DNA of 64,000 nucleotides, taken from positions 9,982,001 through 10,046,000 of the forward strand of contig NZ_CP070225.1 in NCBI RefSeq assembly GCF_021631985.1, read 5' to 3'. Positions 1-64,000 of this stretch are shown piece by piece. The notes beneath the pieces were generated by a model. The model saw only the letters and a program-made list of their open reading frames with translations, was not told the DNA's origin and did no database searches. Made by a program: the position numbers and the translations under genes. Origin of the DNA: Sandaracinus amylolyticus. GTDB lineage: Bacteria > Myxococcota_A > Polyangia > Polyangiales > Sandaracinaceae. The stretch's first letter is position 1; every line of letters starts with the position of its first letter.

Positions 1-2
1 GC

Positions 3-524
3 CGCGACGATGCGCTCGTCGTGGTGCAGGAGCTGCCCTTCCTGCGCGTCGGCAGCGAGGTGCGCGACGACGACGGACGGCTCGCGCGCATCGTGCGCGT
101 CGCGGTCGACGTGTCGCGCGATCAGGTGCCGCGCCTCGTGCTCGAGCTCGCGTACGAGTCGGAGGACGAGGACCACGAGGGCGGCAGTGGCGTCGTCGAG
201 ATCGCGCTCGATCGTGATCGCGACGAGAGCCGCGAGGCGCGCCGGATGCGCGATGCGACGGTCGGGTACGAGCAGCAGCGCCCCGAGCCCACGGCCTCGC
301 GCGGTGTGATGCGCCCGGTGCGATCGGCGGAGGACACGCTCCTGTTCGCGACGGACGCGAGCGCGCCGCGCGACGAGCGTCCTTCGACGCCGGCGCACCT
401 CGCGCGGCGTGGCACCGAGCTCGAGCTCTCGCTGCGCGCGCTGTTCATGCGCATCGAGGCCGCGGTCGACGCGTTCACGCGCGGTCTCGCGCAGGCGTTC
501 GTCGCGCTGCGCACCGATCCGTGA
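3..524 (+). CDS. Hypothetical protein, 5'-truncated by window edge
   Basis: I do not recognise this protein. The frame is open to the left edge of the window, so the true start is probably outside it; the first internal candidate is a GTG at 21. The N-terminal part (LPFLRVGSEVRDDDGRLARIVRVAVD) alternates hydrophobic and charged residues like a small beta-barrel of PRC type, but this is only a resemblance. An acidic stretch follows, then a low-complexity Arg/Pro linker, then an amphipathic C-terminal helix around residues 135-165. There is no signal peptide or membrane span. Its stop overlaps the GTG start of the lipoate-ligase-like gene by 4 bases (GTGA), so the two are probably co-transcribed and translationally coupled. 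Confidence 0.6.
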   Translation, partial: RDDALVVVQELPFLRVGSEVRDDDGRLARIVRVAVDVSRDQVPRLVLELAYESEDEDHEGGSGVVEIALDRDRDESREARRMRDATVGYEQQRPEPTASRGVMRPVRSAEDTLLFATDASAPRDERPSTPAHLARRGTELELSLRALFMRIEAAVDAFTRGLAQAFVALRTDP

Positions 525-1459
525 GCGCCACGCTCGCGTGGATCGCCGATCACGGCGTCGATGCGCGCACTGCGCTGGCGCGAGGTGCAGGCACGACGCG
601 CGCGGATGGCGTCTCGCTCTACGGTGCGATCGCGAGCGACGACGCGCTCGTGCTCGGTCGATGGCAGCGCGGTGACGGGCTGCGTCGTGCGACCGGGGGG
701 CCGAGCGCGCGCATCGGTCCGGGCGTGCTCTATCTCGCGCTCGGTCTGCCGCAGCCTGCGGCGCTCATGGAGTGCCCGCCGGACCGCATCCTGAACCGCA
801 ACGTGCGCGGCTTCCTCGGCGGGCTCACCACGCTCGCGGGCGAGCCGGTGCTCTACTTCGGTCGCGATTGGCTCAGCCGCGGCAAGACGCCGATCGCGCT
901 GATCGGATGGCATCGTGATCTCGAAGGTCGCGTGCTGATCGAGGCGTTCGTGTCGATCGGCGCGCCCTTCGCGCCGCCCCGTGACTTCGCGGCGGTGAGC
1001 CCGCGAAGCAGCAAACAGAGCCGCGGGCACGCGCCGGGATCGATCGAGCCCGGTGATCCCGACGTGATGATCGAGGCGATCGCGCGTGGTCACGCGACGC
1101 GCTTCCCGGGCACGACGATCACACGCGCGAGCGCCCTCCCGACCGCGCTCGAGCCCCCGCCGCCGCGCGACGGCGTCGTGTCGTGGAGCGCGCCGGTCGA
1201 GGTGCCGGTCGGCATCGTCGAAGCGGGCGTCACGCTCGACGACGAAGGGCGCCTCGCGCGGGTCCGCCTCGCGGGCGACTTCTTCGCCGACGAGCGCGCG
1301 ATCACCGCGCTCGAGACCGACCTGATCGGGATCGCGCCCGAGGAGCACGCGATCGGACGGACGATCGATCACGTGCTCGGACCGGGGCGCGGCGTCATCG
1401 AGGGCGTGACCTCGCTGCGCACGCTGCAGGGCGCGCTGCTCGACGCGTCGCGACGCTGA
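521..1459 (+). CDS. Lipoate--protein ligase A-like protein
   Basis: A 312-residue member of the biotin/lipoate ligase (BPL_LplA_LipB) fold. Enzymes of this family attach lipoate or octanoate to the lipoyl domains of 2-oxoacid dehydrogenases and GcvH. The signature RRATGG at residues 55-60 matches the RRxxGGG substrate-binding loop, and LNRNV near residue 91 fits the following Asn-containing strand. After PSARIGPG the usual His of the GGGAVFH motif is not evident, so substrate use may differ from classical LplA. A long insert (about residues 155-225) separates the catalytic domain from a C-terminal segment with the LplA C-terminal look (EGRLARVRLAGDFF). It starts with GTG inside the stop of the preceding gene and ends convergent with cysS, whose stop lies directly adjacent. 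Confidence 0.75.
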   Translation: MSATLAWIADHGVDARTALARGAGTTRADGVSLYGAIASDDALVLGRWQRGDGLRRATGGPSARIGPGVLYLALGLPQPAALMECPPDRILNRNVRGFLGGLTTLAGEPVLYFGRDWLSRGKTPIALIGWHRDLEGRVLIEAFVSIGAPFAPPRDFAAVSPRSSKQSRGHAPGSIEPGDPDVMIEAIARGHATRFPGTTITRASALPTALEPPPPRDGVVSWSAPVEVPVGIVEAGVTLDDEGRLARVRLAGDFFADERAITALETDLIGIAPEEHAIGRTIDHVLGPGRGVIEGVTSLRTLQGALLDASRR

Positions 1460-2938
1460 TCACAGCCGCACGCGCCACTCGGTGCCGCGCGGCGTGTCGC
1501 GCACGTCGATTCCGCACGCGTCGAGCTCCGCGCGTACGGCGTCCGCCTCGTCCCATGCGCGCCGGGCGCGCGCGGCGTCGCGCGACTCGATGCGTGCGTC
1601 GATCGTGCGCGCATCGAGCCCGCGCGAAGGGAGCACCTTGCGGCGCACCTCGTCGTGGAAGGACTCGGCCGTCGACGTCAGCAGGCCGAGCGCGCGCTTC
1701 ACGACGTCGAGCGCGTCGAGCGCGACCCGCGCGATGGGCCCGCCTCGCTTCACCGCGCGCGGTAGCGTCGTGAGGCGCTGCAGCGCGCGCGCGAGCTCGA
1801 TCGTGCAGGCGAGCGCGCGCGGCGTGTGGAAGTCGTCGTCGAGCGCCTCGATCACACGCCCCTCGAAAGTGCGCGCGAGCTCGAGCGTCTCGCGCGCATC
1901 GGTCCCGAGCTCCGCTGCGGCGCGATCGGGATCGCCGTCGCCGCCGAGCGCGCTCGCGGTCTCGATCGCCGCGTAGAGCCGCGCGAGCTGCGAGAGCGCG
2001 TCGTCGATCGTGCGCTCGTCCCACGCGAGCGGCGATCGATAGTGCGCGCGCAGATAGGTGAAGCGCAGCGCCTCCGCGGGCACGCGCGCCAGCACCTCGC
2101 GGATCGTCGCGCCGTTGCCCTCGCTGCGCGCGATCTTCGCGCCGCTCGACGTGGTGAGCAGCCCGTTGTGCATCCAGTGCCCCGCGTAGGGCGCGCCATG
2201 CACGCACTCCGACTGCACGATCTCGTTCTCGTGATGAGGGAACACGAGATCGAGCCCGCCGCCGTGGATGTCGAGCGCGTCACCGAGCGTCTCGTGCGCC
2301 ATCGCCGAGCACTCGATGTGCCACCCCGGACGACCACGTCCGAACGGCGCGCTCCAGCTCGGCTCGCCGGGACGCGCCGCCTTCCACAGCGCGAAGTCGC
2401 GCCGATCGCGCTTGCCGCTCTCGACGTCGGCGCTCGTCTCGATCGCGTCGCCGCGACGGTTCGAGAGCGCGCCGTACGCGGGCGCCGACGCGACCGAGAA
2501 CCACACGTCGCCGCTCGGCGCGACGTAGGCGTGACCGCGTGTGATCAGCGCCTCGATCAACGCGACGATCGCGTCGATGCTCTCGGTGACGCGCGGCGCG
2601 GCGTCGGGCACCACGAGCCCGAGCGCGTGCATGTCCTCGTCGAACGCGTGCACGAAGCGCGACGCGCGCGCGAGGGGGTCTTCGCCGTGATGTTGCGCGC
2701 GGCGGATGATCTTGTCGTCGACGTCGGTGTGGTTGCGGACGTAGGTCACGTCCCAACCGCCGTGGCGCAGGTAGCGGACGAACGCGTCGAACACGACCAT
2801 CGCGCGCGCGTGCCCGACGTGCGCGTGGTCGTAGGTGGTCATGCCGCAGACGTAAAGCCCGACGTGCCCGGGGCGGCGCGGCGTGAAGGGGACGATCGAT
2901 CGACGGAGCGTGTCGTAGACGCGGAACGGACGTGCCAA
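1460..2938 (-). CDS. cysS: Cysteinyl-tRNA synthetase
   Basis: Class I aminoacyl-tRNA synthetase that charges tRNA-Cys. The Rossmann fold carries the zinc/substrate Cys in YVCGMT (C31), the HIGH box as HVGHAR (residues 40-45), the GWHIECSAM segment and HHENEIVQSE, all diagnostic of CysRS. The KMSKS loop is degenerate: SGAKIARSEGN where most CysRS have KMSKSLGN. A DALR-like anticodon-binding domain follows. I chose the TTG at 2938 because GAGGTG lies six bases upstream of it and the protein then begins LARPFRVYDTL, as CysRS normally do, giving 492 residues. An upstream ATG at 3091 would add 51 low-complexity residues and is less likely. Convergent with the lipoate-ligase-like gene. Confidence 0.95.
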   Translation of the reverse strand: MARPFRVYDTLRRSIVPFTPRRPGHVGLYVCGMTTYDHAHVGHARAMVVFDAFVRYLRHGGWDVTYVRNHTDVDDKIIRRAQHHGEDPLARASRFVHAFDEDMHALGLVVPDAAPRVTESIDAIVALIEALITRGHAYVAPSGDVWFSVASAPAYGALSNRRGDAIETSADVESGKRDRRDFALWKAARPGEPSWSAPFGRGRPGWHIECSAMAHETLGDALDIHGGGLDLVFPHHENEIVQSECVHGAPYAGHWMHNGLLTTSSGAKIARSEGNGATIREVLARVPAEALRFTYLRAHYRSPLAWDERTIDDALSQLARLYAAIETASALGGDGDPDRAAAELGTDARETLELARTFEGRVIEALDDDFHTPRALACTIELARALQRLTTLPRAVKRGGPIARVALDALDVVKRALGLLTSTAESFHDEVRRKVLPSRGLDARTIDARIESRDAARARRAWDEADAVRAELDACGIDVRDTPRGTEWRVRL

Positions 2939-3198
2939 GGCGCACCTCTTCTTCGGTGAAGGGGAGAAGGACCGAAGACGCGCCTCGAGCCGACGGATCT
3001 CGCTATCGAGAGCTCGGCCCGAGGCGCTCGGTACACGCGCACGCACCGCAGCACGAGCTGCAGCGGGCGAACCGAACGATGGGCCGATCACGATCGATCA
3101 CGATGACGTGCACGGTGACACGCGCGACATGACCTCGCACGTCATGGAGCGCGCCGCGCGACGGCCGCACGTTCTCTCTCGTCGAAGGAGGAGTGACG

Positions 3199-3561
3199 AT
3201 GACGAACGTCGAAGCCCTGGTGCGCGACTACCTCGAGACCTGGAACGAGACCGATCCCGCGCGTCGCCGCGCGCTCTTCGAGCGCGTCTACGCGGCCGAT
3301 GCGGTCTACGTCGATCCCCACGTCGCGGCCGAGGGCCGCGAGCAGATCGAGCAGTTCGTGAGCGCGGTGCAGGCGCGGTATCCCGGCGTGCGCTTCACGC
3401 TGCACGGCGCGGTCGACGCGCACCACGATCAGGCGCGCTTCACCTGGCACGCCGCGCCCGCCGGGGCGCGCGAGCCGGTCGCGATCGGGTTCGACGTCGT
3501 GGTCACCGAGCAGGGCCGCATGAAGAAGGTCTACGGCTTCCTCGACAAGCAGCCCGGCTGA
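3199..3561 (+). CDS. SnoaL-like / NTF2-fold protein
   Basis: A 120-residue single-domain protein of the NTF2/SnoaL superfamily: an N-terminal helix (VEALVRDYLETWNETD), then DAVYVDPHV, GREQIEQFVSAVQARYPGVRF and alternating beta strands ending in VKVYGFLD-like sequence. Such alpha+beta cones include polyketide cyclases, ketosteroid isomerase-like enzymes and many ligand binders. Nothing here fixes a substrate. The ATG at 3199 is preceded by GAAGGAGG at seven bases, an almost ideal ribosome-binding site, whereas an in-frame GTG two codons earlier sits too close to it. It is divergent from cysS, with about 260 bases between the two starts, and is followed by a tandem repeat array. Confidence 0.8.
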   Translation: MTNVEALVRDYLETWNETDPARRRALFERVYAADAVYVDPHVAAEGREQIEQFVSAVQARYPGVRFTLHGAVDAHHDQARFTWHAAPAGAREPVAIGFDVVVTEQGRMKKVYGFLDKQPG

Positions 3562-3624
3562 TCTGCGTCCCCAATCTCGGACTGCGACGGATTCCTCCAT
3601 CGTTCCGCACACTCGAGGCGGTCG

Positions 3625-3903
3625 GAGAGAGGGTGGTCGCAGTCCGAGAGAGGGTGGTCGCAGTCCGAGAGAGGGTGGTCGCGATCGGAGTCGAGGGTGG
3701 TCGCGATCGGAGTCGAGGGTGGTCGCGATCGCAGAGAGGGTGGTCGCGATCGGAGATGCGGGTCGGGGCGATCGCAGATGCGGGTCGGGCCGATCGGAGA
3801 TGCGGGTGGTCGCGATCGCAGAGAAGGTGGTCGCGCTCGGAGACGAGGGTCGCGCCGCGCACGAAGAGGGTCGGGGCGCGCCCGAAGAAGGTCGGGGCTC
3901 GCC
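3625..3903. repeat. Tandem array of about 13 degenerate 21-22 bp units
   Basis: This fills the only non-coding stretch over 300 bases in the window (3562-3909). Thirteen units of 21 or 22 bp follow each other without spacers. The shared core is GGGTGGTCGCGATCG preceded by GAGAGA, GAGTCGA or GAGATGC. The first two units are identical, units four and five are identical, and copies decay toward the right end, where GGGTCGGGGC replaces GGGTGGTCGC. The array lies between convergent genes, so it is unlikely to be a promoter. Unit length near two helical turns would place bound proteins on one DNA face. Arg-rich frames run through it in all phases, but I regard it as non-coding. Confidence 0.9.
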
Positions 3904-3909
3904 TCGGCT

Positions 3910-4443
3910 TCACTTCGGCGCGACGCGCTCCGCGTCGCAGCTCATCGCCATCGACTCGGCGGTGTTCGCGACGTTCGCGAGGCACGCCTCCTCGTTGCCC
4001 TCGGGGATCCACGCCTCGAAGCGCATCAGGTAGTCGGTGCCGGCGCTGCGCTCGAGTTGCTGCGCGTCCATGCGCACGATGTTCGCGCCGAGCTCGCCGA
4101 ACGCCTCGCACAGGCGCGCCATGAGGCCGGGACGATCGTTGCCGCGCACGCGCACGACGTGGGTCGCTTTGCCCGTCGCGGTCGGCGCGCGGCCGAGCTC
4201 GAACGGCTTCACCTGGATCTCGCCCGACTTCAGCGCGGGCAGCGCGGCGAGCGCCTTGCGGATCGCGTCGGCCGTCTGGTGATCGGGCATCGCGCAGACG
4301 CACACGAGCTCGGCCTGCTCGCCGAGAAGACCGAACGACGCGTCGCCGAGATCACCGCCGAGCTCGAAGAGACGGCCGGCGACGGCAGCGAGGAGGCCGC
4401 GGTCGTCGCGGCACGCGATGGAGATACGGACGTGATGGGTCAT
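3910..4443 (-). CDS. Double ACT-domain protein, GcvR-like
   Basis: A 177-residue protein made of two ACT domains. The first starts at VRISIACRDDRGLLAAVAGRLFELGGDLGDASF, the second at THVVRVRGNDRPGLMARLCEAFGELGANIVRMDAQ. Both show the ACT pattern of beta-strand, DRPGL turn, helix and Gly-rich strand. ACT domains bind amino acids or serve as allosteric dimerisation modules. The two-domain layout without an enzyme resembles GcvR, the glycine cleavage repressor partner, and the wider GcvR-like family. No DNA-binding domain is present, so any regulatory role would need a partner. It lies 48 bases downstream of the MFS gene on the same strand, which allows co-transcription. Confidence 0.8.
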   Translation of the reverse strand: MTHHVRISIACRDDRGLLAAVAGRLFELGGDLGDASFGLLGEQAELVCVCAMPDHQTADAIRKALAALPALKSGEIQVKPFELGRAPTATGKATHVVRVRGNDRPGLMARLCEAFGELGANIVRMDAQQLERSAGTDYLMRFEAWIPEGNEEACLANVANTAESMAMSCDAERVAPK

Positions 4444-4491
4444 CGATGGTTCCCCCGAGACCGCACGATACCGCGTTCGTGCGCCCGAACG

Positions 4492-5784
4492 TCAGGGAGC
4501 GCTCACGCCGCGGCGCAGGCCGAAGATGAGCGACCTCACCGAGGACGCCTCGGGCTCGTGCACCCGCGCCGCGAGCAGCGCGCACGACGCGCGCGCCAGC
4601 GCCGACACCGCGAAGAGCGGGCGCAGGTCCCCGCCCGCGTTCGCCGCGAGCCAGTCGGCGCCCACGCCCGCCATCAACGACGACACGCCGAACCCGAGGC
4701 CCGACGCCATCGCGAAGAGCGCGAGGTAGTACGAGCGCCGCTTCGCCGGCGCGATGCCGAGCGGAAGGTCGAACGACGCCACGCCGTGACCGCCCCACCA
4801 GAGCCCGGAGAGCATGGCGTCGATCGCGAGCGGCCACACGCGATCGGGCGAGGTGAACACCCAGATCGCCGGCATCATCGAGATGCCGAACGAGCACACC
4901 GCGAGCACCGGTCGCGCGCCCCAGCGGTCCACCGCGCGTCCCCAGAGCGGCGCGGTGAACACCCGCGTCAATGCGATCGCGATCGCGTGCGCCGCGAGCA
5001 GGAAGAACCCGCCCTGCAGTGTGCGCAGCACGTGCAGCGAGAAGAACGCCGCGGCGGGCGCGACCGCCGCGCCCCAGAGCAGCTGGTAGACGAAGAGCCC
5101 GTGGGCCCGGGGATCGCGCAGCGCCTCGACGTAGGCGCGCGGATCGGGACGCGTCCTCGGCACGCGACCGAGCGGATCGACCTGCTGCGCGAGCAGGCCC
5201 GCCGAGACGAGGCCGGTCGCGCAGAGCAGCGCCGCGATGCCTGGCAGCGTGATCTCGCGAGGCACCTCGCTTTCGAGCAAGAGCGCGCACGCCAGCGACG
5301 CGAGCGCGGCGCCGCCGGTGACGAACACCGTGCGCGCGCCGAAGAAGCGCCCGCGCAGCGTGGGTGGCACCACGTCGCCCATCCACGCGCCCCACGCGTT
5401 CTGGCCGATCACCTGCAGCGTCGCCGAGAACGCGGCGACCGCGATCAGCAGGAGCGCGGCCCCGCCGCGATCGAGCCCGAGCAGCGGGAGCGCGGCCATC
5501 GGCGCCCACGCGAGGCGCGCGCCGGTCATCGCGACGATCGCGAGCCGCTTGCGACCGACCCATTCGGTCAGGAAGCCCGCTGGTCCGTGGAGGACCTGCG
5601 CGCCCGTCGACAGGCTCTGCAGGATCGCGATGGTGATGGGGTCGGCGCCGAGATGGAGCGCCCAGGCGGTCAGCACCGCGCCGGTCGCGAACGCATTCCA
5701 GGTCTCGGAGACGCCGCCCTCGAGCATCGATGCGCGCAGGGAGCGGCGCAGCGGGGAGGAGGACGAAGGGGCTTGTGGCGACAC
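4492..5784 (-). CDS. MFS transporter
   Basis: A polytopic inner-membrane carrier of the major facilitator superfamily with about twelve hydrophobic spans. The N-terminal RRSLRASMLEGGVSETWNAF leads into TM1. GFLTEWVGRKRLAI carries the conserved loop 2-3 motif (G-x-x-x-D/E-x-x-G-R-K/R), and the pseudo-symmetrical copy GRAVDRWGARPVLAV lies between TM8 and TM9. Substrate is not deducible. The start is uncertain: I use the GTG at 5784 (430 residues, the usual MFS size). An in-frame GTG at 5874 would add 30 Arg-rich residues that look untranslated. No candidate has a strong ribosome-binding site. Divergent from the acyl-CoA ligase gene. Confidence 0.85.
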   Translation of the reverse strand: MSPQAPSSSSPLRRSLRASMLEGGVSETWNAFATGAVLTAWALHLGADPITIAILQSLSTGAQVLHGPAGFLTEWVGRKRLAIVAMTGARLAWAPMAALPLLGLDRGGAALLLIAVAAFSATLQVIGQNAWGAWMGDVVPPTLRGRFFGARTVFVTGGAALASLACALLLESEVPREITLPGIAALLCATGLVSAGLLAQQVDPLGRVPRTRPDPRAYVEALRDPRAHGLFVYQLLWGAAVAPAAAFFSLHVLRTLQGGFFLLAAHAIAIALTRVFTAPLWGRAVDRWGARPVLAVCSFGISMMPAIWVFTSPDRVWPLAIDAMLSGLWWGGHGVASFDLPLGIAPAKRRSYYLALFAMASGLGFGVSSLMAGVGADWLAANAGGDLRPLFAVSALARASCALLAARVHEPEASSVRSLIFGLRRGVSAP

Positions 5785-5945
5785 GGCACGAGGGATCGAT
5801 CGAACGGCGATCGATCTCTCGCGAGGATGGATCACCCGATCCGGAGAATCCAGAGCACGATCGCGAGGGCACACGATCGATGCGGCGCTGTGGGCGCTTC
5901 TCGCTTCGAGTAAGATGCGGCCCGTCCAACGCGGAGGAAGACAGC

Positions 5946-7727
5946 GTGGTCGACACGATCCCGAGGCGGCTCCTCGAACAAGCGAAGCGGCGGCCCGACC
6001 GGCCAGCCTATCTGGTGAAGGAGAACGGCATCTGGAAGTCGACCAGCTGGGCCGGATACGCGCGCGAGGTCACGCAGGCCGCGCGCGCGTTGATCGCGCT
6101 GGGGTTCCAGCCCGGACAGCGCGTCTGTCTGCTCGGCTTCAACCGGCCGGAGTGGGTGATCCTCGATCTCGCGGCGATGACCGCGGGCGGCGCGGCGGCG
6201 GGCATCTACACGACCAGCTCGGCCGACGAGGTCGCGTACATCCTGAACCACTCCGAGGCGCCGCTCGTCCTCGTCGAGAACGCCGATCAGGCGAAGAAGG
6301 TCTTCAGCAAGCGCGCCGAGCTGCCCGCGCTCAAGCACGTCGTCGTGATGCGCGGGCCCAAGGTCGAGGGCGCGATGAGCTGGGACGACTTCATGTCCCG
6401 CGGTGACGCCGTCTCGGAGAAGGACGTGCTCGATCGCGTCGACGCGCTCCAGCCGAACGAGAGCGCGACGCTGATCTACACGTCGGGCACGACCGGCCCG
6501 CCGAAGGCGGTGATGCTCAGCCACGAGAACCTCGCGTGGACCGCGAGCGTGCTGCGCGACCTGACGAAGATCGACGCGTCGGGGCGCTCGCTGAGCTACC
6601 TGCCGCTCTCGCACATCGCCGAGCAGATGGCGACGATCCACGGCCCGATCACCGGCGGCGCGTCGGTGTACTTCGCGGAGTCGATCGATCCGAAGGTGCT
6701 CGTCGAGAACCTCAAGGAGGTGCGGCCCACGCTCTTCTTCGGCGTGCCGCGCATCTGGGAGAAGTTCCACGCGACGCTCGACGGGCGCATGCGCGACGCG
6801 AAGGGCGCGAAGGCGAAGCTCGTGCAGTGGGCGCGCGGTGTGGGCGCGCGTGCGAGCGCGCTGCGCGCGAAGGGCGACGAGCCGAAGGGCGCGCTCGCGC
6901 TGCAGTACGCGCTCGCCGAGCGGCTCGTGTTCTCGAAGATCAAGCAGGCGATCGGGCTCGATCAGGCGACGGTGCTCGTCAGCGGTGCGGCGCCGATCGC
7001 GAAGGAAGTGATCGAGTTCTTCGCGAGCATCGGGATCCTCATCCAGGAGATCTACGGGCAGAGCGAGGACTGCGGACCGACGAGCTTCAACCTCGCGGGG
7101 CGCACGAAGTTCGGCTCGGTGGGTGTCCCGCTGCCCGGCGTCGAGGTGAAGATCGGCGACGACGGCGAGATCCTCGTGCGCGGCAAGAACGTCTTCCTCG
7201 GGTACTTCAAGGACGAGGCGGCGACGCGCGAGACGATCGACGACAAGGGCTACCTGCACTCCGGCGATCTCGGGCGGTTCGACGAGGAGGGTTTCCTCCA
7301 CATCACCGGGCGCAAGAAGGAGATCATCATCACCGCGGGCGGCAAGAACATCACGCCGAAGAACATCGAGAGCGCGGTGAAGAACCATCCGCTCGTCGGT
7401 GAGGCGGTGGTGATCGGGGATCGCCGCAAGTACCTCACGATGCTCGTCACGCTCGAGCCCGACGCGGCGCAGAAGGTCGCGACGGAGAAGGGCATCCGCG
7501 GCGCGCTGCACGAGTCCGACGCGATCCGCGCCGAGATCCAGCGGCAGCTCGACGAGGTGAACGACAAGCTCGCGCGCGTGGAGCAGGTCAAGAAGTTCAC
7601 GATCCTGCCGCGCCCGTTCGGCATCGACACCGGCGAGCTCACGCCGACGCTGAAGATCAAGCGCAGCGTCGTGGCGCGGAACTTCGCGTCGGAGATCGAC
7701 GCGATGTACGCGGGCGACAAGGACTGA
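5946..7727 (+). CDS. Long-chain fatty acid--CoA ligase (AMP-dependent synthetase)
   Basis: A 593-residue ANL-superfamily enzyme that activates fatty acids to acyl-CoA via acyl-AMP. The P-loop TLIYTSGTTGPPKAVMLSHEN lies near residue 180. The A5-like segment EIYGQSEDCGPTS, the A7 motif YLHSGDLGRFDEEGFLHITGRKKEIIITAGGKNI and a C-terminal Lys region (LTPTLKIKRSVV) are all present. The sequence SYLPLSHIAEQM and the GPITGGASVYFAESI segment are typical of the FAA1/long-chain (ACSL and bubblegum) branch. The GTG at 5946 is preceded by GGAGG at eight bases, which decides the start. It is divergent from the MFS gene and followed 67 bases later by a small lipoprotein gene. Confidence 0.93.
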   Translation: MVDTIPRRLLEQAKRRPDRPAYLVKENGIWKSTSWAGYAREVTQAARALIALGFQPGQRVCLLGFNRPEWVILDLAAMTAGGAAAGIYTTSSADEVAYILNHSEAPLVLVENADQAKKVFSKRAELPALKHVVVMRGPKVEGAMSWDDFMSRGDAVSEKDVLDRVDALQPNESATLIYTSGTTGPPKAVMLSHENLAWTASVLRDLTKIDASGRSLSYLPLSHIAEQMATIHGPITGGASVYFAESIDPKVLVENLKEVRPTLFFGVPRIWEKFHATLDGRMRDAKGAKAKLVQWARGVGARASALRAKGDEPKGALALQYALAERLVFSKIKQAIGLDQATVLVSGAAPIAKEVIEFFASIGILIQEIYGQSEDCGPTSFNLAGRTKFGSVGVPLPGVEVKIGDDGEILVRGKNVFLGYFKDEAATRETIDDKGYLHSGDLGRFDEEGFLHITGRKKEIIITAGGKNITPKNIESAVKNHPLVGEAVVIGDRRKYLTMLVTLEPDAAQKVATEKGIRGALHESDAIRAEIQRQLDEVNDKLARVEQVKKFTILPRPFGIDTGELTPTLKIKRSVVARNFASEIDAMYAGDKD

Positions 7728-7794
7728 TGCACGAAGCACCGTGGCGGCGCTCCGTCGCCGCGGTGCGCGCTCGCGTCGTGGAGGACGTGGAGAC

Positions 7795-8295
7795 GTGAGG
7801 TCGATCGCGATCGTGCTCGTGGCGGTGCTGGCCCAGGGGTGCTGCTGCTTCGGTGGCGAGTGGCTCGCCCCGCCGGCCTCGGGCGGGCCCAGCGCGGAGG
7901 AGCACGATCGACCGCTGGTCGAGCTCGCGCGCCGCTACGTCGAGGAGCACGCGCAGGAGATCGTCGGGCCCGTCGACGCGGGTGCTGCGAGCGCGTCGCA
8001 GGAGTGCCTCGCGGCGATCGCGATGATCACGGCGGCGGTCGTGGTGCCGGTGATCACGCGCGGGCACGCGGGGAGCGAGCTCGCTGCCGAGGTGCGCTTC
8101 GATCTCGCGCAGTGCGCGCGATCGATCGTGGTGCAGCTCGTCCACCGCGCGGGCGTGTGGGTCGCGCTCGCGGCGACGGTGATCGCGAGTGGATCGGTGC
8201 CGCGGACGGTCGGCGAGCCGAGCCCGTGGGTGTTCGTGCCCGGACCGCCGCCGTCGACCGACGTCGACGTCGGCATCGACGAGCTATTCGATTGA
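7795..8295 (+). CDS. Putative lipoprotein, unknown function
   Basis: A 166-residue protein that I do not recognise. It begins with a short hydrophobic segment (IAIVLVAVLAQGCCC) that looks like a lipoprotein signal with cleavage before the first of three consecutive Cys, although the Gln at -2 makes the lipobox imperfect. The mature part has two helical hydrophobic stretches (CLAAIAMITAAVVVPVI and VWVALAATVIASG) and a Pro-rich tail. I placed the start at the GTG at 7795 just before the signal; an in-frame GTG at 7741 would add an Arg-rich leader. It is convergent with the phytochelatin-synthase-like gene, and the two coding regions overlap by 12 bases at their 3' ends. Confidence 0.55.
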   Translation: MRSIAIVLVAVLAQGCCCFGGEWLAPPASGGPSAEEHDRPLVELARRYVEEHAQEIVGPVDAGAASASQECLAAIAMITAAVVVPVITRGHAGSELAAEVRFDLAQCARSIVVQLVHRAGVWVALAATVIASGSVPRTVGEPSPWVFVPGPPPSTDVDVGIDELFD

Positions 8296-8997
8296 GTCGA
8301 TGACGATCAGCCCGCGCTCGAGGCCGCTCGCGCCGTCGACGGTGTCCATCGCCGCGAAGAGTCGCTCGGTGGGCACGAGCCACGGGTCGTAGTCGTCGTT
8401 CACGTCGAGCACGAAGACGAGATCGTCGTCGGGAAGATAGCCGCCGATCGGCGAGTGGTGCCCTCCGCCGCGCGCGAAGAGCGGGCCGCGATGGAAGTTG
8501 ACGACGATGCGATCGGACTCGCTGTTCGCGTGTCGCGCGAGGAGCGCGCGGAACGTCGCGAGATCGAAGTCGCGGTGGATGGTGACGCGGCGCGATGGCA
8601 AGCGCGTGCGGGCGAGCGTCGCGAGCTGATCGAGCGTGATCCCGCTCGGGAGGAAGCCCGCGATCGTCGTGATGTCGGTGCCCTCGAGGACGGTCGAGAG
8701 CTCACCCGGCTGATCGAGCGAGCGCATCACGTCGACGATGCTGGTCGGCCCACAGAAGCTGCCGTTCGGCTGTGACACGAAGCGCGCGTGGTAGCGGCGC
8801 GCCGCGGGGAGCTGCCAGGCGCGCCCGAGCAGCGTGTCGTCCTGGTAGCTCGCGTCGTCGGCGATCGGATCGACCTGCGCCCATTGCGCCGCGGCCGCGT
8901 CGCGCGAGCGCACGAACGCGAACGCGCCGCCACCGATCGAGAGCGTGAGGACCGCGGCGAGGGCCGCGATCCAGCGACGGCGACGGGGCGTGCTCAC
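8284..8997 (-). CDS. Phytochelatin synthase-family cysteine peptidase
   Basis: A 237-residue protein with an N-terminal membrane anchor or signal (residues 8-30) followed by a papain-like phytochelatin synthase (peptidase C83) domain. The triad is visible: Cys82 in GSFCGPTS, His180 in GGGHHSPIGGY and Asp198 in VFVLDVNDDYDPW, the spacing expected for the family. Plant phytochelatin synthases transfer gamma-Glu-Cys units from glutathione. Bacterial short forms lack the C-terminal Cys-rich sensor domain and mostly hydrolyse glutathione or its conjugates, and this protein also lacks that domain. The anchor suggests it acts in the periplasm. The GTG at 8997 has no strong ribosome-binding site. Convergent overlap with the small lipoprotein gene. 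Confidence 0.8.
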   Translation of the reverse strand: MSTPRRRRWIAALAAVLTLSIGGGAFAFVRSRDAAAAQWAQVDPIADDASYQDDTLLGRAWQLPAARRYHARFVSQPNGSFCGPTSIVDVMRSLDQPGELSTVLEGTDITTIAGFLPSGITLDQLATLARTRLPSRRVTIHRDFDLATFRALLARHANSESDRIVVNFHRGPLFARGGGHHSPIGGYLPDDDLVFVLDVNDDYDPWLVPTERLFAAMDTVDGASGLERGLIVIDSIE

Positions 8998-9060
8998 GAT
9001 TCGATGGTAGCCCCAGATCGTTCGCCCGCGTCGCGCGTCTCGTGCCCGGCGGAGGCGTGC

Positions 9061-10410
9061 ATGCGGACGTTGCTGGGGGCGCTGCTGGCGCTCGGGGTCG
9101 TGATCGGTCTCGTGGGGCGAGCGGACGCGCAGGACGCGTGGGTCGGCGGCGCGCCGCTCCAGGGACGCGTCGTGGTCGGCGGCGCGGGTGAGGCGTGGGT
9201 GGGAGTGTGGGTCGATGCGCCCAACGTCGTCGCGCCTCCGAGCGTGCGCGCGCCGATGGCGGTGTCGCTCGTGATCGACACCTCGGGATCGATGTCCGGC
9301 GACAAGATCCAGAACGCGCGCATGGCCGCGCAGAGCCTGATCGAGTCGCTCTCCGACGGAGACGTGGTCTCGGTCTACGGCTTCTCGAACGCGGTGACCG
9401 AGATCGCACCGCCGACCGTGGTGAACGCCGCGACGCGCGGGATGCTGATCCAGCGCGCCGGGATGATCGTCGCGGGCGGCGGCACGAACCTGTGGGACGG
9501 AATGCAGGCGGGCATCGGGCGCATCGCGCAGGCGCCCGCGACGCACCCGGTGCGGCGCGTGTTCGTGATCTCCGACGGGCGCGCGAACGTCGGTCCTTCG
9601 GATCCTCAGTCGCTCGGCGACCTCGCGGCGCGCGCGACCGAGTGGGGCACCCAGGTCACTGCGATCGGGGTGGGCTACGACTACGATCCGCAGACGCTGC
9701 AGGCGATGGTCGTGCGGAGCGCGGGGCGCCTGCACCACCTCGGCGCGCCGCACCAGATGGCCGCGATCCTCGAGCACGAGCTGCAGCGCATGCAGCGCTC
9801 GGTCGCGCTCGACGGCACGATCGAGATCGTGCCCGCGCCCGGCGTGGTGATCCTCGGCGGCGCGACGACGGGCGCGGTGATCGAGGGCGGCCGGCTGCGC
9901 TTCGCGCTCGGCGCGCTCGACGCCGGTCAGCGCCGCGAGATCCTGTTCCGCGTGCGGGTGAGCCCGGGGAACGCGGGCAACCAGCCGCTCGCGAACGTGC
10001 GCCTCTCGTACCGCACGCCCGAGAGCCGCGACGTGCGCACCCAGGACACGGTGCTGCGCTACGAGGCGACGACCGACGCGCGCGCGGTCGCGAGCGCACC
10101 GACGACCCCCCGCGTCGCTGCGATGGTCGCGCAGCACGAGGCGAGCGAGGCCCAGCGGCGCGCCGCCGAGATGCTCGCGCGCGGTGAGGCGGAGCGTGCC
10201 CAGCGCGAGCTCGCCGCGGCGCGTCTGCAGCTCGATCGCACGGTCACGACGTACGACTTCGCCGACGCGCAGATCGAGGGCGACCTGCGCCGTCGCTCGG
10301 CGTCGGTGGCGCGTGATGCCGATGCCGCGGGCGCGGCGCGCACCGAGTCGGAGCAGCGCGCGCGCAGCTACGAGCTGCAGGCCGCGCCGATGTCGGCCGA
10401 GGGGTACTGA
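9061..10410 (+). CDS. Secreted vWA-domain protein
   Basis: A 449-residue exported protein. A signal peptide ends near residue 23 (GRADA-Q). A von Willebrand A domain follows with an intact MIDAS, DTSGSMS (Asp73, Ser75, Ser77), and VFVISDGRANVG contributing the distal metal ligands. It ends near residue 250. Then comes a beta-sandwich-like segment (VALDGTIEIVPAPGVVILGG, RREILFRVRVSPG), a layout seen in bacterial vWA/VIT-like proteins, and a C-terminal Ala/Arg/Glu-rich helical region (residues 350-430) likely to form a coiled coil. It probably binds ligands metal-dependently at the envelope. The ATG at 9061 has GGAGG five bases upstream. A strong bidirectional hairpin follows the stop. Confidence 0.88.
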   Translation: MRTLLGALLALGVVIGLVGRADAQDAWVGGAPLQGRVVVGGAGEAWVGVWVDAPNVVAPPSVRAPMAVSLVIDTSGSMSGDKIQNARMAAQSLIESLSDGDVVSVYGFSNAVTEIAPPTVVNAATRGMLIQRAGMIVAGGGTNLWDGMQAGIGRIAQAPATHPVRRVFVISDGRANVGPSDPQSLGDLAARATEWGTQVTAIGVGYDYDPQTLQAMVVRSAGRLHHLGAPHQMAAILEHELQRMQRSVALDGTIEIVPAPGVVILGGATTGAVIEGGRLRFALGALDAGQRREILFRVRVSPGNAGNQPLANVRLSYRTPESRDVRTQDTVLRYEATTDARAVASAPTTPRVAAMVAQHEASEAQRRAAEMLARGEAERAQRELAAARLQLDRTVTTYDFADAQIEGDLRRRSASVARDADAAGAARTESEQRARSYELQAAPMSAEGY

Positions 10411-10458
10411 GAGGTCGAGCGCGCGGAGGACGCGCGTGGCGTCCTCCGCGTCGATCTC
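10411..10458. terminator. Bidirectional hairpin terminator between convergent genes
   Basis: An 11-bp perfect stem GCGGAGGACGC/GCGTCCTCCGC (10423-10433 and 10439-10449) has a 5-base loop and a second outer stem GAGxTCGA/TCGAxCTC. It fills the gap between the stops of the vWA gene and the Cys-rich lipoprotein gene. No T-run is needed for Rho-assisted ends in such GC-rich DNA. The structure is seen; the function is inferred from its position. Confidence 0.7.
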
Positions 10459-12022
10459 AGAGCCCCGCGATCTCGCGCAGGCGTGCGACGAGCGCGTCGC
10501 AGGTCGTGGCGATGCCCGTCGCGGGCTGGACGTACACGTCGCTCGGCGGCTGACCGAGATCGCTGACCATCTCTTCGTACTGCGGGCGCGCGTTGGCGGG
10601 CGTGAAGTCGTCGTCGAGCACGACCATCAGCAGCGTGTCGTCGCTCATCAGGCGGGTGCGCACCGAGTCCGTCCACGAGGGCCCGGTGGGCCACGGGTTG
10701 AGCAGGCCGGTGCTCGCGGGGTCGGGGCCGCTGCGCGCGTTCTCGTCGGTGAGCATCACGATCACGCGCTGCGAGGTGCTCCGCCAGCACCCACCCGCGA
10801 CGCGCCCGCTCGAGCACGTGAACGGCACCGCGTCGGGCTGGGGCGTCGCCCCGGTGAGGATGTTGAGCGCCTCCATCGTCGAGTCGTCGCCGCCGCCGAG
10901 GAACGCCTGGCTGGCGATGCGGGCGTCGATCGTGGAGCCCGTGCCACGCCCGAGCTCGACCGCGCCCTGGAACGTCTGTCCCGGCCCGATGTGATCGCCG
11001 TAGAAGGCGAGGCCGACGTGCGCGTCGGTGAGCGCGAGGAGCGGATCGACGCAGCGCGACACGAACGTGACGCGATCGGCCTGGAACGGATCCAGGTTCG
11101 AGCCCGTCGCGTCGGCGAGGAAGAGCACGTCGATCGGCGGCGTCGAGGTGCACGGCGCGAGCTCCTCGGTGTAGCCGCACGCCGGGCTGCATCGGACCAG
11201 CCGAGTCTGGCCCGCGGGGCAGCCGTTCTCGGTCCGCGTGGTCTCACCGGGCGCGCACTCGCCCTCACCACCGCAGGTGCCGGTCGGCACCCACGTGCAC
11301 GTCGTGTCGCAGCGCGCGGTCCGGGTGCCGCACATGCCGCACTCCGCGCTGCCGGTCGTTCCCGGCACGCACTCGCCCTCGTTCTCGCAGGGGTCGTACT
11401 CCCACACTCGCGCTGCGCTGCAGAACCGCTCCTGCGTCCCGCATCGCCCGCATGCGACGGTCTCGAGGGTGCCCGGCGTGGTGCACGCGTCCGCCATGCA
11501 CTCCGAGCTCGGCTCGAACGTGCACGCGTCGCTGCACGTGAGCTCGCGCGTCTCGTCCTCGGCGCAGTCGGCGCGCCCGCGCGTCATCGTGCCCGGCTCG
11601 CACTCGCCTTCGTCACCGCACGTGCCCTCGTCGACCCACGTGCAGCTCGCGTCGCAGCGCTGCGTCTGCGCGCCGCAGTGGCCGCAGGGCATCGTGCGCG
11701 TGGTGCCCGGCGCGCACGCGCTCTCGTCCTGATCGCACACGCCGTAGGCCCACACGAGGTCCGCGGTGCAGAACCGCGTGACGCTCCCGCAGAGACCGCA
11801 CGCGACGGTCTCGGTGCTGCCCGGCGTCTCGCACGGCTCGGGCGCCGGCGCGTCGGGCCGCGCCTCGCTCGCGTCGACACCGACGCTGCCGCCATCGTCA
11901 TCCATCACCGCGGCGTCGATGCCGGCTCCGCCATCCGGCGTCGGCGAGCCGTCGTCGTCGCCACATCCCACCGCCGCCGCGACCATCAGTCCGTAGAGCG
12001 CTGCGCGCCATCGTGTTCTCAC
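10457..12022 (-). CDS. Cys-rich vWA-like lipoprotein
   Basis: A 521-residue predicted outer-surface lipoprotein (lipobox AAAVGC at residues 15-20, then a Gly/Asp/Ala-rich tether). Residues 60-285 contain about six imperfect repeats of the form PGTxxTxxCGxCGxxTRxC, a cysteine-rich pattern common in secreted myxobacterial proteins. A vWA-type Rossmann domain follows (IDVLFLADATGSNLDPFQ to the end). Its first metal loop is DATGSN rather than the usual DxSxS, so metal binding at the MIDAS is doubtful. RVIVMLTDENARSG and LMVVLDDDFTP are the core strands. GTG start at 12022. Nearby vWA genes at 9061 and 59610 suggest a family of surface-exposed vWA proteins. Confidence 0.82.
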   Translation of the reverse strand: MRTRWRAALYGLMVAAAVGCGDDDGSPTPDGGAGIDAAVMDDDGGSVGVDASEARPDAPAPEPCETPGSTETVACGLCGSVTRFCTADLVWAYGVCDQDESACAPGTTRTMPCGHCGAQTQRCDASCTWVDEGTCGDEGECEPGTMTRGRADCAEDETRELTCSDACTFEPSSECMADACTTPGTLETVACGRCGTQERFCSAARVWEYDPCENEGECVPGTTGSAECGMCGTRTARCDTTCTWVPTGTCGGEGECAPGETTRTENGCPAGQTRLVRCSPACGYTEELAPCTSTPPIDVLFLADATGSNLDPFQADRVTFVSRCVDPLLALTDAHVGLAFYGDHIGPGQTFQGAVELGRGTGSTIDARIASQAFLGGGDDSTMEALNILTGATPQPDAVPFTCSSGRVAGGCWRSTSQRVIVMLTDENARSGPDPASTGLLNPWPTGPSWTDSVRTRLMSDDTLLMVVLDDDFTPANARPQYEEMVSDLGQPPSDVYVQPATGIATTCDALVARLREIAGL

Positions 12023-12103
12023 TGCTCAGTCCTCCGCGCGGGACGAGGATACGCGCGCTCGTGCTGGCAGTTCTCCCCGAAAGCGTGGTCTCCTGGCGCG
12101 CTC

Positions 12104-13528
12104 GTGGGCTCGTTCGCAACGCTCGTCGACGCGCCGGTGCCGATCTGGCAGCGCGCGCTCTCGCTGATCGGCCTCGTGGTCATGATCCTGATCGCGTGGG
12201 CGCTCTCCACCGATCGCAAGGCGTTCCCCTGGCGCGTCGTGGCCTCCGGCGTCGCGCTGCAGCTCGCGTTCGGCGTGCTGGTGCTGAAGACCGAGACCGG
12301 CCTCGCGCTCTTCTCGGTGCTCAACGACGCGGTCTCGGCGCTGCTCGACTTCACCGCGGAGGGCAGTCGTTTCCTCTTCGGCGACTATCTCGATCAGCAC
12401 TTCACCGTCGCGCTCAACGTGCTGCCGACGATCATCTTCTTCAGCGCGCTGATGACGGTGCTCTACCACCTCGGCTTGATGCAGCGCGTGGTGAAGGCGT
12501 TCGCGTGGGCGATGCAGCGCACGCTGCGCACCAGCGGCGCGGAGACGCTGAGCGCGGCCGCGAACATCTTCGTCGGACAGACCGAGGCGCCGCTCGTCGT
12601 GAAGCCGTACGTCGCGCGCATGACGAAGTCGGAGCTCATGGCGATCATGACCGGGGGCTTCGCGAGCATCGCGGGCGGCGTGCTCGCGGCGTACGTCGGC
12701 ATGCTGCGCGCCCGCTTCCCCGACATCGCGGGGCACCTGATCGCGGCGAGCGTGATGAGCGCGCCGGCGTCGCTGTTGATCGCGAAGGTGATGATGCCGG
12801 AGCGCGAGACGCCGGTGTCCGCCGGCTCGCTCGACATGGAGGACGAGGCGCCCTACGCGAACGTCATCGACGCGGCCGCGAGCGGCGCCGCGGACGGGCT
12901 CAAGCTCGCGATGAACGTGGGCGCGATGCTGCTCGCGTTCCTCGCGCTGGTCGCGATGGTGAACTGGCTCTTCGCGGTGCCGGCGCTGCTGCACAACCGC
13001 GTGGAGTGGATGGAGGCGCTCGACGGGCTGCGGCGCGCGGAGATGGCGATCCCCGCGGGCTGCGATGCTCCGAGCGGCGCGGCCGCGCTCGCGCAGTGCA
13101 TCCGCGCGGCGAACGAGCTCGGCGTCACGCAGTCGCCCCTCGTCGCGTGGGATCCGCTCTCGATGCAGGGGATCCTGGGCTGGCTCTTCTGGCCCTTCGC
13201 GTTCGTGATGGGCGTGCCGCCCGAGGAGTGCGCGACCGTGGGCGCGCTGCTCGGCGAGCGCCTCGTGCTCAACGAGTTCGTCGCGTACATGCGCCTCGCC
13301 GACGGGCTCGCGCAGGAGACGCCGTTCCTCGGCCGGCGTGCGGCGGTGATCGCGAGCTACGCGCTCTGCGGCTTCGCCAACATCGGCTCGATCGCGATCC
13401 AGATCGGCGGGATCAGCGCGATGGCGCCCGAGCGTCGTGGTGATCTCGCGCGCATCGGTCCGCGCGCGATGATCGCGGGGATGCTCGCGTGCTTCATGAC
13501 CGCGTGCGTCGCGGGGCTGCTGGTCTGA
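12104..13528 (+). CDS. Concentrative nucleoside transporter (CNT/NupC family)
   Basis: A 474-residue inner-membrane symporter for nucleosides. The CNT signatures are clear: the N-terminal domain (LIGLVVMILIAWALSTDRKAFPWRVV), FSALMTVLYHLGLMQRVV, AETLSAAANIFVGQTEAPLVVKPYV, MTGGFASIAGGVLAAYV, ERLVLNEFVAYM and ALCGFANIGSIAIQIGG. A roughly 60-residue hydrophilic insertion (residues 300-365, containing two Cys) between transmembrane segments makes it longer than NupC (about 400). The start is inferred: the GTG at 12104 lies just ahead of the first helix, without a good ribosome-binding site. It is divergent from the Cys-rich vWA lipoprotein gene and stands alone. Confidence 0.92.
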   Translation: MGSFATLVDAPVPIWQRALSLIGLVVMILIAWALSTDRKAFPWRVVASGVALQLAFGVLVLKTETGLALFSVLNDAVSALLDFTAEGSRFLFGDYLDQHFTVALNVLPTIIFFSALMTVLYHLGLMQRVVKAFAWAMQRTLRTSGAETLSAAANIFVGQTEAPLVVKPYVARMTKSELMAIMTGGFASIAGGVLAAYVGMLRARFPDIAGHLIAASVMSAPASLLIAKVMMPERETPVSAGSLDMEDEAPYANVIDAAASGAADGLKLAMNVGAMLLAFLALVAMVNWLFAVPALLHNRVEWMEALDGLRRAEMAIPAGCDAPSGAAALAQCIRAANELGVTQSPLVAWDPLSMQGILGWLFWPFAFVMGVPPEECATVGALLGERLVLNEFVAYMRLADGLAQETPFLGRRAAVIASYALCGFANIGSIAIQIGGISAMAPERRGDLARIGPRAMIAGMLACFMTACVAGLLV

Positions 13529-13695
13529 GCGCGAGCCGACCGCGCCGTGCGGGGCGCGCTGCCACCGGCGTGTGACGCGGGCCCACGCGCGGCGGCCTTC
13601 GTCGATCGCGCGTTCGCGCGCGGCCCGGTGCGTCGCGACATGGCACGTCCGATGCGACGTTCGGCGTTCCGCGACGCGAGCAGAGACGTCGACGC

Positions 13696-16600
13696 ATGGT
13701 CGAGCGCGAAGAGCGGAGCTGGTCGTCGAAGGAGCAGATCCACCACGGGCCTCGCTACTCGGTGTTCCGTGTGCGCGACGCGAGCGGCCGCTCGCGCGTG
13801 CTGAAGACGGTGCGGCGCGGAGCGCGCGCGGCGCGCGCGGCGGAGCTGCTGGTCCGCGAGCACGCGATGCTCTCGCGCGTGAGCGCGATCTCCGGGATCT
13901 CGCGCGTGATCGCGATCGAGGATCCCGAGGGCGATCGGCCGCGGCTCTGGCTCGAGGACGCCGGCCCGCGTCACCTGAAGTCGCTGCTACGGCGCGGCCC
14001 GCTCGCGATCGACGACGCATTGCGGATCGCGGTGGAGCTCGCGGAGATCGTCGCGCAGCTCCATCGCGCGCACGTCCTCCACCGCGACATCAACCCGACG
14101 AACGTCGTGGTCTCGGCCGACGGCCGTCGCATCACGCTGGTCGACTTCGATCTCGCGACCGACGTGCCCGGGCCCGCGCCGCGCGAGGCGCTCGAGGTCG
14201 ACGTCGAGGGCACGCTGCTCTACGTCGCGCCCGAGCAGACGGGCCGCCTCGATCGTGTGGTGGACCAGCGCGCGGACCTCTACGCGCTCGGGGCCACGCT
14301 CTACGAGATGCTCACCGGCGGGCCGCCGTTCGCGCTGCGCGATCCCGTCGAGCTCGTGCACGCGCACCTCGCGCGCGATCCGCTGCCGCCGAGCGAGGTG
14401 CGACCCGAGATCCCGCGGGTGCTCTCGGATCTGGTGCTGAAGCTGCTCGCGAAGGTGCCGGAGCAGCGCTACCAGAGCGCCGACTCGCTGGTCGCGGATC
14501 TGCGCGAGGCACGCGCGCGGTGGGACGCGTCGCGCACCATCGAGCCCTTCGAGCTCGCGCGGCTCGACGTCGCGCGCGCGATGGTGCCCGAGGGCCGGAT
14601 CTACGGTCGCGATCACGAGCTCGCGCTGCTCGAGGGCGCGTTCGAGCGAGCGCGCCAGGGCGCGCGAGAGACCGTGATGATCACGGGCCCGGCGGGCATC
14701 GGGAAGACCGCGATCGTGCAGGCCCTCCGGGCGCGTGCCCGCGCGGTCGGCGCTCATTTCGGGGCGGGCAAGCTCGATCCCGTGCGCGGCAACGCACCGT
14801 ACGCGCCGCTGATCGAGGCGCTCGAGGCGATCGTGCGCGAGCTCGCCGCCGCGCCCGACGCGACGTCGAACGAGTGGCGCGCGCGCATCGCCGAGGCCGT
14901 CGGCGCGAACGCGCGTGTGATCACCGATCTCGTGCCCAGCGCGCGTGCGCTGCTCGGTGAGTCTCCCCCGCTCGAGCCGGTCGCGCCGGCCGACGCGGAG
15001 ACCCGGTTCGACCTCACGTTCGAGCAGTTCGTGCAAGCGCTCGCCACGGCGGAGTCGCCGCTCGTGCTCTTCGTCGACGACCTGCAGTGGGCGGACGCCG
15101 CCTCGCTGCGCGTGCTCGAGATGCTCGCGACGAGCACGACGCTGCGGCACGTCCTGCTCGTCGGTGCGTACCGCAGCGAGGACGGCACCGCCGAGCCGCC
15201 CCTCGGCGACGCGCTCGTCGCGATCCGCGCGCACGACGCGCCGCTGCGCTCCATGCTCCTCGGTCCGCTCGATCGTGCCGCGGTGACGGCGCTCTGCGCC
15301 GACGCGTTCCACGCGAGCCCGGAGCGCGCGGAGGAGCTCGCCGCCATCGTGCACCGCAAGACGGCGGGCAACCCGTTCTACGTGGAGCGCTTCCTGCGGG
15401 ACCTGCACCAGCGAGGGCTGCTCGCGCTCGACGCGGAGCACGCCGAGTGGAGCTGGAGCACCGAGCAGATCGCGGCGTCGCCGATGAGCGAGAACGTCGT
15501 CGAGCTGATGCTCGACGCGGTGCGCCGACTGCCGCCGAGCGTGCAGCGCGTGCTCGGCGCGGCATCGTGCTTCCGGCGTGCGATCGACGTCGGTTTGCTC
15601 GCGCGTCTCGTCGAGCGCCCTCCGGCCGAGATCGCCGAGGCGCTGTGGACCGCGGTCGATCAGAGCCTGCTCGTCGCCGAGGCGCGCGTCGCGCCCGCCG
15701 ACACGACCTACCGCTTCGCGCACGATCGTGTGCAGCAGGCGATGGGCTCGCTGCTCGACGAGACCGAGCGCCAGCGCCTGCACCTCCGGCTCGGGCGCCT
15801 GCTCGGCGAAGATCCGACGACGCGCGAGCAGCGCCTCTTCGATCGCGTCGATCACTTGAACCTCGGCGCCGCGCTGATGAGCGCGCCCGAGCGGATCGAG
15901 CTCGCCGAGCTCGACCTCGCCGCCGGCCGCGCCGCGAAGGCCGCGTCGGCGTTCGGACCGGCGCTCGCCTACCACGATCGCGGCCTCGCGCTGCTGCCCG
16001 AGGGCGCGTGGGACACGCACGCGGAGCTCTGCTTCGCGCTGCATCGCGATGCCGCCGAGGCCGCGTACGTCGTCGGCGATCACGCGCGCGCCGAGGCGCT
16101 GGTCGAGGCTGCGATCCTCCACGCGCCGTCGCGCTTCGAGAAGGCCGCGCTCTACTCGCTGCGCCTGCTCGCCGCCGATGCGCGCGGCGCCTATCGCGAG
16201 GCGACGCGGTGGGGCCGCGAGGGGCTGCACATCCTCGGCATCGAGCTGCCCGACGACGATCTCGCGCACGCCGTCGAGGACGAGGTCGTCGCGGTCGCGG
16301 CGGCGCGACGCGAGCGCTCGGAGGAGGAGCTGATCGCCGCGCCTCCGATGCGCGACCCCGATGCGCTCGCGTGTGTGCAGCTGCTCGACGACCTCGCGGC
16401 GCCGACGTTCTACTCGAGCTGGCGCCTGCACGTGTGGATCCGCGCGCGCACCGTTCGCCTCGTGCTCGAGCACGGCAACGTCGCGCCCGCGGGCATCGCG
16501 TACGCGACGTACGGCAAGCTCATGGAGGATCGCGGCGACCCGCAGGCCGCGCACTCGTACATCCGGCTCGGCGCCGCGCTCTCGCAGCGATGGCGCACCC

Positions 16601-19266
16601 AGAAGTCGCGCGCGCTGACGCTCTTCGCGGTGTTCATGAACCACTGGCGCGCGCCGCTCCGCAGCAGCGTACCGATCATCCGGCGCGCGATCGCCGCGAG
16701 CTCCGAGGTGGGCGACTCGGGCTACGCCGGACGCACGCGCGCCGCGCTCACGAGCGTGCTCTACCAGCAGGGCACGGCGCTCGGGCACGTGCTCAGCGAG
16801 GTCGAGCGCGCTGCTTCGTTCTGCCGGCGCCTGAAGCAGCAGGCCGGCACCGAGCAGCTGACGCTGCAGCGACAGATGATCCGCTGTCTCCAGGGACGCA
16901 CGCGCGATCGTGGTGCGTGGGAGGACGACGACTTCGACGAGGTGCGCTTCGCCGGCGCGTTCGCCGAGTCGCCCCATCACGAGTGCGTCTATCACGTCAT
17001 GCGGCTCGAGACGTCGTACCTGCTCGGCGATCTGCGCGACGCCCGCGCGCGCATGGACGCGGCGGGCGAGCGCTGGCGCGCGGTCAGCGGCCTCTTCCTC
17101 CTCGCGCAGTACGTGTACTTCTCGTGCCTGACGCGCGCGTCGCTGGCGGACCTCGCGCCCGACCAGCGCGACACGCTGCTCGCCGCGATCGATCGTGGTC
17201 GCGAGCGACTGCGACGCTGGGCCGAGAACTGCCCTCCGAACTTCGCGCACAAACACGACCTCGTGGCCGCCGAGGCGGCGCGGCTCCGCGGGCAGCACGT
17301 CGAGGCGACGTCGCGCTACGAGGCTGCGATCGCCGGCGCGCGCCGCGAAGGGTTCGAGCAGGACGAAGCCCTCGCGAGCGAGCTCGCGGGACGCTACTAC
17401 CGCGCGCTCGGCCAGCGACGCATCGCGGCGTTCTATCTCGAGGCCGCGATGGACGCGTACGCGCGATGGGGCGCGACCGCGAAGGTCGAGGCGCTCGAGG
17501 AGGAGACGCGCGAGCTCGGCGTCAGCGGGACGATCCCGCTCAACGTCGTCATCACGCCTCCGAGCGATCAGGTCGCGCGGGCCGCGCTCGATCGGCTCGG
17601 TCTCTTCGAGGCCGCCGAGACGATCTCGAGCGAGGTCTCGTTCGAGGGCGTGGTCGAGAAGCTCATGCGGATCTGCCTCGCCACCGCGGGCGCGCAGCGT
17701 GGCGTGCTGGTGCTCGACCGTGACGGCGCCCTCGAGGTGCGCGCCGCGGGCGCGGTGGGCGAGCCGCCGAACCTCGACGTCGCGCCGCTGCGCGCATCGG
17801 ACCGCGCGCCGACGTCGCTCGTCGAGCACGCGTTCCGCAGCGGCGAGGTGCTCGTGCTCGCGAATGCCGCGCACCACGTGCGCTTCGGCGCCGACGCGTA
17901 CGTCGCCGCGCGCCAGACCAAGTCCGCGCTCGCGATGCCGATCCCGCGACAAGGCCGCACGATCGGCGTGCTCTACCTCGAGAACGATCTCGTCACGCGC
18001 GCGTTCACCGCGGAGCGCGTCCAGGTGCTGCGCCTGCTCTCGTCGCAGGTCGCGATCTCGCTCGAGAACAGCCGTCTCTTCGAGGATCTGCGGCTCGAGG
18101 TGGGCGAACGATCGCGCGCCGAGCGGCGCCTCCGCTTCTTGTCGGAGGCCAGCGTCGCGCTCGCGCGCTCGCTCGACCCGGACGCGACCGCTTCGTGCGT
18201 CGCGAAGCTCGCCGTGCCCTTCCTCGGCGACTGGTCGACGCTCGACGTCGCGTACCCCGACGGATCGGTGTCGCGTGTCGCGCAGGCGCACGTCGACGAG
18301 CGACGCGAGGCGCTGCTCGGCGCACAGCACGATCACGACTCGATCGCCGCGCTCGTCTTGCGCACCGGCGAGCCGCAGCTCCGGGGCGCGACCGAGCTCC
18401 ACGACGCGCAGAGCGTGATCGCGGTGCCCCTGCGTGCGCGCGATCTCGTCGTCGGCGTGCTCACGATCGGCTCCTCCTCCGCGGCGCGCATCCACGACGA
18501 GGCGGACCTCTCGCTCGCGCAGGAGCTCGCGCATCGCGCCGCCAACTCGCTCGAGAACGCGCGCCTCTACCGCGAGGCCGAGGACGCGGTGCGCCTGCGC
18601 GACGAGTTCCTCTCGATCGCCTCGCACGAGCTGCGCACGCCGCTCGCGAGCCTGCAGCTCGCGGTGCAGGGCCTTCCGCGCATGTTGCCTCCTTCGTGTC
18701 TCGCCGACGCGCAGCGGGTGACCGCGCTCGTCACGCGGCAGGTGCACCGCCTCGACTCGCTCATCGGGCTCCTGCTCGACGTCTCGCGCATCCGCCGCGG
18801 CCGGTTGCAGCTCGATCGCCAGCGCACCGACTTGCGCGAGATCGTGCGCGAGGCGAGCTCGCTGCTCGCGCAGGATCTCGCGCGCTCGGGGAGCGAGCTC
18901 GTCGTCAGCGGCGACACGTCGGTCGCGGGATGCTGGGACGGCGCGCGGCTCGAGCAGGTTCTGATCAACCTGCTCGGGAACGCGATCAAGTTCGGGCGCG
19001 GAGAGCGCATCGACGTGAGCGTCACGCGAGAGGGCGAGCTCGCGCGCGTCGTGGTCACGGACCACGGCATCGGCATCGGGCCCGAGGTGCGCGACCACGT
19101 GTTCGAGCCGTTCCGCCGCGGCGTCTCGTCGCGTCACTACGGCGGGCTCGGCCTCGGGCTCTTCATCACGAGGACGATCGTCGAGGAGCACGGCGGGCAC
19201 ATCGCGGTCGCGAGCGAGGTCGATCAGGGCACGACGTTCATCGTCGAGCTGCCGACCGGATGCTGA
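13696..19266 (+). CDS. Trifunctional Ser/Thr kinase / ATPase / GAF sensor histidine kinase
   Basis: A 1,856-residue cytoplasmic signalling giant with no membrane segment. Residues 15-275 are a Ser/Thr kinase domain with HRDINPTN (129-136); the metal-loop motif reads VDFDLAT, with Asp in place of the DFG Gly. Residues 315-640 form an AAA/STAND-like ATPase with Walker A GPAGIGKT (331-338) and Walker B LVLFVDD (Asp461/462). Residues 700-1290 are TPR-like helices. Two GAF domains (about 1310-1460 and 1490-1625) precede HisKA, with the phospho-acceptor His1644 in SHELRTPL, and a HATPase domain (N box Asn1762, then DHGIGIG and GLGLGLF). This domain order is known from cyanobacterial and myxobacterial kinase/histidine kinase fusions. 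No receiver is encoded nearby, so its partner is unknown. Confidence 0.93.
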   Translation: MVEREERSWSSKEQIHHGPRYSVFRVRDASGRSRVLKTVRRGARAARAAELLVREHAMLSRVSAISGISRVIAIEDPEGDRPRLWLEDAGPRHLKSLLRRGPLAIDDALRIAVELAEIVAQLHRAHVLHRDINPTNVVVSADGRRITLVDFDLATDVPGPAPREALEVDVEGTLLYVAPEQTGRLDRVVDQRADLYALGATLYEMLTGGPPFALRDPVELVHAHLARDPLPPSEVRPEIPRVLSDLVLKLLAKVPEQRYQSADSLVADLREARARWDASRTIEPFELARLDVARAMVPEGRIYGRDHELALLEGAFERARQGARETVMITGPAGIGKTAIVQALRARARAVGAHFGAGKLDPVRGNAPYAPLIEALEAIVRELAAAPDATSNEWRARIAEAVGANARVITDLVPSARALLGESPPLEPVAPADAETRFDLTFEQFVQALATAESPLVLFVDDLQWADAASLRVLEMLATSTTLRHVLLVGAYRSEDGTAEPPLGDALVAIRAHDAPLRSMLLGPLDRAAVTALCADAFHASPERAEELAAIVHRKTAGNPFYVERFLRDLHQRGLLALDAEHAEWSWSTEQIAASPMSENVVELMLDAVRRLPPSVQRVLGAASCFRRAIDVGLLARLVERPPAEIAEALWTAVDQSLLVAEARVAPADTTYRFAHDRVQQAMGSLLDETERQRLHLRLGRLLGEDPTTREQRLFDRVDHLNLGAALMSAPERIELAELDLAAGRAAKAASAFGPALAYHDRGLALLPEGAWDTHAELCFALHRDAAEAAYVVGDHARAEALVEAAILHAPSRFEKAALYSLRLLAADARGAYREATRWGREGLHILGIELPDDDLAHAVEDEVVAVAAARRERSEEELIAAPPMRDPDALACVQLLDDLAAPTFYSSWRLHVWIRARTVRLVLEHGNVAPAGIAYATYGKLMEDRGDPQAAHSYIRLGAALSQRWRTQKSRALTLFAVFMNHWRAPLRSSVPIIRRAIAASSEVGDSGYAGRTRAALTSVLYQQGTALGHVLSEVERAASFCRRLKQQAGTEQLTLQRQMIRCLQGRTRDRGAWEDDDFDEVRFAGAFAESPHHECVYHVMRLETSYLLGDLRDARARMDAAGERWRAVSGLFLLAQYVYFSCLTRASLADLAPDQRDTLLAAIDRGRERLRRWAENCPPNFAHKHDLVAAEAARLRGQHVEATSRYEAAIAGARREGFEQDEALASELAGRYYRALGQRRIAAFYLEAAMDAYARWGATAKVEALEEETRELGVSGTIPLNVVITPPSDQVARAALDRLGLFEAAETISSEVSFEGVVEKLMRICLATAGAQRGVLVLDRDGALEVRAAGAVGEPPNLDVAPLRASDRAPTSLVEHAFRSGEVLVLANAAHHVRFGADAYVAARQTKSALAMPIPRQGRTIGVLYLENDLVTRAFTAERVQVLRLLSSQVAISLENSRLFEDLRLEVGERSRAERRLRFLSEASVALARSLDPDATASCVAKLAVPFLGDWSTLDVAYPDGSVSRVAQAHVDERREALLGAQHDHDSIAALVLRTGEPQLRGATELHDAQSVIAVPLRARDLVVGVLTIGSSSAARIHDEADLSLAQELAHRAANSLENARLYREAEDAVRLRDEFLSIASHELRTPLASLQLAVQGLPRMLPPSCLADAQRVTALVTRQVHRLDSLIGLLLDVSRIRRGRLQLDRQRTDLREIVREASSLLAQDLARSGSELVVSGDTSVAGCWDGARLEQVLINLLGNAIKFGRGERIDVSVTREGELARVVVTDHGIGIGPEVRDHVFEPFRRGVSSRHYGGLGLGLFITRTIVEEHGGHIAVASEVDQGTTFIVELPTGC

Positions 19267-19295
19267 GCGCTCGAGCCTGTCGAGAAATCGGCTCG

Positions 19296-19369
19296 CCCGC
19301 AGGCCCCTACCGTCCGCGCGCTTCGCGCGCTCCCGTACGGACCTGCGGGACGAGCACTCCGGTAGGGGC
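19296..19369. terminator. Nested inverted repeats after the giant kinase
   Basis: The gap between two convergent stops holds several competing hairpins. They are GCCCCTACCG/CGGTAGGGGC (19303-19312 with 19360-19369), CCCGCAGG/CCTGCGGG (19296-19303 with 19342-19349) and a central GCGCGC-TTC-GCGCGC. The outer arm ends exactly at the zinc-ribbon stop codon. Position suggests a bidirectional terminator. Confidence 0.6.
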
Positions 19370-19570
19370 TCAGCGCTTCGCGGTGCCGATCATGGGCTTC
19401 ACCTCGCGCACGTCGAAGAGCTTGTGGCAGCGCTCGCAGCGCAGCTTCATGCCCTTCTTCACGCCGGCGGCCAGCCGCGTCTGCTCGGCTCCGCAATGGG
19501 AGCACGTGAGCATCACGCGCTGCACGACCGCATACGGGAGCACCATCTCCTGGTGATGGCGCCGATGCAT
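19370..19570 (-). CDS. Small zinc-ribbon protein
   Basis: A 66-residue protein dominated by a two-knuckle zinc ribbon: CSHCGAEQ, about 19 residues, then CERCHKLFDVREVK. The second half (RCERCHKLFDV) resembles the MJ0042-type zinc finger found at the N-terminus of many deltaproteobacterial and myxobacterial proteins. The start is uncertain: the ATG at 19570 gives the length used here. A later ATG (MLTCSHCG) would leave only the ribbon, and CAGGAG lies just ahead of an internal ATG/GTG pair. Function is unknown; such mini-ribbons may bind nucleic acid or act as protein-interaction modules. Convergent with the giant kinase and divergent from the lectin-like lipoprotein. Confidence 0.6.
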   Translation of the reverse strand: MHRRHHQEMVLPYAVVQRVMLTCSHCGAEQTRLAAGVKKGMKLRCERCHKLFDVREVKPMIGTAKR

Positions 19571-19618
19571 CGCGCTGTCGAGCGTCCACGTGTACGATCG
19601 AACGCGGGGGGACGAGCG

Positions 19619-20272
19619 ATGCACTCGATGCGCGCGCGGAACGTACCAGTCCGTCGGCTCTTGCTCGCGCACGCCGCCGCGCTCGTGCTCGGCTGCGGTC
19701 GCGTGGGGTTCGTCGCCGACGCCGAGCCTCGCGAACAGGAAGACGCGAGCGTCGACGGGCCCACGAGCTGCGTCGCGTGCGCGGAGTGGTGCAACGATCG
19801 CGACGACGACTGCGACGGTGCGATCGACGAGGGCGCGGTGTGCGACGGCATCTGCGCGCGCACGCGCCGCAGCGGTCTCGACCTCGCGCTCCTGTGCGAC
19901 GCGTCGACGCGCGACGCCGCCGAGATCGCGTGCGCCGAGCGCGGTGGCGCGCTGATCGCGATCGCCGACTACGCGGCGCACCAAGCGGGGCTCGAGCTGC
20001 TCACCGAGGCCACGCAGAGCTGCGCGTGGCTCGACGGATCGGACGCGACCGAGGAGGGCGCGTGGCAACACGCCGACGGCCGGCGCTTCTGGACCGGCGC
20101 GGCGGACGGCGCCGCACCCGTCGGCGCGTTCGCGTCGTGGCGCGCCGGTGAGCCCGACGACGCAGGCGGGGCCGAGGACTGGCTCGTGCTGGTCGCGGAC
20201 GAGGGCTGGGCCGACTTCCCGAGCGACGCCACCTGCGCCGCGCTGTGTGCGCGCCCGGTGTGCGCGCCGTGA
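19619..20272 (+). CDS. C-type-lectin-like lipoprotein with MopE motif
   Basis: A 217-residue predicted lipoprotein (lipobox AALVLGC near residue 26). After a short acidic tether, CNDRDDDCDGAIDEG (about residues 58-72) is a MopE-type Cys/Asp motif, likely calcium binding. The rest resembles a C-type lectin-like domain: AEIACAERGGALIAIADYAAHQAGLELL, SCAWLDGSD, FWTG, FASWRAGEPDD, EDWLVLVADEGWADFPSD and CAALCARPVC match the WxG, EPN-like and WND-like blocks with paired Cys. It may bind glycans or proteins at the cell surface. The ATG at 19619 is preceded by a G-run eight bases upstream; a second in-frame ATG lies three codons on. Confidence 0.72.
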   Translation: MHSMRARNVPVRRLLLAHAAALVLGCGRVGFVADAEPREQEDASVDGPTSCVACAEWCNDRDDDCDGAIDEGAVCDGICARTRRSGLDLALLCDASTRDAAEIACAERGGALIAIADYAAHQAGLELLTEATQSCAWLDGSDATEEGAWQHADGRRFWTGAADGAAPVGAFASWRAGEPDDAGGAEDWLVLVADEGWADFPSDATCAALCARPVCAP

Positions 20273-20275
20273 GCG

Positions 20276-21904
20276 CTACGCGCCGCCCACCATCGTCTTG
20301 CGCTCTTCTTCGAGCCAGCCGAAGAAGGTCGACATCTGCGAGCGCTGCTCGGGCGGCATGTACTCGAAGTTCCTTCCGCGATCGATGATCTCCCAGAAGT
20401 CCTTCGTGGTGACGCCCTCGAGCGAGGTCCGGATCTGATCGAGCCGCGCGCGCGGCTCGTTCCGCATGTCGTCTGCGATCAGGTGCGCCTTGTCGCGCTG
20501 GCTCTTCCACAGGTAGTACGCCGCGAGCTTCACCTGCGCCTTGCGCACGCCGAGCAGCGCGGACTCCTGCGCCTGCGAGCGAAGCGGGCGATCGAGCTCG
20601 AGGAACTGCTCGAGCATCGCGTCCTGCTCGGGCGCCTCCTGCTCGTGCGCCATCTGGCAGATCGCCGACACGTCGTACGCGACGGTCTCGGTCACGAAGG
20701 GCAGCTTCATGTCGAAGCTCACGTGCCCGTAGTACGTCATGTGCCGCACGCCCTCGCGCGCCGCCTCGCCGTTGCCGTCGCGCAGGAGCGCCTCGACGAG
20801 CTTCCGGTACTGGTTGAGCACGTTGTACGCAGTGCGCACGTCGCGCGCGTTGAGCGTCGCGCGCAGGTAGCTGTTCATGAAGCGATAGACGAGCCGGATG
20901 AGCTCTTCGTCCTTCGCCTGGCTCGCGGCCTCGCCGATGTACCGGGTGTCGATCGCGACGAGGTAGTTGATGTCGCGCATCGAGCCCAGCGCCTCGTTGT
21001 AGATGCCGAGGTACTGGCGCATCACCTTCCACTCGACCCAGGTGCGGCGCGTCTCGAGATCCCCGAGCGACTCGGGATCCATCGCGACGAAGTCGGGGTT
21101 CTGCTTGAGCCCCGAGCCCAGCGCGAACCACGCGTCGGACGCGCGCGACTTCAGCTTCAGGTACGCGAGCGTGAAGTCCTTCAGCGCGTCGACCGCGCCG
21201 CTCGCGATGATCTTGTCCTTGCCGCTGATCGAGTTCGACGTGATGTCGGTGAGCTCCTCCATCGCGTTCAGCGTCGCGCTCTGCAGGCGCGAGGAGAAGT
21301 CGGTGTCGGCCGACTCCGAGCCCTCGGTCGCGGTGCGGATCGCGTCGCGCCGGATGCGACGGATGATGTTCATCGGCTCGAGGAACCAGAACACGTAGCC
21401 GAAGTACGGCGCCATCAGCACGAGGCCGATGGTCGTCATCCCCATCATCGCGAGCAGCGTGCCGCGCGGGACGAACTCGGACTTGAGCGTGAACGCGGTC
21501 CACACGCCCATCACGCACACGATCACGTAGAAGCCCATCACCGCGAGGTTCACGCGGTCGCGGAGGAACATCCGCGCGACGCCGGTGTACCGCTCGGCCG
21601 AGAGCTGCACGATGATCGAGACGACCGTGACGACGATGCCGAAGACCGTCGCGATGTTGCCGGCGAGCGAGCTGATCGCGTCGGTGATCGTGTGGGGATC
21701 GAAGTCGACGAAGCGATGGACCGCGCTGTTCGCGTCCGGCGCGGCGCTCCCGAAGAGCACGTGATCGAAGTAGTAGAGCGTCGCGAACACGAAGATCGCG
21801 GCGCCCGTGAGCACCACGAAGGGCATCGCCCAGCTCAGCGCGCCGCGGCGCAGACCGTTCGGCCTCTCGTGCGCCGGACGCGCGCCGTTCGTGTCGCTCC
21901 CCAC
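20276..21904 (-). CDS. DUF2254-like membrane protein
   Basis: A 542-residue protein. It has an N-terminal block of about four membrane segments (AMPFVVLTGAAIFVFATLYYF, IATVFGIVVTVVSIIVQLSAERY, VNLAVMGFYVIVCVMGVW, LLAMMGMTTIGLVLMAPYFGYVFWF) and a large cytoplasmic helical domain of about 330 residues. The segment SIIVQLSAERYTGVARMFLRDRVN strongly resembles DUF2254 predicted membrane proteins (ASQQFSPR-like motif). Biochemical function is unknown. GGGAG lies 7 bases ahead of the GTG at 21904 and 4 bases ahead of an adjacent in-frame GTG at 21907. A TTG at 22003 would add a doubtful leader and run into the divergent lipoprotein gene. Its 3' end nearly touches the lectin-like gene. Confidence 0.75.
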   Translation of the reverse strand: MGSDTNGARPAHERPNGLRRGALSWAMPFVVLTGAAIFVFATLYYFDHVLFGSAAPDANSAVHRFVDFDPHTITDAISSLAGNIATVFGIVVTVVSIIVQLSAERYTGVARMFLRDRVNLAVMGFYVIVCVMGVWTAFTLKSEFVPRGTLLAMMGMTTIGLVLMAPYFGYVFWFLEPMNIIRRIRRDAIRTATEGSESADTDFSSRLQSATLNAMEELTDITSNSISGKDKIIASGAVDALKDFTLAYLKLKSRASDAWFALGSGLKQNPDFVAMDPESLGDLETRRTWVEWKVMRQYLGIYNEALGSMRDINYLVAIDTRYIGEAASQAKDEELIRLVYRFMNSYLRATLNARDVRTAYNVLNQYRKLVEALLRDGNGEAAREGVRHMTYYGHVSFDMKLPFVTETVAYDVSAICQMAHEQEAPEQDAMLEQFLELDRPLRSQAQESALLGVRKAQVKLAAYYLWKSQRDKAHLIADDMRNEPRARLDQIRTSLEGVTTKDFWEIIDRGRNFEYMPPEQRSQMSTFFGWLEEERKTMVGGA

Positions 21905-22012
21905 CACGCTGCTCCCGTCGAGAAGGGCGAGCAGTATCGCAAGCGCATCTCGTGCTGGGAAGCGAGAAGGGCGCGCGTGACGGGCGCGACGTTTCGCGGC
22001 CAATCAGAGCAC

Positions 22013-23227
22013 GTGCACACGTCGTCCACGCGTCCGGTGCTCGTCTCCACGCTCCTCCTCGCGCTCGCCGGTTGCGGCTCGTCGTCGGGCGACGACACCG
22101 ACGCATCGACGCGCGACGCGGGTCCATCGCCCACCGATGGAGGCTCCGTCGACGCCGCGCGCGATGCAGGCGGCGACGACGAGCACGACGCAGGCGCACC
22201 CGATGCGGGCCCATGGGAGGTGCCGGCCTACACGCTGCGCGTCTTCACCAGCCCGACGGGCATGCCGCTCGCGACGCCGTACGGCATGAACGACGAGGGC
22301 ACGATCGTCGGCAACGCCGGGCCCGAGCCGTGGTCGCCCGACTCGATCCCGGTCGTGGTCGGGGTCGACGACACCGCGATCGATCCGCTCGAGACCGAGC
22401 GCGGCCTGCTCGCGTACGCGCGCGACGCGGACGACGGTGGGCGCGTCGTCGGTGAGCACGATCGCCAGCCGCACCTCTGGGAGGCCGATGGCCGCCGCGT
22501 GCTGCTGCAGGTCCCGAGCGGCTTCTTCTCGGGCGCGGCGCGCGCGATCGGCGAAGACGGGACCATCGCCGGCAGCTACGCAGATCACGACGACCCGCCG
22601 CCGCCGGTCGGGCCGCGCCCGGTCGCGTGGGCGAGCGCGAGCGCGACGGGCGTCGAGCTGCTGCTGCTCGATCGCGAGTACCCCGTGGGTCAGGCCGTCG
22701 CGATCGCGGGCGGTCGCATCATCGGATCGCTCACGTCGAGCGACGGGATGTTCGCGGTCGTCTGGGACACGCTCGAGTCCGAGCCCACGCCGCTGCCGCG
22801 TCCCGACGACGCGCTCGGCACCGAGGCGTTCGGCGCGAACGAGCGCGGCGACGTCGTCGGCCGCGCGCTCTTCGAGGGCAATCGCGTCGAGGCGTACGCG
22901 TACTGGTCCGCGAGCGACGAGCCGGTCGTGCTCGGTGCGCCCGAGGGCGCGACCGCGAGCGGCTATGCCGAGGCCCACGACGTCGACGAGCGCGGCGTCG
23001 TCGTCGGCACCGCGCGCGTCGCCCCCGGCGTCGTGCACGCGATGTTGTGGGCGGGCGACGAGGCGATCGATCTCGACGCGCACGTCACGACGCGTCCCGC
23101 GGGCGTGCGCGCGATCGTGAACGCTGCCGCGATCGACACGAGCGGCCGCATCGCGGTCGAGGTGCTGCTTGACGGCGTACAGGCGGATCTCCCGCGCGCG
23201 ATCGGTGTGCTCACGCCCGTCGAGTGA
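22013..23227 (+). CDS. HAF-repeat lipoprotein
   Basis: A 404-residue predicted lipoprotein with lipobox LALAGC (about residue 20) and an Asp/Gly/Ala-rich tether to about residue 65. The rest consists of about six repeats of the HAF type, each with an N/E-x-x-G-x-I/V-V-G core: MNDEGTIVGNA, DGGRVVGEH, GEDGTIAGSY, GGRIIGSL, NERGDVVGRA, VDERGVVVGTA. Such extracellular repeats form beta-propeller-like structures of unknown ligand. The GTG at 22013 gives the signal peptide. Its stop overlaps a GTG that may start the FRG-domain gene (GTGA), so the pair may be translationally coupled. Confidence 0.8.
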   Translation: MHTSSTRPVLVSTLLLALAGCGSSSGDDTDASTRDAGPSPTDGGSVDAARDAGGDDEHDAGAPDAGPWEVPAYTLRVFTSPTGMPLATPYGMNDEGTIVGNAGPEPWSPDSIPVVVGVDDTAIDPLETERGLLAYARDADDGGRVVGEHDRQPHLWEADGRRVLLQVPSGFFSGAARAIGEDGTIAGSYADHDDPPPPVGPRPVAWASASATGVELLLLDREYPVGQAVAIAGGRIIGSLTSSDGMFAVVWDTLESEPTPLPRPDDALGTEAFGANERGDVVGRALFEGNRVEAYAYWSASDEPVVLGAPEGATASGYAEAHDVDERGVVVGTARVAPGVVHAMLWAGDEAIDLDAHVTTRPAGVRAIVNAAAIDTSGRIAVEVLLDGVQADLPRAIGVLTPVE

Positions 23228-24249
23228 AGTTGGCCCGGGCGCGCCCGGGCTTACTTCGTGTCGTTGTGGTCTCCGACCTCTCCGCGGTCGCCGCGCGCGC
23301 GATGGAGCTCGTCGACGACGAGGACGCGATCTGGAACTGGGCCGAGCGAGCGGGCGCGCGCGGCTGGATGTTCCGCGGACAGCGCGAGGTCGACTGGCCG
23401 GTGCGCTCGTCGCTCGAGCGCTGTGCACGTCGCATGCAGTGGGAGCGCCCGCGTCGCTCGCTCGAGATCGGCATCTACCGTCGCTTCCAGCGCCACGCGC
23501 ACCTCTTCGTCTCGCCGCTCCCGACCGACGAGGACGTGATCGAGTGGCTCGCGCTGATCCGTCACTTCGGCGCGCCGACGCGGCTCGTGGACTGGACGTA
23601 CTCGTTCCACATCGCGCTCTTCTTCGCGGCGCGCGCCGCCGATCCCCACGACGACGGAGAGGACCGCTCGCTGGGCGAGCGATGCGCCGCGGTGTGGGCG
23701 ATCGACGCGGAGTGGCTCGACGCGCGCGCGCTCGATCACCTGCGCCAGCACGGCGCCGAGGACGTCGCGGCGGCGTACCGCGACGACCTCTACGTGCGCC
23801 GCTACGAGACCTTCGGCACGGTCTACAACCGCTCGCCCGCGGTGCCCTTCGTGCTGCGACAGAACTGCTGGCGCCTGAACGAGCGCCTCGTCGCGCAGCA
23901 GGGCGTGTTCTTGTGTCCCGGCGACGTGGAGCGCGACTTCGAGGAGAACCTCGCCGCGCTGGTGCGCCCCGAGGACGTCGGCACGCACATCCGCAAGCTC
24001 GTGTTCCCCAAGCGCCTCGCGCTCGCGATCCTGCGACGCGCTTATCGCAGCGGCATCTCGCTCGCGACGATGTACCCGGGCCTCGAGGGCTTCGTGCGCT
24101 CGCTCGGCGATCTCGCGGCAGCGCCGGAGGTGCTCTCACCGAGCGAGCTCGACGCGCCGCTCGGTCGACACCAGCCGGGCGCGCCCCACGGATCGCGCCC
24201 CACGTCACATCCGAGGAAGCGCGTGCTGCGCAGGAGCGCGCGGAAATGA
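23224..24249 (+). CDS. FRG domain-containing protein
   Basis: A 341-residue protein with the FRG domain: WMFRGQREVDWPVRSSLER at about residues 48-66, then IEWLALIRHFGAPTRLVDWTYSFHIALFFAA (about 110-140), the two blocks that define the family. FRG domains occur in phage-defence islands, toxin-like genes and stand-alone genes; their activity is not established. The middle (VPFVLRQNCWRLNERLVAQQGVFLCPGD) is conserved in long FRG proteins. The tail is Arg-rich and poorly ordered. Two starts are possible: GTG at 23224 overlapping the upstream stop, or GTG at 23266 after an 18-bp perfect palindrome. No defence or mobile genes flank it. Convergent with the multicopper oxidase gene, 22 bases apart. 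Confidence 0.78.
   Translation: MKLARARPGLLRVVVVSDLSAVAARAMELVDDEDAIWNWAERAGARGWMFRGQREVDWPVRSSLERCARRMQWERPRRSLEIGIYRRFQRHAHLFVSPLPTDEDVIEWLALIRHFGAPTRLVDWTYSFHIALFFAARAADPHDDGEDRSLGERCAAVWAIDAEWLDARALDHLRQHGAEDVAAAYRDDLYVRRYETFGTVYNRSPAVPFVLRQNCWRLNERLVAQQGVFLCPGDVERDFEENLAALVRPEDVGTHIRKLVFPKRLALAILRRAYRSGISLATMYPGLEGFVRSLGDLAAAPEVLSPSELDAPLGRHQPGAPHGSRPTSHPRKRVLRRSARK
23233..23250. promoter_or_regulatory. 18-bp perfect palindrome at the FRG gene start
   Basis: GCCCGGGCGCGCCCGGGC is a perfect palindrome at the junction of the HAF lipoprotein and FRG genes. It could be an attenuator or terminator for the upstream gene or an operator for the FRG gene. If translation starts at 23224, it encodes ARARPG-like residues. 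Confidence 0.5.
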
Positions 24250-24271
24250 GCCGGGCTCACTTCCACGCGGC

Positions 24272-25699
24272 TCAGTGCACGTGGTCGTGGCTTCCGTCGC
24301 TCACGTCGATCATCCCCATCATCCCCGCGTCGGCGTGGTCGAGGATGTGGCAGTGCACCATCCACATGCCCGGCCGCTCGTCGTAGCGCACGACGAAGCT
24401 CGCCTCGCCGTCGACCGGCACGTCGATGGTGTCGATCCACTCCGGGAGCACGTTCCCGTGCGCGTCGAGCGCCTGGAAGAAGAACCCGTGCAGGTGGATC
24501 GGGTGCGACCAGTCCATCGTGTTGCGGAACGTCCAGACCTGCGTCTCGCCCACGTGCGCCGCGACCGGCGTCGCGTCCCAGTGCGGCACTCCGTCGAAGC
24601 CCATCACCAGCTGTCCGTCGACCGTGCGCTGCGTGAGATCGACGTCGAAGCGCGTCGCGCCCGCCGTGCTCAGCGCCTCGACCTGACGCGCGGGGATGTC
24701 GGGGATCGCGACGTCCTCCGGCGCGCCCACGAGCTCGATCGCGAGCACGTCGACCTCGTCGCGGAACTCCGTCGAGCCGTAGCCGCGATCGTACGGCACC
24801 CATCGCATCGTCAGCGTCTCGCCGTCTCGCCCGCGCGGCACGACGATGGCGTCGACGCGCTGCCCCGGCATGATCACCGGACGTGCGCTCTCGCGCGGAC
24901 CGCTCGGTGAGATCCCCGCGTCGCCGCCGATCACCGTGAAGCGATGCCCCTCGATCGCGAGCTGGAAGTAGCGGCTGATCGCCGCGTTCACCATCCGCAG
25001 CCGCAGCGGCACGCCGTTGCGCGCGCGGATCGTCGGGCGCTCGCGACCGTTCGTGAGCACGTGGTTGCCCTCGCGACCGAAGAGCGTCGCGAGCGAGCCG
25101 CCCACGTCGGGCCCGAGCAGCTGTCCGTCGTCGTCGTCGTCGGTCGCGACGTCGCTCAGCACCAGCACGAGCTCGTCCATCTCGGGCTCGTCGTCCGCGC
25201 GCACCACGATCGTGCCGTAGAGCCCCGCCGCGACCTGCGCCGCGCTGCGATGGTGCGGATGGAACCAGTAGAGCCCTTCGTCGGGCAGCACGAAGTCGTA
25301 GTCGAACGTCTCGCCGGGCGCGATCGGCGGGTTCGGATGATCGGGCGCGCCGTCCATCTCGTTCGGCACCCGCACGCCGTGCCAGTGGATCGTGGTCGGC
25401 TCGGGCAGCTCGTTGCGGAAGTGCACGATCAGTCGATCGCCGACGCGCGCGTCGATGCGCGGCCCGGGCACGGTCCCGCCGTACGACCACATGCGCGTCG
25501 CGCCCGCCTCGACGATCGCGAGCTCGGTCTCGCGCGCGACCATCTCGATCTCGATCACGCGCGGATCAGGATCGAGATCGGTGGGCGTCTCGAGCCGCAC
25601 CTCCTCGTCCCAGCCCATCGGTTGTGCGAGGTCGTCGCCCTGCGGTGCGCACGAGAGCGCGAGCAAGGCGAGCCCCATCGGAACGGCGATCCGACGCAT
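24272..25699 (-). CDS. Multicopper oxidase (CueO/CotA-type) lipoprotein
   Basis: A 475-residue three-cupredoxin-domain oxidase exported as a probable lipoprotein (lipobox ALLALSC near residue 17). All four copper-binding segments are present: THWHG-type TTIHWHGVRVP, YWFHPHHRS, HPIHLHGFFF and MVHCHILDHADAGMM, which give the type 1, 2 and 3 copper ligands including the T1 Cys and axial Met region. Family members oxidise Cu(I), phenols, bilirubin or Mn(II) with O2. No Met-rich copper insert like that of CueO is present, but an Asp run (DDDDDG) lies near residue 200. The C-terminus is His-rich (SDGSHDHVH). ATG start at 25699; a palindrome centred 52 bases upstream may control it. Confidence 0.93.
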   Translation of the reverse strand: MRRIAVPMGLALLALSCAPQGDDLAQPMGWDEEVRLETPTDLDPDPRVIEIEMVARETELAIVEAGATRMWSYGGTVPGPRIDARVGDRLIVHFRNELPEPTTIHWHGVRVPNEMDGAPDHPNPPIAPGETFDYDFVLPDEGLYWFHPHHRSAAQVAAGLYGTIVVRADDEPEMDELVLVLSDVATDDDDDGQLLGPDVGGSLATLFGREGNHVLTNGRERPTIRARNGVPLRLRMVNAAISRYFQLAIEGHRFTVIGGDAGISPSGPRESARPVIMPGQRVDAIVVPRGRDGETLTMRWVPYDRGYGSTEFRDEVDVLAIELVGAPEDVAIPDIPARQVEALSTAGATRFDVDLTQRTVDGQLVMGFDGVPHWDATPVAAHVGETQVWTFRNTMDWSHPIHLHGFFFQALDAHGNVLPEWIDTIDVPVDGEASFVVRYDERPGMWMVHCHILDHADAGMMGMIDVSDGSHDHVH

Positions 25700-25745
25700 T
25701 GGACGCGAGAGAGTACGCGCGACCCCCCCGGGCGCCACGACCGCC

Positions 25746-25757
25746 TGATCTAGATCA
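25746..25757. promoter_or_regulatory. Candidate CRP/FNR-family operator
   Basis: TGATCTAGATCA is a perfect 12-bp palindrome. It fits the NTGAT-N4-ATCAN core recognised by FNR/DNR-type regulators and lies between the divergent multicopper oxidase (start 25699) and dapF (start 25856). The match is seen; the regulator is inferred. Confidence 0.45.
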
Positions 25758-25855
25758 CGGACCGCATCGACCTCCGAGGCGTACCGCCACGCTTCGCGCG
25801 GCGGGTCCACCCCTCGACATCGCGACATCGCAGATGCACAAAGGCCTGCATCGCC

Positions 25856-26689
<834 letters not shown>

Positions 26690-26842
26690 CGCGACCGCTA
26701 CGGAATTCGACACGGAGGGCCGCAGAGAAAATCACCGCTCTGCGGCCTCTGTGTTCTGCGTGGGTCGATCTCTCTTCTCCTGCTCTCCTCTTCAACGAGC
26801 GGTGAGCGATCAGCGCACCTGAACGTGCGTCGAGCGTTATAT

Positions 26843-26856
26843 CGAATTGCAATTCG
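26843..26856. promoter_or_regulatory. AT-rich 14-bp palindrome upstream of the XRE regulator
   Basis: CGAATTGCAATTCG is a perfect palindrome inside a locally AT-rich patch (GTTATATCGAATTGCAATTCG) that stands out in this very GC-rich DNA. It lies 42 bases before the likely ATG of the XRE gene, where an autoregulatory operator overlapping a promoter would be expected. Confidence 0.55.
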
Positions 26857-26897
26857 CTCGTTGCATCTCGCGCGTGACGATCGCCAGACTTCTCGCC

Positions 26898-27395
26898 ATG
26901 CCGGGATCCACGATGGGCGTGCGCATCGAGCGCGCCCGAGAGCTCGCCGGGCTCAACAAGAACCAGCTCGCGCGCGCCGTGGGCACCTCGTGGCAGCACG
27001 TCGATCACTGGGAGCGCGATCGCACCCAGCCGAGCCCGACGTCGCTCTCGCGGCTCGCGTCGGTGCTCGGCGTGACGCTCGCGTATCTGCTCGGCGAGGA
27101 AGAGCCGGTCGTGCCGCCGCTGCAGGAAGCGCTCGAGACCTTCCTGCGCAGCTACGCGCCGCCCGACCTCACGCCGCAGGAGACCGCCTGGCTGCGCGCG
27201 GCGCCGATCGACCCCGCGCTCGCGACCCCGGGCACGTACCTCGATCTGCTCCACCGCATCCGCATGCCGCGGCCCGCGAGCACGATCCCGCCCGCCCCCG
27301 CGGCCGACGACGAAGAGCCGTCGCGCAACAAGACCGGCCGGCGCGCCAAGGTGCGCATGGAAGACGTGCTCGCGCGCGTGAAAGGACGCCGATGA
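26898..27395 (+). CDS. XRE-family HTH transcriptional regulator
   Basis: A 165-residue regulator with an N-terminal Cro/CI helix-turn-helix (MGVRIERARELAGLNKNQLARAVGTSWQHVDHWERDRTQPSPTSLSRLASVLGVTLAYLLGEE, residues 6-70). It continues into a helical segment and a disordered Pro/Lys/Arg-rich tail. Several starts are possible; ATG 26898 or ATG 26913 place the protein just ahead of the HTH, while upstream TTG or GTG starts would begin within or beside the palindrome. The stop overlaps the next start (ATGA), so this is the first gene of a three-gene cassette with a degenerate receiver and a Ser/Thr kinase. It probably represses its own operon through the upstream palindrome (inference). Confidence 0.85.
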   Translation: MPGSTMGVRIERARELAGLNKNQLARAVGTSWQHVDHWERDRTQPSPTSLSRLASVLGVTLAYLLGEEEPVVPPLQEALETFLRSYAPPDLTPQETAWLRAAPIDPALATPGTYLDLLHRIRMPRPASTIPPAPAADDEEPSRNKTGRRAKVRMEDVLARVKGRR

Positions 27396-27820
27396 GCGAC
27401 GATCCCTCCTACGTCCTCGTCGTCGACTCCGACGAGGGCTCGCTCGGCAGCGTCGCGGCGGTGCTCGCCGCGCTCGGCCGTCCGGTGCGTGGTGCGCGCG
27501 ACGCCGCGTCCGCGCTCTCCGCGATCCTCGCGAGCCCGCCGCTGATCGTCGTGCTCGCCGGCGATCGCACCGCGCTCGCCGCGATCGACCTCGCGCGCGT
27601 GGTGCGCGATCGCCTCGGTCATCGCGCGCCGCGCATCCTGCTCGTGAGTGGCGCCGCGGTGAGGCGCGTCGATCTCCGTCACGTCGACGACGTCGTGCGT
27701 CGCCCCTATCGCGCGGAGGAGCTCGTCGCGCGCGCGAAGCGCCTCGTGCGCGCGAGCGGCGTGTGGTCGCTCCGCGGCAAGGAGGCGCCGCGCACGTCGC
27801 GACGCGTCGGGCCTGCATGA
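27392..27820 (+). CDS. Degenerate response-regulator receiver protein
   Basis: A 142-residue protein whose first 120 residues match the CheY fold (YVLVVDSDEGSLGSVAAVLAALGRPVRGARDAASALSAIL, then PPLIVVLAGD, RILLVSGA, VVRRPYRAEELVARAKRLV). The acidic pair of strand 1 survives (VDSDE), but strand 3 lacks the phospho-acceptor Asp (LIVVL where LILLD is expected), and the conserved Lys before Pro is Arg (RRPY). It is therefore probably a pseudo-receiver that binds a partner without phosphotransfer. A basic tail follows. It overlaps both neighbours by ATGA junctions, which implies coupled synthesis with the XRE regulator and the kinase. Confidence 0.8.
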   Translation: MSDDPSYVLVVDSDEGSLGSVAAVLAALGRPVRGARDAASALSAILASPPLIVVLAGDRTALAAIDLARVVRDRLGHRAPRILLVSGAAVRRVDLRHVDDVVRRPYRAEELVARAKRLVRASGVWSLRGKEAPRTSRRVGPA

Positions 27821-29349
27821 GCGCACCGCTGCCCGCGCACCCCGACGACACCTGGATCGGCCGCGTCATCGACGGCCGCTATCGGATCCTTCGTCGGCTC
27901 GGCGTGGGTGGCATGGGCGTGGTGTTCGAGGCCGAGCACCTGAAGCTCGGCAAGCGCGTCGCGCTCAAGGCGATCGCGCCCGAGCGCATCGGTGACGCGG
28001 AGGTCGCGGCGCGCTTCACGCGCGAGGCGATGGCGACCGCGCAGATCGAGCACCCGCACATCGCGGCGGGCTTCGACTACGGTCTGCTCGCCGAGGGCGG
28101 CGCGTACCTCGTCGCGCAGCTCGTGCGCGGCACCAGCCTGCGCGAGCGCCTGGCCCGCGGTCCGACGCCGTGGCGCGAGGCGTGCGGGATCGCGGCGCAG
28201 ATCGCGGACGCGCTCACCGCGATCCACCGCGCGGGCTACGTGCATCGCGACCTCACGCCGGAGAACGTGCTGGTCGCGGATCGCGACGACGGCACCTCGC
28301 ACGTCTACGTGCTCGATCTCGGCGTCGCCGCGCTGCTCGCGGCGAGCGCGCCGCCTCCGCAGCCGACCGCCGGCACGCTCACCGTGATGGGCACGATCGT
28401 CGGCACCGCGGGCTACATGGCGCCCGAGCAGGCGCTGGGACGCATCGTCGATGCGCGCGCCGATCTCTACGTCGTCGGCGTGCTGCTCTGGGAGATGATC
28501 GCGGGGCGCCCGCTCTTCTCTCGCGACGTGGGCCTCACCGCGATCGTCGCGTCGCAGCTCTCGTCCGAGCCGCCCGGCGCGCCCGCGCCGTTCGACGCCA
28601 CCGTGCCCTTCGATCTCGAGCGCCTCCTGCGCGACCTGCTGAGCGTCGAGGCGGATCGACGCCCCGCGAGCGCGAGCGAGCTGCGCACCGAGCTGCTGCG
28701 CATCCAGGGCTCGGTCGCGCGCGAGCCCACCGCGCGCATCGCGCTCCCTGCACCGCCGTCGGATCCCATCGACGAGCTCACGCGTATCGCGTCGGCGATC
28801 GGCGATCGCGTCCGGGTCGCGCTGCGCACGCGCGACGGCAAGCGCGGGATCGCGATCGGTCTGGGCGTGGGTGCGCTGCCCGCGCTCGTGCTGCTGATCG
28901 GCACCTACGCGCTGCTCGCGAGCGACCCGCCCGAGGCGATGATCGCGCCCGCGGTGCACGCGCCGGCCGAGGTGGTCGCGGCCGCGGTGCCGGTCCCCGC
29001 GGTGCCCGAGCCGCCCGGACCGCACGACGCGACGATCGAGCGAATGCTCCACGGCCGCCAGCACCGCGAGCGCGAGCGCGCGGCGGCGGCGATCCTCGAG
29101 GCCGATCCCGCGACCGTGCCCGCCTACGCGCGCCACGTCGCGGGCCTCACGATCGCGAACCGATGCCCCCAGCGCGCCCAGCACCTCGACGCGATCCGCG
29201 CGCTCGGCGATCCTCGCGCGCTCCCCGCCCTCGAGTGGCTCGCAGCCGAACCGACCACCGGATGCGGCCGCCGTGGCCGATTCGACTGCTACGGGTGCCT
29301 CCGAGAGCAGATTCCGCTGACGATTGCCGCGCTGACGGCGGCCCACTGA
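27817..29349 (+). CDS. Ser/Thr protein kinase, membrane-anchored
   Basis: A 510-residue PknB-type kinase. The kinase domain (residues 20-300) has the Gly-rich loop LGVGGMGVVFEAEH, catalytic Lys in VALKAI, HRDLTPENVLV and a DLG in place of DFG (VLDLGVAALL), then GTAGYMAPEQALG. A single membrane segment (ALPALVLLIGTYALLA, about residues 355-375) leads to an Ala/Pro/Val-rich spacer and a roughly 100-residue extracytoplasmic domain. That domain has four Cys (NRCPQ, TGCGRRGRFDCYGC) and HEAT-like AIRALGDPRALPALEWL helices. ATG start overlapping the pseudo-receiver stop. The last gene of the XRE/receiver/kinase cassette. Confidence 0.9.
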   Translation: MSAPLPAHPDDTWIGRVIDGRYRILRRLGVGGMGVVFEAEHLKLGKRVALKAIAPERIGDAEVAARFTREAMATAQIEHPHIAAGFDYGLLAEGGAYLVAQLVRGTSLRERLARGPTPWREACGIAAQIADALTAIHRAGYVHRDLTPENVLVADRDDGTSHVYVLDLGVAALLAASAPPPQPTAGTLTVMGTIVGTAGYMAPEQALGRIVDARADLYVVGVLLWEMIAGRPLFSRDVGLTAIVASQLSSEPPGAPAPFDATVPFDLERLLRDLLSVEADRRPASASELRTELLRIQGSVAREPTARIALPAPPSDPIDELTRIASAIGDRVRVALRTRDGKRGIAIGLGVGALPALVLLIGTYALLASDPPEAMIAPAVHAPAEVVAAAVPVPAVPEPPGPHDATIERMLHGRQHRERERAAAAILEADPATVPAYARHVAGLTIANRCPQRAQHLDAIRALGDPRALPALEWLAAEPTTGCGRRGRFDCYGCLREQIPLTIAALTAAH

Positions 29350-29475
29350 TCAGAACCTGAGCGCTGGGCGCGCTCGATCGCGTCAGCGTGGCTCGCGGCT
29401 GCCGCATCGAGCCCGCAGGCGCGCGCCTCACGACGCTGCGGGCAGGGGCACGTGTGTTGCTGTGCGCTCCGCACG

Positions 29476-30903
29476 ATGTCCGCGCCTCGCACTGCGCTCC
29501 TCCTCTCCGCCCTCGCGCTCGCTGCGTGCGAGCCCGAGACGCCGGGCACACCGGTCGCCGCCGACGCGCTCTGCGCGGAGATCGCCGCGATCGTCTGCGC
29601 GTCCGACGCCGCGTGCTTTCCCGGCTCGACCCCCGACGACTGCACCGACGATCAAGCCGCGCGCTGCGACGAGATCGTGCAGCCGCTCGTCGACGATCCG
29701 CGGCTCGCCTACGACGCGCTGCGCGCGGGCGAGTTCGTCGAGTCGATGCGGGCGCAGGGCGACGCGTGCTGGGAGGCGCCCTTCGACTACGCGTCGTTCC
29801 TCGACGTGTTCGCGGGCACCGGCGCGCTCGGCGCAGACTGCACGCCCGCACGCCTCGACGCGAGCTCGCTGCGCGCGTCGTCGCTCTCGTGCGCCGATCG
29901 CGCCGCGTGTCGCCTCCACCTGCGCGCCGACGGCAGCACGGTCGGCGTGTGCGAGGCGCGCCGCGACGACGCGTGCTCGCACGCGCTCGACTGCGAGGCC
30001 GACGAGTTCTGCAGCCTGCCCGCGCGATGGCAGCCCGGCGTGTGGGGCGAGTGCCGCCCGCTGCGCGCCGACGGCTGGGCCTGCGCGGACGATCTCGAGT
30101 GCGCGAGCCGGCACTGTGACGGCACGTGCACCGCGCGCCCCGCGCTCTCGCGGCCGCTCGCGGTGCCGTACGCCGACCTCGTGCTCGGTGCCGAGCCGAT
30201 CGCCTACCTGCGCTTCGGCGAGAGCGGCACGCGCTTCACCGACGCGAGCGGGCACGGCCATGCGGGAGAGGTGATCGGCGGCGCGAGGCGCGCGACCGAC
30301 GGCGCGATCGAGGACGACACCAGCGGCGCGCTGCAGCTCGGCGGAGAAGGGCAGCTCGTGCGCATCGCGGGGCTCGACGAGCTCGAGGACGCCGAGGCGC
30401 TCTCGCTCGAGTGCTGGTTCCGCCGCGAGGACCTCACCGAGTCGCGCCCGCTGCTCGACCTCTCCGACGCGATGGGCCTCGGCCCGCACGTGTGGAACCA
30501 CGATCGCGGCGACAAGCTCTTCGCCAACTTCGTCGACGGCGCCGACGCGCAGCACCCGATCATGTCGGGCGAGAACGCGGTGAGCGCGTCGACGTGGCAC
30601 CACGTCGTCGCGACCTTCGACGGCACGATGGGCCGCCTCTACCTCGATGGCGCGCGTGTCGGCGAGGTCATGCTCCCGGCGCCCGCCGAGGACGATCCGG
30701 TGCTGCACGTGAGCGACACGCTCTACGTCGGTCATCGCGTCGCGATCGGCGATCAGCCCGCGCGCTCGTTCGCCGGCGCGATCGACGAGGTCGCGGTGTA
30801 CGACCACGCGCTCGACGAGGCGACGATCCGACGCCACCACGCGGCCGGTCTCGCGGGCGTGATCGAGAACGAGCTCCCGCTCTTCTCGTGGCTGGCCCCG
30901 TGA
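29476..30903 (+). CDS. LamG-domain Cys-rich lipoprotein
   Basis: A 475-residue predicted lipoprotein (lipobox LALAAC at residue 17). Residues 25-225 are Cys-rich, with paired motifs such as DDACSHALDCEADEFC and CADDLECASRHCDGTC that resemble Dickkopf/EGF-like modules of myxobacterial exoproteins. The C-terminal 230 residues form a concanavalin-like LamG domain: PIAYLRFGE, FTDASGHGHAGEV, ALSLECWFRRED, STWHHVVATFDGTMGRLYLDGARVGE and FAGAIDEVAVYDHALDEATIRRHHAAG. Such domains bind glycans or proteins. Start at ATG 29476, just before the signal peptide. The stop overlaps the next start (TGATG), so it is co-translated with the M23 peptidase gene. Confidence 0.85.
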   Translation: MSAPRTALLLSALALAACEPETPGTPVAADALCAEIAAIVCASDAACFPGSTPDDCTDDQAARCDEIVQPLVDDPRLAYDALRAGEFVESMRAQGDACWEAPFDYASFLDVFAGTGALGADCTPARLDASSLRASSLSCADRAACRLHLRADGSTVGVCEARRDDACSHALDCEADEFCSLPARWQPGVWGECRPLRADGWACADDLECASRHCDGTCTARPALSRPLAVPYADLVLGAEPIAYLRFGESGTRFTDASGHGHAGEVIGGARRATDGAIEDDTSGALQLGGEGQLVRIAGLDELEDAEALSLECWFRREDLTESRPLLDLSDAMGLGPHVWNHDRGDKLFANFVDGADAQHPIMSGENAVSASTWHHVVATFDGTMGRLYLDGARVGEVMLPAPAEDDPVLHVSDTLYVGHRVAIGDQPARSFAGAIDEVAVYDHALDEATIRRHHAAGLAGVIENELPLFSWLAP

Positions 30904-33185
30904 TGCGCGCCGCCGTCGTGATCGCGATCGTGCTCGCGTCGTCGTCGTCGATCGCGCGCGCGCAGAGCGTCCGCTACCGGCGCCCCTTCGACGGCGGCCA
31001 CCGCGTGAGCGCGTACTTCGATCACAACGGCGGCGGGGGCTGCACCGACTGGGCGTGCGGCGGCACTTGTTACAACGGCCACTCCGGCAACGACTACGCG
31101 ATGCCGGTGGGCACGCCGGTGCTCGCCGCCGCGGCGGGCCGCGTCGTCGCGACGTTCAACGGCTGCGCGAACTACGGCTCGTTCGGCAACACCTGCGGCG
31201 GTCGCTGCGGCAACTACGTCTCGATCGCGCACGACGACGGCTCGCGCTCGACCTACTGCCACATGCAGCTCGGCTCGATCCGCGTGGGCGTGGGACAGCA
31301 CGTCGGGTGCGGCCAGGTGATCGGCGGATCGGCCTCGAGCGGCAGCAGCACCGGGCCTCATCTGCACTTCGGTCATCGCTCGCCGGGCTCGGGCAGCTCG
31401 AGCGATCCCTACGCCGGCGGGTGCAGCCGTGCGAACACGCTGTGGACCGCGCAGGGCGGCTATCGCGAGCTGCCCGGCACCGGATGCCAGGGGGGTGGAT
31501 GCGTGCCCGGCGGCGAGCAGTGCAACGGGCGCGACGACGACTGCGACGGACGCAGCGACGAAGGTCTCTCGCGCGGCTGCGGCACCGACGTCGGTGAGTG
31601 CGTCGCAGGGCACCAGGCCTGCGAGGGCGGTGGATGGAGCGCGTGCCGCGGTGAGGTCGGCCCGCGCGCCGAGGACTGCGACGGGCGCGATCAGGACTGC
31701 GACGGCGCGACCGACGAGGCGCTCGCGCGCAGCTGCGGCACCGACGTGGGCGAGTGCGTCGCGGGCATCGAGACCTGCCGCGCTGCGAGCTGGAGCGCGT
31801 GCGAGGGCGCGATCGATCCGGTGCCCGAGCGCTGCGACACGCTCGACAACGACTGCGACGGCACGAACGACGACGAGCGCATCTGCGAGCGCGAAGAGGT
31901 CGCGTGGTACGCGCCCGAGAGCGACACCGACGCGAGCGGAGACGGGCGCGCCGACGCGTGCGCGCGCACCTCGAGCGGCTTCGCGTGCCTCGCGACCGGA
32001 GCAGGGCAGGGCTTCACGCTGCGCGTCGCCGGCGCGGCGCTCGCCGAGGCCGACTTCTGGGTCGCGTCCGCGACCCGCATGGGCGATCTCGACGGCGACG
32101 GACGCGCCGACGTGTGCGCGCGAGAAGGCGATCGACTCGCGTGCTGGCGCTCGAGCGGCGTCGGGTTCGTCGATCGCATCGAGGGACCGAGCGTCGCCGG
32201 CGCGACCACGATCGAGCTCGCCGACGTCGACGGAGACGCGAGGCTCGATGCATGCGTGCGCGACGCGCGCGGTCTCGCGTGCCATCGCGGCGTGGAGCAC
32301 GGCTTCGGTGCGATCACGACGCTGCCCGCGCTCGCCGATGCGGCGGGCTTCGGCGACGTGATCCACCACGGCTCGATCCGCTTCGGCGACGTCGACGGCG
32401 ACGGACGTTCCGACGTGTGCGCCCGCGACGCGCAGGGCGTCGACTGCTGGCTCGGCGAGGGCGATCGTTTCGGAGAGCGCATCCGCGGTCCGCGCTGGAG
32501 CGACGAAGGCGGATGGGCGCAGCTCTCGCGCTGGAGCACGCTGCGCCTCGCCGACGTCGACGGAGACGGGCGCGACGATCTCTGCGGGCGCGGCCCCGCG
32601 GGGTTCCGCTGCGCGCTCGCGAGCGGGCGCGGCTTCGAGCGCGAGGTGCTCGGCCCCGCGATGGACGGCGCGGCGTACGAGCGCGTCGACGTCTACGCCA
32701 CCGTGCGCCTCGGCGACGTCGACGGCGACGGTCGCGCCGACGTGTGCGCGCGCGAGCCCGAGGGCGTGCGGTGCTGGCTCTTCGGAGGTCGCGCGTTCGA
32801 TCGCGCCATCGTCGGTCCCGCGCTCACCGACGCCGCGGGCTGGACCGCGCCCGAGCGCCATCGATCGATCCGCCTCGCCGACGTCGACGGCGACGGGCGC
32901 GCCGATCTCTGCGCGCGCCACGCCGACGGACTGCGCTGCTCGCTCTCGACCGGGCACGGGTTCGATCACACGTGGATCGCGCCCGAGTGGTCCGACGAGA
33001 GCGGTCTCGCGCACGAGGCGAGCGGCACCACGATCCGGGTCGCGGGCGGACGGCGCGTGGGCACCGGGGACGACGCGCTGCGCGGGACGTTCGGCTGCAC
33101 CGCATCGCCGGGCGGTCGCGCGCCGCTCGCCGTGCTGGTGCTCCTCGCGCTGATCGGGTTCTCGCGTCGTAGACGAATCGTCTAG
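30903..33185 (+). CDS. M23 peptidase with MopE repeats, VCBS-like repeats and MYXO-CTERM-like anchor
   Basis: A 760-residue secreted protein. The signal peptide (to ARAQS, about residue 21) is followed by an M23/LytM endopeptidase domain with HSGNDYAMPVGTPVLAAAAGRVV, YCHMQL and GPHLHFGHR. The zinc ligands His, Asp and the HLH His are all present, so it is probably active on peptidoglycan cross-links or peptides. Residues 200-330 carry three MopE-type repeats (CNGRDDDCDGRSDEG, CDGRDQDCDGATDEA, CDTLDNDCDG). Residues 340-720 have seven FG-GAP/VCBS-like repeats built on GDVDGDGRADVCAR, likely calcium-binding. The end (TFGCTASPGGRAP, hydrophobic helix, SRRRRIV) matches a MYXO-CTERM sorting signal. 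The ATG overlaps the upstream stop. Confidence 0.9.
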   Translation: MRAAVVIAIVLASSSSIARAQSVRYRRPFDGGHRVSAYFDHNGGGGCTDWACGGTCYNGHSGNDYAMPVGTPVLAAAAGRVVATFNGCANYGSFGNTCGGRCGNYVSIAHDDGSRSTYCHMQLGSIRVGVGQHVGCGQVIGGSASSGSSTGPHLHFGHRSPGSGSSSDPYAGGCSRANTLWTAQGGYRELPGTGCQGGGCVPGGEQCNGRDDDCDGRSDEGLSRGCGTDVGECVAGHQACEGGGWSACRGEVGPRAEDCDGRDQDCDGATDEALARSCGTDVGECVAGIETCRAASWSACEGAIDPVPERCDTLDNDCDGTNDDERICEREEVAWYAPESDTDASGDGRADACARTSSGFACLATGAGQGFTLRVAGAALAEADFWVASATRMGDLDGDGRADVCAREGDRLACWRSSGVGFVDRIEGPSVAGATTIELADVDGDARLDACVRDARGLACHRGVEHGFGAITTLPALADAAGFGDVIHHGSIRFGDVDGDGRSDVCARDAQGVDCWLGEGDRFGERIRGPRWSDEGGWAQLSRWSTLRLADVDGDGRDDLCGRGPAGFRCALASGRGFEREVLGPAMDGAAYERVDVYATVRLGDVDGDGRADVCAREPEGVRCWLFGGRAFDRAIVGPALTDAAGWTAPERHRSIRLADVDGDGRADLCARHADGLRCSLSTGHGFDHTWIAPEWSDESGLAHEASGTTIRVAGGRRVGTGDDALRGTFGCTASPGGRAPLAVLVLLALIGFSRRRRIV

Positions 33186-33214
33186 AAACGGCAGGTCATC
33201 CAGGCGATTCGTCT
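33171..33214 (+). terminator. Hairpin terminator candidate after the M23 gene
   Basis: AGACGAATCG at 33171-33180 pairs perfectly with CGATTCGTCT at 33205-33214. The left arm lies in the last codons of the M23 gene, and the loop is 24 bases. The arms contain more A/T than their surroundings. Alternatively it is a regulatory inverted repeat ahead of the DedA gene. Confidence 0.45.
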
Positions 33215-33280
33215 GCGCCGTGTGCCCTGGACAGCAGCATCGTCCATGCGCGAGCCCGCGGGCGTGCCCATGTCCCGATC

Positions 33281-33877
33281 GTGCTCGAGGAGCTCGTCGC
33301 ACGCTGGGGCTACGTCGCCATCGCGATCGGCGCGATCCTCGAGGGCGAGACCGCGGTGGTCGTCGGCGCGGCGCTCGCGCACCACGGCCTGCTCGACGTG
33401 CGCGCCGTGGCGCTCACCGCGTTCGCCGGCAGCTTCGCCGGTGACCAGGCCTGGTACTGGCTCGGCCGTCGATCCGGCGCGCGCCTGATCGCGTCGCGAC
33501 CGCGCTGGGCCGAGCGCGCGGCGCGCGCCTCCGATCGCATGCGCCGGTGGGGCGACTGGTACGTCGTCGCGTTCCGTTTTCTCTACGGCCTGCGCGTGAT
33601 CTCGCCGGTGTTGCTCGGCGCCGCGGACTTCCCCGCGCGTCGCTTCGTGCCCCTCAACGCGATCGGCGCGCTGCTCTGGGCGATCGCGATCACCGCGCTC
33701 GGGTGGTCGCTCGGCAGCGCGATCCAGGCGCTGCTCGGTCGCCTCGCGCGCATCGAGGAGCTGATCGCCGCGGGCGCGCTCGTGTTGCTCGTGATCGCCG
33801 TGGCGACGCGCATCGTGCGGAGGCGACGCGCCGCACCGCCCCCGCGCGACGTCGACGGCGCGACGCCCGCGCGGTGA
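33281..33877 (+). CDS. DedA-family membrane protein
   Basis: A 198-residue polytopic protein of the DedA/VTT (SNARE-associated) family. It shows the N-terminal re-entrant region EELVARWGYVAIAIGAILEGETAVVVGAALAHHG with the conserved acidic residue, FAGSFAGDQAWYWLGRRSGARL and FRFLYGLRVISPVLLGAADFPARRFVPLNAIGALLWA (the F/YxRFxPGxR-like block). DedA proteins act as lipid flippases or scramblases, or in proton-motive-force homeostasis, in the inner membrane. The C-terminus is Arg-rich after the last helix. GTG start at 33281. It is shorter in the last loop than YqjA/YghB but otherwise typical. Confidence 0.9.
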   Translation: MLEELVARWGYVAIAIGAILEGETAVVVGAALAHHGLLDVRAVALTAFAGSFAGDQAWYWLGRRSGARLIASRPRWAERAARASDRMRRWGDWYVVAFRFLYGLRVISPVLLGAADFPARRFVPLNAIGALLWAIAITALGWSLGSAIQALLGRLARIEELIAAGALVLLVIAVATRIVRRRRAAPPPRDVDGATPAR

Positions 33878-33913
33878 CGTTCGACGTGCTCACGACGGGC
33901 GCATGGATCCGGG

Positions 33914-34459
33914 ATGATGGGCGACGAAACGAAGACCTCCGGCAAGCGGCCCCAGCGCGGACCGCTCCTCGCCGCCGCGGCCACGCTCGGCGTGTTCGTC
34001 CCGTTCCTGGTCCCGATCGGCGTGTTGGCCGTCGCGGCCAACGATCGTCGCGAGGAGGAGCAGGGCAAGCGCGAGCCCGAGCCCCCGTTCTTCCGCCGCT
34101 TCGCGATCGGGCTCTCCGTGCTCGCGCTGATCGCGCAGGTCGCCGCGCTGGTGCTGGTGGTCGACGTGTGGTCGAGCTTCACCCGCCACGAGCAGCAGAG
34201 CGGCGCCGTGGGGATCGTGGGCGATCCGTGCGTCGTCGCGGACGCGTGCTGCGAGGCGGTGCACGGCCAGGGCGCCGCGCCGTGCCAGGAGCTCGCGCAG
34301 CGCGCGGGGCAGATCCAGGACACGCCGAACGAGACGGCGAGCGCCGAGGATCGCGACTACTGCGAAGAGGCGTTCTATGCGATCCGCAGTCAGCTCGTCT
34401 CGACCGAGCGCGTCGTCCCCGACGCCTGCGAGTTCGTGCAGCCCGGCGCCGCGAAGTGA
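33914..34459 (+). CDS. Two-TM protein with Cys-rich C-terminal region
   Basis: I do not recognise this 181-residue protein. A basic N-terminus is followed by one membrane helix (LLAAAATLGVFVPFLVPIGVLAVAA), a charged loop (NDRREEEQGKREPEPP) and a second helix (IGLSVLALIAQVAALVLVVDVW). The last 90 residues hold six Cys (CVVADACCEAVHGQGAAPC, YCEE, ACEF) and probably lie outside the cytoplasm, where disulfides could form. ATG at 33914, with a second ATG directly after it. It is 36 bases downstream of the DedA gene on the same strand and convergent with the membrane protein gene at 34460, its stop abutting that gene's stop. Confidence 0.65.
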   Translation: MMGDETKTSGKRPQRGPLLAAAATLGVFVPFLVPIGVLAVAANDRREEEQGKREPEPPFFRRFAIGLSVLALIAQVAALVLVVDVWSSFTRHEQQSGAVGIVGDPCVVADACCEAVHGQGAAPCQELAQRAGQIQDTPNETASAEDRDYCEEAFYAIRSQLVSTERVVPDACEFVQPGAAK

Positions 34460-35518
34460 TCATCCGCTCGCCGGCGCGTCGCGGAACGGCCCGATGCTCC
34501 CGCGAGCGCGCTCGATGCGATCGACCATCGCGCGCGCCTCGTGGCGATCACGACAGCGCATCGTCCAGGTCTCGCGCGTCAACGTCGCGGCGTCCGCGAC
34601 CTCCACGTGCAGCTCGTCGTAGTCCGCGCGCACCGCGATCACGCAGGCCCACGCGACCACGCTCCCCGCGGCGCGGAGCCCGGCGGGCACCACCTCGATC
34701 ACGACCTCGCGCGGCCCCGCGCGCAGCGCCCACGCGAGCAGCACCAGCGCGACGAGCACGAGCGTGACGCTCGCCACCGGGGCGTTGCGCCCGAACGTCG
34801 TGACCATCAGCGAGCCCACCTCCTCCACGAAGTTCCCGTGCAGCGCCTCGACGCGCAGGAAGCTCGGCGGGAGGTGCGGCTTGCCGAAGAACGGACGCAG
34901 CAGCCACGAGAGCTCGGCGCCCATCGCGAGCTGCACCACGAGCCAGCTCACGAGCACACGCCGCGCAGCGTCCTCGTCGTCCACGAGCCGCGTGAGCAGC
35001 CCGCGCAGCCGCAGCACGCCCGCGCTGCCCGCGCACGCGATCACCGCGACGTGGAAGAGCAGCAGGGCGCGTGCGATCGCCATCGAGGGCGCGACCCGCG
35101 GATCGTCGATCGGCAGGCCCATCGCGATCGGATCGGGCGGCGGCGCGATCGCGACCACGAGCATCGCGATCGGCGCGAGGGCACCGAGCAGCGCAGCGCT
35201 CACCGCGAGCGAGATCAGGATGCAGATCGCGGTCTGACGCAGCTCGAGCTTCGAGCGCAACATCGTCGCGAGCAGCGCGCTCGTGCCGATCGTGCAGAGC
35301 GCGATCGCCGCGAAGAGCAGCGGCAGCTTGAGCGCGACGTAGAGCGCCATCTCGGGCGCGCGCCACATCCCGAACGCCGCGCCGTACGCGCCCGCCCCGA
35401 TCGCGATCGTGATCGCGCACGACGCCGCGAGCCCGCGCAGATCGTCTCCGCGCCGCACCCGCGCGACGAGCGCGTCGTCGAGGCGACACAGCGCCTCGAG
35501 CCGCGACAGCGCGATCAC
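34460..35518 (-). CDS. Polytopic membrane protein of unknown function
   Basis: A 352-residue protein with about six to seven hydrophobic segments (ASCAITIAIGAGAYGAAFGM, LLFAAIALCTIGTSALLATML, ILISLAVSAALLGALAPIAMLVVAI, ALLLFHVAVIACAGSAGVL, VASVTLVLVALVLLAWAL, VVAWACVIAVRA). It ends in a cytoplasmic tail of alternating strands (DELHVEVADAATLTRETWTMRC). I know no family for it. Its first half and the LRPFFG segment resemble the upstream neighbour (W-x8-KLxLxxFFxALxxC and LRPLVG), so the two look like diverged tandem paralogues. The GTG start overlaps the upstream stop (GTGA), indicating an operon of two. Confidence 0.7.
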   Translation of the reverse strand: MIALSRLEALCRLDDALVARVRRGDDLRGLAASCAITIAIGAGAYGAAFGMWRAPEMALYVALKLPLLFAAIALCTIGTSALLATMLRSKLELRQTAICILISLAVSAALLGALAPIAMLVVAIAPPPDPIAMGLPIDDPRVAPSMAIARALLLFHVAVIACAGSAGVLRLRGLLTRLVDDEDAARRVLVSWLVVQLAMGAELSWLLRPFFGKPHLPPSFLRVEALHGNFVEEVGSLMVTTFGRNAPVASVTLVLVALVLLAWALRAGPREVVIEVVPAGLRAAGSVVAWACVIAVRADYDELHVEVADAATLTRETWTMRCRDRHEARAMVDRIERARGSIGPFRDAPASG

Positions 35519-36288
35519 GACCCCGAGACCCAGTGCGCGAGGAAGAACAGCCGATCGTGGAAGAGCTGCCCGTCGTAGGGCCCGACCAGCGGCCGCAGCG
35601 TGGTCGTCATCTGCAGCACCACGAGCACGAAGAGGAAGCCCCACGTCCCGATGCCGCGCACCGGGCGCTGGTTCATCGCGGCGAGCACCCGGCGCAGCAG
35701 ACCGATCGCGAACGTGCTGCTGATCGCGAGGAAGAGCAGGTGGAGCGAGCCCATGAAGATCGGCGACGACGTCGCCTGCGAGAACACCCACGCGACCGGC
35801 GCGAACCCGACGAGCAGCACGCCCATCAGCGCGATCGCCATCAGCAGCGCGCCCCACGTCTCGCGCGCGCTCTGCTCCGCGCCCGAGAGGCACGAGAAGA
35901 TGTGCAGGCTCGGGAAGCAGATCAGCGCGCAGAAGAAGACGCCGAGGCTGAGCTTCAGCGGCACGAGCAGGAGCTGCCAGCCTCCGCCGAACACCGCCAT
36001 CACCAGCCCGGTGATCGCCATCGTCGCGACGATCACCGCGGAGAGCTTGAACGCCGCGCCCCGTCCTTCGCGCACGTCGTGGAGCACGCTCGCCGGGGCC
36101 TTGAGCAGCGCCTCGACGATCGCGAACGGGCCGTGCCCGGTGATCGGCGTCGAGCCTCCGCGCAGCGTCTCGATCGGTGTCGCCGGTGGGCGCTCCGCGA
36201 CGACCGGGGGATTGGTGACGGGCGGGGGCGTACCCTCCCAAGCAGTCATGCCATGCGTCTCGTGATCGGGGCTCGTCTCGGGGTGCAC
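35515..36288 (-). CDS. Membrane protein, tandem paralogue of its neighbour
   Basis: A 257-residue protein of unknown function. It has a Pro-rich cytoplasmic N-terminus (about 75 residues) and about five to six membrane segments (FKLSAVIVATMAITGLVMAVFGGGW, LLLVPLKLSLGVFFCALICFPSLHIFSCL, LLMAIALMGVLLVGFAPVAWVFS, LHLLFLAISSTFAIGLLRRVL, FLFVLVVLQMTTTLRPLVG). The topology recalls Yip1-type proteins, but no diagnostic motif is visible. The GTG at 36288 has GAGGAGG six bases upstream, a strong argument for this start over the ATG 13 codons later. It is the first gene of a two-gene operon and divergent from the DUF6585-like gene; the 152-base gap must hold both promoters. Confidence 0.72.
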   Translation of the reverse strand: MHPETSPDHETHGMTAWEGTPPPVTNPPVVAERPPATPIETLRGGSTPITGHGPFAIVEALLKAPASVLHDVREGRGAAFKLSAVIVATMAITGLVMAVFGGGWQLLLVPLKLSLGVFFCALICFPSLHIFSCLSGAEQSARETWGALLMAIALMGVLLVGFAPVAWVFSQATSSPIFMGSLHLLFLAISSTFAIGLLRRVLAAMNQRPVRGIGTWGFLFVLVVLQMTTTLRPLVGPYDGQLFHDRLFFLAHWVSGS

Positions 36289-36440
36289 GTCGGACCTCCT
36301 CGTGTCGGCTTCGACGTCTCCGTACGCACGGCGTTCCTCGCTTCGTTCCGCGATCGGGCGAGCGGTCGCGAGATGCCATCGAATCTCCTCGGTTCCGCCA
36401 CGAGTCGTCGTCGTGGCTCGCTCCTCCCAGGAAAGAACCC

Positions 36441-36899
36441 ATGAACGAACATCCTCTCTATGGTCGCCCGGTCGGCGAGCACTCGGGGCGCTTCGGCGCC
36501 GGCGGGTGGCTCTGGTACATCGGCGGAATCCTCGTCGCGGCCGGCGTGATGAACACTGGTCAGGGCGCGCTCGCGTTGTTCGGCGGAGCGCCCGATGCGC
36601 TGACGAAGATCGGCATGGGTGTCGTCGCGGGCGCGATCGGCGCCGCGATCCTGCTCGTCGCGGTGATGCGATGGCGCCAGCACGTCGTCGTGTACGAGCG
36701 AGGGCTCGTGCACGCGAAGCTGCTGGGCCAGCAGCAGGTCGCGTTCGCCGACGTCACGCGCGTCGAGCTCGTCCGCGAGCACTCGAAGATGGGCACCGAC
36801 GAGACGATCCACATCGCGCTGCGCGACGGTCGCGAGGTCTCGATCGGCAGCGTCACGAACATCGATCAGCTCGCCGGGATGATCCGGCACGCCCCCTGA
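36441..36899 (+). CDS. DUF6585-like two-TM protein
   Basis: A 152-residue protein. Two membrane helices (WLWYIGGILVAAGVM and IGMGVVAGAIGAAILLVAVM) precede a PH-like beta domain of about 75 residues starting VVVYERGLVHAKLLGQQQVAFADVTRVELVREHSK and ending RDGREVSIGSVTNIDQLAGMI. The YERGLV...VAFADVTRV pattern resembles DUF6585 and related bacterial PH-like membrane proteins. Role unknown. ATG at 36441 with AGGAAAG about five bases upstream. The following gene starts 24 bases after the stop, so the two are probably one operon. Confidence 0.72.
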   Translation: MNEHPLYGRPVGEHSGRFGAGGWLWYIGGILVAAGVMNTGQGALALFGGAPDALTKIGMGVVAGAIGAAILLVAVMRWRQHVVVYERGLVHAKLLGQQQVAFADVTRVELVREHSKMGTDETIHIALRDGREVSIGSVTNIDQLAGMIRHAP

Positions 36900-36922
36900 A
36901 CCGAGCTCGGAGAGACAGACAG

Positions 36923-37615
36923 ATGACCTACTTGATCCCCCTCGTCGCGCTCGTGGCCGTCGTCGCGTTCATGGTCCTGCAGCGCCAGCGTCTCGCACAG
37001 GCGGGCCAGACCTACGCTCCATTCGAGCTGAGCAAGCTCGCGCCCCGTCTGGGCCTGCAGATCGTCAACGGCGACCCCGGCGCGAACATCATGCTCGCGC
37101 CGCACAACACGGTCGGGACGCGCATCTCGGACGACAAGCCGTACGAGTGGAACGTGCGCCTGCAGGGCTCGCCGCGCGGTCGCCCCGTCGACTTCCTCTA
37201 CTACCACCGCCGCGAGCGCCAGACCGGCCTCGTCGAGATCAAGTACACGTACTACGACGACGCGTTCATCGCGGTGCAGCTGCGCCCCGGCGCGCCCGAA
37301 TTCGAGCTCGTCTCGAACCAGAGCAGCCTCGGCGCGATCTCGCGCCGTCACCCGTGGCCGGTGCAGCGCTCCGGGGATCCGAACGTCGATCGCGAGTTCA
37401 CGATCGCCGCGAACGATCCGAGCGTGGGCGCGAAGCTCGCGCCGTTCCTCTCGCGCTTCGATCCCGCGCTGCGCGCGTACGGCATCCACCTCGAGTCGCA
37501 CGGCGGATGGCTGCGCTTCCGCGCCGACGGCAAGCACACGAGCGGGAACTTCTACTTCATCGAGCAGATCGTCCCGGCGCTCGAGCAGATCGCGGATCGC
37601 CTCGAGCAGCCCTGA
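36923..37615 (+). CDS. Single-TM hypothetical protein
   Basis: I do not recognise this 230-residue protein. It has an N-terminal membrane anchor (MTYLIPLVALVAVVAFMVLQRQRL) and a roughly 205-residue mixed alpha/beta domain with several Tyr/Phe-rich strands (VDFLYYHRRERQTGLVEIKYTYYDDAFIAVQLRPG, YGIHLESHGGWLRFRADGKHTSGNFYFIEQIVPALEQIADRLEQ). The layout, a helix and then a globular domain, suggests it faces the cytoplasm or periplasm as an accessory to its operon partner. ATG at 36923 preceded by GGAGAGA about nine bases upstream. A long palindrome follows 15 bases after the stop. Confidence 0.68.
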   Translation: MTYLIPLVALVAVVAFMVLQRQRLAQAGQTYAPFELSKLAPRLGLQIVNGDPGANIMLAPHNTVGTRISDDKPYEWNVRLQGSPRGRPVDFLYYHRRERQTGLVEIKYTYYDDAFIAVQLRPGAPEFELVSNQSSLGAISRRHPWPVQRSGDPNVDREFTIAANDPSVGAKLAPFLSRFDPALRAYGIHLESHGGWLRFRADGKHTSGNFYFIEQIVPALEQIADRLEQP

Positions 37616-37630
37616 TTTCCCGGGCGGGAC

Positions 37631-37655
37631 GTGCGCTACGGATTCCGTAGCGCAC
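37631..37655. repeat. Perfect 12-bp-arm palindrome with GCTACGGATTCCGTAGC core
   Basis: GTGCGCTACGGA and TCCGTAGCGCAC flank a single central T. The 17-bp core GCTACGGATTCCGTAGC recurs twice at 59049-59082, always between genes. Here it lies between a stop at 37615 and a GTG start at 37676 on the same strand, so it may terminate the first gene or regulate the second. Confidence 0.75.
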
Positions 37656-37675
37656 GCCCGTGATACCGTCGTCGC

Positions 37676-38203
37676 GTGGGTGAATTCGACGACCTCGACA
37701 ACGAGAAGACGCTGGTCGAGGAGAGCCGCGACACGCTCAAGGATCTGATCCCCGATGCGCCGCCGGTCGCGCCGCTCGAGGTCGTGTTCGACCGCGAGAT
37801 GCACCAGGCGGGCGTCATCTCGGCCGACGTGCCCTATCGCGCGCTCGAGATCTGGACGCAGAACCGGGTGTACATGGTCGACTCCACGATGACGTGCTGC
37901 GAGGTCCGCGATCGCCGCACCGGCGTCGACGACAAGAAGCACTCGGTGCTCGGCGCGCGCCTCGTCGGTGGGCAGCGCAAGTACGGCAAGACGCTGCACG
38001 TCGCGCGGCCCTTCCCGGTGCCCGGCACCGAGGCGGTGTTCGAGCGCGACGGCAAGCGCACGCCCGCGGGGGTCACGTCGAAGGTCGAGCGCGTGGTGCT
38101 GCACATCCGCGTGACCAGCGTGGTGATGGAGCAGCAGGGCGCGTGGGACGACGTGACGAGCGCGTTCCTGCACCCGAGCTTCGGCCATCGCCGCGAGCCG
38201 TAG
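37676..38203 (+). CDS. Hypothetical protein
   Basis: A 175-residue soluble protein of unknown function with no signal peptide or membrane span. An acidic N-terminus (GEFDDLDNEKTLVEESRDTLKDLI) precedes a compact beta-rich domain (ALEIWTQNRVYMVDSTMTCCEVRDRRTG, RVVLHIRVTSVVMEQQGAWDDVTSAFLH). The YMVDSTMTCCEV segment with two adjacent Cys is its most distinctive feature. The whole reads like a small sensor or adapter domain, without a recognisable motif. GTG start at 37676. The palindrome at 37631-37655 lies 20 bases upstream of that start. Confidence 0.6.
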   Translation: MGEFDDLDNEKTLVEESRDTLKDLIPDAPPVAPLEVVFDREMHQAGVISADVPYRALEIWTQNRVYMVDSTMTCCEVRDRRTGVDDKKHSVLGARLVGGQRKYGKTLHVARPFPVPGTEAVFERDGKRTPAGVTSKVERVVLHIRVTSVVMEQQGAWDDVTSAFLHPSFGHRREP

Positions 38204-38315
38204 ATCTGCGCAGCGCAGCGCCGCCGTGTGCACGTGGTTGCACGCGTCGCCGCGAGATCGCGCGCAAACGGCGCGGCACGCCGGGTGAAGAGCGCGCGGC
38301 CTCGTGGAGGTCGAC

Positions 38316-39392
38316 ATGGACAGGACGATCGTGGTGTGGCTCGGGATCGCGCTCGCGCTCGTGGGGTGCGGCGACGACGGACCGAGCGCTCCACCGCGCG
38401 ACGGCGGTGCGATGCAGCCGAGCGACGCCGGCGCGACGAACGACGTCGAGCAGTTCCTCGGCGCGATCGCGGCCGAAGCGTGCGAGTCGGCGCACGTGTG
38501 CCTCGGCACCGAGGTCTCGTTCGAGCAGCAGCTGGGGAACGAGACGCGCTGCCGCGCGCACGTCGAGGCGTCGATCGTGTACGTCGCGAGCGCGGTCGGA
38601 GCAGGGCGCGCGCGCTTCGAGGGGGCGCGCGTCGATGCGTGCCTCGCGGCGATCGACGCGGCCGTCTGCGAGCGCTCGATGCCGCTCGCGTGGGAAGAGT
38701 GGCCCGCCGAGTGCCGCGCCGTGATCGCCGGCACCGTCGCGCCCGGCGCAGCGTGCGAGACGAGCGTCGAGTGCGCCGGGGGCGCCTGCGTGTGCGGTGA
38801 GTGCGTCGCGTTGGTCGCGCGCGGAGGCGCGTGCGAGGACGGGCCCTGCGCGCCCGGCCTGCAGTGCGCGAGCGAGAGCCTCACGTGCGAGCCGGTGCCC
38901 GACGTGCTCCAGCGCGGCGATGCGTGCGAGGACTTCTACGCGTGCAGCGGGCTCCTGCGCTGCGTCGACGGAGTGTGTCGTGACGGTCGCGAGCGCAGGA
39001 CGCAGGCGCTCGGAGCGCCGTGCGACGCCGAGAACCTGCTCTGCGGGCTCGGCCTCGAGTGCGACTTCGACCACGGCAGCGTGTGCGTGGGCCCGCTCGA
39101 GGCCGGCGCGGCGTGCGACGACGTGCTCGAGATCAGCCTCTGCCCCGAGGGCACCATCTGCCACGGCATCGCCGGCGAAGCGCGCTGCTCGCCTCCGCTC
39201 GCGATGGGCGAGGAGTGCATCTCCGCAGGCCGCGCCGATCCGTGCGGCGTCGGGCTCTGGTGCTCGTACATGACCGGCCGATGCGAGGAAGTCCGCGCGC
39301 TCGGCGCGCGCTGCGAGCTCGCCGAGGACTGCCACTCGGGCATCTGCGAGGAGCACGTCTGCGTGCTCGGCGAGAGCGTGGCGTGTCGCTGA
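38316..39392 (+). CDS. Cys-rich lipoprotein
   Basis: A 358-residue predicted lipoprotein (lipobox ALALVGC near residue 18, then a Gly/Asp/Ala tether). A helical segment (residues 45-145) contains five Cys. Then come about six Dickkopf/EGF-like cysteine clusters (GAACETSVECAGGACVCGEC, GACEDGPCAPGLQC, DACEDFYACSGLLRC, APCDAENLLCGLGLEC, AACDDVLEISLCPEGTIC, ARCELAEDCHSGICEEHVC). These arrays are typical of secreted myxobacterial proteins and presumably form disulfide-rich rods. No enzymatic motif is visible. The ATG at 38316 has GGAGG five bases upstream. Upstream, GTGCA-N6-TGCAC at 38228-38243 is a possible operator. Confidence 0.82.
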   Translation: MDRTIVVWLGIALALVGCGDDGPSAPPRDGGAMQPSDAGATNDVEQFLGAIAAEACESAHVCLGTEVSFEQQLGNETRCRAHVEASIVYVASAVGAGRARFEGARVDACLAAIDAAVCERSMPLAWEEWPAECRAVIAGTVAPGAACETSVECAGGACVCGECVALVARGGACEDGPCAPGLQCASESLTCEPVPDVLQRGDACEDFYACSGLLRCVDGVCRDGRERRTQALGAPCDAENLLCGLGLECDFDHGSVCVGPLEAGAACDDVLEISLCPEGTICHGIAGEARCSPPLAMGEECISAGRADPCGVGLWCSYMTGRCEEVRALGARCELAEDCHSGICEEHVCVLGESVACR

Positions 39393-39406
39393 GCTAGCTT
39401 CCCCCG

Positions 39407-40231
39407 GTGTCGTTCATCCTGCTCGACGGCCCGGTCGGGACCGAGCTCGCGCGCCGCGCCGTCGCGACCCCCGCGCCGATGTGGAGCGCACATGCGATCG
39501 AGGGTGCGCCCGACGTGCTCGCCGCGATCCACCGCGACTACGCGCACGCGGGCGCGACGATCCACACGGCCGCGACGTTCCGCACCACGCCGCGCGCGTC
39601 GGGCCCGGGATGGGAGCGCCTCGCGCGCCGTGCCGTCGAGATCACGCGCGCTTCGATCGATCCCGGGCACCGCGTCGCGGGATCGATCGCGCCGCTCGAG
39701 GACTGCTATCGCCCCGATCTCAGCCCTTCCGATCCGCGCGCCGAGCACCGCGCGCTCGCGCGTGCGCTCGCCGGTGCCGGCGCCGACCTGCTGCTGTGCG
39801 AGACGTTCCCGCACGTCGGCGAGGCGCTGATCGCGGTGGAGGAAGCGGTCGCGACCGGCCTGCCCACCTGGCTCGCGCTGACCGCGGGCCCGAGCGCGGA
39901 CCTGCTCACGCCCGCGCAGATCGCCGAGGGCGCGCGCGAAGCGGTGCGCCGCGGCGCGCAGGCGGTGCTCGTCGACTGCGTGCCCGCGGATCGCACGCTG
40001 GAGTACGTCGACGCGATCGCGCGGCTCGCTCTCGGCGTGCCCTTCGGCGCCTACGCGAACGCCGGGCGCGAAGAAGACGGAATCGGTTGGAGCTCCAACG
40101 ATCGCGCAGCGGCACAGCGCTACCTCGCGCACGCGCGACGCTGGCTCGATGCGGGCGCGACGATCGTCGGCGGCTGTTGCGGCACCAGCGTCGTGCACAT
40201 CGCCGCGCTGGCCGCGGAGCGGGATCGATGA
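39407..40231 (+). CDS. Homocysteine S-methyltransferase family protein
   Basis: A 274-residue TIM-barrel methyltransferase of the MmuM/YitJ type, which moves a methyl group from S-methylmethionine, SAM or a similar donor to homocysteine. It begins LLDGPVGTELARR (family: DGGxGTxL), has ATFRTTP (family T-x-T-Y/F), LLCETFPHVGEALIAVE and the zinc-binding GGCCGTS near the C-terminus. The first zinc Cys is in LVDCVP where most members have NC. It is slightly shorter than MmuM (about 310). GTG start at 39407. It overlaps the TapT gene by ATGA, so both may be part of one SAM-linked unit. Confidence 0.88.
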   Translation: MSFILLDGPVGTELARRAVATPAPMWSAHAIEGAPDVLAAIHRDYAHAGATIHTAATFRTTPRASGPGWERLARRAVEITRASIDPGHRVAGSIAPLEDCYRPDLSPSDPRAEHRALARALAGAGADLLLCETFPHVGEALIAVEEAVATGLPTWLALTAGPSADLLTPAQIAEGAREAVRRGAQAVLVDCVPADRTLEYVDAIARLALGVPFGAYANAGREEDGIGWSSNDRAAAQRYLAHARRWLDAGATIVGGCCGTSVVHIAALAAERDR

Positions 40232-40827
40232 GCGCGATCCGAAGCCGCCGCATCCCGCGCTGCACGACCTGCGGGCTGCCCGACGCGCTCTGCCTCTGCG
40301 CCGAGCTCCCGCCGCCGCTCGCGGTCGACACCCGCGTCGTGCTCGTCGTGCACCGCAAGGAGATCCTCAAGCCGACCAACACCGGTCGGCTCGCGGTGCG
40401 CATGCTCGACGGCGCGTCGATCGTGGTGCGCGGCGATCGCGAGCCCGAGCGCGCACCGCTCGTGCTCGACACGCGGCGACTCGTGCTCTTCCCCGCGCCC
40501 GGCGCGCGCGTGCTCGACGCATCGGATCGCGGCTGCGCGTTGATCGTGCCCGACGGGAGCTGGAGCCAAGCGCGGAAGGTGCTGCGCCGCGACGAGCTCG
40601 CCGAGGGCGCCGAGCCCGTGGTGCTCCCGCCGAACGATCCGACGCGCTACGGCCTGCGCCGCAATCCGCGCGAGGGCGGGCTCTGCACGATCGAGGCGAT
40701 CGCACGCGCGGTCGGCGTGCTCGAGTCACCCGAGATCGAGGCGCGCATGCTCGACGTGCTCGACACGTTCGTCGCGCGCCATCGCGACGTGCGCCGCCCG
40801 CCGCCGCTCAGAGCAGCGTTCCCCTGA
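40228..40827 (+). CDS. tRNA-uridine aminocarboxypropyltransferase (DTW domain)
   Basis: A 199-residue DTW/TapT-family enzyme. The family transfers the 3-amino-3-carboxypropyl group from SAM to uridine in tRNA (acp3U). An N-terminal Cys cluster (RCTTCGLPDALCLC) is followed by VVLVVHRKEILKPTNTGRLAVRML, which carries the conserved H-x-x-E and N-T segments. PDGSWSQARKVLRR contains the D-x-x-W signature, and RNPREGGLCTIEAIARAV the SPOUT-like end. The ATG overlaps the preceding stop (ATGA). The 3' end overlaps the mgtE gene by 20 bases in convergent orientation. Confidence 0.88.
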   Translation: MSAIRSRRIPRCTTCGLPDALCLCAELPPPLAVDTRVVLVVHRKEILKPTNTGRLAVRMLDGASIVVRGDREPERAPLVLDTRRLVLFPAPGARVLDASDRGCALIVPDGSWSQARKVLRRDELAEGAEPVVLPPNDPTRYGLRRNPREGGLCTIEAIARAVGVLESPEIEARMLDVLDTFVARHRDVRRPPPLRAAFP

Positions 40828-42130
40828 GCAGCCACTGGGCGACGTTGAAGTAGACGACGAGCCCCGCCAGATCGACGAGCGTCGCGACGAAGGGCGCCGA
40901 TGCGCTCGCGGGATCCGCGCGCATCAGTCGGATCACGAAGGGCAACATCGATCCCGCGATCGTCCCGCACACCACCACGCCCAGCAGGCTGATCCCGACC
41001 GTCAGCCCGATGAGCAGCCAGTGCTCTCCGTACGTCCCGAAGAGCGCTTCGCCGATCGCGACGCGCACGACGCCGATCACCGCGAGGATCGACCCCAGCG
41101 CGATCCCCGCGAGCAGCTCGCGGTGCGCGATGCGCCACCAGTCGCGCATGCCGACCTCACCGAGCGCCATCGCGCGGATGATCAGCGTGCTCGCCTGCGA
41201 TCCCGAATTGCCGCCGCTCGAGATGATCAGCGGCACGAAGAGCGCGAGCACCACCGCGCTCGCGATCTCCTCCTCGTACGCGCCCATCGCGGTCGTGGTG
41301 AGCGTCTCGCCGAGGAAGAGCACCGCGAGCCATCCCGCGCGCTTCTTCACCAGCCCGGGCAGGCTCGTCTGCATGTAGCGCTGCTCGAGCGCCTCCTGAC
41401 CACCGAGCTTCTGGATGTCCTCGGTCGCCTCCTGCTGCACGACGTCGACGATGTCGTCGACCGTGATGATGCCCTTCATCCGCCCTTCTTCGTCGACGAC
41501 CGGCACCGCGCCGAGATCGTGCTCCGCGATCACGCGCGCGACCTCCTCCTGGTCCATCGACTCCGGCACCGTCACGAGGTCGCGCGTCATCACGTCGCCG
41601 ACCCTCGCGTTCTCGCGCGCCGCGAACACGTCGCGGAACGAGAGCACGCCGAGCAGGCGCTGCTCTCCGTCGAGCACGTACGCGTAGTGCAGCGTCTCGA
41701 GCGCGTGCTCCTTCGAGCGCGCCTGTCTGCGCAGATAGAAGAGCGCCTGATCGATCGTCGAGTCCGGGCGCAGCCGCGCGAAGCGCGGGCTCATCAGACC
41801 ACCGGCCTCGTCCTCCTCGTACGCGAGCAGCGCGCTCACCTCGTTGTGCGTCGCCTCGTCGAGCAGCGAGATCAGCTCCTCGCGCAGCGGATCGCCCTCG
41901 AGGTACTGCGCGAGATCGGCGACGTCGTCGGGCGCGAGCAAGCGCGCCCACAAGCGCCGCTCGCCGGGCCGCACCGCGCGGAAGAGCTCCGCCTGATCTT
42001 CGGTCTGCAGCGAGAGGAAGAAGTCGTCCTGCTCGTCGCGCGACATCACGCGGAAGCCCTCCGCGCGCTCCTCCGGCGTCAGCAGGGCCCACGCGTCGAG
42101 CAGGTCCAGCGCGGTCGTGCTCTCGGACAT
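40808..42130 (-). CDS. mgtE: Magnesium transporter MgtE
   Basis: A 440-residue Mg2+ channel of the MgtE family. The N-terminal superhelical domain (residues 1-125) is followed by a CBS pair (GLMSPRFARLRPDSTIDQALFYLRRQ and VGDVMTRDLVTVPESMDQEEVARVIAEHDLGAVPVVDEEGRMKGIITVDDIVDVV). A plug helix and five membrane helices complete it. The channel signature PLIISSGGNSGSQASTLIIRA is intact, and Asp in the last pore helix (VATLVDLAGLVVYF) is the conserved Mg2+ site. Start at ATG 42130; an in-frame ATG at 42259 would add 43 Gly/Arg-rich residues unlike the family. Divergent from the TRAP locus. The 274-base gap (42131-42404) holds promoters but no recognised Mg2+ riboswitch. Confidence 0.95.
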   Translation of the reverse strand: MSESTTALDLLDAWALLTPEERAEGFRVMSRDEQDDFFLSLQTEDQAELFRAVRPGERRLWARLLAPDDVADLAQYLEGDPLREELISLLDEATHNEVSALLAYEEDEAGGLMSPRFARLRPDSTIDQALFYLRRQARSKEHALETLHYAYVLDGEQRLLGVLSFRDVFAARENARVGDVMTRDLVTVPESMDQEEVARVIAEHDLGAVPVVDEEGRMKGIITVDDIVDVVQQEATEDIQKLGGQEALEQRYMQTSLPGLVKKRAGWLAVLFLGETLTTTAMGAYEEEIASAVVLALFVPLIISSGGNSGSQASTLIIRAMALGEVGMRDWWRIAHRELLAGIALGSILAVIGVVRVAIGEALFGTYGEHWLLIGLTVGISLLGVVVCGTIAGSMLPFVIRLMRADPASASAPFVATLVDLAGLVVYFNVAQWLLRGTLL

Positions 42131-42404
42131 CCGTCCAGGTACGTAGTCCCCGCGCCCCCGCTCCATTCCCGCGTGTTTTGGTCGGAAATGGTCCTTTAAC
42201 GCGGAGCCTCCCGAGAACCTACCGAAACCACCTGGCAACACCCACCCGATCAGGTGCATCCTCGGGCGCCTCCGACCCGGGGGGTCTCGGACGTTCGTGC
42301 TCGGCGAATGAATGCGACTGCACGCATCGCAGTCATTCGGCGGCGCACTGCGCGAGGGGCGCCTCGTTCCGGACGGAGAGCTTCGCAGACCGACCGGAGA
42401 CCCG

Positions 42405-43472
42405 ATGAACCAACGCAGCTCTTCTCAACCGCGCCTCGCTCGCTCGCTCGGGATCCTCATCGCGCTGGTCGCGGTGCCCGCGAGCCTTCCCCTCTTCGGA
42501 TGTGACACCGGAGTGTTCGCGGCGAACACGACGATCGGCGTGATGCGCCGCGCCTCGCCGGGCGTGCAGCGCATGCGCGACCCCGAGATCCTCGAGACCG
42601 CGTTCCCCGCGTCGATCCAGCAGATGGAAGGTCTGCTCGAGATCAAGCCCGACGACGCCGTGCTGCGCGCGATGCTCGGCCGCAGCTACGCGAGCTTCGG
42701 GTACGGGTTCATCGAGGACGACTACGAGGTCGCGCAGCTGAGCGACGACGCGTCGGAAGAAGAGATCGAGCACCTGCGCGAGCGCGCGTCGCAGGCGTAC
42801 CTGCGTGGTCGCGAGGTCGCGATCGGCGGCCTCGACCTCGCGCGTCCCGAGGGCGGCGGTCTGCTCGCGCAGCAGAGCCAGGGTCTCGAGGCGTTCACCG
42901 CGCACGTCAACCGCTTCGACAACCGCGAGAACCACGCGCCGCTGCTCTTCTGGGCCGCCTACAACTGGGTGCGCTGGATCAGCCTGCACCGCGACGACAT
43001 GGGCGCGATCGCAGACCTCTCGTACGTGACCGCGCTCGCGGAGCGCGCGTACGAGCTCGACCAGAGCTACATGGACTACGGCCCGGTCGCGCTGCGCGCC
43101 GGCCTGATGGCGGCGGCGCCCCCGCAGCTCGGTGGTCGTCCCCAGGACGCGCGCGTCGAGCTCGAGCGCGCGATCCAGCTCACCGAGCGCAAGAACCTGC
43201 TCTACCTCGTGACGATGGCGCAGCTCGTCGCGATCCCGCTCCAGGATCGCGCGCTCTTCGAGTCGATGTTGAACGAAGTGGTGGCCTTCGACGTCGATTC
43301 GTTCCCCGACCAGCGGATCCCGAACCTGCTCGCGCAGCGCCGCGCCCGTCGTCTGCTCGCGCAGATCGACGACCTCGTGCCCCCGCCGATCGAAGGCGAA
43401 GGGGAAGGCGAGGGCGAGGCTTCGGAGCCGAGCGCGTCGGTCGACGCGGCTGGGTCTCCTTCTTCCACCTGA
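42405..43472 (+). CDS. TRAP transporter TatT-component-like lipoprotein
   Basis: A 355-residue protein with a signal ending in a lipobox-like ASLPLFGC (near residue 33). Its helical, TPR-like body resembles the TatT family first described in Treponema (Tp0956): MEGLLEIKPDDAVLRAMLGRSYASFGYGFIEDDYE, AAYNWVRWISLHRDDMGAIADL and YMDYGPVALRAGLMAAAPPQLGGRPQDARVELERAI. TatT trimers associate with the TatP receptor of TRAP systems and may pass hydrophobic ligands. The C-terminus is Glu/Gly/Pro/Ser-rich. ATG at 42405 with CGGAGA seven bases upstream. The DctP-like gene follows after 15 bases, fixing its role in the TRAP system. Confidence 0.87.
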   Translation: MNQRSSSQPRLARSLGILIALVAVPASLPLFGCDTGVFAANTTIGVMRRASPGVQRMRDPEILETAFPASIQQMEGLLEIKPDDAVLRAMLGRSYASFGYGFIEDDYEVAQLSDDASEEEIEHLRERASQAYLRGREVAIGGLDLARPEGGGLLAQQSQGLEAFTAHVNRFDNRENHAPLLFWAAYNWVRWISLHRDDMGAIADLSYVTALAERAYELDQSYMDYGPVALRAGLMAAAPPQLGGRPQDARVELERAIQLTERKNLLYLVTMAQLVAIPLQDRALFESMLNEVVAFDVDSFPDQRIPNLLAQRRARRLLAQIDDLVPPPIEGEGEGEGEASEPSASVDAAGSPSST

Positions 43473-43487
43473 GGAGCCGGACGAACC

Positions 43488-44510
43488 ATGAAGATCCATC
43501 AGAAGCTCGCGCTGTTCCTGCTCGCGGCGTTCGCGCTCTTCGCGATCGACGCGAGCCCGATGAGCGCCCAAGAGGCGGCGGGCACCGCGGCGGCGACGCG
43601 CACGATCTCGCTCGCCACGCTGGCGCCGCCGGGCTCGACCTGGATGCGCGTGTTCGACGCGTGGAACCGCGAGCTGCGTCGCCGCAGTGAGCGCGGCCTG
43701 CAGTTCCGCATCTACGGCGGCGGCGTGCAGGGCGACGAGGCCGAGGTCATCCGCAAGATCCGCTCGGGCCGTCTCGACGCGGCGTCGGTGACCGCGGTCG
43801 GTCTCGCCCAGATCCATCGTCCGGCGCTCGTGTTCCAGATGCCCGGCATCCTGCGCAACTACGAGCAGCTCGATCGCGCGCGCGAGGCGCTCGCGCCCGA
43901 CATGGACGCGGGGTTCACCAGCGCGGGCTTCAAGATGCTGGGCTGGGCCGACGTCGGTCAGTCGCGCATCTTCTCGACGGCGCCGGTGCGCGTGCCCGCC
44001 GACATGGCGACGCGTCACCCGTGGGTCTGGCGTGACGACCTCGTGCTGCCGACCTTCTACCAGGTCATCCGCAGCAACCCGGTGCCGCTCCAGGTGCCGG
44101 AGGTGCTCGGTGCGATCCAGACGGGCCGCGTCGACACCGCGATCACCCCGCCGGTCCCCTGTGTCGCGCTGCAGTGGTGCTCGCGCCTCACGCACATGAC
44201 CGACATGCCGATGACGATCGTGCTCGGCGGCACCGTGATCGGTGGGCGCCAGTGGGCGGAGCTCACGCCGGATCAGCAGACGATCCTCACCGAGACCGCG
44301 ACGCAGTTCCACCAGCTTGCGCGCCGCAACCTGCGCCGCGACGAGCAGCAGGCGCTCACCGAGATCCGCTCGCGCGGCGCGACGGTCATCGAGGTGACGC
44401 CGGCGCAGCAGCAGGAGTGGCTCAACCTCGGCGCGCAGATCCGCACCCGCCTCGTGGGCCAGATCGCGGACCAGGCGCTCGTCGATCGCGTGGCCGCCTT
44501 CGGTCGCTGA
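43488..44510 (+). CDS. TRAP transporter solute-binding protein (DctP/TatP-like)
   Basis: A 340-residue periplasmic receptor. The signal peptide ends near SAQEAA (residue 29). The body has the DctP fold: ISLATLAPPGSTWMRVFDAWNRELRRRS, QFRIYGGGVQGDEAEVIRKIRSGRLDAASVTAVGLAQIHRPALVFQMPGI, then GVDTAITPP-like GRVDTAITPPVPCVALQW and the C-terminal helices. The Arg that contacts carboxylates in classic DctP proteins is not obvious in the region I can align. Pairing with TatT suggests a lipidic or bulky ligand. ATG at 43488 with GAGG about 13 bases upstream. A hairpin and a strong intrinsic terminator follow the stop, separating it from its permease. Confidence 0.9.
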   Translation: MKIHQKLALFLLAAFALFAIDASPMSAQEAAGTAAATRTISLATLAPPGSTWMRVFDAWNRELRRRSERGLQFRIYGGGVQGDEAEVIRKIRSGRLDAASVTAVGLAQIHRPALVFQMPGILRNYEQLDRAREALAPDMDAGFTSAGFKMLGWADVGQSRIFSTAPVRVPADMATRHPWVWRDDLVLPTFYQVIRSNPVPLQVPEVLGAIQTGRVDTAITPPVPCVALQWCSRLTHMTDMPMTIVLGGTVIGGRQWAELTPDQQTILTETATQFHQLARRNLRRDEQQALTEIRSRGATVIEVTPAQQQEWLNLGAQIRTRLVGQIADQALVDRVAAFGR

Positions 44511-44518
44511 TTCCCCCC

Positions 44519-44640
44519 GGGGGGCTGCGCGCCCCCCTGTCGACCCCCGAGCTGCGCGCGGGTCCCCACCCGCTTGCAGGCGCGGAGACGACACACGAGA
44601 ACGCCGGACCTCGCGCGAGCGAGGCCCGGCGTTTCCTTTT
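44519..44640 (+). terminator. Hairpins and rho-independent terminator after DctP
   Basis: A GGGGGG/CCCCCC hairpin at 44519-44537 precedes a textbook intrinsic terminator. AACGCCGG-A-CCTCGC (44600-44614), a GCGA loop and GCGAGG-C-CCGGCGTT (44619-44633) are followed by TTCCTTTT. It is the clearest T-tailed terminator in the window and should end TatT-DctP transcription before the downstream block. Confidence 0.88.
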
Positions 44641-44795
44641 CAAGCGATCACACCGAGCTGGCGCATCAGCGCGAGCTCGTCGGTGAGGCGCCAGTGCGCG
44701 ACGATGCGGTCGCCGCGGAACCGCTCGATCGTGATCTGCGAGACGCGGATCGCGCGGCCGGTCGGTGCGATGCCGAAGAAGTCGCCGCGGTGGGT
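44640..44795 (-). pseudogene. C-terminal remnant of a SnoaL-like ester cyclase
   Basis: Read on the minus strand, this encodes THRGDFFGIAPTGRAIRVSQ then a segment ending WRLTDELALMRQLGVIA and a stop. THxGxFxGIxPTGR and the W-x-x-x-D-x-x-x-x-xxQLG end are hallmarks of SnoaL-like polyketide/ester cyclases. Only about 51 of the usual 130-140 residues remain, and homology stops abruptly at about 44795. No start or ribosome-binding site precedes it, and the next bases encode a LysR fragment on the other strand. A deletion joined two divergent genes here (inference). Confidence 0.75.
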
Positions 44796-45285
44796 GCGCG
44801 AGCTGCGCAGCCCCGATCAGCCGGACGCGATCCGCGAGGGGCGGGTCGAGCTGGGCATCGCGTGCCTGCCAGTCGAAGGCGAGCTCGAGTCGCGGGTGCT
44901 GGCGACCGAGTCGCTGGTGGTCGCGCTCCCGTCGCGGCATCGCCTCGCGAAGAAGGCGCGGGTCGAGGTCGCCGAGCTGAGGGACGAGCGTTTCGTGATC
45001 GTGCGGCCCGACGTGGAGCCGGCGTGGGCGGGCGCGGTGTCGCGCGCGCTCGCGAAGCACGGCGTGGGCGGCGCGATCGCCCAGGAGACCGACACCAAGA
45101 TCGCGATGCTCGGCCTCGTCGCCGCGGGCCTCGGCGTGTCGGTGGTCTCGAGCAGCATGCGCGTGCTCGAGCGACGGGGCGTGGTGATGCGCCCGGTGAT
45201 CGGCGTCGGCGTGCGGCTGCGGATCGGAGTGATCGCGCGACGCGAACGATCGGCGCGGGCGCAGGCGTTCGTGGACGCGCTCTAG
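44796..45285 (+). pseudogene. C-terminal remnant of a LysR-family regulator
   Basis: About 163 residues match the distal effector-binding domain of LysR regulators: RELRSPDQPDAIREGRVELGIACLP, LATESLVVALPSRHRLAKKARVEVAELRDERFVIV, TDTKIAMLGLVAAGLGVSVVSSSMRVL and RSARAQAFVDAL at the end. The whole HTH domain, linker and first part of the substrate domain (about 130 residues) are missing. A longer open frame (from 44683) exists only because the antisense SnoaL fragment is also open in this frame, so it is not a true N-terminus. Probably inactive, and possibly still transcribed. It ends 4 bases into the convergent AraC gene. Confidence 0.78.
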
Positions 45286-46238
45286 CGCGCGCGCAGCTCG
45301 CGCACGCCGCGGCCCAGCCGCCGTCGCAGCAGGGTCCGCAGCGTGACTCCGTCGCTGTAGCCCACTTCCCGCGCGATCGCCTCGACGTCGTGCGACGTCG
45401 TCTTCATCAGGTGCACCGCGCGCTCGACGCGCAGGTCCTGCACGTAGCCGAGCGGCGTCCGGCCCAGCACCGCGCGCACGCGGCGCGAGAGCGTGCGCTC
45501 GCTCGTCGCCACCGCGCGCGCCGCCGCCGCGAGCGAGAAGCGATCGGCGAGACGACGTCGCGCCCACACCTCGAAGCGCTCGACCAGCGGATCTTCGTGC
45601 GTGAGCTGATCGGGGATCACGAACGGCGCCTGCGAAGGGCGCGCGTCGACGACCAGGTACCGCGCCGCCTGCGCCGCGAGCGTCGGGCTCTTCCTCCGGA
45701 TCCACCACAGCGCGAGATCGACGTGCGCGAACGCGGCGCCCGCCGTCACCCGCCCGCGCGAGTCGACGACCATCTGCGACTCGTCGAGCTCGACGCGCGG
45801 GAAGAGCTCGCGGAAGAGCGGCGCCATCCACCACGTCGTCGTCGCGCGGTGTCCGTCGAGCAGTCCGCTGCGCGCGAGCACGAACGTGCCGGTGCACGCC
45901 GCGGACACCTTCGTGCCCTGGGCGCTCCAGCGTCGGATCAGCGCGACCGCCTCGGCCACGTCGCGGCGCTCGAGCCGCTCGCGCATCGCATCGGGCACGG
46001 TGCAGCCGAGCCCGGGCACGACGACGACGTCGGGCGCGGTGCGCGGAGGCGGCGAGACCGGGACGCGGAGGCCCTGGTGCGTCGTCACGCGCCGGCGCAC
46101 GCCGACGAGCTTCGGCTCGAAGCGAGGCGCGTCCGCCCCGCGCGCCCGTGCGAGATCGGATGCGGTGGTGAGCGTGTCGAGCAGAGACGCCAGCCCGACG
46201 TCGAACGTCCCCTCGAGCGCGAGCACCGCGATCTGCAT
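45282..46238 (-). CDS. GlxA-family AraC-type transcriptional regulator
   Basis: A 318-residue regulator with an N-terminal DJ-1/PfpI-like (GATase1-like) domain: MQIAVLALEGTFDVGLASLLDTLTTA, VVVVPGLGC, and the nucleophile-elbow region SAACTGTFVLARSGLLDGHRATTTWW with Cys retained. AraC helix-turn-helix motifs follow from about residue 225 (SLAAAARAVATSERTLSRRVRAVLGRTPLGYVQDLRVERAVHLM and VEAIAREVGYSDGVTLRTLLRRRLG). GlxA-type regulators sense small metabolites or redox state. The ATG at 46238 is the usual family start; an ATG six codons earlier is possible. The start codon touches a nested inverted repeat shared with the divergent ABM gene. Confidence 0.9.
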   Translation of the reverse strand: MQIAVLALEGTFDVGLASLLDTLTTASDLARARGADAPRFEPKLVGVRRRVTTHQGLRVPVSPPPRTAPDVVVVPGLGCTVPDAMRERLERRDVAEAVALIRRWSAQGTKVSAACTGTFVLARSGLLDGHRATTTWWMAPLFRELFPRVELDESQMVVDSRGRVTAGAAFAHVDLALWWIRRKSPTLAAQAARYLVVDARPSQAPFVIPDQLTHEDPLVERFEVWARRRLADRFSLAAAARAVATSERTLSRRVRAVLGRTPLGYVQDLRVERAVHLMKTTSHDVEAIAREVGYSDGVTLRTLLRRRLGRGVRELRAR

Positions 46239-46276
46239 TGGCGAGAACGATATCATCGTTGTCCATCTCGCCAATG
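46236..46276. promoter_or_regulatory. Nested inverted repeat between AraC and ABM genes
   Basis: Outer arms CATTGGCGAG (46236-46245) and CTCGCCAATG (46267-46276) are perfect inverted repeats. Inside them is AACGAT-N3-ATCGTT. The site sits at the start of the AraC gene and 72 bases before the ABM start, the expected place for an operator controlling both divergent genes. Confidence 0.6.
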
Positions 46277-46347
46277 GCACCTGCTCGGCCCCGCGGCCAC
46301 CGTCCTCTCCACACGCGAACGACGCGTGCTGGCTCGGAGGTGATGCG

Positions 46348-46647
46348 ATGGTGAAGGTCGGTCTGTGGGTGCGGCTCGAGGCGGCGGCGGGGAAGGCGGC
46401 GGAGGTCGAGGCGTTCCTGAAGAGCGCACAGCCGCTCGCGGTCGAGGAGGCGGGCACCGCGGCGTGGTTCGCGGTGAAGCTCGGCCCCTCGACGTTCGCG
46501 ATCTTCGACGTGTTCGCCGACGAGCGCGGCCGTGATGCGCACATCGGGGGCCGGATCGCCGACGCGCTGCGGGCGAAGGCGCCTCAGCTGCTCGCCGCTC
46601 CGCCGGTGATCGAGAAGCACGACGTGCTCGCGGCGAAGCTCGGCTGA
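46348..46647 (+). CDS. Small antibiotic-biosynthesis-monooxygenase (ABM) domain protein
   Basis: A 99-residue dimeric alpha/beta-barrel type protein of the ABM/YgiN family: VKVGLWVRLEAAAGKAAEVEAFLKSAQPLAVEEAGTAAWFAVKLGPSTFAIFDVFADERGRDAHIGGRIADALRAKAPQLL fits the ferredoxin-like strand-helix pattern with the conserved aromatic strand and an H-x-x-G/x-x-x helix. Members include cofactor-free quinol monooxygenases and heme-degrading enzymes. ATG at 46348 with GGAGG seven bases upstream. It is divergent from the GlxA/AraC regulator and likely its target. A strong 13-bp hairpin follows the stop. Confidence 0.85.
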   Translation: MVKVGLWVRLEAAAGKAAEVEAFLKSAQPLAVEEAGTAAWFAVKLGPSTFAIFDVFADERGRDAHIGGRIADALRAKAPQLLAAPPVIEKHDVLAAKLG

Positions 46648-46700
46648 TACGGCCGGCGCCTGCCCGCGGGTCGCTCGCGGGCAGGCGCGTCCTGATACGG
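46644..46700. terminator. 13-bp hairpin flanked by CTGATACGG direct repeats
   Basis: GCGCCTGCCCGCG (46656-46668) pairs perfectly with CGCGGGCAGGCGC (46676-46688) around a 7-base loop, directly after the ABM stop. A 9-bp direct repeat CTGATACGG lies on each side (46644-46652 and 46692-46700). The hairpin probably terminates ABM transcription; the flanking repeat is unexplained. Confidence 0.6.
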
Positions 46701-46842
46701 GGACATGAACGAACTGCAACTTCTGCGTTTCATCACGCTTCCATGACGGAAGGGATCCCGGTAGATTCCCCCCGCCCTCGGGCTGGCCACGGCCCGCGGT
46801 GCGCGTCCTACCTGCTCTGCGACCGAGAGGATCCCCCCCGCG

Positions 46843-49635
46843 ATGGCCGGTGCCGCCCCTTCCGCGAAGCCCGCTCCGTTCCTCAAGCCGCTCGACCTCA
46901 TCGATCGCGGCGTCCTGCTCGCCGAGAGCTCGCTATCGGTCGTGATCGTCCTCGTGATGATCACGCTCGGCGTCGCGAGCGCGCTAGGCAGCTTCTTCGG
47001 GATCCAGCACCCGATCCTGCGGGCCGCGGACGACGTGCTGATGCACGGCACCGTGTGGGCTGCGTTCCTCGGCGCGAGCTTCGCGACACGTGGCCGCAAG
47101 CACCTCGCGATCGACGCGCTCGGCCGACTTCTCCCCGATCGCGCGCGCCGCGTGGTCGTCGCGATTGCGAGCACGTTCGGCGCGGTGGTCGCGTTCGGGC
47201 TCGGGCGCGGCGTCTACGAGTCGCTCGTCGAGCAGGCCCACACGACCGACGAGCAGGTCCGCAGCTTCGCGGAGAGCGGCATCCTCGATGCCGCGGTCGA
47301 CCGCAGCTACGAGTTCCAGTTCATGATCCCGGCGGGCTTCGCGCTCATCGCGATCCGCCTGCTGCTCCACGGCTTCCACGAGCTCCTCGCCGCGGCCAAC
47401 GGCAAGGTGGCGCCGAGCCAGCCAGTGCCGCCCGCGCCCGCCGCGGACGAGAGCATCCCCCACGAAGAGCCCGACGGAACGCCGAGCGAGGCGGGCGATC
47501 CCCTTCGCGTGTCGCCGATCGCGCAGGCGGGCCCGATCGAGATCGGGATCGCGATCGCCGTCCTGCTCGTCCCGATCGTGCTCTCGCTCGGCTCGTCGAC
47601 GTTCATGCCGATCCTTCTGGGCTCGCTCGCGTCGGCCGCGTCGCTCGCGATCCCGCTCGCGCTGCGCGTGCGCAAGACCGGCTCCGCGAAGGCGACCGCG
47701 CCGCTGCCCGAGGAGTTCGCGAAGCTCGACGGACCGGTGCCGCCGCTGGTCGCGGCGTCGGGCGTGCTCGCGACGCTCGCGCTCTCGTACGTCGGCATCC
47801 TCAACATCGAGAACGTGTCGATCCCCATGGGCGTCGCGTTCTTCGCGGTCGTCGCGCTGATGGGCGCGCCGCTCTTCACGTTCCTCGGTGGCCTCGCGCT
47901 CTTCCTCTGGCTGCACGGCTCGGACACCGTGCCGGTCTCGCCGCTCGCGAACGCCGTCGAGGACGTCCTCGGCAACCACTTCGCACGCATGACCGTGCTG
48001 CCGACCATCCCGATCTTCACGCTCGCGGGCTACCTGATGAGCGAGAGCAAGACGCCGCAGCGCCTCGTGCGCGTCGCGCGCGCGCTGCTCGGGTGGCTGC
48101 CCGGCGGTCTCGCGGTCGTCTGCGTCATCGCGTGCACCGGGTTCACGATCTTCAGCGGCGCGAGCGGCATCACGATCGTCGCGATCGGCGGCCTGCTCTT
48201 CCCCGCGCTGATCAAGGATCGTTACCCCGAGAAGTTCTCGCTCGGCCTCGTCACGAGCGGTGGTGCGCTCGGCATCACGTTCTTCCCGTGTCTGCCGCTG
48301 ATCGTCTACGGCATCGTCGCGGGCCTGCAGGAGATGCCGCCGGGGGTCGAGCGGGTCGAGCTCGGCAAGCTGAGCGTCGCAGGCATCCTGCCGACGTTCC
48401 TGATCGTCGGCCTGATGATCCTCTACTCGATGTTCGTCGGCGTCGTGAAGAAGGTCGAGCGCTCGAGCTTCGACGCGAAGGAGGCGGGCGCGGCCCTCTG
48501 GGAGGCGAAGTGGGAGCTCGCGCTGCCGGTGGTCGTCGGCTTCGGCCTCGCGGCGGCGGGCCCGATGGGCGCGGCGTCGTTCACCGCGTTCTACGTCTTC
48601 GTGATCGAGGTGTTCGTCTATCGCGACCTCTCGATCGACAAGGACATCCCGCGGATCATCCCGGACTCGATGGTGCTCGTCGGCGCCATCTTCGTGAAGC
48701 TCTGCGCCGCGACGGTGCTGACGTTCTACTTCGTGCAGGCGCAGACCGCGGACGCGCTCTTCGAGGCGCTGACCTGCGGTGAGCCGGCGCGCGCGTACCT
48801 CGCCGAGCACAGCGACGTGATGTTCCAGTGCCGCGAGGCGGTCGACGCGCTCGCGCGTCAGGGACGCAGCGCGGGCGGTCTGATCGACTCGCCGCTCACG
48901 TTCCTGATCGCGCTGAACGTGTTCCTGCTGATCGTCGGCATGCTCATGGACATCTTCTCGGCGATCGTCGTGATCGTGCCGTTGATCATGGGCATCGCGA
49001 TGCACTTCGGGATCAACCCGTACCACCTCGGCATCGTGTTCCTGATCAATCTCGAGATCGGCTACCTGATGCCGCCGATGGGCCTGAACCTGTTCATCGC
49101 GGGCTTCCGGTTCGGGCGTCCGGTGCCGGATCTCTATCCGGTCGTGCTGCCCTTCATCGGCGTGTTCGCGACGGCGCTGATGATCACGACGTACGTGCCC
49201 TCGCTCTCGCTCGCGCTGCTCGGCGAGCAGGCCGACATGCACCCGGCGACCCCCGAGCAGGTCGAGCCGACCGACGGCGGCGGCGGCACGACCGACGACG
49301 GCGCGGGTGAGCAGCCGGCGGGGGGCGGTGAGGACTGCGAGGTGCCGCGCGAGGGCGAGTCGTTCGAGGAGTTCGACGCGCGCTGCTCGGGCGCAGCCGC
49401 GGGCGGCGGTGGGGCCGCGCCGGCGGCCGATCAGGCGGACTGCGAGCTGCCGCGCGAGAACGAGTCGTTCGAGGAGTTCGAGGCGCGCTGCAGCGCGGGC
49501 GCTGCCGCGCCGGCGGAAGGCGCGCCGGCCGAGGGCGCAGCGGCGCCGGCGGAAGGCGCGACGCCGCCCGACTGCGATCTGCCGCGCCCCGAGGAGTCGT
49601 TCGAGGCGTTCCAGGCGCGCTGCGGCGCGATGTAG
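46843..49635 (+). CDS. Fused TRAP transporter permease DctQM with C-terminal Cys repeats
   Basis: A 930-residue inner-membrane permease. Residues 20-190 are a DctQ-like four-helix small subunit (ESSLSVVIVLVMITLGVASALGSFF, MHGTVWAAFLGASFATRGRKHLAID with the conserved R-x-HL). A Pro/Glu linker follows, then extra helices and the DctM large subunit (about 310-795): FTLAGYLMSES, FTIFSGASGITIVAIGGLLFPAL, GLVTSGGALGITFFPCLPLIVYG, GMLMDIFSAIVVIVPLIMGIAMHFGINPYHLGIVFLINLEIGYLMPPMGLNLFIA. DctQM fusions are known. The unusual part is the tail: three copies of DCE-x-PRE-x-ESFEEF-x-ARC starting at residues 831, 866 and 910 between Ala/Gly-rich linkers. ATG 46843. It lies 2.3 kb from its receptor genes. 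Confidence 0.92.
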   Translation: MAGAAPSAKPAPFLKPLDLIDRGVLLAESSLSVVIVLVMITLGVASALGSFFGIQHPILRAADDVLMHGTVWAAFLGASFATRGRKHLAIDALGRLLPDRARRVVVAIASTFGAVVAFGLGRGVYESLVEQAHTTDEQVRSFAESGILDAAVDRSYEFQFMIPAGFALIAIRLLLHGFHELLAAANGKVAPSQPVPPAPAADESIPHEEPDGTPSEAGDPLRVSPIAQAGPIEIGIAIAVLLVPIVLSLGSSTFMPILLGSLASAASLAIPLALRVRKTGSAKATAPLPEEFAKLDGPVPPLVAASGVLATLALSYVGILNIENVSIPMGVAFFAVVALMGAPLFTFLGGLALFLWLHGSDTVPVSPLANAVEDVLGNHFARMTVLPTIPIFTLAGYLMSESKTPQRLVRVARALLGWLPGGLAVVCVIACTGFTIFSGASGITIVAIGGLLFPALIKDRYPEKFSLGLVTSGGALGITFFPCLPLIVYGIVAGLQEMPPGVERVELGKLSVAGILPTFLIVGLMILYSMFVGVVKKVERSSFDAKEAGAALWEAKWELALPVVVGFGLAAAGPMGAASFTAFYVFVIEVFVYRDLSIDKDIPRIIPDSMVLVGAIFVKLCAATVLTFYFVQAQTADALFEALTCGEPARAYLAEHSDVMFQCREAVDALARQGRSAGGLIDSPLTFLIALNVFLLIVGMLMDIFSAIVVIVPLIMGIAMHFGINPYHLGIVFLINLEIGYLMPPMGLNLFIAGFRFGRPVPDLYPVVLPFIGVFATALMITTYVPSLSLALLGEQADMHPATPEQVEPTDGGGGTTDDGAGEQPAGGGEDCEVPREGESFEEFDARCSGAAAGGGGAAPAADQADCELPRENESFEEFEARCSAGAAAPAEGAPAEGAAAPAEGATPPDCDLPRPEESFEAFQARCGAM

Positions 49636-49658
49636 TCGCCCGACGATCGGATCACGAA

Positions 49659-49700
49659 GACCGCCGCATCGAGCCCAGCTCGGTGCGGCGGTCGCGCTTT
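49659..49700. terminator. Hairpin terminator after DctQM
   Basis: GACCGCCGCA (49659-49668) pairs with TGCGGCGGTC (49684-49693), with an extra GAGC/GCTC inside, and is followed by GCGCTTTCGG. It lies between the convergent stops of the permease gene and the minus-strand Cys-rich lipoprotein gene, so it may act in both directions. Confidence 0.7.
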
Positions 49701-49758
49701 CGGCTCATCCACCGGACCGATGACGCGAGAGCAGCGCCATTCGTCCCGTGAATGCACG

Positions 49759-50592
49759 TCACGGGCGCGGCCAGTTGGGGATGCAGCGGTAGAGCCCGGT
49801 GCCCATGCCGGCCTCGTTGCACATCGTGTCGTCCGGGCAGGCCGGCGCCGAGGGATTGCACGCATCGAGGCAGGTCCGGGCGCTCATCATCGGCGGCGGG
49901 AGGTTCTGGCAGGCCTCGCCGTCGAGGCAGGTCGCGGTGCCGGAGCACGGACGCGTGCAGACCTCGAGGAGGCACGCGAAGGGCGCGTCGCAGTCCGCGT
50001 TCGTCGCGCAGCTCGTGTACTGATCGTCACCCTCGGCGAGCGCGGTCTCGACGCACGCGTTCGCGGTGACGTCCCCCCAGCGACCGGCGAGGCACTGCAC
50101 GCCGCCGACCGGGCAGTCCGTGTCGGTCGTGCAGCCCACGCGGCAGTGCGAGCCGCCGCAGTACCCGGGCGTGCCGCTCATCGACGACGGGCAGCGACCC
50201 GCGGTGCACGGTGGCGCGCAGTACCCCATCGTCCCCGGCCCGTTGCGCACGCAGAGATCGCCCGGCATGCACGAGCGCCCGTCGTCGCAGGCGCGGTAGT
50301 CGAAGCGCGGCGGGGGCGCATCGGGCGGCACGAACGCGTCGACCGGCGTCTGCGCGTCGGGCATCTGCGCGTCGGTCATCGGCATCTGCGCGTCCATGCC
50401 GGCGTCGTGCATCGGCGGCGGCATCGCCCGACACCAACGCTCTTCGCGCGGGTTGTCGGGGTAGCAGAACGGCACGTGCGACGGGCACTGACCGTCGCGA
50501 TCACATCGGTAGTAGTGATCGCCGCGCAGCTCGGGCGAGCACGCCACCCAGAGCGCTGCGCTGGCGAACGCGAGATACCGCATCGAGCGCAT
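49759..50592 (-). CDS. Cys-rich lipoprotein
   Basis: A 277-residue predicted lipoprotein with a short signal ending ALWVAC (near residue 18). An N-terminal cluster (YYRCDRDGQCPSHVPFCYPDNPREERWC) is followed by a low-complexity Met/Asp/Ala/Pro tether (DAQMPMTDAQMPDAQ, residues 60-90). Four to five Cys modules follow (ACDDGRSCMPGDLCV, CAPPCTAGRCPSSM, CRVGCTTDTDCPVGGVQC, SCATNADCDAPFACLLEVCTRPCSGTATCLDGEAC). No catalytic motif. The ATG at 50592 has GGGGAG six bases upstream and overlaps the upstream stop by one base (TGATG). It is the last gene of the kinase/PEGA operon, so it may be the surface-exposed output or partner of that unit. Confidence 0.8.
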   Translation of the reverse strand: MRSMRYLAFASAALWVACSPELRGDHYYRCDRDGQCPSHVPFCYPDNPREERWCRAMPPPMHDAGMDAQMPMTDAQMPDAQTPVDAFVPPDAPPPRFDYRACDDGRSCMPGDLCVRNGPGTMGYCAPPCTAGRCPSSMSGTPGYCGGSHCRVGCTTDTDCPVGGVQCLAGRWGDVTANACVETALAEGDDQYTSCATNADCDAPFACLLEVCTRPCSGTATCLDGEACQNLPPPMMSARTCLDACNPSAPACPDDTMCNEAGMGTGLYRCIPNWPRP

Positions 50593-51590
50593 CAGAAGCT
50601 CCCCTGCACCGCGATGGTTCCCGGGCCGACGCGCAGTGCGGTGCGGGCACCGGCCTGCGGGCGGCTCGTGTCGAGAGAGCCCCACACGATCCCGACCACC
50701 GCAGCTGCCGAGCCGATCCCGATCAACGCGATCCCGGTGCCCGTCAGCACCGGCGCGCGATCGTACGCGTCGCGCAGCGCGCTCCAGTCGTCGCCCATCG
50801 GCGCGTTCTCGACCACCGAGATGTCGTGCAGGCCGACGCCGAGCAGGATCGCGCCGGTCACGATCGCCGCACCGCCCGCGCCCGCGAGGATCCAGGGCGC
50901 AGGATCGCTCGCCTCTTCGCGCGGCTCGTAGGCCGGCGGCGGGGGGACCAGCGGCACGGACTCAGGCTCGGCGCGCGGCGGGGTCGGCTCTTCGCGCGGC
51001 GGCGGCGCGAGCGGGCTGGTGTCGATGTCGAGCGGCTCGTCCTCGCGGCCGCGCACCACGAGGCGAGCGTGCGCGCTGCGTCCTTCGGGCGCGCGGATCG
51101 TCACCTCGTGATCGCCCACGCCGACCAGCAGCTCGCCCTCCTGCTCCGGCCATCCGCCCTGCACCTCGACGCCGGTTCCGTCGAGGTACAGACGCGATCC
51201 CGCGGGCGCGATCGGCACCACGAAGCGCCCCACGAACGCGCGCGCGCGCAGCAGCAGATCGTTCACCTGCGTGCGCTGCTCGTCGGTGAGGGCGCGCCGC
51301 GTCTCCTCGAGCGACGCGCTCAGCGCGCGCACCGCCCCTGGATAGTCGCGCAGCTCGAAGCTCGACATGCCGATGCCGCGAAGCGTTCGCGCGTTCGGGT
51401 AGAGGTCGTGCGCGCCGCGGAAGAGCGCGCGCGCCTCGGCGAAGCGTCCCGCACCGAACTCCGCGACCGCGGCCTCGATGAGCGGCGCGTACGAGGTCGG
51501 CTCGGCAGGCTCCTCCTGCGCGTGCGCGACGTGCGACGAGAGAGCGATGGTCGTGAACAGCGCGGCGGCGACGCGGAGCGCGAGCGTCAT
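50592..51590 (-). CDS. TPR/PEGA-like exported membrane protein
   Basis: A 332-residue exported protein. The signal peptide ends at AHAQE (about residue 25). Residues 30-115 form TPR-like helices (APLIEAAVAEFGAGRFAEARALFRGAHDLYPNARTLRGIGMSSFELRDYPGAVRAL). Residues 125-195 form a PEGA-like beta domain (PIAPAGSRLYLDGTGVEV, ELLVGVGDHEVTIRAPEGR). A Pro/Glu-rich stretch precedes two hydrophobic helices at the C-terminus (WILAGAGGAAIVTGAILLGVGL and GTGIALIGIGSAAAVVGIVWGSL). This TPR-PEGA-2TM layout is frequent beside myxobacterial Ser/Thr kinases. The start lies one base after the kinase stop, so the genes are tightly coupled. Confidence 0.8.
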   Translation of the reverse strand: MTLALRVAAALFTTIALSSHVAHAQEEPAEPTSYAPLIEAAVAEFGAGRFAEARALFRGAHDLYPNARTLRGIGMSSFELRDYPGAVRALSASLEETRRALTDEQRTQVNDLLLRARAFVGRFVVPIAPAGSRLYLDGTGVEVQGGWPEQEGELLVGVGDHEVTIRAPEGRSAHARLVVRGREDEPLDIDTSPLAPPPREEPTPPRAEPESVPLVPPPPAYEPREEASDPAPWILAGAGGAAIVTGAILLGVGLHDISVVENAPMGDDWSALRDAYDRAPVLTGTGIALIGIGSAAAVVGIVWGSLDTSRPQAGARTALRVGPGTIAVQGSF

Positions 51591-51591
51591 G

Positions 51592-53088
51592 TCAGAATTC
51601 GTCCCTCGAGAGCGAGCCGGTGCGCCCCGACGTCGAGCGCGGCGCTGTCGGAGGCGGGGTCGCGACTGCCGGAGCCTCGGTGCGCGGGCGCGTCGCGCGG
51701 TGCCGCGTGGTGCGCGCGGGCGGCTCGGGCGCGGCGGGCTCGATCGCGGGCGGCTCGATCGCGACGGGCGCGATCGCGGGCTCGCCGGCATCGGGCGTGG
51801 TGCTCGCGACGCTCGGCTCCGGAGGCACGGGCGCGGGGGCGATCGGCTCGGGCGTGCGCGCGGCCGCGTTCGGTGCGCGCTCGGTGCTCGGCGTCGATCG
51901 CGTCATCGCGTGCAGCACGACCGCCGCGATCGGCACCACGATCGCGATCGCGAGCCCGATCATCATCGCGCGCGGCGTGCCCCGACCACGCTCGCGCGCC
52001 GGGAGATCGGGCACCGAGAGCGGCACCGACGCGTTGGCGTTCGCCGCGGGCGCGCGCATCGCCGCGCTGTCGAGCTGGATGTCCGCCGCGCCCTCGGGCG
52101 GTCGCGCCGAGTCGGGGCGGGCCGGCCGCGTCGGCGTCACGCTCGCGCGCGGAGCGAGCACCTTGGGCGCGGGCGTCGTCGGCTTGATGCCGATCTCGGC
52201 GGCGCTCGCCTTCGCGCCCGCGAGCTCGCCCGCGAACGACGCGATCGCGTCGCGCAGCGCGTCGACGCTCGCGATGCGCTGCTCGGGATCCTTCTCGAGC
52301 GCGCGATCGATCACGCGCGCCAGCTCGCGCGGCAGATCGGGCGCGATCACGTCCGCGGGCACCAGCGGGTCCATGACGATCGCGACCATCAGCGCGCCGT
52401 ACGTCTCGGCGCGGAAGGGCACGCGACCCGTGACCATCTCGTAGAGGATCGCGCCGAGCGCCCACACGTCGGTGCGCGCGTCGACGTCGCGCGCGCCGCG
52501 CACCTGCTCGGGCGACATGTAGCTCGGCGTGCCCATCGTCGTGCCGGTCTGCGTGATCGAGGGCTGCGGCGCGTGGGCGTGCTCGTGCAGCTTCGAGATC
52601 CCGAAGTCGAGCACCTTCGTGGTGATCGCGCGCCCGTCCTCGTTCTGCACGACGAAGAGGTTCTCGGGCTTCAGATCGCGATGGACCACGCCCGCGCGAT
52701 GCGCCGCCGCGACGCCCTCGAGCGCCGGCAGCAGCAGCGCGATCGCCTCGCTCGGCTCGAGGCGCTTCTCGCGATCGACGTACGCGCGCAGCGACGCGCC
52801 GCGCAGCAGCTCCATCACGAGGAACGCCGAGCCGTCGTTCACACCGACGTCGAGCACGCCGACGACGTTCGGATGGTCGATGCGCCCCATCGCGCGCGCC
52901 TCGCGCAGGAAGCGCTGCACCGACGCGGCGTCGGCATCGGGATCGGGGATCATCCACTTCAGCGCGACCGCGCGGCCGGTGAGCGTGTGCCGCGCGCGAT
53001 AGACGGCGCCCATGCCGCCTCGACCGAGGATGCCTTCGATCTCGTACTTCTCGACGACCTCGCCGACGCGCGGGCTCCCGTCGGTCAT
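51592..53088 (-). CDS. Ser/Thr protein kinase, membrane-anchored
   Basis: A 498-residue PknB-type kinase. The catalytic domain (residues 12-285) is canonical: LGRGGMGAVYRARH, VALKWM, HRDLKPENLFVV, LDFGISKL, GTPSYMSPEQVRG, DVWALGAILYEMVTG. A disordered Pro/Ala-rich juxtamembrane segment (to about 370) leads to one membrane helix (AMMIGLAIAIVVPIAAVVLHAM). A Pro/Ala/Arg/Thr-rich extracytoplasmic tail without a folded sensor domain ends the protein. The ATG at 53088 is immediately before the kinase fold. It is the first gene of a minus-strand operon with the TPR/PEGA protein and a Cys-rich lipoprotein, and divergent from the RCC1-repeat protein gene 88 bases away. Confidence 0.92.
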   Translation of the reverse strand: MTDGSPRVGEVVEKYEIEGILGRGGMGAVYRARHTLTGRAVALKWMIPDPDADAASVQRFLREARAMGRIDHPNVVGVLDVGVNDGSAFLVMELLRGASLRAYVDREKRLEPSEAIALLLPALEGVAAAHRAGVVHRDLKPENLFVVQNEDGRAITTKVLDFGISKLHEHAHAPQPSITQTGTTMGTPSYMSPEQVRGARDVDARTDVWALGAILYEMVTGRVPFRAETYGALMVAIVMDPLVPADVIAPDLPRELARVIDRALEKDPEQRIASVDALRDAIASFAGELAGAKASAAEIGIKPTTPAPKVLAPRASVTPTRPARPDSARPPEGAADIQLDSAAMRAPAANANASVPLSVPDLPARERGRGTPRAMMIGLAIAIVVPIAAVVLHAMTRSTPSTERAPNAAARTPEPIAPAPVPPEPSVASTTPDAGEPAIAPVAIEPPAIEPAAPEPPARTTRHRATRPRTEAPAVATPPPTAPRSTSGRTGSLSRDEF

Positions 53089-53176
53089 TCGCCGCGATGA
53101 TAGAGGAGCGGCGTGCCCGGCGCGATGCTCGTCGGGGGGTTGCGACGATCGGCCGAAATCGGGTATTTCCGCACGA

Positions 53177-56008
53177 ATGCCATCGTGCGGCACATCCCGG
53201 TTGTCGGCCTGGATCGCGGTCGCGGTCCTCGCTGCGTGCTCGAACGAGCCTCCAGCGAGCACGAACGACGGAGGCCTCGACGACGCGGGTGACGCGCCGT
53301 TCGCCGCGTTCGGCGAGCCGTGCGAGCGCAACGGTCAGTGCCTCTCCGGCCTCTGCGTGGCGATCGAGGAGGACCGCGCGATCTGCACCGAGCGCTGCGA
53401 GTCCGCCGGGGAGTGCCCCGGCGCGTCGAACTGGGGCTGCGTGGCGCCGTCGAGCGAAGGTGCGCCGCGCGTGTGCGCGTGCGTGCCGGAGAGTCGCACC
53501 GAGCGCTGCGCTGACGGCGTCGACAACGACTGCGACGGAGCCGTCGACGACTGCGTCACCTGCGGCGACACCGAGTGCCCGCACGGCGCGTTCTGCGTCG
53601 ACGACGCGTGTCAGTGCGCGGGCGCGGGCGAGGTGTGCGACGGCGCGTGCGCGGACCTCCTCGAGAGCGAGGATCACTGCGGCGCGTGCGGCGTGCGCTG
53701 CATGGCCGGCCAGGTGTGCGATGCCGGGACCTGCCGTTGTCCGGGCGGTGGCCTGCGCTGCGGGAACCGCTGCGTCGACGGCCAGAACGACGAGGCGAAC
53801 TGCGGCGGCTGCGGGATCGTGTGCGACGCCGAGCAGGAGTGCGTCGCGGGCGCGTGCCGCTGCAGCGACGGACGCGGCGTGTGCGAGGGCGTCTGCACCG
53901 ACCTCGAGAGCGACCCCGCGAATTGCGGCGACTGCGATCACGCCTGTGCGACCGGCCACGCGTGTATCGGCGGCGAGTGTCGCTGCCCCGACGGACGCAG
54001 CGAGTGCGGCGGCGCCTGCATCGACACCTCGCGCGATCGCAACAACTGCGGCGCGTGCGGGCGCACCTGCGGCGCGGCGCAGACCTGCGTCGACGGAGAG
54101 TGCTCGTGCTCGGGCGGGCTCACCGCGTGCGGCGGCGCGTGCGTCGATCTGAGCGCGAGCGCCGAGCACTGCGGCGCGTGCTTCCGCTTCTGCCCGGCGG
54201 AGATCGGCGGCAGCACCTGCGTCGCGGGCGACTGTCTGTGCACCGGAGGCGGCACCGCGTGCACCGGCGCGGGCGGAACGTTCTGCGTCGATCTCGAGAG
54301 CGACGAAGCGAGCTGCGGCACCTGCGGTCGGGTCTGTCCGACCGGCGCGATGTGCATCGCGGGCGAGTGCACCTGTCCGGGCGGCTACATCGCGTGCGGC
54401 GGCGCGTGCGTGCCGAGCGACCGCTTCAACTGCGGCACCTGCGGCAACGTCTGCGCGGCGAGCGCGACCTGCGACGGCACGCGCTGCAACTGCCCGGGCG
54501 CGAGCCCGACGGTGTGCGGCGGCGCGTGCACGAGCCTCCAGACCGACGCGCAGCACTGCGGTGCGTGCAACCGCGCGTGCCCGATCGGCGGCGCGTGCAT
54601 CGACGGCAGCTGCTACTGCCCCGGCGGTCAGGCCGCGTGCGGATCGAGCTGCGTCGATCTCCAGACCAGCTCCCAGCACTGCGGCGCGTGCAACCGCGCG
54701 TGCCCGAGCAACGGGCTCTGCAGCGCCGGCGCGTGCGTCTGCCCCACCGGGCACATCGACTGCGGCGGCACCTGCGTCGACGTGCGCACCGACGCCGCGA
54801 ACTGCGGCGGCTGCGGGGTGACCTGCGCGGCCGGCGCGAGCTGCACCGCGAGCGCGTGTCAGTGCCGCAACGCGGGCGAGGTCGCGTGCGGCGGCGTGTG
54901 CACCACGACGTCGACCGACGAGGCGAACTGCGGAAGCTGCGGCGTGACGTGCAGCGACGTGTGCTTCGCGTCGCGCTGCGAGCGTCCCGAGCAGGTCGAT
55001 GCGGGCACCAGCCACGTGTGCGTGCGCATGAGCGGCGGCCTCGTCGTGTGCGCGGGCCGCAACGACACCGGGCAGCTGAGCGGCGCGTCGACGAGCTCGT
55101 TCGCGGGCGTGGTCGTGCCGCTCGTCGCGAACGCGGTGCACGTCTCGACCGGCAGCGGGCACAGCTGCGCGGTGCTCACCGACGGACGCGTCGCGTGCTG
55201 GGGCCGCAACTCCGAGCGACAGGTCGGCGAGACCGCGTCGACCACGGTGCGCACGCCGTTCGTCGTCACCGGCATCTCCGATGCGGTCGCGGTCGCAGCG
55301 GGCAACACGTTCACGTGCGCGGTGCGTCGCACCGGCGCGGTCTCGTGCTGGGGCGGCGCGATCCGCGGCTACTCGGGCGTGCCCGCGGACATCGTGGGGG
55401 TTTCGGGCGCGACCGCGGTGACCGCGGGCTCCGAGCACGCGTGCGCGATCCAGGCGCCGGGCGGCACCGTCGCGTGCTTCGGCCAGAACACGTACGGCCA
55501 GCTCGGCGACGGCACGATGACGACGCGCAACACCGGGGCCTCGGCGTCGGGGATCTCCGGCATCGTGCGCATCGACGCGGGCAGCGTCTCGACGTGCGCG
55601 GTGCGCGGCGACGGCACCGCGTTGTGCTGGGGCGCGAACTCCTCGGGCCAGCTCGGCCTGGGCACCGCGAGCACGTCGGTGCTGATGCCGACCGCGCTCC
55701 CCGCGGTGTCGACCGCGCGCGACATCACGATCGGCACGACCCACGGCTGCGTGCTCCTCGCCGACGGCACCGCGCGTTGTTACGGCGACGACAGCCAGGG
55801 CCAGCTCGGCAACGGCACCGCGGGCAGCACGCCGTGGCCCACGTCGAGCCCGGGCCTCTCCGGCATCGCGTCGATCACCGCCGGCGCGTACGCGACGTGG
55901 GCGATCACCGACTCGCTCTGGGTGTGGGGTCGCAACGACTGGGGGCAGCTCTTCCTCGCGTCGGGCACCGCGTATCCGTCGCCGACGCGCGCGGGGTGGC
56001 GGCCGTGA
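53177..56008 (+). CDS. Cys-rich repeat and RCC1-propeller surface lipoprotein
   Basis: A 943-residue predicted lipoprotein (lipobox AVLAAC near residue 21). Residues 45-130 hold Cys-rich modules and a MopE-type CADGVDNDCDGAVDDC. Residues 145-605 contain eleven tandem copies of a roughly 38-residue module: C-GGxC-x-D-L-x-T/S-D-x-x-N/H-CGxCG-xx-C-xx-G-xx-C-xx-G-x-CxC. The copy with CTGAGGTFC carries a small insertion, and FRFC/IGGSTC another. Residues 615-940 form an RCC1-like seven-bladed propeller (GHSCAVLTDGRVACWGRNSERQVG, YGQLGDGT, CWGANSSGQLGLGT, RCYGDDSQGQLGNGT, WGRNDWGQLF). The likely role is adhesion or recognition at the surface. The stop overlaps the next start (GTGA). Confidence 0.9.
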   Translation: MPSCGTSRLSAWIAVAVLAACSNEPPASTNDGGLDDAGDAPFAAFGEPCERNGQCLSGLCVAIEEDRAICTERCESAGECPGASNWGCVAPSSEGAPRVCACVPESRTERCADGVDNDCDGAVDDCVTCGDTECPHGAFCVDDACQCAGAGEVCDGACADLLESEDHCGACGVRCMAGQVCDAGTCRCPGGGLRCGNRCVDGQNDEANCGGCGIVCDAEQECVAGACRCSDGRGVCEGVCTDLESDPANCGDCDHACATGHACIGGECRCPDGRSECGGACIDTSRDRNNCGACGRTCGAAQTCVDGECSCSGGLTACGGACVDLSASAEHCGACFRFCPAEIGGSTCVAGDCLCTGGGTACTGAGGTFCVDLESDEASCGTCGRVCPTGAMCIAGECTCPGGYIACGGACVPSDRFNCGTCGNVCAASATCDGTRCNCPGASPTVCGGACTSLQTDAQHCGACNRACPIGGACIDGSCYCPGGQAACGSSCVDLQTSSQHCGACNRACPSNGLCSAGACVCPTGHIDCGGTCVDVRTDAANCGGCGVTCAAGASCTASACQCRNAGEVACGGVCTTTSTDEANCGSCGVTCSDVCFASRCERPEQVDAGTSHVCVRMSGGLVVCAGRNDTGQLSGASTSSFAGVVVPLVANAVHVSTGSGHSCAVLTDGRVACWGRNSERQVGETASTTVRTPFVVTGISDAVAVAAGNTFTCAVRRTGAVSCWGGAIRGYSGVPADIVGVSGATAVTAGSEHACAIQAPGGTVACFGQNTYGQLGDGTMTTRNTGASASGISGIVRIDAGSVSTCAVRGDGTALCWGANSSGQLGLGTASTSVLMPTALPAVSTARDITIGTTHGCVLLADGTARCYGDDSQGQLGNGTAGSTPWPTSSPGLSGIASITAGAYATWAITDSLWVWGRNDWGQLFLASGTAYPSPTRAGWRP

Positions 56009-56997
56009 GGCGCGCTCTCTTCGCCCTGATCGTGATCCTCTCCGGCTGCTCGAGCGCCGAGGATCGTCTGCTCGTCGATCCCGAGGGTCGCCTCGAGTTC
56101 GACGCCGCGATGATCGGGTTCGACGCCGGCACGAGGCCGATCGAGGAGATCGACGCGCAGGTCGACGAGCTCGACGGGGGCGTGCCCGAGGATGCGCCCA
56201 TCGTCCGGCGCGACGCGGCGGGCGACGCATCGACCGAGCCTCCGCTCACCGGTGGCTCGCCCGACGTCCCGCGCGATCACGTGGGCTCGACCGCGTGGAA
56301 CGGGCTCACCGTGCTGCAGCACGCGATCAGCCAGATCTTCATCGAGGAGGTCTTCCTGATCGTGCGCAACGATCATCCGACGACCGCGTTCTGCAGCGTG
56401 CGCTTCACGCTCTCGCTGCGCGATGCGGGCGGCGGCGTGGTGCAGACCCATCAGGGCACGTTCACCTCGCAGCCGCGCCTGCTGCACTCGGCGGACACCG
56501 ACTGCATCCCGCCCGGCGAGATCGGTCTCGGCTACGCGAACGGCTTCTCGTTCACCGATCTCTCGCGCGTCGCGCGCATCGCGTACTCGTTCGACGGATC
56601 GATCGCGACGGCGGGCGAGCTGAGCACGTTCGTCGTCGTCGCGGACGAGGGGCAGCGCATCGTCGACGAAGGGCTCGGTCTCACGGTGCAGGGCACGCTG
56701 CGCGTGCTGAGCGGCGGGCTGCGCGACCCGCGCGTCCAGGTCTTCCCGTTCACCACGGCGGGGTTCCCCTTCACGTCGCTCGGCGGCTCGCGCACCGGCA
56801 CGTTCCTCGCGGGCTCGACCAGCTCGTACTCGAGCTCTTCGACGAGCCGGAATTTCGATCACTACCTCGTCGCGCACACGTATCGCTCCGCGAGCTCGCC
56901 GCTGGTCGTCGACTCGCCCGAGGCGCGCGCCGCGCTCGAGGCGCGCGCGGCGTTCGACGCGCTGACCGCCGAGATCCAAGCCCGACGCGCGCGCTGA
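56005..56997 (+). CDS. Lipoprotein of unknown function
   Basis: A 330-residue predicted lipoprotein (lipobox LIVILSGC near residue 15) with an Asp/Glu/Pro-rich tether to about residue 90. The mature domain is beta-rich (TVLQHAISQIFIEEVFLIVRNDHPTTAFCSVRFTLSLRDAGGGVVQTHQG, GLGYANGFSFTDLSRVARIAYSFDG) like an immunoglobulin-type sandwich, with one Cys pair (FCSV, TDCIPP). A Ser-rich segment (TSSYSSSSTSR) and a helical tail close it. I do not recognise a family. The GTG start overlaps the RCC1-protein stop, so both are probably made together and may form a surface complex. Confidence 0.75.
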   Translation: MRRALFALIVILSGCSSAEDRLLVDPEGRLEFDAAMIGFDAGTRPIEEIDAQVDELDGGVPEDAPIVRRDAAGDASTEPPLTGGSPDVPRDHVGSTAWNGLTVLQHAISQIFIEEVFLIVRNDHPTTAFCSVRFTLSLRDAGGGVVQTHQGTFTSQPRLLHSADTDCIPPGEIGLGYANGFSFTDLSRVARIAYSFDGSIATAGELSTFVVVADEGQRIVDEGLGLTVQGTLRVLSGGLRDPRVQVFPFTTAGFPFTSLGGSRTGTFLAGSTSSYSSSSTSRNFDHYLVAHTYRSASSPLVVDSPEARAALEARAAFDALTAEIQARRAR

Positions 56998-57075
56998 TCG
57001 ATGCTTGTCGTCGCAATCGCCTCTCGCTACGCGCCGCGAACACGCGTATAAAGGCGCGCCGAACGAGAGGTGCAC

Positions 57076-57525
57076 GTGACCTGGTTGGTGCGCTCCGCGA
57101 TCATCGCGATGTACCCGCGGACCGATGCGCTCCCCGGCGCCGAGGACTGCGACATCGACGAGTTCCTTCGTCGCTTCCGGCGCGAGACCACGTTCTTGAT
57201 GTGGCTCGGCATCGTGGCGGGCGCGTGGGTCTTCCACTGGACCCCGATCCTCACGGTGTTCGTGCCGCTGCCCGCGTTCCTCCTGCCCGCGGGGCTGCGC
57301 GACAAGCACGCGTATCGGATCACGACGACGAACCTCTATCTGATCCGCCAGGCGGTCTTCCTGCTCAAGCTCGCGGCCGGTCTCTGCTGGGGCGGGCACC
57401 CCGAGATCCGCAAGCGCTTCGCGCTGCCGGTGCAGCCCGCGGATCCCGGCACGTTCCGCACGAGCGGCGACGTGCCGCCGAGCGCGCTCGCGACGTCGCG
57501 CGAAGAGATGCAGAGGTCGGCATGA
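57076..57525 (+). CDS. Small membrane protein paired with GMC oxidoreductase
   Basis: A 149-residue protein with two central hydrophobic segments (FLMWLGIVAGAWVFHWTPILTVFVPLPAFLLPAG) and probably a third near VFLLKLAAGLCW. It has an N-terminal acidic loop (GAEDCDIDEFLRRFRRET) and a cytoplasmic tail. I do not recognise a family. The start is placed at the GTG at 57076, which has GAGAGG five bases upstream; a GTG at 57070 lies inside that ribosome-binding site. It overlaps the oxidoreductase start by ATGA, so it could be the membrane anchor or electron-transfer partner of the flavoenzyme (inference from pairing only). Confidence 0.65.
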   Translation: MTWLVRSAIIAMYPRTDALPGAEDCDIDEFLRRFRRETTFLMWLGIVAGAWVFHWTPILTVFVPLPAFLLPAGLRDKHAYRITTTNLYLIRQAVFLLKLAAGLCWGGHPEIRKRFALPVQPADPGTFRTSGDVPPSALATSREEMQRSA

Positions 57526-59039
57526 GCGGCGCGCGTCACATCGCGTTCGAAGAGCGCAGCAAGGGCACGATCGAGGTCGAGGTCGACTACGTCGTCGTGG
57601 GCTCGGGCGCGGGCGGTGCGTCGGCCGCGGTCACGCTCGCGCGCGGCGGCGCGGAGGTCGCGATCGTCGAGGCCGGGGCGTGGCGCGATCCCGAGCACTA
57701 TCCGTACAGCGCGTACGGCTCGATGCGCGATCTGATGGACGACTGGGGCTCGACCGTCGCGGTGGGCCGCGCGTTCTGGCCGGTGGTGCAGGCGCGCACG
57801 ATGGGCGGCACGACCGTCATCAACAGCGCGATCTGCGTGCGGACGCCCGACGACATCTTCGCGCAGTGGGAGAAGGAGCGCGGCATCGGCGGTCTCCGTG
57901 ATCGCGTGCTCGCGCACCAGGAGCGCATCGAGCGCGAGCTCAGCGTCGAAGAGGTTCCGCCCGCCGCGCGCGGCCGCTCGAACCTCCTCGCGATGAAGGG
58001 CGCGGAGGGCCTCGGCTGGGACTCGCACTACATGCGCCGCTACGTGAAGGGCTGCGAGGGCACGGGGCAGTGCCTCCAGGGCTGTCGCAAGCTGCGCAAG
58101 CAGAGCACGAACCTCAACTACGTCCCCGAGACGATCGCGCGCGGCGGCACGGTGCTCTCGTGCGCGCCGGTCTCGCGCATCGTGCTCGAGGGCACGCGCG
58201 CGATCGGCGTGCGCGGGCACTTCGTGCATCCCATGACGCGCGCGAAGGGCGCGGCGTTCTTCGTGCGCGCCCGCAAGAGCGTGTTCGTCGCGGCGTCGGT
58301 CACGCACACGCCGGTGCTGCTCGCGCGCTCGGGCGTGAAGAACAAGATGGTCGGCGAGCAGTTCCGCGCGCACCCGGGCACGGGCGTGTTCGGCTGTTAC
58401 GACGAGCCGGTCGACATGAACGTCGGTGCGACGCAGGGCTGGGCGTCGACGCAGTTCCGCAAGGACCCGGGGCTGAAGCTCGAGACGCTCGCGATCCCGC
58501 CCGAGCTCGTCGCGTCGCGTCTGACCGGCGCGGGCGTCGAGCTGATGAAGCGCCTCGTCGAGTACCGGCACATCGCGATGTGGTGCCACGCGGTGCGCGC
58601 GGAGTCGGTGGGCACGGTGCGTCCCGCGCCGTTCAGCGACAAGCCGATGGTGAAGTACGGGCTCGATCGCGCGGACATGGAGCGCTTCCGGCAGGGCATG
58701 ATCCTGCTCGCGAAGCAGCACTTCGCGGCGGGCGCGAAGGCGATCATCCCGGGCATCCAGGGGATGCCGTACAAGCTGACGCCCGATCAGGTCGGACTGC
58801 TCGACGCCGCGCCGATCGATCCGAAGAAGTACATCGCGATCCTCAGCCACCTGTTCGGCGGCGCGATCATGGGGCGCGATCCGTCGAGCGCGGTGGTCGA
58901 CGGCAGCGGGCGCGTGCACGGGTACCAGGGATTGATGGTCGCGGATGCGTCGGTGATCCCGAGCAACCTCGGGGTGAACCCGCAGCACACGATCATGGGG
59001 CTCGCGAGCGTGTTCGCGGAGGATGCGCTCGCGGCGTGA
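57522..59039 (+). CDS. GMC-family FAD oxidoreductase
   Basis: A 505-residue flavoenzyme. The FAD-binding Rossmann motif VDYVVVGSGAGGASAAVTLARGGAEVAIVEAG lies at residues 22-53, followed by GGTTVINSAICVRTPDD (family GG-S/T-S/T-x-x-N-x-x-x-x-R). A four-Cys segment CEGTGQCLQGCRKLRKQSTNLNYV, seen in cholesterol-oxidase-like and gluconate-dehydrogenase-like GMC members, could hold a metal or disulfide. The C-terminal block ILSHLFGGAIMGRDP...VADASVIPSNLGVNPQHTIMGLA contains the catalytic region (His in NPQH). There is no signal peptide. The substrate is an alcohol or sterol of unknown identity. It overlaps the upstream small membrane protein gene by 4 bases. Confidence 0.9.
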   Translation: MSGARHIAFEERSKGTIEVEVDYVVVGSGAGGASAAVTLARGGAEVAIVEAGAWRDPEHYPYSAYGSMRDLMDDWGSTVAVGRAFWPVVQARTMGGTTVINSAICVRTPDDIFAQWEKERGIGGLRDRVLAHQERIERELSVEEVPPAARGRSNLLAMKGAEGLGWDSHYMRRYVKGCEGTGQCLQGCRKLRKQSTNLNYVPETIARGGTVLSCAPVSRIVLEGTRAIGVRGHFVHPMTRAKGAAFFVRARKSVFVAASVTHTPVLLARSGVKNKMVGEQFRAHPGTGVFGCYDEPVDMNVGATQGWASTQFRKDPGLKLETLAIPPELVASRLTGAGVELMKRLVEYRHIAMWCHAVRAESVGTVRPAPFSDKPMVKYGLDRADMERFRQGMILLAKQHFAAGAKAIIPGIQGMPYKLTPDQVGLLDAAPIDPKKYIAILSHLFGGAIMGRDPSSAVVDGSGRVHGYQGLMVADASVIPSNLGVNPQHTIMGLASVFAEDALAA

Positions 59040-59048
59040 CGGGCGGTC

Positions 59049-59082
59049 GCTACGGAATCCGTAGCGCTACGGATTCCGTAGC
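59049..59082. repeat. Two abutting 17-bp palindromes forming one 34-bp inverted repeat
   Basis: GCTACGGAATCCGTAGC (59049-59065) is followed directly by GCTACGGATTCCGTAGC (59066-59082). Each is palindromic apart from the central base, and the second is the reverse complement of the first, so the whole 34 bp is a perfect palindrome. It lies between convergent genes and shares its unit with 37635-37651. Probably a bidirectional terminator or a dispersed REP-like element. Confidence 0.8.
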
Positions 59083-59090
59083 AGCGCGGC

Positions 59091-59600
59091 TCATCGCGCG
59101 CCGAACTTCCTCGCGAGCTCCGGGTACGTCGCGTACTTCGTCGCATCGTCCCAGCGCTCGCCGATCGGCTCCGGCGGGTCGACGCGGAGATCCGGCAGCT
59201 CTTCACCGGTCACCGCCTCGTACGCGAGGCCCGCGGCATACCGCATCGTCTCCTGCGAGAAGTCCACGCCACGCGCGGGCTGCCGGATCAACGTGCGCGG
59301 GTCGCGAATCGCGTCGTAGTAGGCCTCCCGCCCGAGCCCGATCAGGCCCGAGCGGAAGTCCATGAACCCGTCGTCGCTGCAGCCGCCCTCGATGACGTAG
59401 GCCGCCGCCCACAGCTCTCGTCGGTACGCGCGGGCGTGGAGGGTCTCGAAGATCTCCGCGAACGCCATGATCTCCGACGGCGGGAGCGCCTCCAGCTTCC
59501 GCTGCAGGACGGCCGGCTGCCACGTCGCCTCGTCACGGCTCGTCCGATCGCACTCCGCTTTCGCGCTCTCCACGAGAGCCCAGAACGTCTGCTCGTTCAT
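59091..59600 (-). CDS. DUF4240 domain-containing protein
   Basis: A 169-residue cytoplasmic protein matching DUF4240: MNEQTFWALVESAKAECDR at the start, then LEALPPSEIMAFAEIFETLHARAYRRELWAAAYVIEGGCSDDGFMDFRSGLIGLGREAYYDAIRDPRTL. The WAAAYVIEGGCSDDGFMDFRSGLI block is the family hallmark. A predicted mostly helical fold with no known activity; related proteins occur near WGR and toxin-immunity genes in many bacteria. ATG at 59600. It sits 9 bases downstream of the vWA lipoprotein gene on the same strand, so co-transcription is plausible. Confidence 0.88.
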   Translation of the reverse strand: MNEQTFWALVESAKAECDRTSRDEATWQPAVLQRKLEALPPSEIMAFAEIFETLHARAYRRELWAAAYVIEGGCSDDGFMDFRSGLIGLGREAYYDAIRDPRTLIRQPARGVDFSQETMRYAAGLAYEAVTGEELPDLRVDPPEPIGERWDDATKYATYPELARKFGAR

Positions 59601-59609
59601 CGCCGCGTT

Positions 59610-60815
59610 TCAGATGATGATCACCCCGCACGGGAACGACGCCGTCAGCGCCTCGCCCCCGCTCTGCAGTCGATCACACGCCGCGCCCAGCAGCTCGATC
59701 GTGTTCTCGTCGACCGCGCGCCAGTCGGTCCCGCACGTCAGCGGGTCGCCGCCGAGCCGCACCTCGCCGTCACACGCGCGATCGGGATCGATCTCGCCCT
59801 CGAGGGTCAGCTCGCAGCTCACCACGCTGCCGACGATCGTCTCGAGCGCCGCGCGCAGGCCCGCAGTGTCGGTCGCGACCCAGAACTCGGCGGGCGGAGT
59901 CGCATCGGGCGCGTTGCCGATGCCGGCATTCGCGATCTCCTGCAGGTGATCCTCGCCGACGTCCTCGCCGACGCTGATCACGAACGTTCGGATGTCGCGA
60001 CCGTACGCCGCTTGCACCGCGGCGAGCGACTCCGCGCGTCCCCCGACCTCGTCGCTGCCATCCTCGCAGGTGTCGGGCTCACCGTCGGTCGCCAGCACGA
60101 ACACCGTCGGCTGATCGGGCGCGTCGATCAGCGAGTCGAGCTGCGCGAGCACCGCCTGGATCGAGTCGCCGGTCGGCGTGTCGCCCGCCGGGTCGTGCAT
60201 GCGGTACTCGGTCTCGATCGCGTCGTAGTTGTCGAGCGCGCTCGGCACCGAGATCAGATCGGGACACCCCGACGGAGTGCGCGACTGCGTGTACATCACG
60301 AACCCGAACCGCACCGACGACTGCAGCGGGAAGATCACGCCGTCGGGCGTGTCGAGCAGCGCGTCCTCGAGCGTGTCCCAGCGGCTGTCGGCTCCGAAGT
60401 CCTCGTTCATCGAGAGCGATCGATCGATGATGAGCAGCACGTTCGGCGTGCTGCGCGTCGCGTCGACGGTGACCGACGCGCAGGTGCGATCGACCCCCAT
60501 CGCATCGGGGCGCTGCGCGTCGGTGACCGCGCCATCGAGACCGCCGCTCTCGACGCAGCGACCTTCGCTCGAGCACACGCGACCCGCGCCGCACGTCACG
60601 GTCGCCGAGCAGTCCGCCGTGCACTCGCCGTCGTGGCCGCAGTAGAGACCGGGGCTACAAGGCGAGCTCGCGCTGCACGGACGGCCGCAACCCTCGGGCG
60701 CGCCGGTGCCCGTGCACGCCTGCCCGCCGGTGATGTCGCCCGAGCAGTCGCAGCCCGCGAGGGTCGCGACGAGAAGAGTGAGACAGAACGATCCGACGAG
60801 CCGCTCGACGCGCAT
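59610..60815 (-). CDS. vWA-domain Cys-rich lipoprotein
   Basis: A 401-residue predicted lipoprotein (lipobox VATLAGC near residue 22). Residues 25-90 are Cys-rich (CTGTGAPEGCGRPCSASSPCSPGLYCGHDGECTADC, TCGAGRVCSSEGRC). A tether leads to a vWA domain (residues 123-320) with an intact MIDAS (IIDRSLSMN: Asp, Ser, Ser), DTPTGDSIQAVLAQL and VFVLATDGEPDTC. A C-terminal beta domain (CELTLEGEIDPDRACDGEVRLGGDPLTCG) has further Cys pairs. The layout of Cys-rich module then vWA parallels the gene at 10457, but here the metal site is preserved. ATG at 60815. Probably in one unit with the downstream DUF4240 gene. Confidence 0.85.
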   Translation of the reverse strand: MRVERLVGSFCLTLLVATLAGCDCSGDITGGQACTGTGAPEGCGRPCSASSPCSPGLYCGHDGECTADCSATVTCGAGRVCSSEGRCVESGGLDGAVTDAQRPDAMGVDRTCASVTVDATRSTPNVLLIIDRSLSMNEDFGADSRWDTLEDALLDTPDGVIFPLQSSVRFGFVMYTQSRTPSGCPDLISVPSALDNYDAIETEYRMHDPAGDTPTGDSIQAVLAQLDSLIDAPDQPTVFVLATDGEPDTCEDGSDEVGGRAESLAAVQAAYGRDIRTFVISVGEDVGEDHLQEIANAGIGNAPDATPPAEFWVATDTAGLRAALETIVGSVVSCELTLEGEIDPDRACDGEVRLGGDPLTCGTDWRAVDENTIELLGAACDRLQSGGEALTASFPCGVIII

Positions 60816-60863
60816 CCGACAATGCTCCCGGCGCGCTGGACGGACGCGCTCGTTCGGATGCTC

Positions 60864-63401
60864 TCACGAGTGGTGTTCGTCGCGGCACGGGGCATTCCCC
60901 GACAGCGCCCGCGGGAGCACCGACGCGACCGCGCGGCCCAGCGCGTCCGCGGTGAACGGCTTCTCGAGCAGCGGCGCGTCCACACCTTCGGTGTCCTTCT
61001 CGGCATACGCCGACACGAAGAGCACCGGCAGATCGGGTCGCGCCTCGCGCAGCTCGCGCGCCAGCGAGGGACCGCTCTCGCCCGGCATCACGACGTCGCT
61101 GATCAACACGTCGAACGCCTCGCGCGCTGCGATGTCACGAGCGCTCGCGACGTCGTGTGCTCCGAGCACACGATGCCCCTGGTCCGCGAGCAGACGCGCG
61201 ATGGTGCGCCGCACGCCGGGATCGTCCTCGACGAGCAGCACCGTGCTGCGCTCCGCGCTCTCGTCGCTCGTCCGGCGCGCCGCGGTGAGCCGTGCGGTCG
61301 CGCGCGCGCTGGTCGTGCTCGCGGCGGGCAGCACGATGCGGAACGTCGTGCCGCGCCCGGGCGCGCTCTCGAGCGCGATCGCGCCGCCGGCCTGTCGCAC
61401 GATGCCGTGCACGCTCGCGAGGCCGAGCCCGCTGCCGCGCGTCGCGCCCTTCGTCGTGAAGAAGGGCTCGAACGCGTTCTGCCGCACCTCGTCGCTCATG
61501 CCCGCGCCGGTGTCGCTCACCTCGAGCACCGCATAGCGCCCGGGCGCGGGCGGCGCGTCGATCCACAGCTCGCAGCACGTCTCGGCGATGTCGCAGTCGT
61601 ACGTGCGCACGGTGAACGCGCCGCCGTCGGGCATCGCGTCGCGCGCGTTCATCGCGAGGTTCACGAGGATCTGTCCGAGGCGCGTGGGATCGAAGCGCAC
61701 CGCGATCGTCGCGCCGTGCTCGAAGCGCACCGCGACGCTCGCCGCGAAGAGCGGGCGCAGCAGACCGAGCGAGGTCGCGAGCAGATCGTCGAGCGGCGCG
61801 ACGCGCTCGTCGGCGGGCTGTCGTCCCGCGAAGAGCAGCAGCCGTCGCGTGAGCTCCGCGGCCTGTCGCGTCGCCTCGAGGATGCTGGTCGCGAGCTCGG
61901 CGTCGATCGAGCGCTCGGGCGCGCGCCGCGCGATCGCCTCCGACGCGCTGCCGATGATCGTGAGGAGGTTGTTGAAGTCGTGCGCGATGCCGCCCGCGAG
62001 ACGACCGACGGTCTCGACCTTCTGCGCGCGCACGAGCTGCTCGGTGAGGCGCACGCGCTCGGTCACGTCGACGTTCACGCCGAGGACCCCGACGACGCGA
62101 TCTCCCACTCGGATCGGCGCGGCGATGCCCTCGTAGCGCCGCGCGACGCCGACGTGCACGTACTCGGTCGGGCGCACCACGACCTCGCCCGCGAACGCGC
62201 GCGCGTTGTTCTCGCGCCAGTGCGCGAGCACGCTCGGGCTCACGTCGAGATCGACGATGCGCTTGCCCGTCGCGTCGCCCCAGTGCTCCTTCGCGGTCGA
62301 GTTGATCAGCACGTAGCGCTCGTCGCGATCGAGGATCCAGAAGTCGAAGGGCAGGCTCTCGATCGCGGTCTCGAGGCGCGCCTCGGACTCGACGAGGCGC
62401 GCCTCGGTGCGGCGTCGCTCCGCGATCTCGGCGCCCAGCTCGGCGTTGGCGCGCTCGAGCTCCTCGGTGCGCGCGGCGACCCGCGCCTCGAGCTCGTCGC
62501 GCATCCCCGCGAGCTCGCGCTCGCTCTGACGTCGTGCCCACTCCGCGCTCGCCAGCACGAGCGTCGGCATCGCGAGCGCGAAGACCAGCGCGTCGACCTC
62601 GAGCAGCGCGAGATCGAGCGGCACCTCACCGAGCGGCTGCCGCCCACGCGCGAGCGCGACCACCACGCCGAGCCACGCCAACATCGCGGCGATGCCCGCG
62701 TCGCGCGGCCCGAGGCGATATGCGATCGCGACGAAGATCGGCAGGAGCACGTAGGGCGCGCGCACGCCCGGGCCGATCCCGAGCGGCGCGAAGAGCACCT
62801 CGATCGCGATCAGCAGCACGAGCACGTACGCGGCACGCTCGAGGCGCGGCACGTCGAACGCGAGCCGCGCGCGGAACGCGAGCACGATCGGCACGACCAG
62901 CGTCACGCCCATGAAGTCGCCGAGCCACCACGTGAGCCACGTGCGCGCGATCCCGCCCCCGGCGCCGAGCGCGTGCACCGTGATCGTCCCGACCGTCGCC
63001 GCGACGACGCACGCGTGCCCCGCGCACGCGACGAGCAGCCCGACGCTGCGCGGCGTGCGCAGCGCATCGAGCCCGCGCGCGAAGCGGAGCACGAGCACGC
63101 GTCCGACCAGCGCCTGCACCGTCGAGCCCGCGCCGATCGCGGTGCTCGCGAGGATCAGTCCGGTGCTCGACACGCCCTCGCGCGCGTAGAAGCACGCGTT
63201 GAGCAGCGCAGCGCCGGCGAAGATCCCCGGCCACGCGCGCGCTCCGAGCACGAGCATCGCGGCGAGCGCGATCCCCGAGGGCAGCCACACCGGAGAGACG
63301 TTGCGCGGCGTGCTCGCGAGCGCGATCCCGAGCCACCCCGTCGCGACGTAGATCGCCGCGAGACCGGAGAGCGTGAGCAGGCTCCGCCCGTGAGCTCGCA
63401 T
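60864..63401 (-). CDS. MASE1/PAS hybrid sensor histidine kinase
   Basis: An 845-residue hybrid kinase. The N-terminal 290 residues form a MASE1-like membrane sensor of about eight helices (GLAAIYVATGWLGIALASTPRNVSPVWLPSGIALAAMLVLG is the MASE1 opening). A coiled coil (about 295-345) and a PAS domain (ETAIESLPFDFWILDRDERYVLINSTAKEHWG, about 350-455) follow. HisKA has His474 in GGIAHDFNNLL, then HATPase (NLAMNARDAM, DTGAGMS, GSGLGLASVHG) and a C-terminal receiver with Asp769 in ISDVVMPG and Lys in LLEKPF. The GxxHDFNN type usually phosphorylates its own receiver. Start at ATG 63401; a GTG seven codons earlier is possible. No output regulator is adjacent. Confidence 0.93.
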   Translation of the reverse strand: MRAHGRSLLTLSGLAAIYVATGWLGIALASTPRNVSPVWLPSGIALAAMLVLGARAWPGIFAGAALLNACFYAREGVSSTGLILASTAIGAGSTVQALVGRVLVLRFARGLDALRTPRSVGLLVACAGHACVVAATVGTITVHALGAGGGIARTWLTWWLGDFMGVTLVVPIVLAFRARLAFDVPRLERAAYVLVLLIAIEVLFAPLGIGPGVRAPYVLLPIFVAIAYRLGPRDAGIAAMLAWLGVVVALARGRQPLGEVPLDLALLEVDALVFALAMPTLVLASAEWARRQSERELAGMRDELEARVAARTEELERANAELGAEIAERRRTEARLVESEARLETAIESLPFDFWILDRDERYVLINSTAKEHWGDATGKRIVDLDVSPSVLAHWRENNARAFAGEVVVRPTEYVHVGVARRYEGIAAPIRVGDRVVGVLGVNVDVTERVRLTEQLVRAQKVETVGRLAGGIAHDFNNLLTIIGSASEAIARRAPERSIDAELATSILEATRQAAELTRRLLLFAGRQPADERVAPLDDLLATSLGLLRPLFAASVAVRFEHGATIAVRFDPTRLGQILVNLAMNARDAMPDGGAFTVRTYDCDIAETCCELWIDAPPAPGRYAVLEVSDTGAGMSDEVRQNAFEPFFTTKGATRGSGLGLASVHGIVRQAGGAIALESAPGRGTTFRIVLPAASTTSARATARLTAARRTSDESAERSTVLLVEDDPGVRRTIARLLADQGHRVLGAHDVASARDIAAREAFDVLISDVVMPGESGPSLARELREARPDLPVLFVSAYAEKDTEGVDAPLLEKPFTADALGRAVASVLPRALSGNAPCRDEHHS

Positions 63402-63492
63402 CGCCCTGGAGGATGTACCCACACGGAGGCGCTTGTCGCGTTCCTCTTTCGTGTAGGGCGGTGTGCTTACGACCGTGGCGAAACGCCGCGAT

Positions 63493-64000
63493 CTAGCCGG
63501 TCACCAGCATCCAGACGAACGCGCTCGCGGCAGCGAGCTGCATCGCCTGGAACCGCACCTCGCGCTTCTTCAGCTCGTGCCACACCCGCGCGAGCACCAG
63601 CATCGCGACGAAGAGCGCGAGCGCGACGAACGTCGCCTCGCCGAGCGAGAGCGTCTCCCCGGTGTACGCGCGGATCCCGCGGTTGAGCACCGACCCGTGC
63701 AGCACGAGCAGGTGGCCCACGTAGACGATCAGCGACTCCTGCCCGACCACGCGCACCATCGTCAGCGCACGCCCGCTGAGCGCGACTGGATCACGCGCGA
63801 CCTTCGCGCGCTCCATCCATCGCTCCGCGAAGCAGAGCAGCGTGAGCACCGCGAGCACGTTGCCGAGCCGCCAGAAGAAGAAGTACGGGCTCGTCTTCCA
63901 GAAGTCGTGCACGCCGTAGGGGTTCCACAGCGTGTGGTTGATCGCGATCGGCACGAGCAGCACGAGCGCGGTGACGATCGCGAAGGGCCACGCGAGCGTG
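63493..64000 (-). CDS. Acyltransferase-like membrane protein, 5'-truncated by window edge
   Basis: The C-terminal 169 residues of a polytopic membrane protein whose start lies beyond the right edge. Visible are about four helices (ITVTALVLLVPIAINH-type start, FFFWRLGNVLAVLTLLCFAERW, MVRVVGQESLIVYVGHLLVLHGS, ATFVALALFVAMLVLARVW, MQLAAASAFVWMLV). The segment VVGQESLIVYVGHLLVLHGSVLNRG strongly resembles the end of acyltransferase-3/DUF1624 (heparan-glucosaminide N-acetyltransferase-like) proteins, in which surface glycans are acylated. The substrate cannot be inferred. It lies upstream of the hybrid kinase on the same strand, with about 90 bases between the two. Confidence 0.7.
   Translation of the reverse strand, partial: TLAWPFAIVTALVLLVPIAINHTLWNPYGVHDFWKTSPYFFFWRLGNVLAVLTLLCFAERWMERAKVARDPVALSGRALTMVRVVGQESLIVYVGHLLVLHGSVLNRGIRAYTGETLSLGEATFVALALFVAMLVLARVWHELKKREVRFQAMQLAAASAFVWMLVTG

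Follow-up and report, generated by a model that had tools for sequence, protein, structure and literature searches.

The window analysed here, a stretch of 64,000 nucleotides of the Sandaracinus amylolyticus genome, encodes a fused TRAP permease (DctQM) whose C-terminal tail carries three copies of an 18-residue motif with two cysteines, named bead below. By homology to solved TRAP permeases the tail is periplasmic. Our tentative reading is that it forms a flexible arm whose three disulfide-closed beads would dock the TatT lipoprotein and the substrate-binding protein DctP multivalently near the permease. The beaded tail is conserved, and no earlier description of such tails was found for the TRAP family in open-access text. 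The genes of the system are:

42312..43472, plus strand: tatT, TRAP transporter T-component (Pfam TAtT, PF16811, 9e-60)
43488..44510, plus strand: dctP, TRAP substrate-binding protein (Pfam DctP, PF03480, 2e-29; NCBIfam TRAP_S1, 1.3e-91)
46843..49635, plus strand: dctQM, fused TRAP permease of a TPAT-type system, 930 aa (Pfam DctM and DctQ)

The dctQM product matches Pfam DctM (PF06808; 7.3e-63, residues 332-787, 213 bits against a cut-off of 23.8) and DctQ (PF04290; 1.5e-12, 48 bits against a cut-off of 28.3), both above the curated cut-offs, which identifies it as a TRAP permease of the DctQM type. The top seven Foldseek matches of its AlphaFold2 model, built with 15 orthologues, are TRAP QM or M chains (E 9e-18 to 1e-11), in agreement with the TRAP membrane fold, and the nearest solved chain is IseQM (9pym), by sequence as well as by fold. 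The three genes span ~7.5 kb of one strand with tatT and dctP upstream from dctQM; the system is therefore of TPAT type. TatT has a lipobox-like LPLFGCD sequence, and its start is probably at 42402. The TPAT of Treponema pallidum (Tp0956 type) likewise has tatT, dctP and a fused dctQM at one locus, and its TatT belongs to the same TPR-like lipoprotein family; a complex of this TPR-like protein with the DctP homologue, and a hydrophobic ligand, have been reported (PMC5812351). The window system differs by regulator genes between dctP and dctQM and by the long beaded periplasmic tail of DctQM, of which no mention is made in PMC5812351 and PMC10942540. The intervening segment (44683-46647) holds a small ORF, a LysR substrate-binding domain with no HTH match and, on the opposite strand, a regulator of AraC/DJ-1 type, while at a related locus (L044) tatT, dctP and dctQM are contiguous. 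A search of a plasmid collection gave no match.

The tail and its beads are placed as follows:

49219..49632, plus strand: periplasmic C-terminal tail of DctQM, ~138 residues after the last membrane helix (from composition, pLDDT and C-out homology)
49333..49386, plus strand: bead 1, DCEVPREGESFEEFDARC, residues 831-848, predicted helix 841-848
49438..49491, plus strand: bead 2, DCELPRENESFEEFEARC, residues 866-883, profile match, predicted helix 876-883
49570..49623, plus strand: bead 3, DCDLPRPEESFEAFQARC, residues 910-927, profile match, predicted helix 920-928

The sequence-only reading had left open which side of the membrane the tail faces, and homology gives the periplasm. In a solved TRAP permease both termini of the M subunit lie outside (N-out and C-out; PMC9971032), and the C-out terminus is likewise found in PMC11801797. 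In the AlphaFold2 model three helices link the Q and M parts of the window protein, an odd number that keeps the M-subunit topology. Since the M subunits of solved TRAP permeases are C-out, the C-terminus is placed outside and the tail in the periplasm. HiSiaQM (7qe5), PpSiaM (7qha) and IseQM (9pym) share the DctQ/DctM fold and the C-out M subunit with the window protein, but the solved fused chains stop 3-12 residues past the last matched position whereas the window DctQM has ~138 more. The tails of two relatives (L212 and L213) end in a MYXO-CTERM-like signal (16.9 bits in L213, under the cut-off of 20); a MYXO-CTERM signal exposes no more than its short Arg-rich end to the cytoplasm (PMC11980579). 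These tail ends, together with the even number of tail cysteines described below, agree with a periplasmic location. Both relatives (L212:3231-5747 and L213:6862-9540) are DctM proteins with long Cys-rich tails, and a sorting signal of this kind is unexpected on a polytopic inner-membrane transporter.

The tail is acidic (net charge ~-26), with linkers rich in Ala, Gly, Glu and Pro between the three copies of DC[DE]xPRxxESFExFxARC. The sequence-only reading had described three 18-residue motifs from residues 831, 866 and 910; description and coordinates proved correct in the ORF translation and by HMM, as did the spacing of 16 residues between the two cysteines, found in 3 of 3 copies. With the copies from the own genus and from its nearest relative left out of its construction, a bead HMM still picks these three beads and no others from the six-frame translation of the window (domain E 6e-11 to 2e-10, against ~1 for the next match), and the same three are the only matches of the bead profile in the whole own genome at E<=0.001. 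No named domain covers the beads in Pfam or NCBIfam, where a single glycine-rich match lies below cut-off, and the best match in a profile search of the PDB has an E of 0.34 over 12 residues.

A profile search across Myxococcota genomes, as proposed in the sequence-only reading, found the bead type of the window (type 1) in 20 of 183 genomes of the order. No clear match appeared beyond it among 377 genomes of the phylum, where the best outside matches are partial (4.5e-4 and weaker); the genome collections scanned are samples. Uniqueness to this genome, or absence from orthologues, would have spoken against the motif; instead the orthologous permeases, 57-91% identical, carry one to four copies each. 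Within this one DctQM lineage, in Sandaracinaceae and related families, the bead is thus kept while its linkers have diverged. In bead 1, C832, P835, E839, F841, F844, R847 and C848 are invariant among 15 aligned orthologues. Across 31 bead copies no variation is seen at motif positions C3, P6, E10, R18 and C19; position 12 holds F or Y, and 30 copies have F at position 15. A congener and the own genome differ at 3 of 51 bead amino acids, all changes from E to D, while the linkers differ by 20 of 83 and by indels; the sequence comparison therefore points to selection acting on the beads rather than on the linkers.

The cysteines of the bead most likely pair in a structural disulfide. Both are present in 31 of 31 copies, as expected for a disulfide-stapled mini-domain. 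An even Cys number is expected of structural disulfides in an oxidising compartment, and the count is even in 97 of the 101 Cys-bearing tails of related permeases and odd in four; these sequences are kin, so that a p-value on the counts is not to be read at face value, and with one tail per cluster the figures become 32 even against 1 odd (75% identity) and 14 against 0 (65%). In two of the four odd tails the additional cysteine is that of the MYXO-CTERM signal. The structure prediction proposed at the outset gives short helices on disordered linkers: one short helix per bead (pLDDT ~53-73) and linkers mostly at pLDDT 23-36. The helix anticipated between the cysteines is thus predicted once per copy, although it spans only the second half. 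The bead would be a disulfide-closed loop in which an extended C-x-x-P-R segment runs back against a short capped helix, E-S-F-E-E-F-x-x-R-C, with both aromatics on one helix face; packing and disulfide are our proposal from these features. Short linear docking motifs are conserved short helical motifs that occur in several copies in disordered tails with fast-evolving linkers. The window beads resemble them in the short helix, the repetition and the rapidly changing linkers; being apparently closed by their own disulfide, they come closer to micro-domains than to simple linear motifs.

A Cys-braced periplasmic loop in the DctM part is a further difference from solved TRAP permeases:

48772..48888, plus strand: lineage-specific periplasmic insertion before the second hairpin, TCGEPARAYLAEHSDVMFQCREAV..., with invariant C645 and C663

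Helices are predicted in the insertion at 647-655 and 663-672 (AlphaFold2). It is present in 16 of 16 permeases with a type-1 tail and in 1 of 162 without, the exception being truncated by a contig end.

The sequence-only reading knew of no such tail on TRAP permeases. That is true of the solved structures and of most permeases sampled in Myxococcota outside Polyangia, but in Polyangia tails are common. The 178 distinct DctM ends compared, taken from related loci and mostly of Polyangia, fall into two groups, 145 with tails of at least 55 residues and 33 with at most 31, and none lies between. Equally long tails of Polyangia TRAP permeases bear other repeats (GETLDDL; LDLDALE or GLDALED; SVEEMM or SMKELM; DDLLKDML-like), and Cys-rich domains form another lineage-specific type. 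Most sampled TatT-type permeases of Myxococcota outside Polyangia lack a tail, a minority having LPLGNLDLDALL-type repeats; those on the DctM tails of L340, L341, L344, L351 and L336 are apparently convergent. TatT-type permeases in assemblies of Bacteroidota and Ignavibacteriales showed no tails. The lineage-specific repeats imply several origins or remodellings of beaded tails, always on one side of this protein, and the window tail is one flavour of a widespread, apparently undescribed feature. A single motif for all tails, [ST]-phi-[EDKQA]-[ED]-phi, was considered (34 against a mean of 1.7 in shuffles) and dropped as a post hoc pattern found in only 15 of 45 cluster representatives. Nor do the counts support a tail specific to TatT systems: 108 tailed and 30 untailed permeases have TatT on the locus, against 37 tailed and 3 untailed without it, an absence that may reflect a contig edge. 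In the own genome the second TRAP permease (L244, C1:8145702-8146940 and flanking sequence; orthologue L130) bears two tail repeats resembling EF-hands or dockerins, C[QE]PPEDLNCDGNVTIEEMTRY, which by sequence are possibly calcium-binding.

Beads were also found on other proteins. One lies at the C-terminus of a TatT lipoprotein (L057/L314) encoded in a tatT-dctP-dctQM operon, in a genome where one DctQM end (L313) likewise bears two beads, in diverged form. A second TatT with a bead (G177) was rejected as a separate lineage, its contig probably being from a relative of L057, and the two are counted as one. A model of the TatT with the bead gives pLDDT 69-72 over linker and bead, dropping to 46 immediately after, a weak hint that in this protein the bead may pack on TatT. 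In a Ser/Thr kinase (L312; Pkinase 1.5e-27) a bead comes immediately behind the membrane helix, and in another membrane protein (L311), which continues with a periplasmic part, one stands behind the last membrane segments. These are the only two other proteins found: every bead-bearing genome has a bead on a DctQM-like frame or on TatT.

Taken together, the C-out topology, the conserved beads, the disordered linkers and the bead on TatT make a docking module the best-supported explanation. The interpretation in the sequence-only reading is thus supported in part: docking, on the envelope side, is favoured, while its helical hairpin gives way to one short helix with a likely disulfide. The tail would be a disordered periplasmic arm with three mini-domains of ~18 residues that gather the TPAT components, TatT and DctP, at the permease. 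TatT-DctP modules would most likely be the partners, as judged from gene content and sequence: a bead occurs on the TatT of a tatT-dctP-dctQM operon, T. pallidum TatT is reported to form a complex with the DctP homologue, and the own genome has two TatT-DctP pairs (L124, C1:7249000-7263000; L125, C1:2242000-2256000) with no DctQ or DctM within the 14 kb examined. With three TatT and two strong DctM in this genome, such pairs encoded elsewhere might also be brought to DctQM. Against TatT docking stand the many TatT-type permeases without a tail (L150, L158 and others) and some tailed permeases without TatT nearby; a bead on TatT itself would be odd if TatT were the only receptor, and the AlphaFold2 confidence in the beads reaches only ~53-73. 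Bead copies equal TatT genes at 3:3 in three genomes of the own family, a relation dropped because elsewhere one TatT goes with two copies and two TatT with one. A wider idea, which we hold to be doubtful, is that the ~18-residue disulfide-stapled bead is a portable myxobacterial periplasmic docking tag, that one shared receptor would gather several TatT-DctP modules per permease, and that the amphipathic beads of other lineages replace it in the same job.

The beads might instead dock to an envelope component outside the TPAT (peptidoglycan, an outer-membrane protein or a general scaffold), the tail anchoring or positioning the permease. The bead beside the membrane in the kinase and in the other membrane protein implies that the partner may lie outside the TPAT, and tails occur on permeases without TatT nearby. 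We consider this rather unlikely, since beads on DctQM-like proteins or TatT are universal among bead genomes against two other proteins only, and the constant company of the same permease insertion suggests a role within the transporter. That association is the main support for a different, improbable reading in which the beads would contact one another or the permease itself, such as its Cys-braced insertion beside the face where DctP docks, and would control in cis how substrate is handed over. The complete co-occurrence of insertion (C645/C663) and type-1 tails can, however, be explained by shared descent of one DctQM clade, and the AlphaFold2 model shows no sign of ordered linker contact.

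Still less probable is that the tail is a passive disordered spacer of expanding low-complexity repeats with no binding. The Ala/Gly/Pro/Glu-rich linkers, their fast length change and a copy number varying from 1 to 4 would fit, but the bead residues stay fixed across deeply diverged sequences in which the linkers vary, and the bead is also found in unrelated proteins. The two cysteines per copy and the strongly acidic surroundings had suggested a metal or redox module to the sequence-only reading. This role is unlikely, and we give it very little credence: inspection of the beads revealed no conserved CxxC and no extra Cys or His ligands, there is a single Cys pair 16 residues apart and no conserved His, and Cys parity is even in an oxidising compartment.

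Docking of TatT and DctP by the beaded arm would provide a concrete tag for the access of these proteins to a shared permease across the periplasm. It could also account for the function of TatT-DctP pairs without a permease of their own, and would extend the known repertoire of envelope transporters by multivalent disordered tethers.
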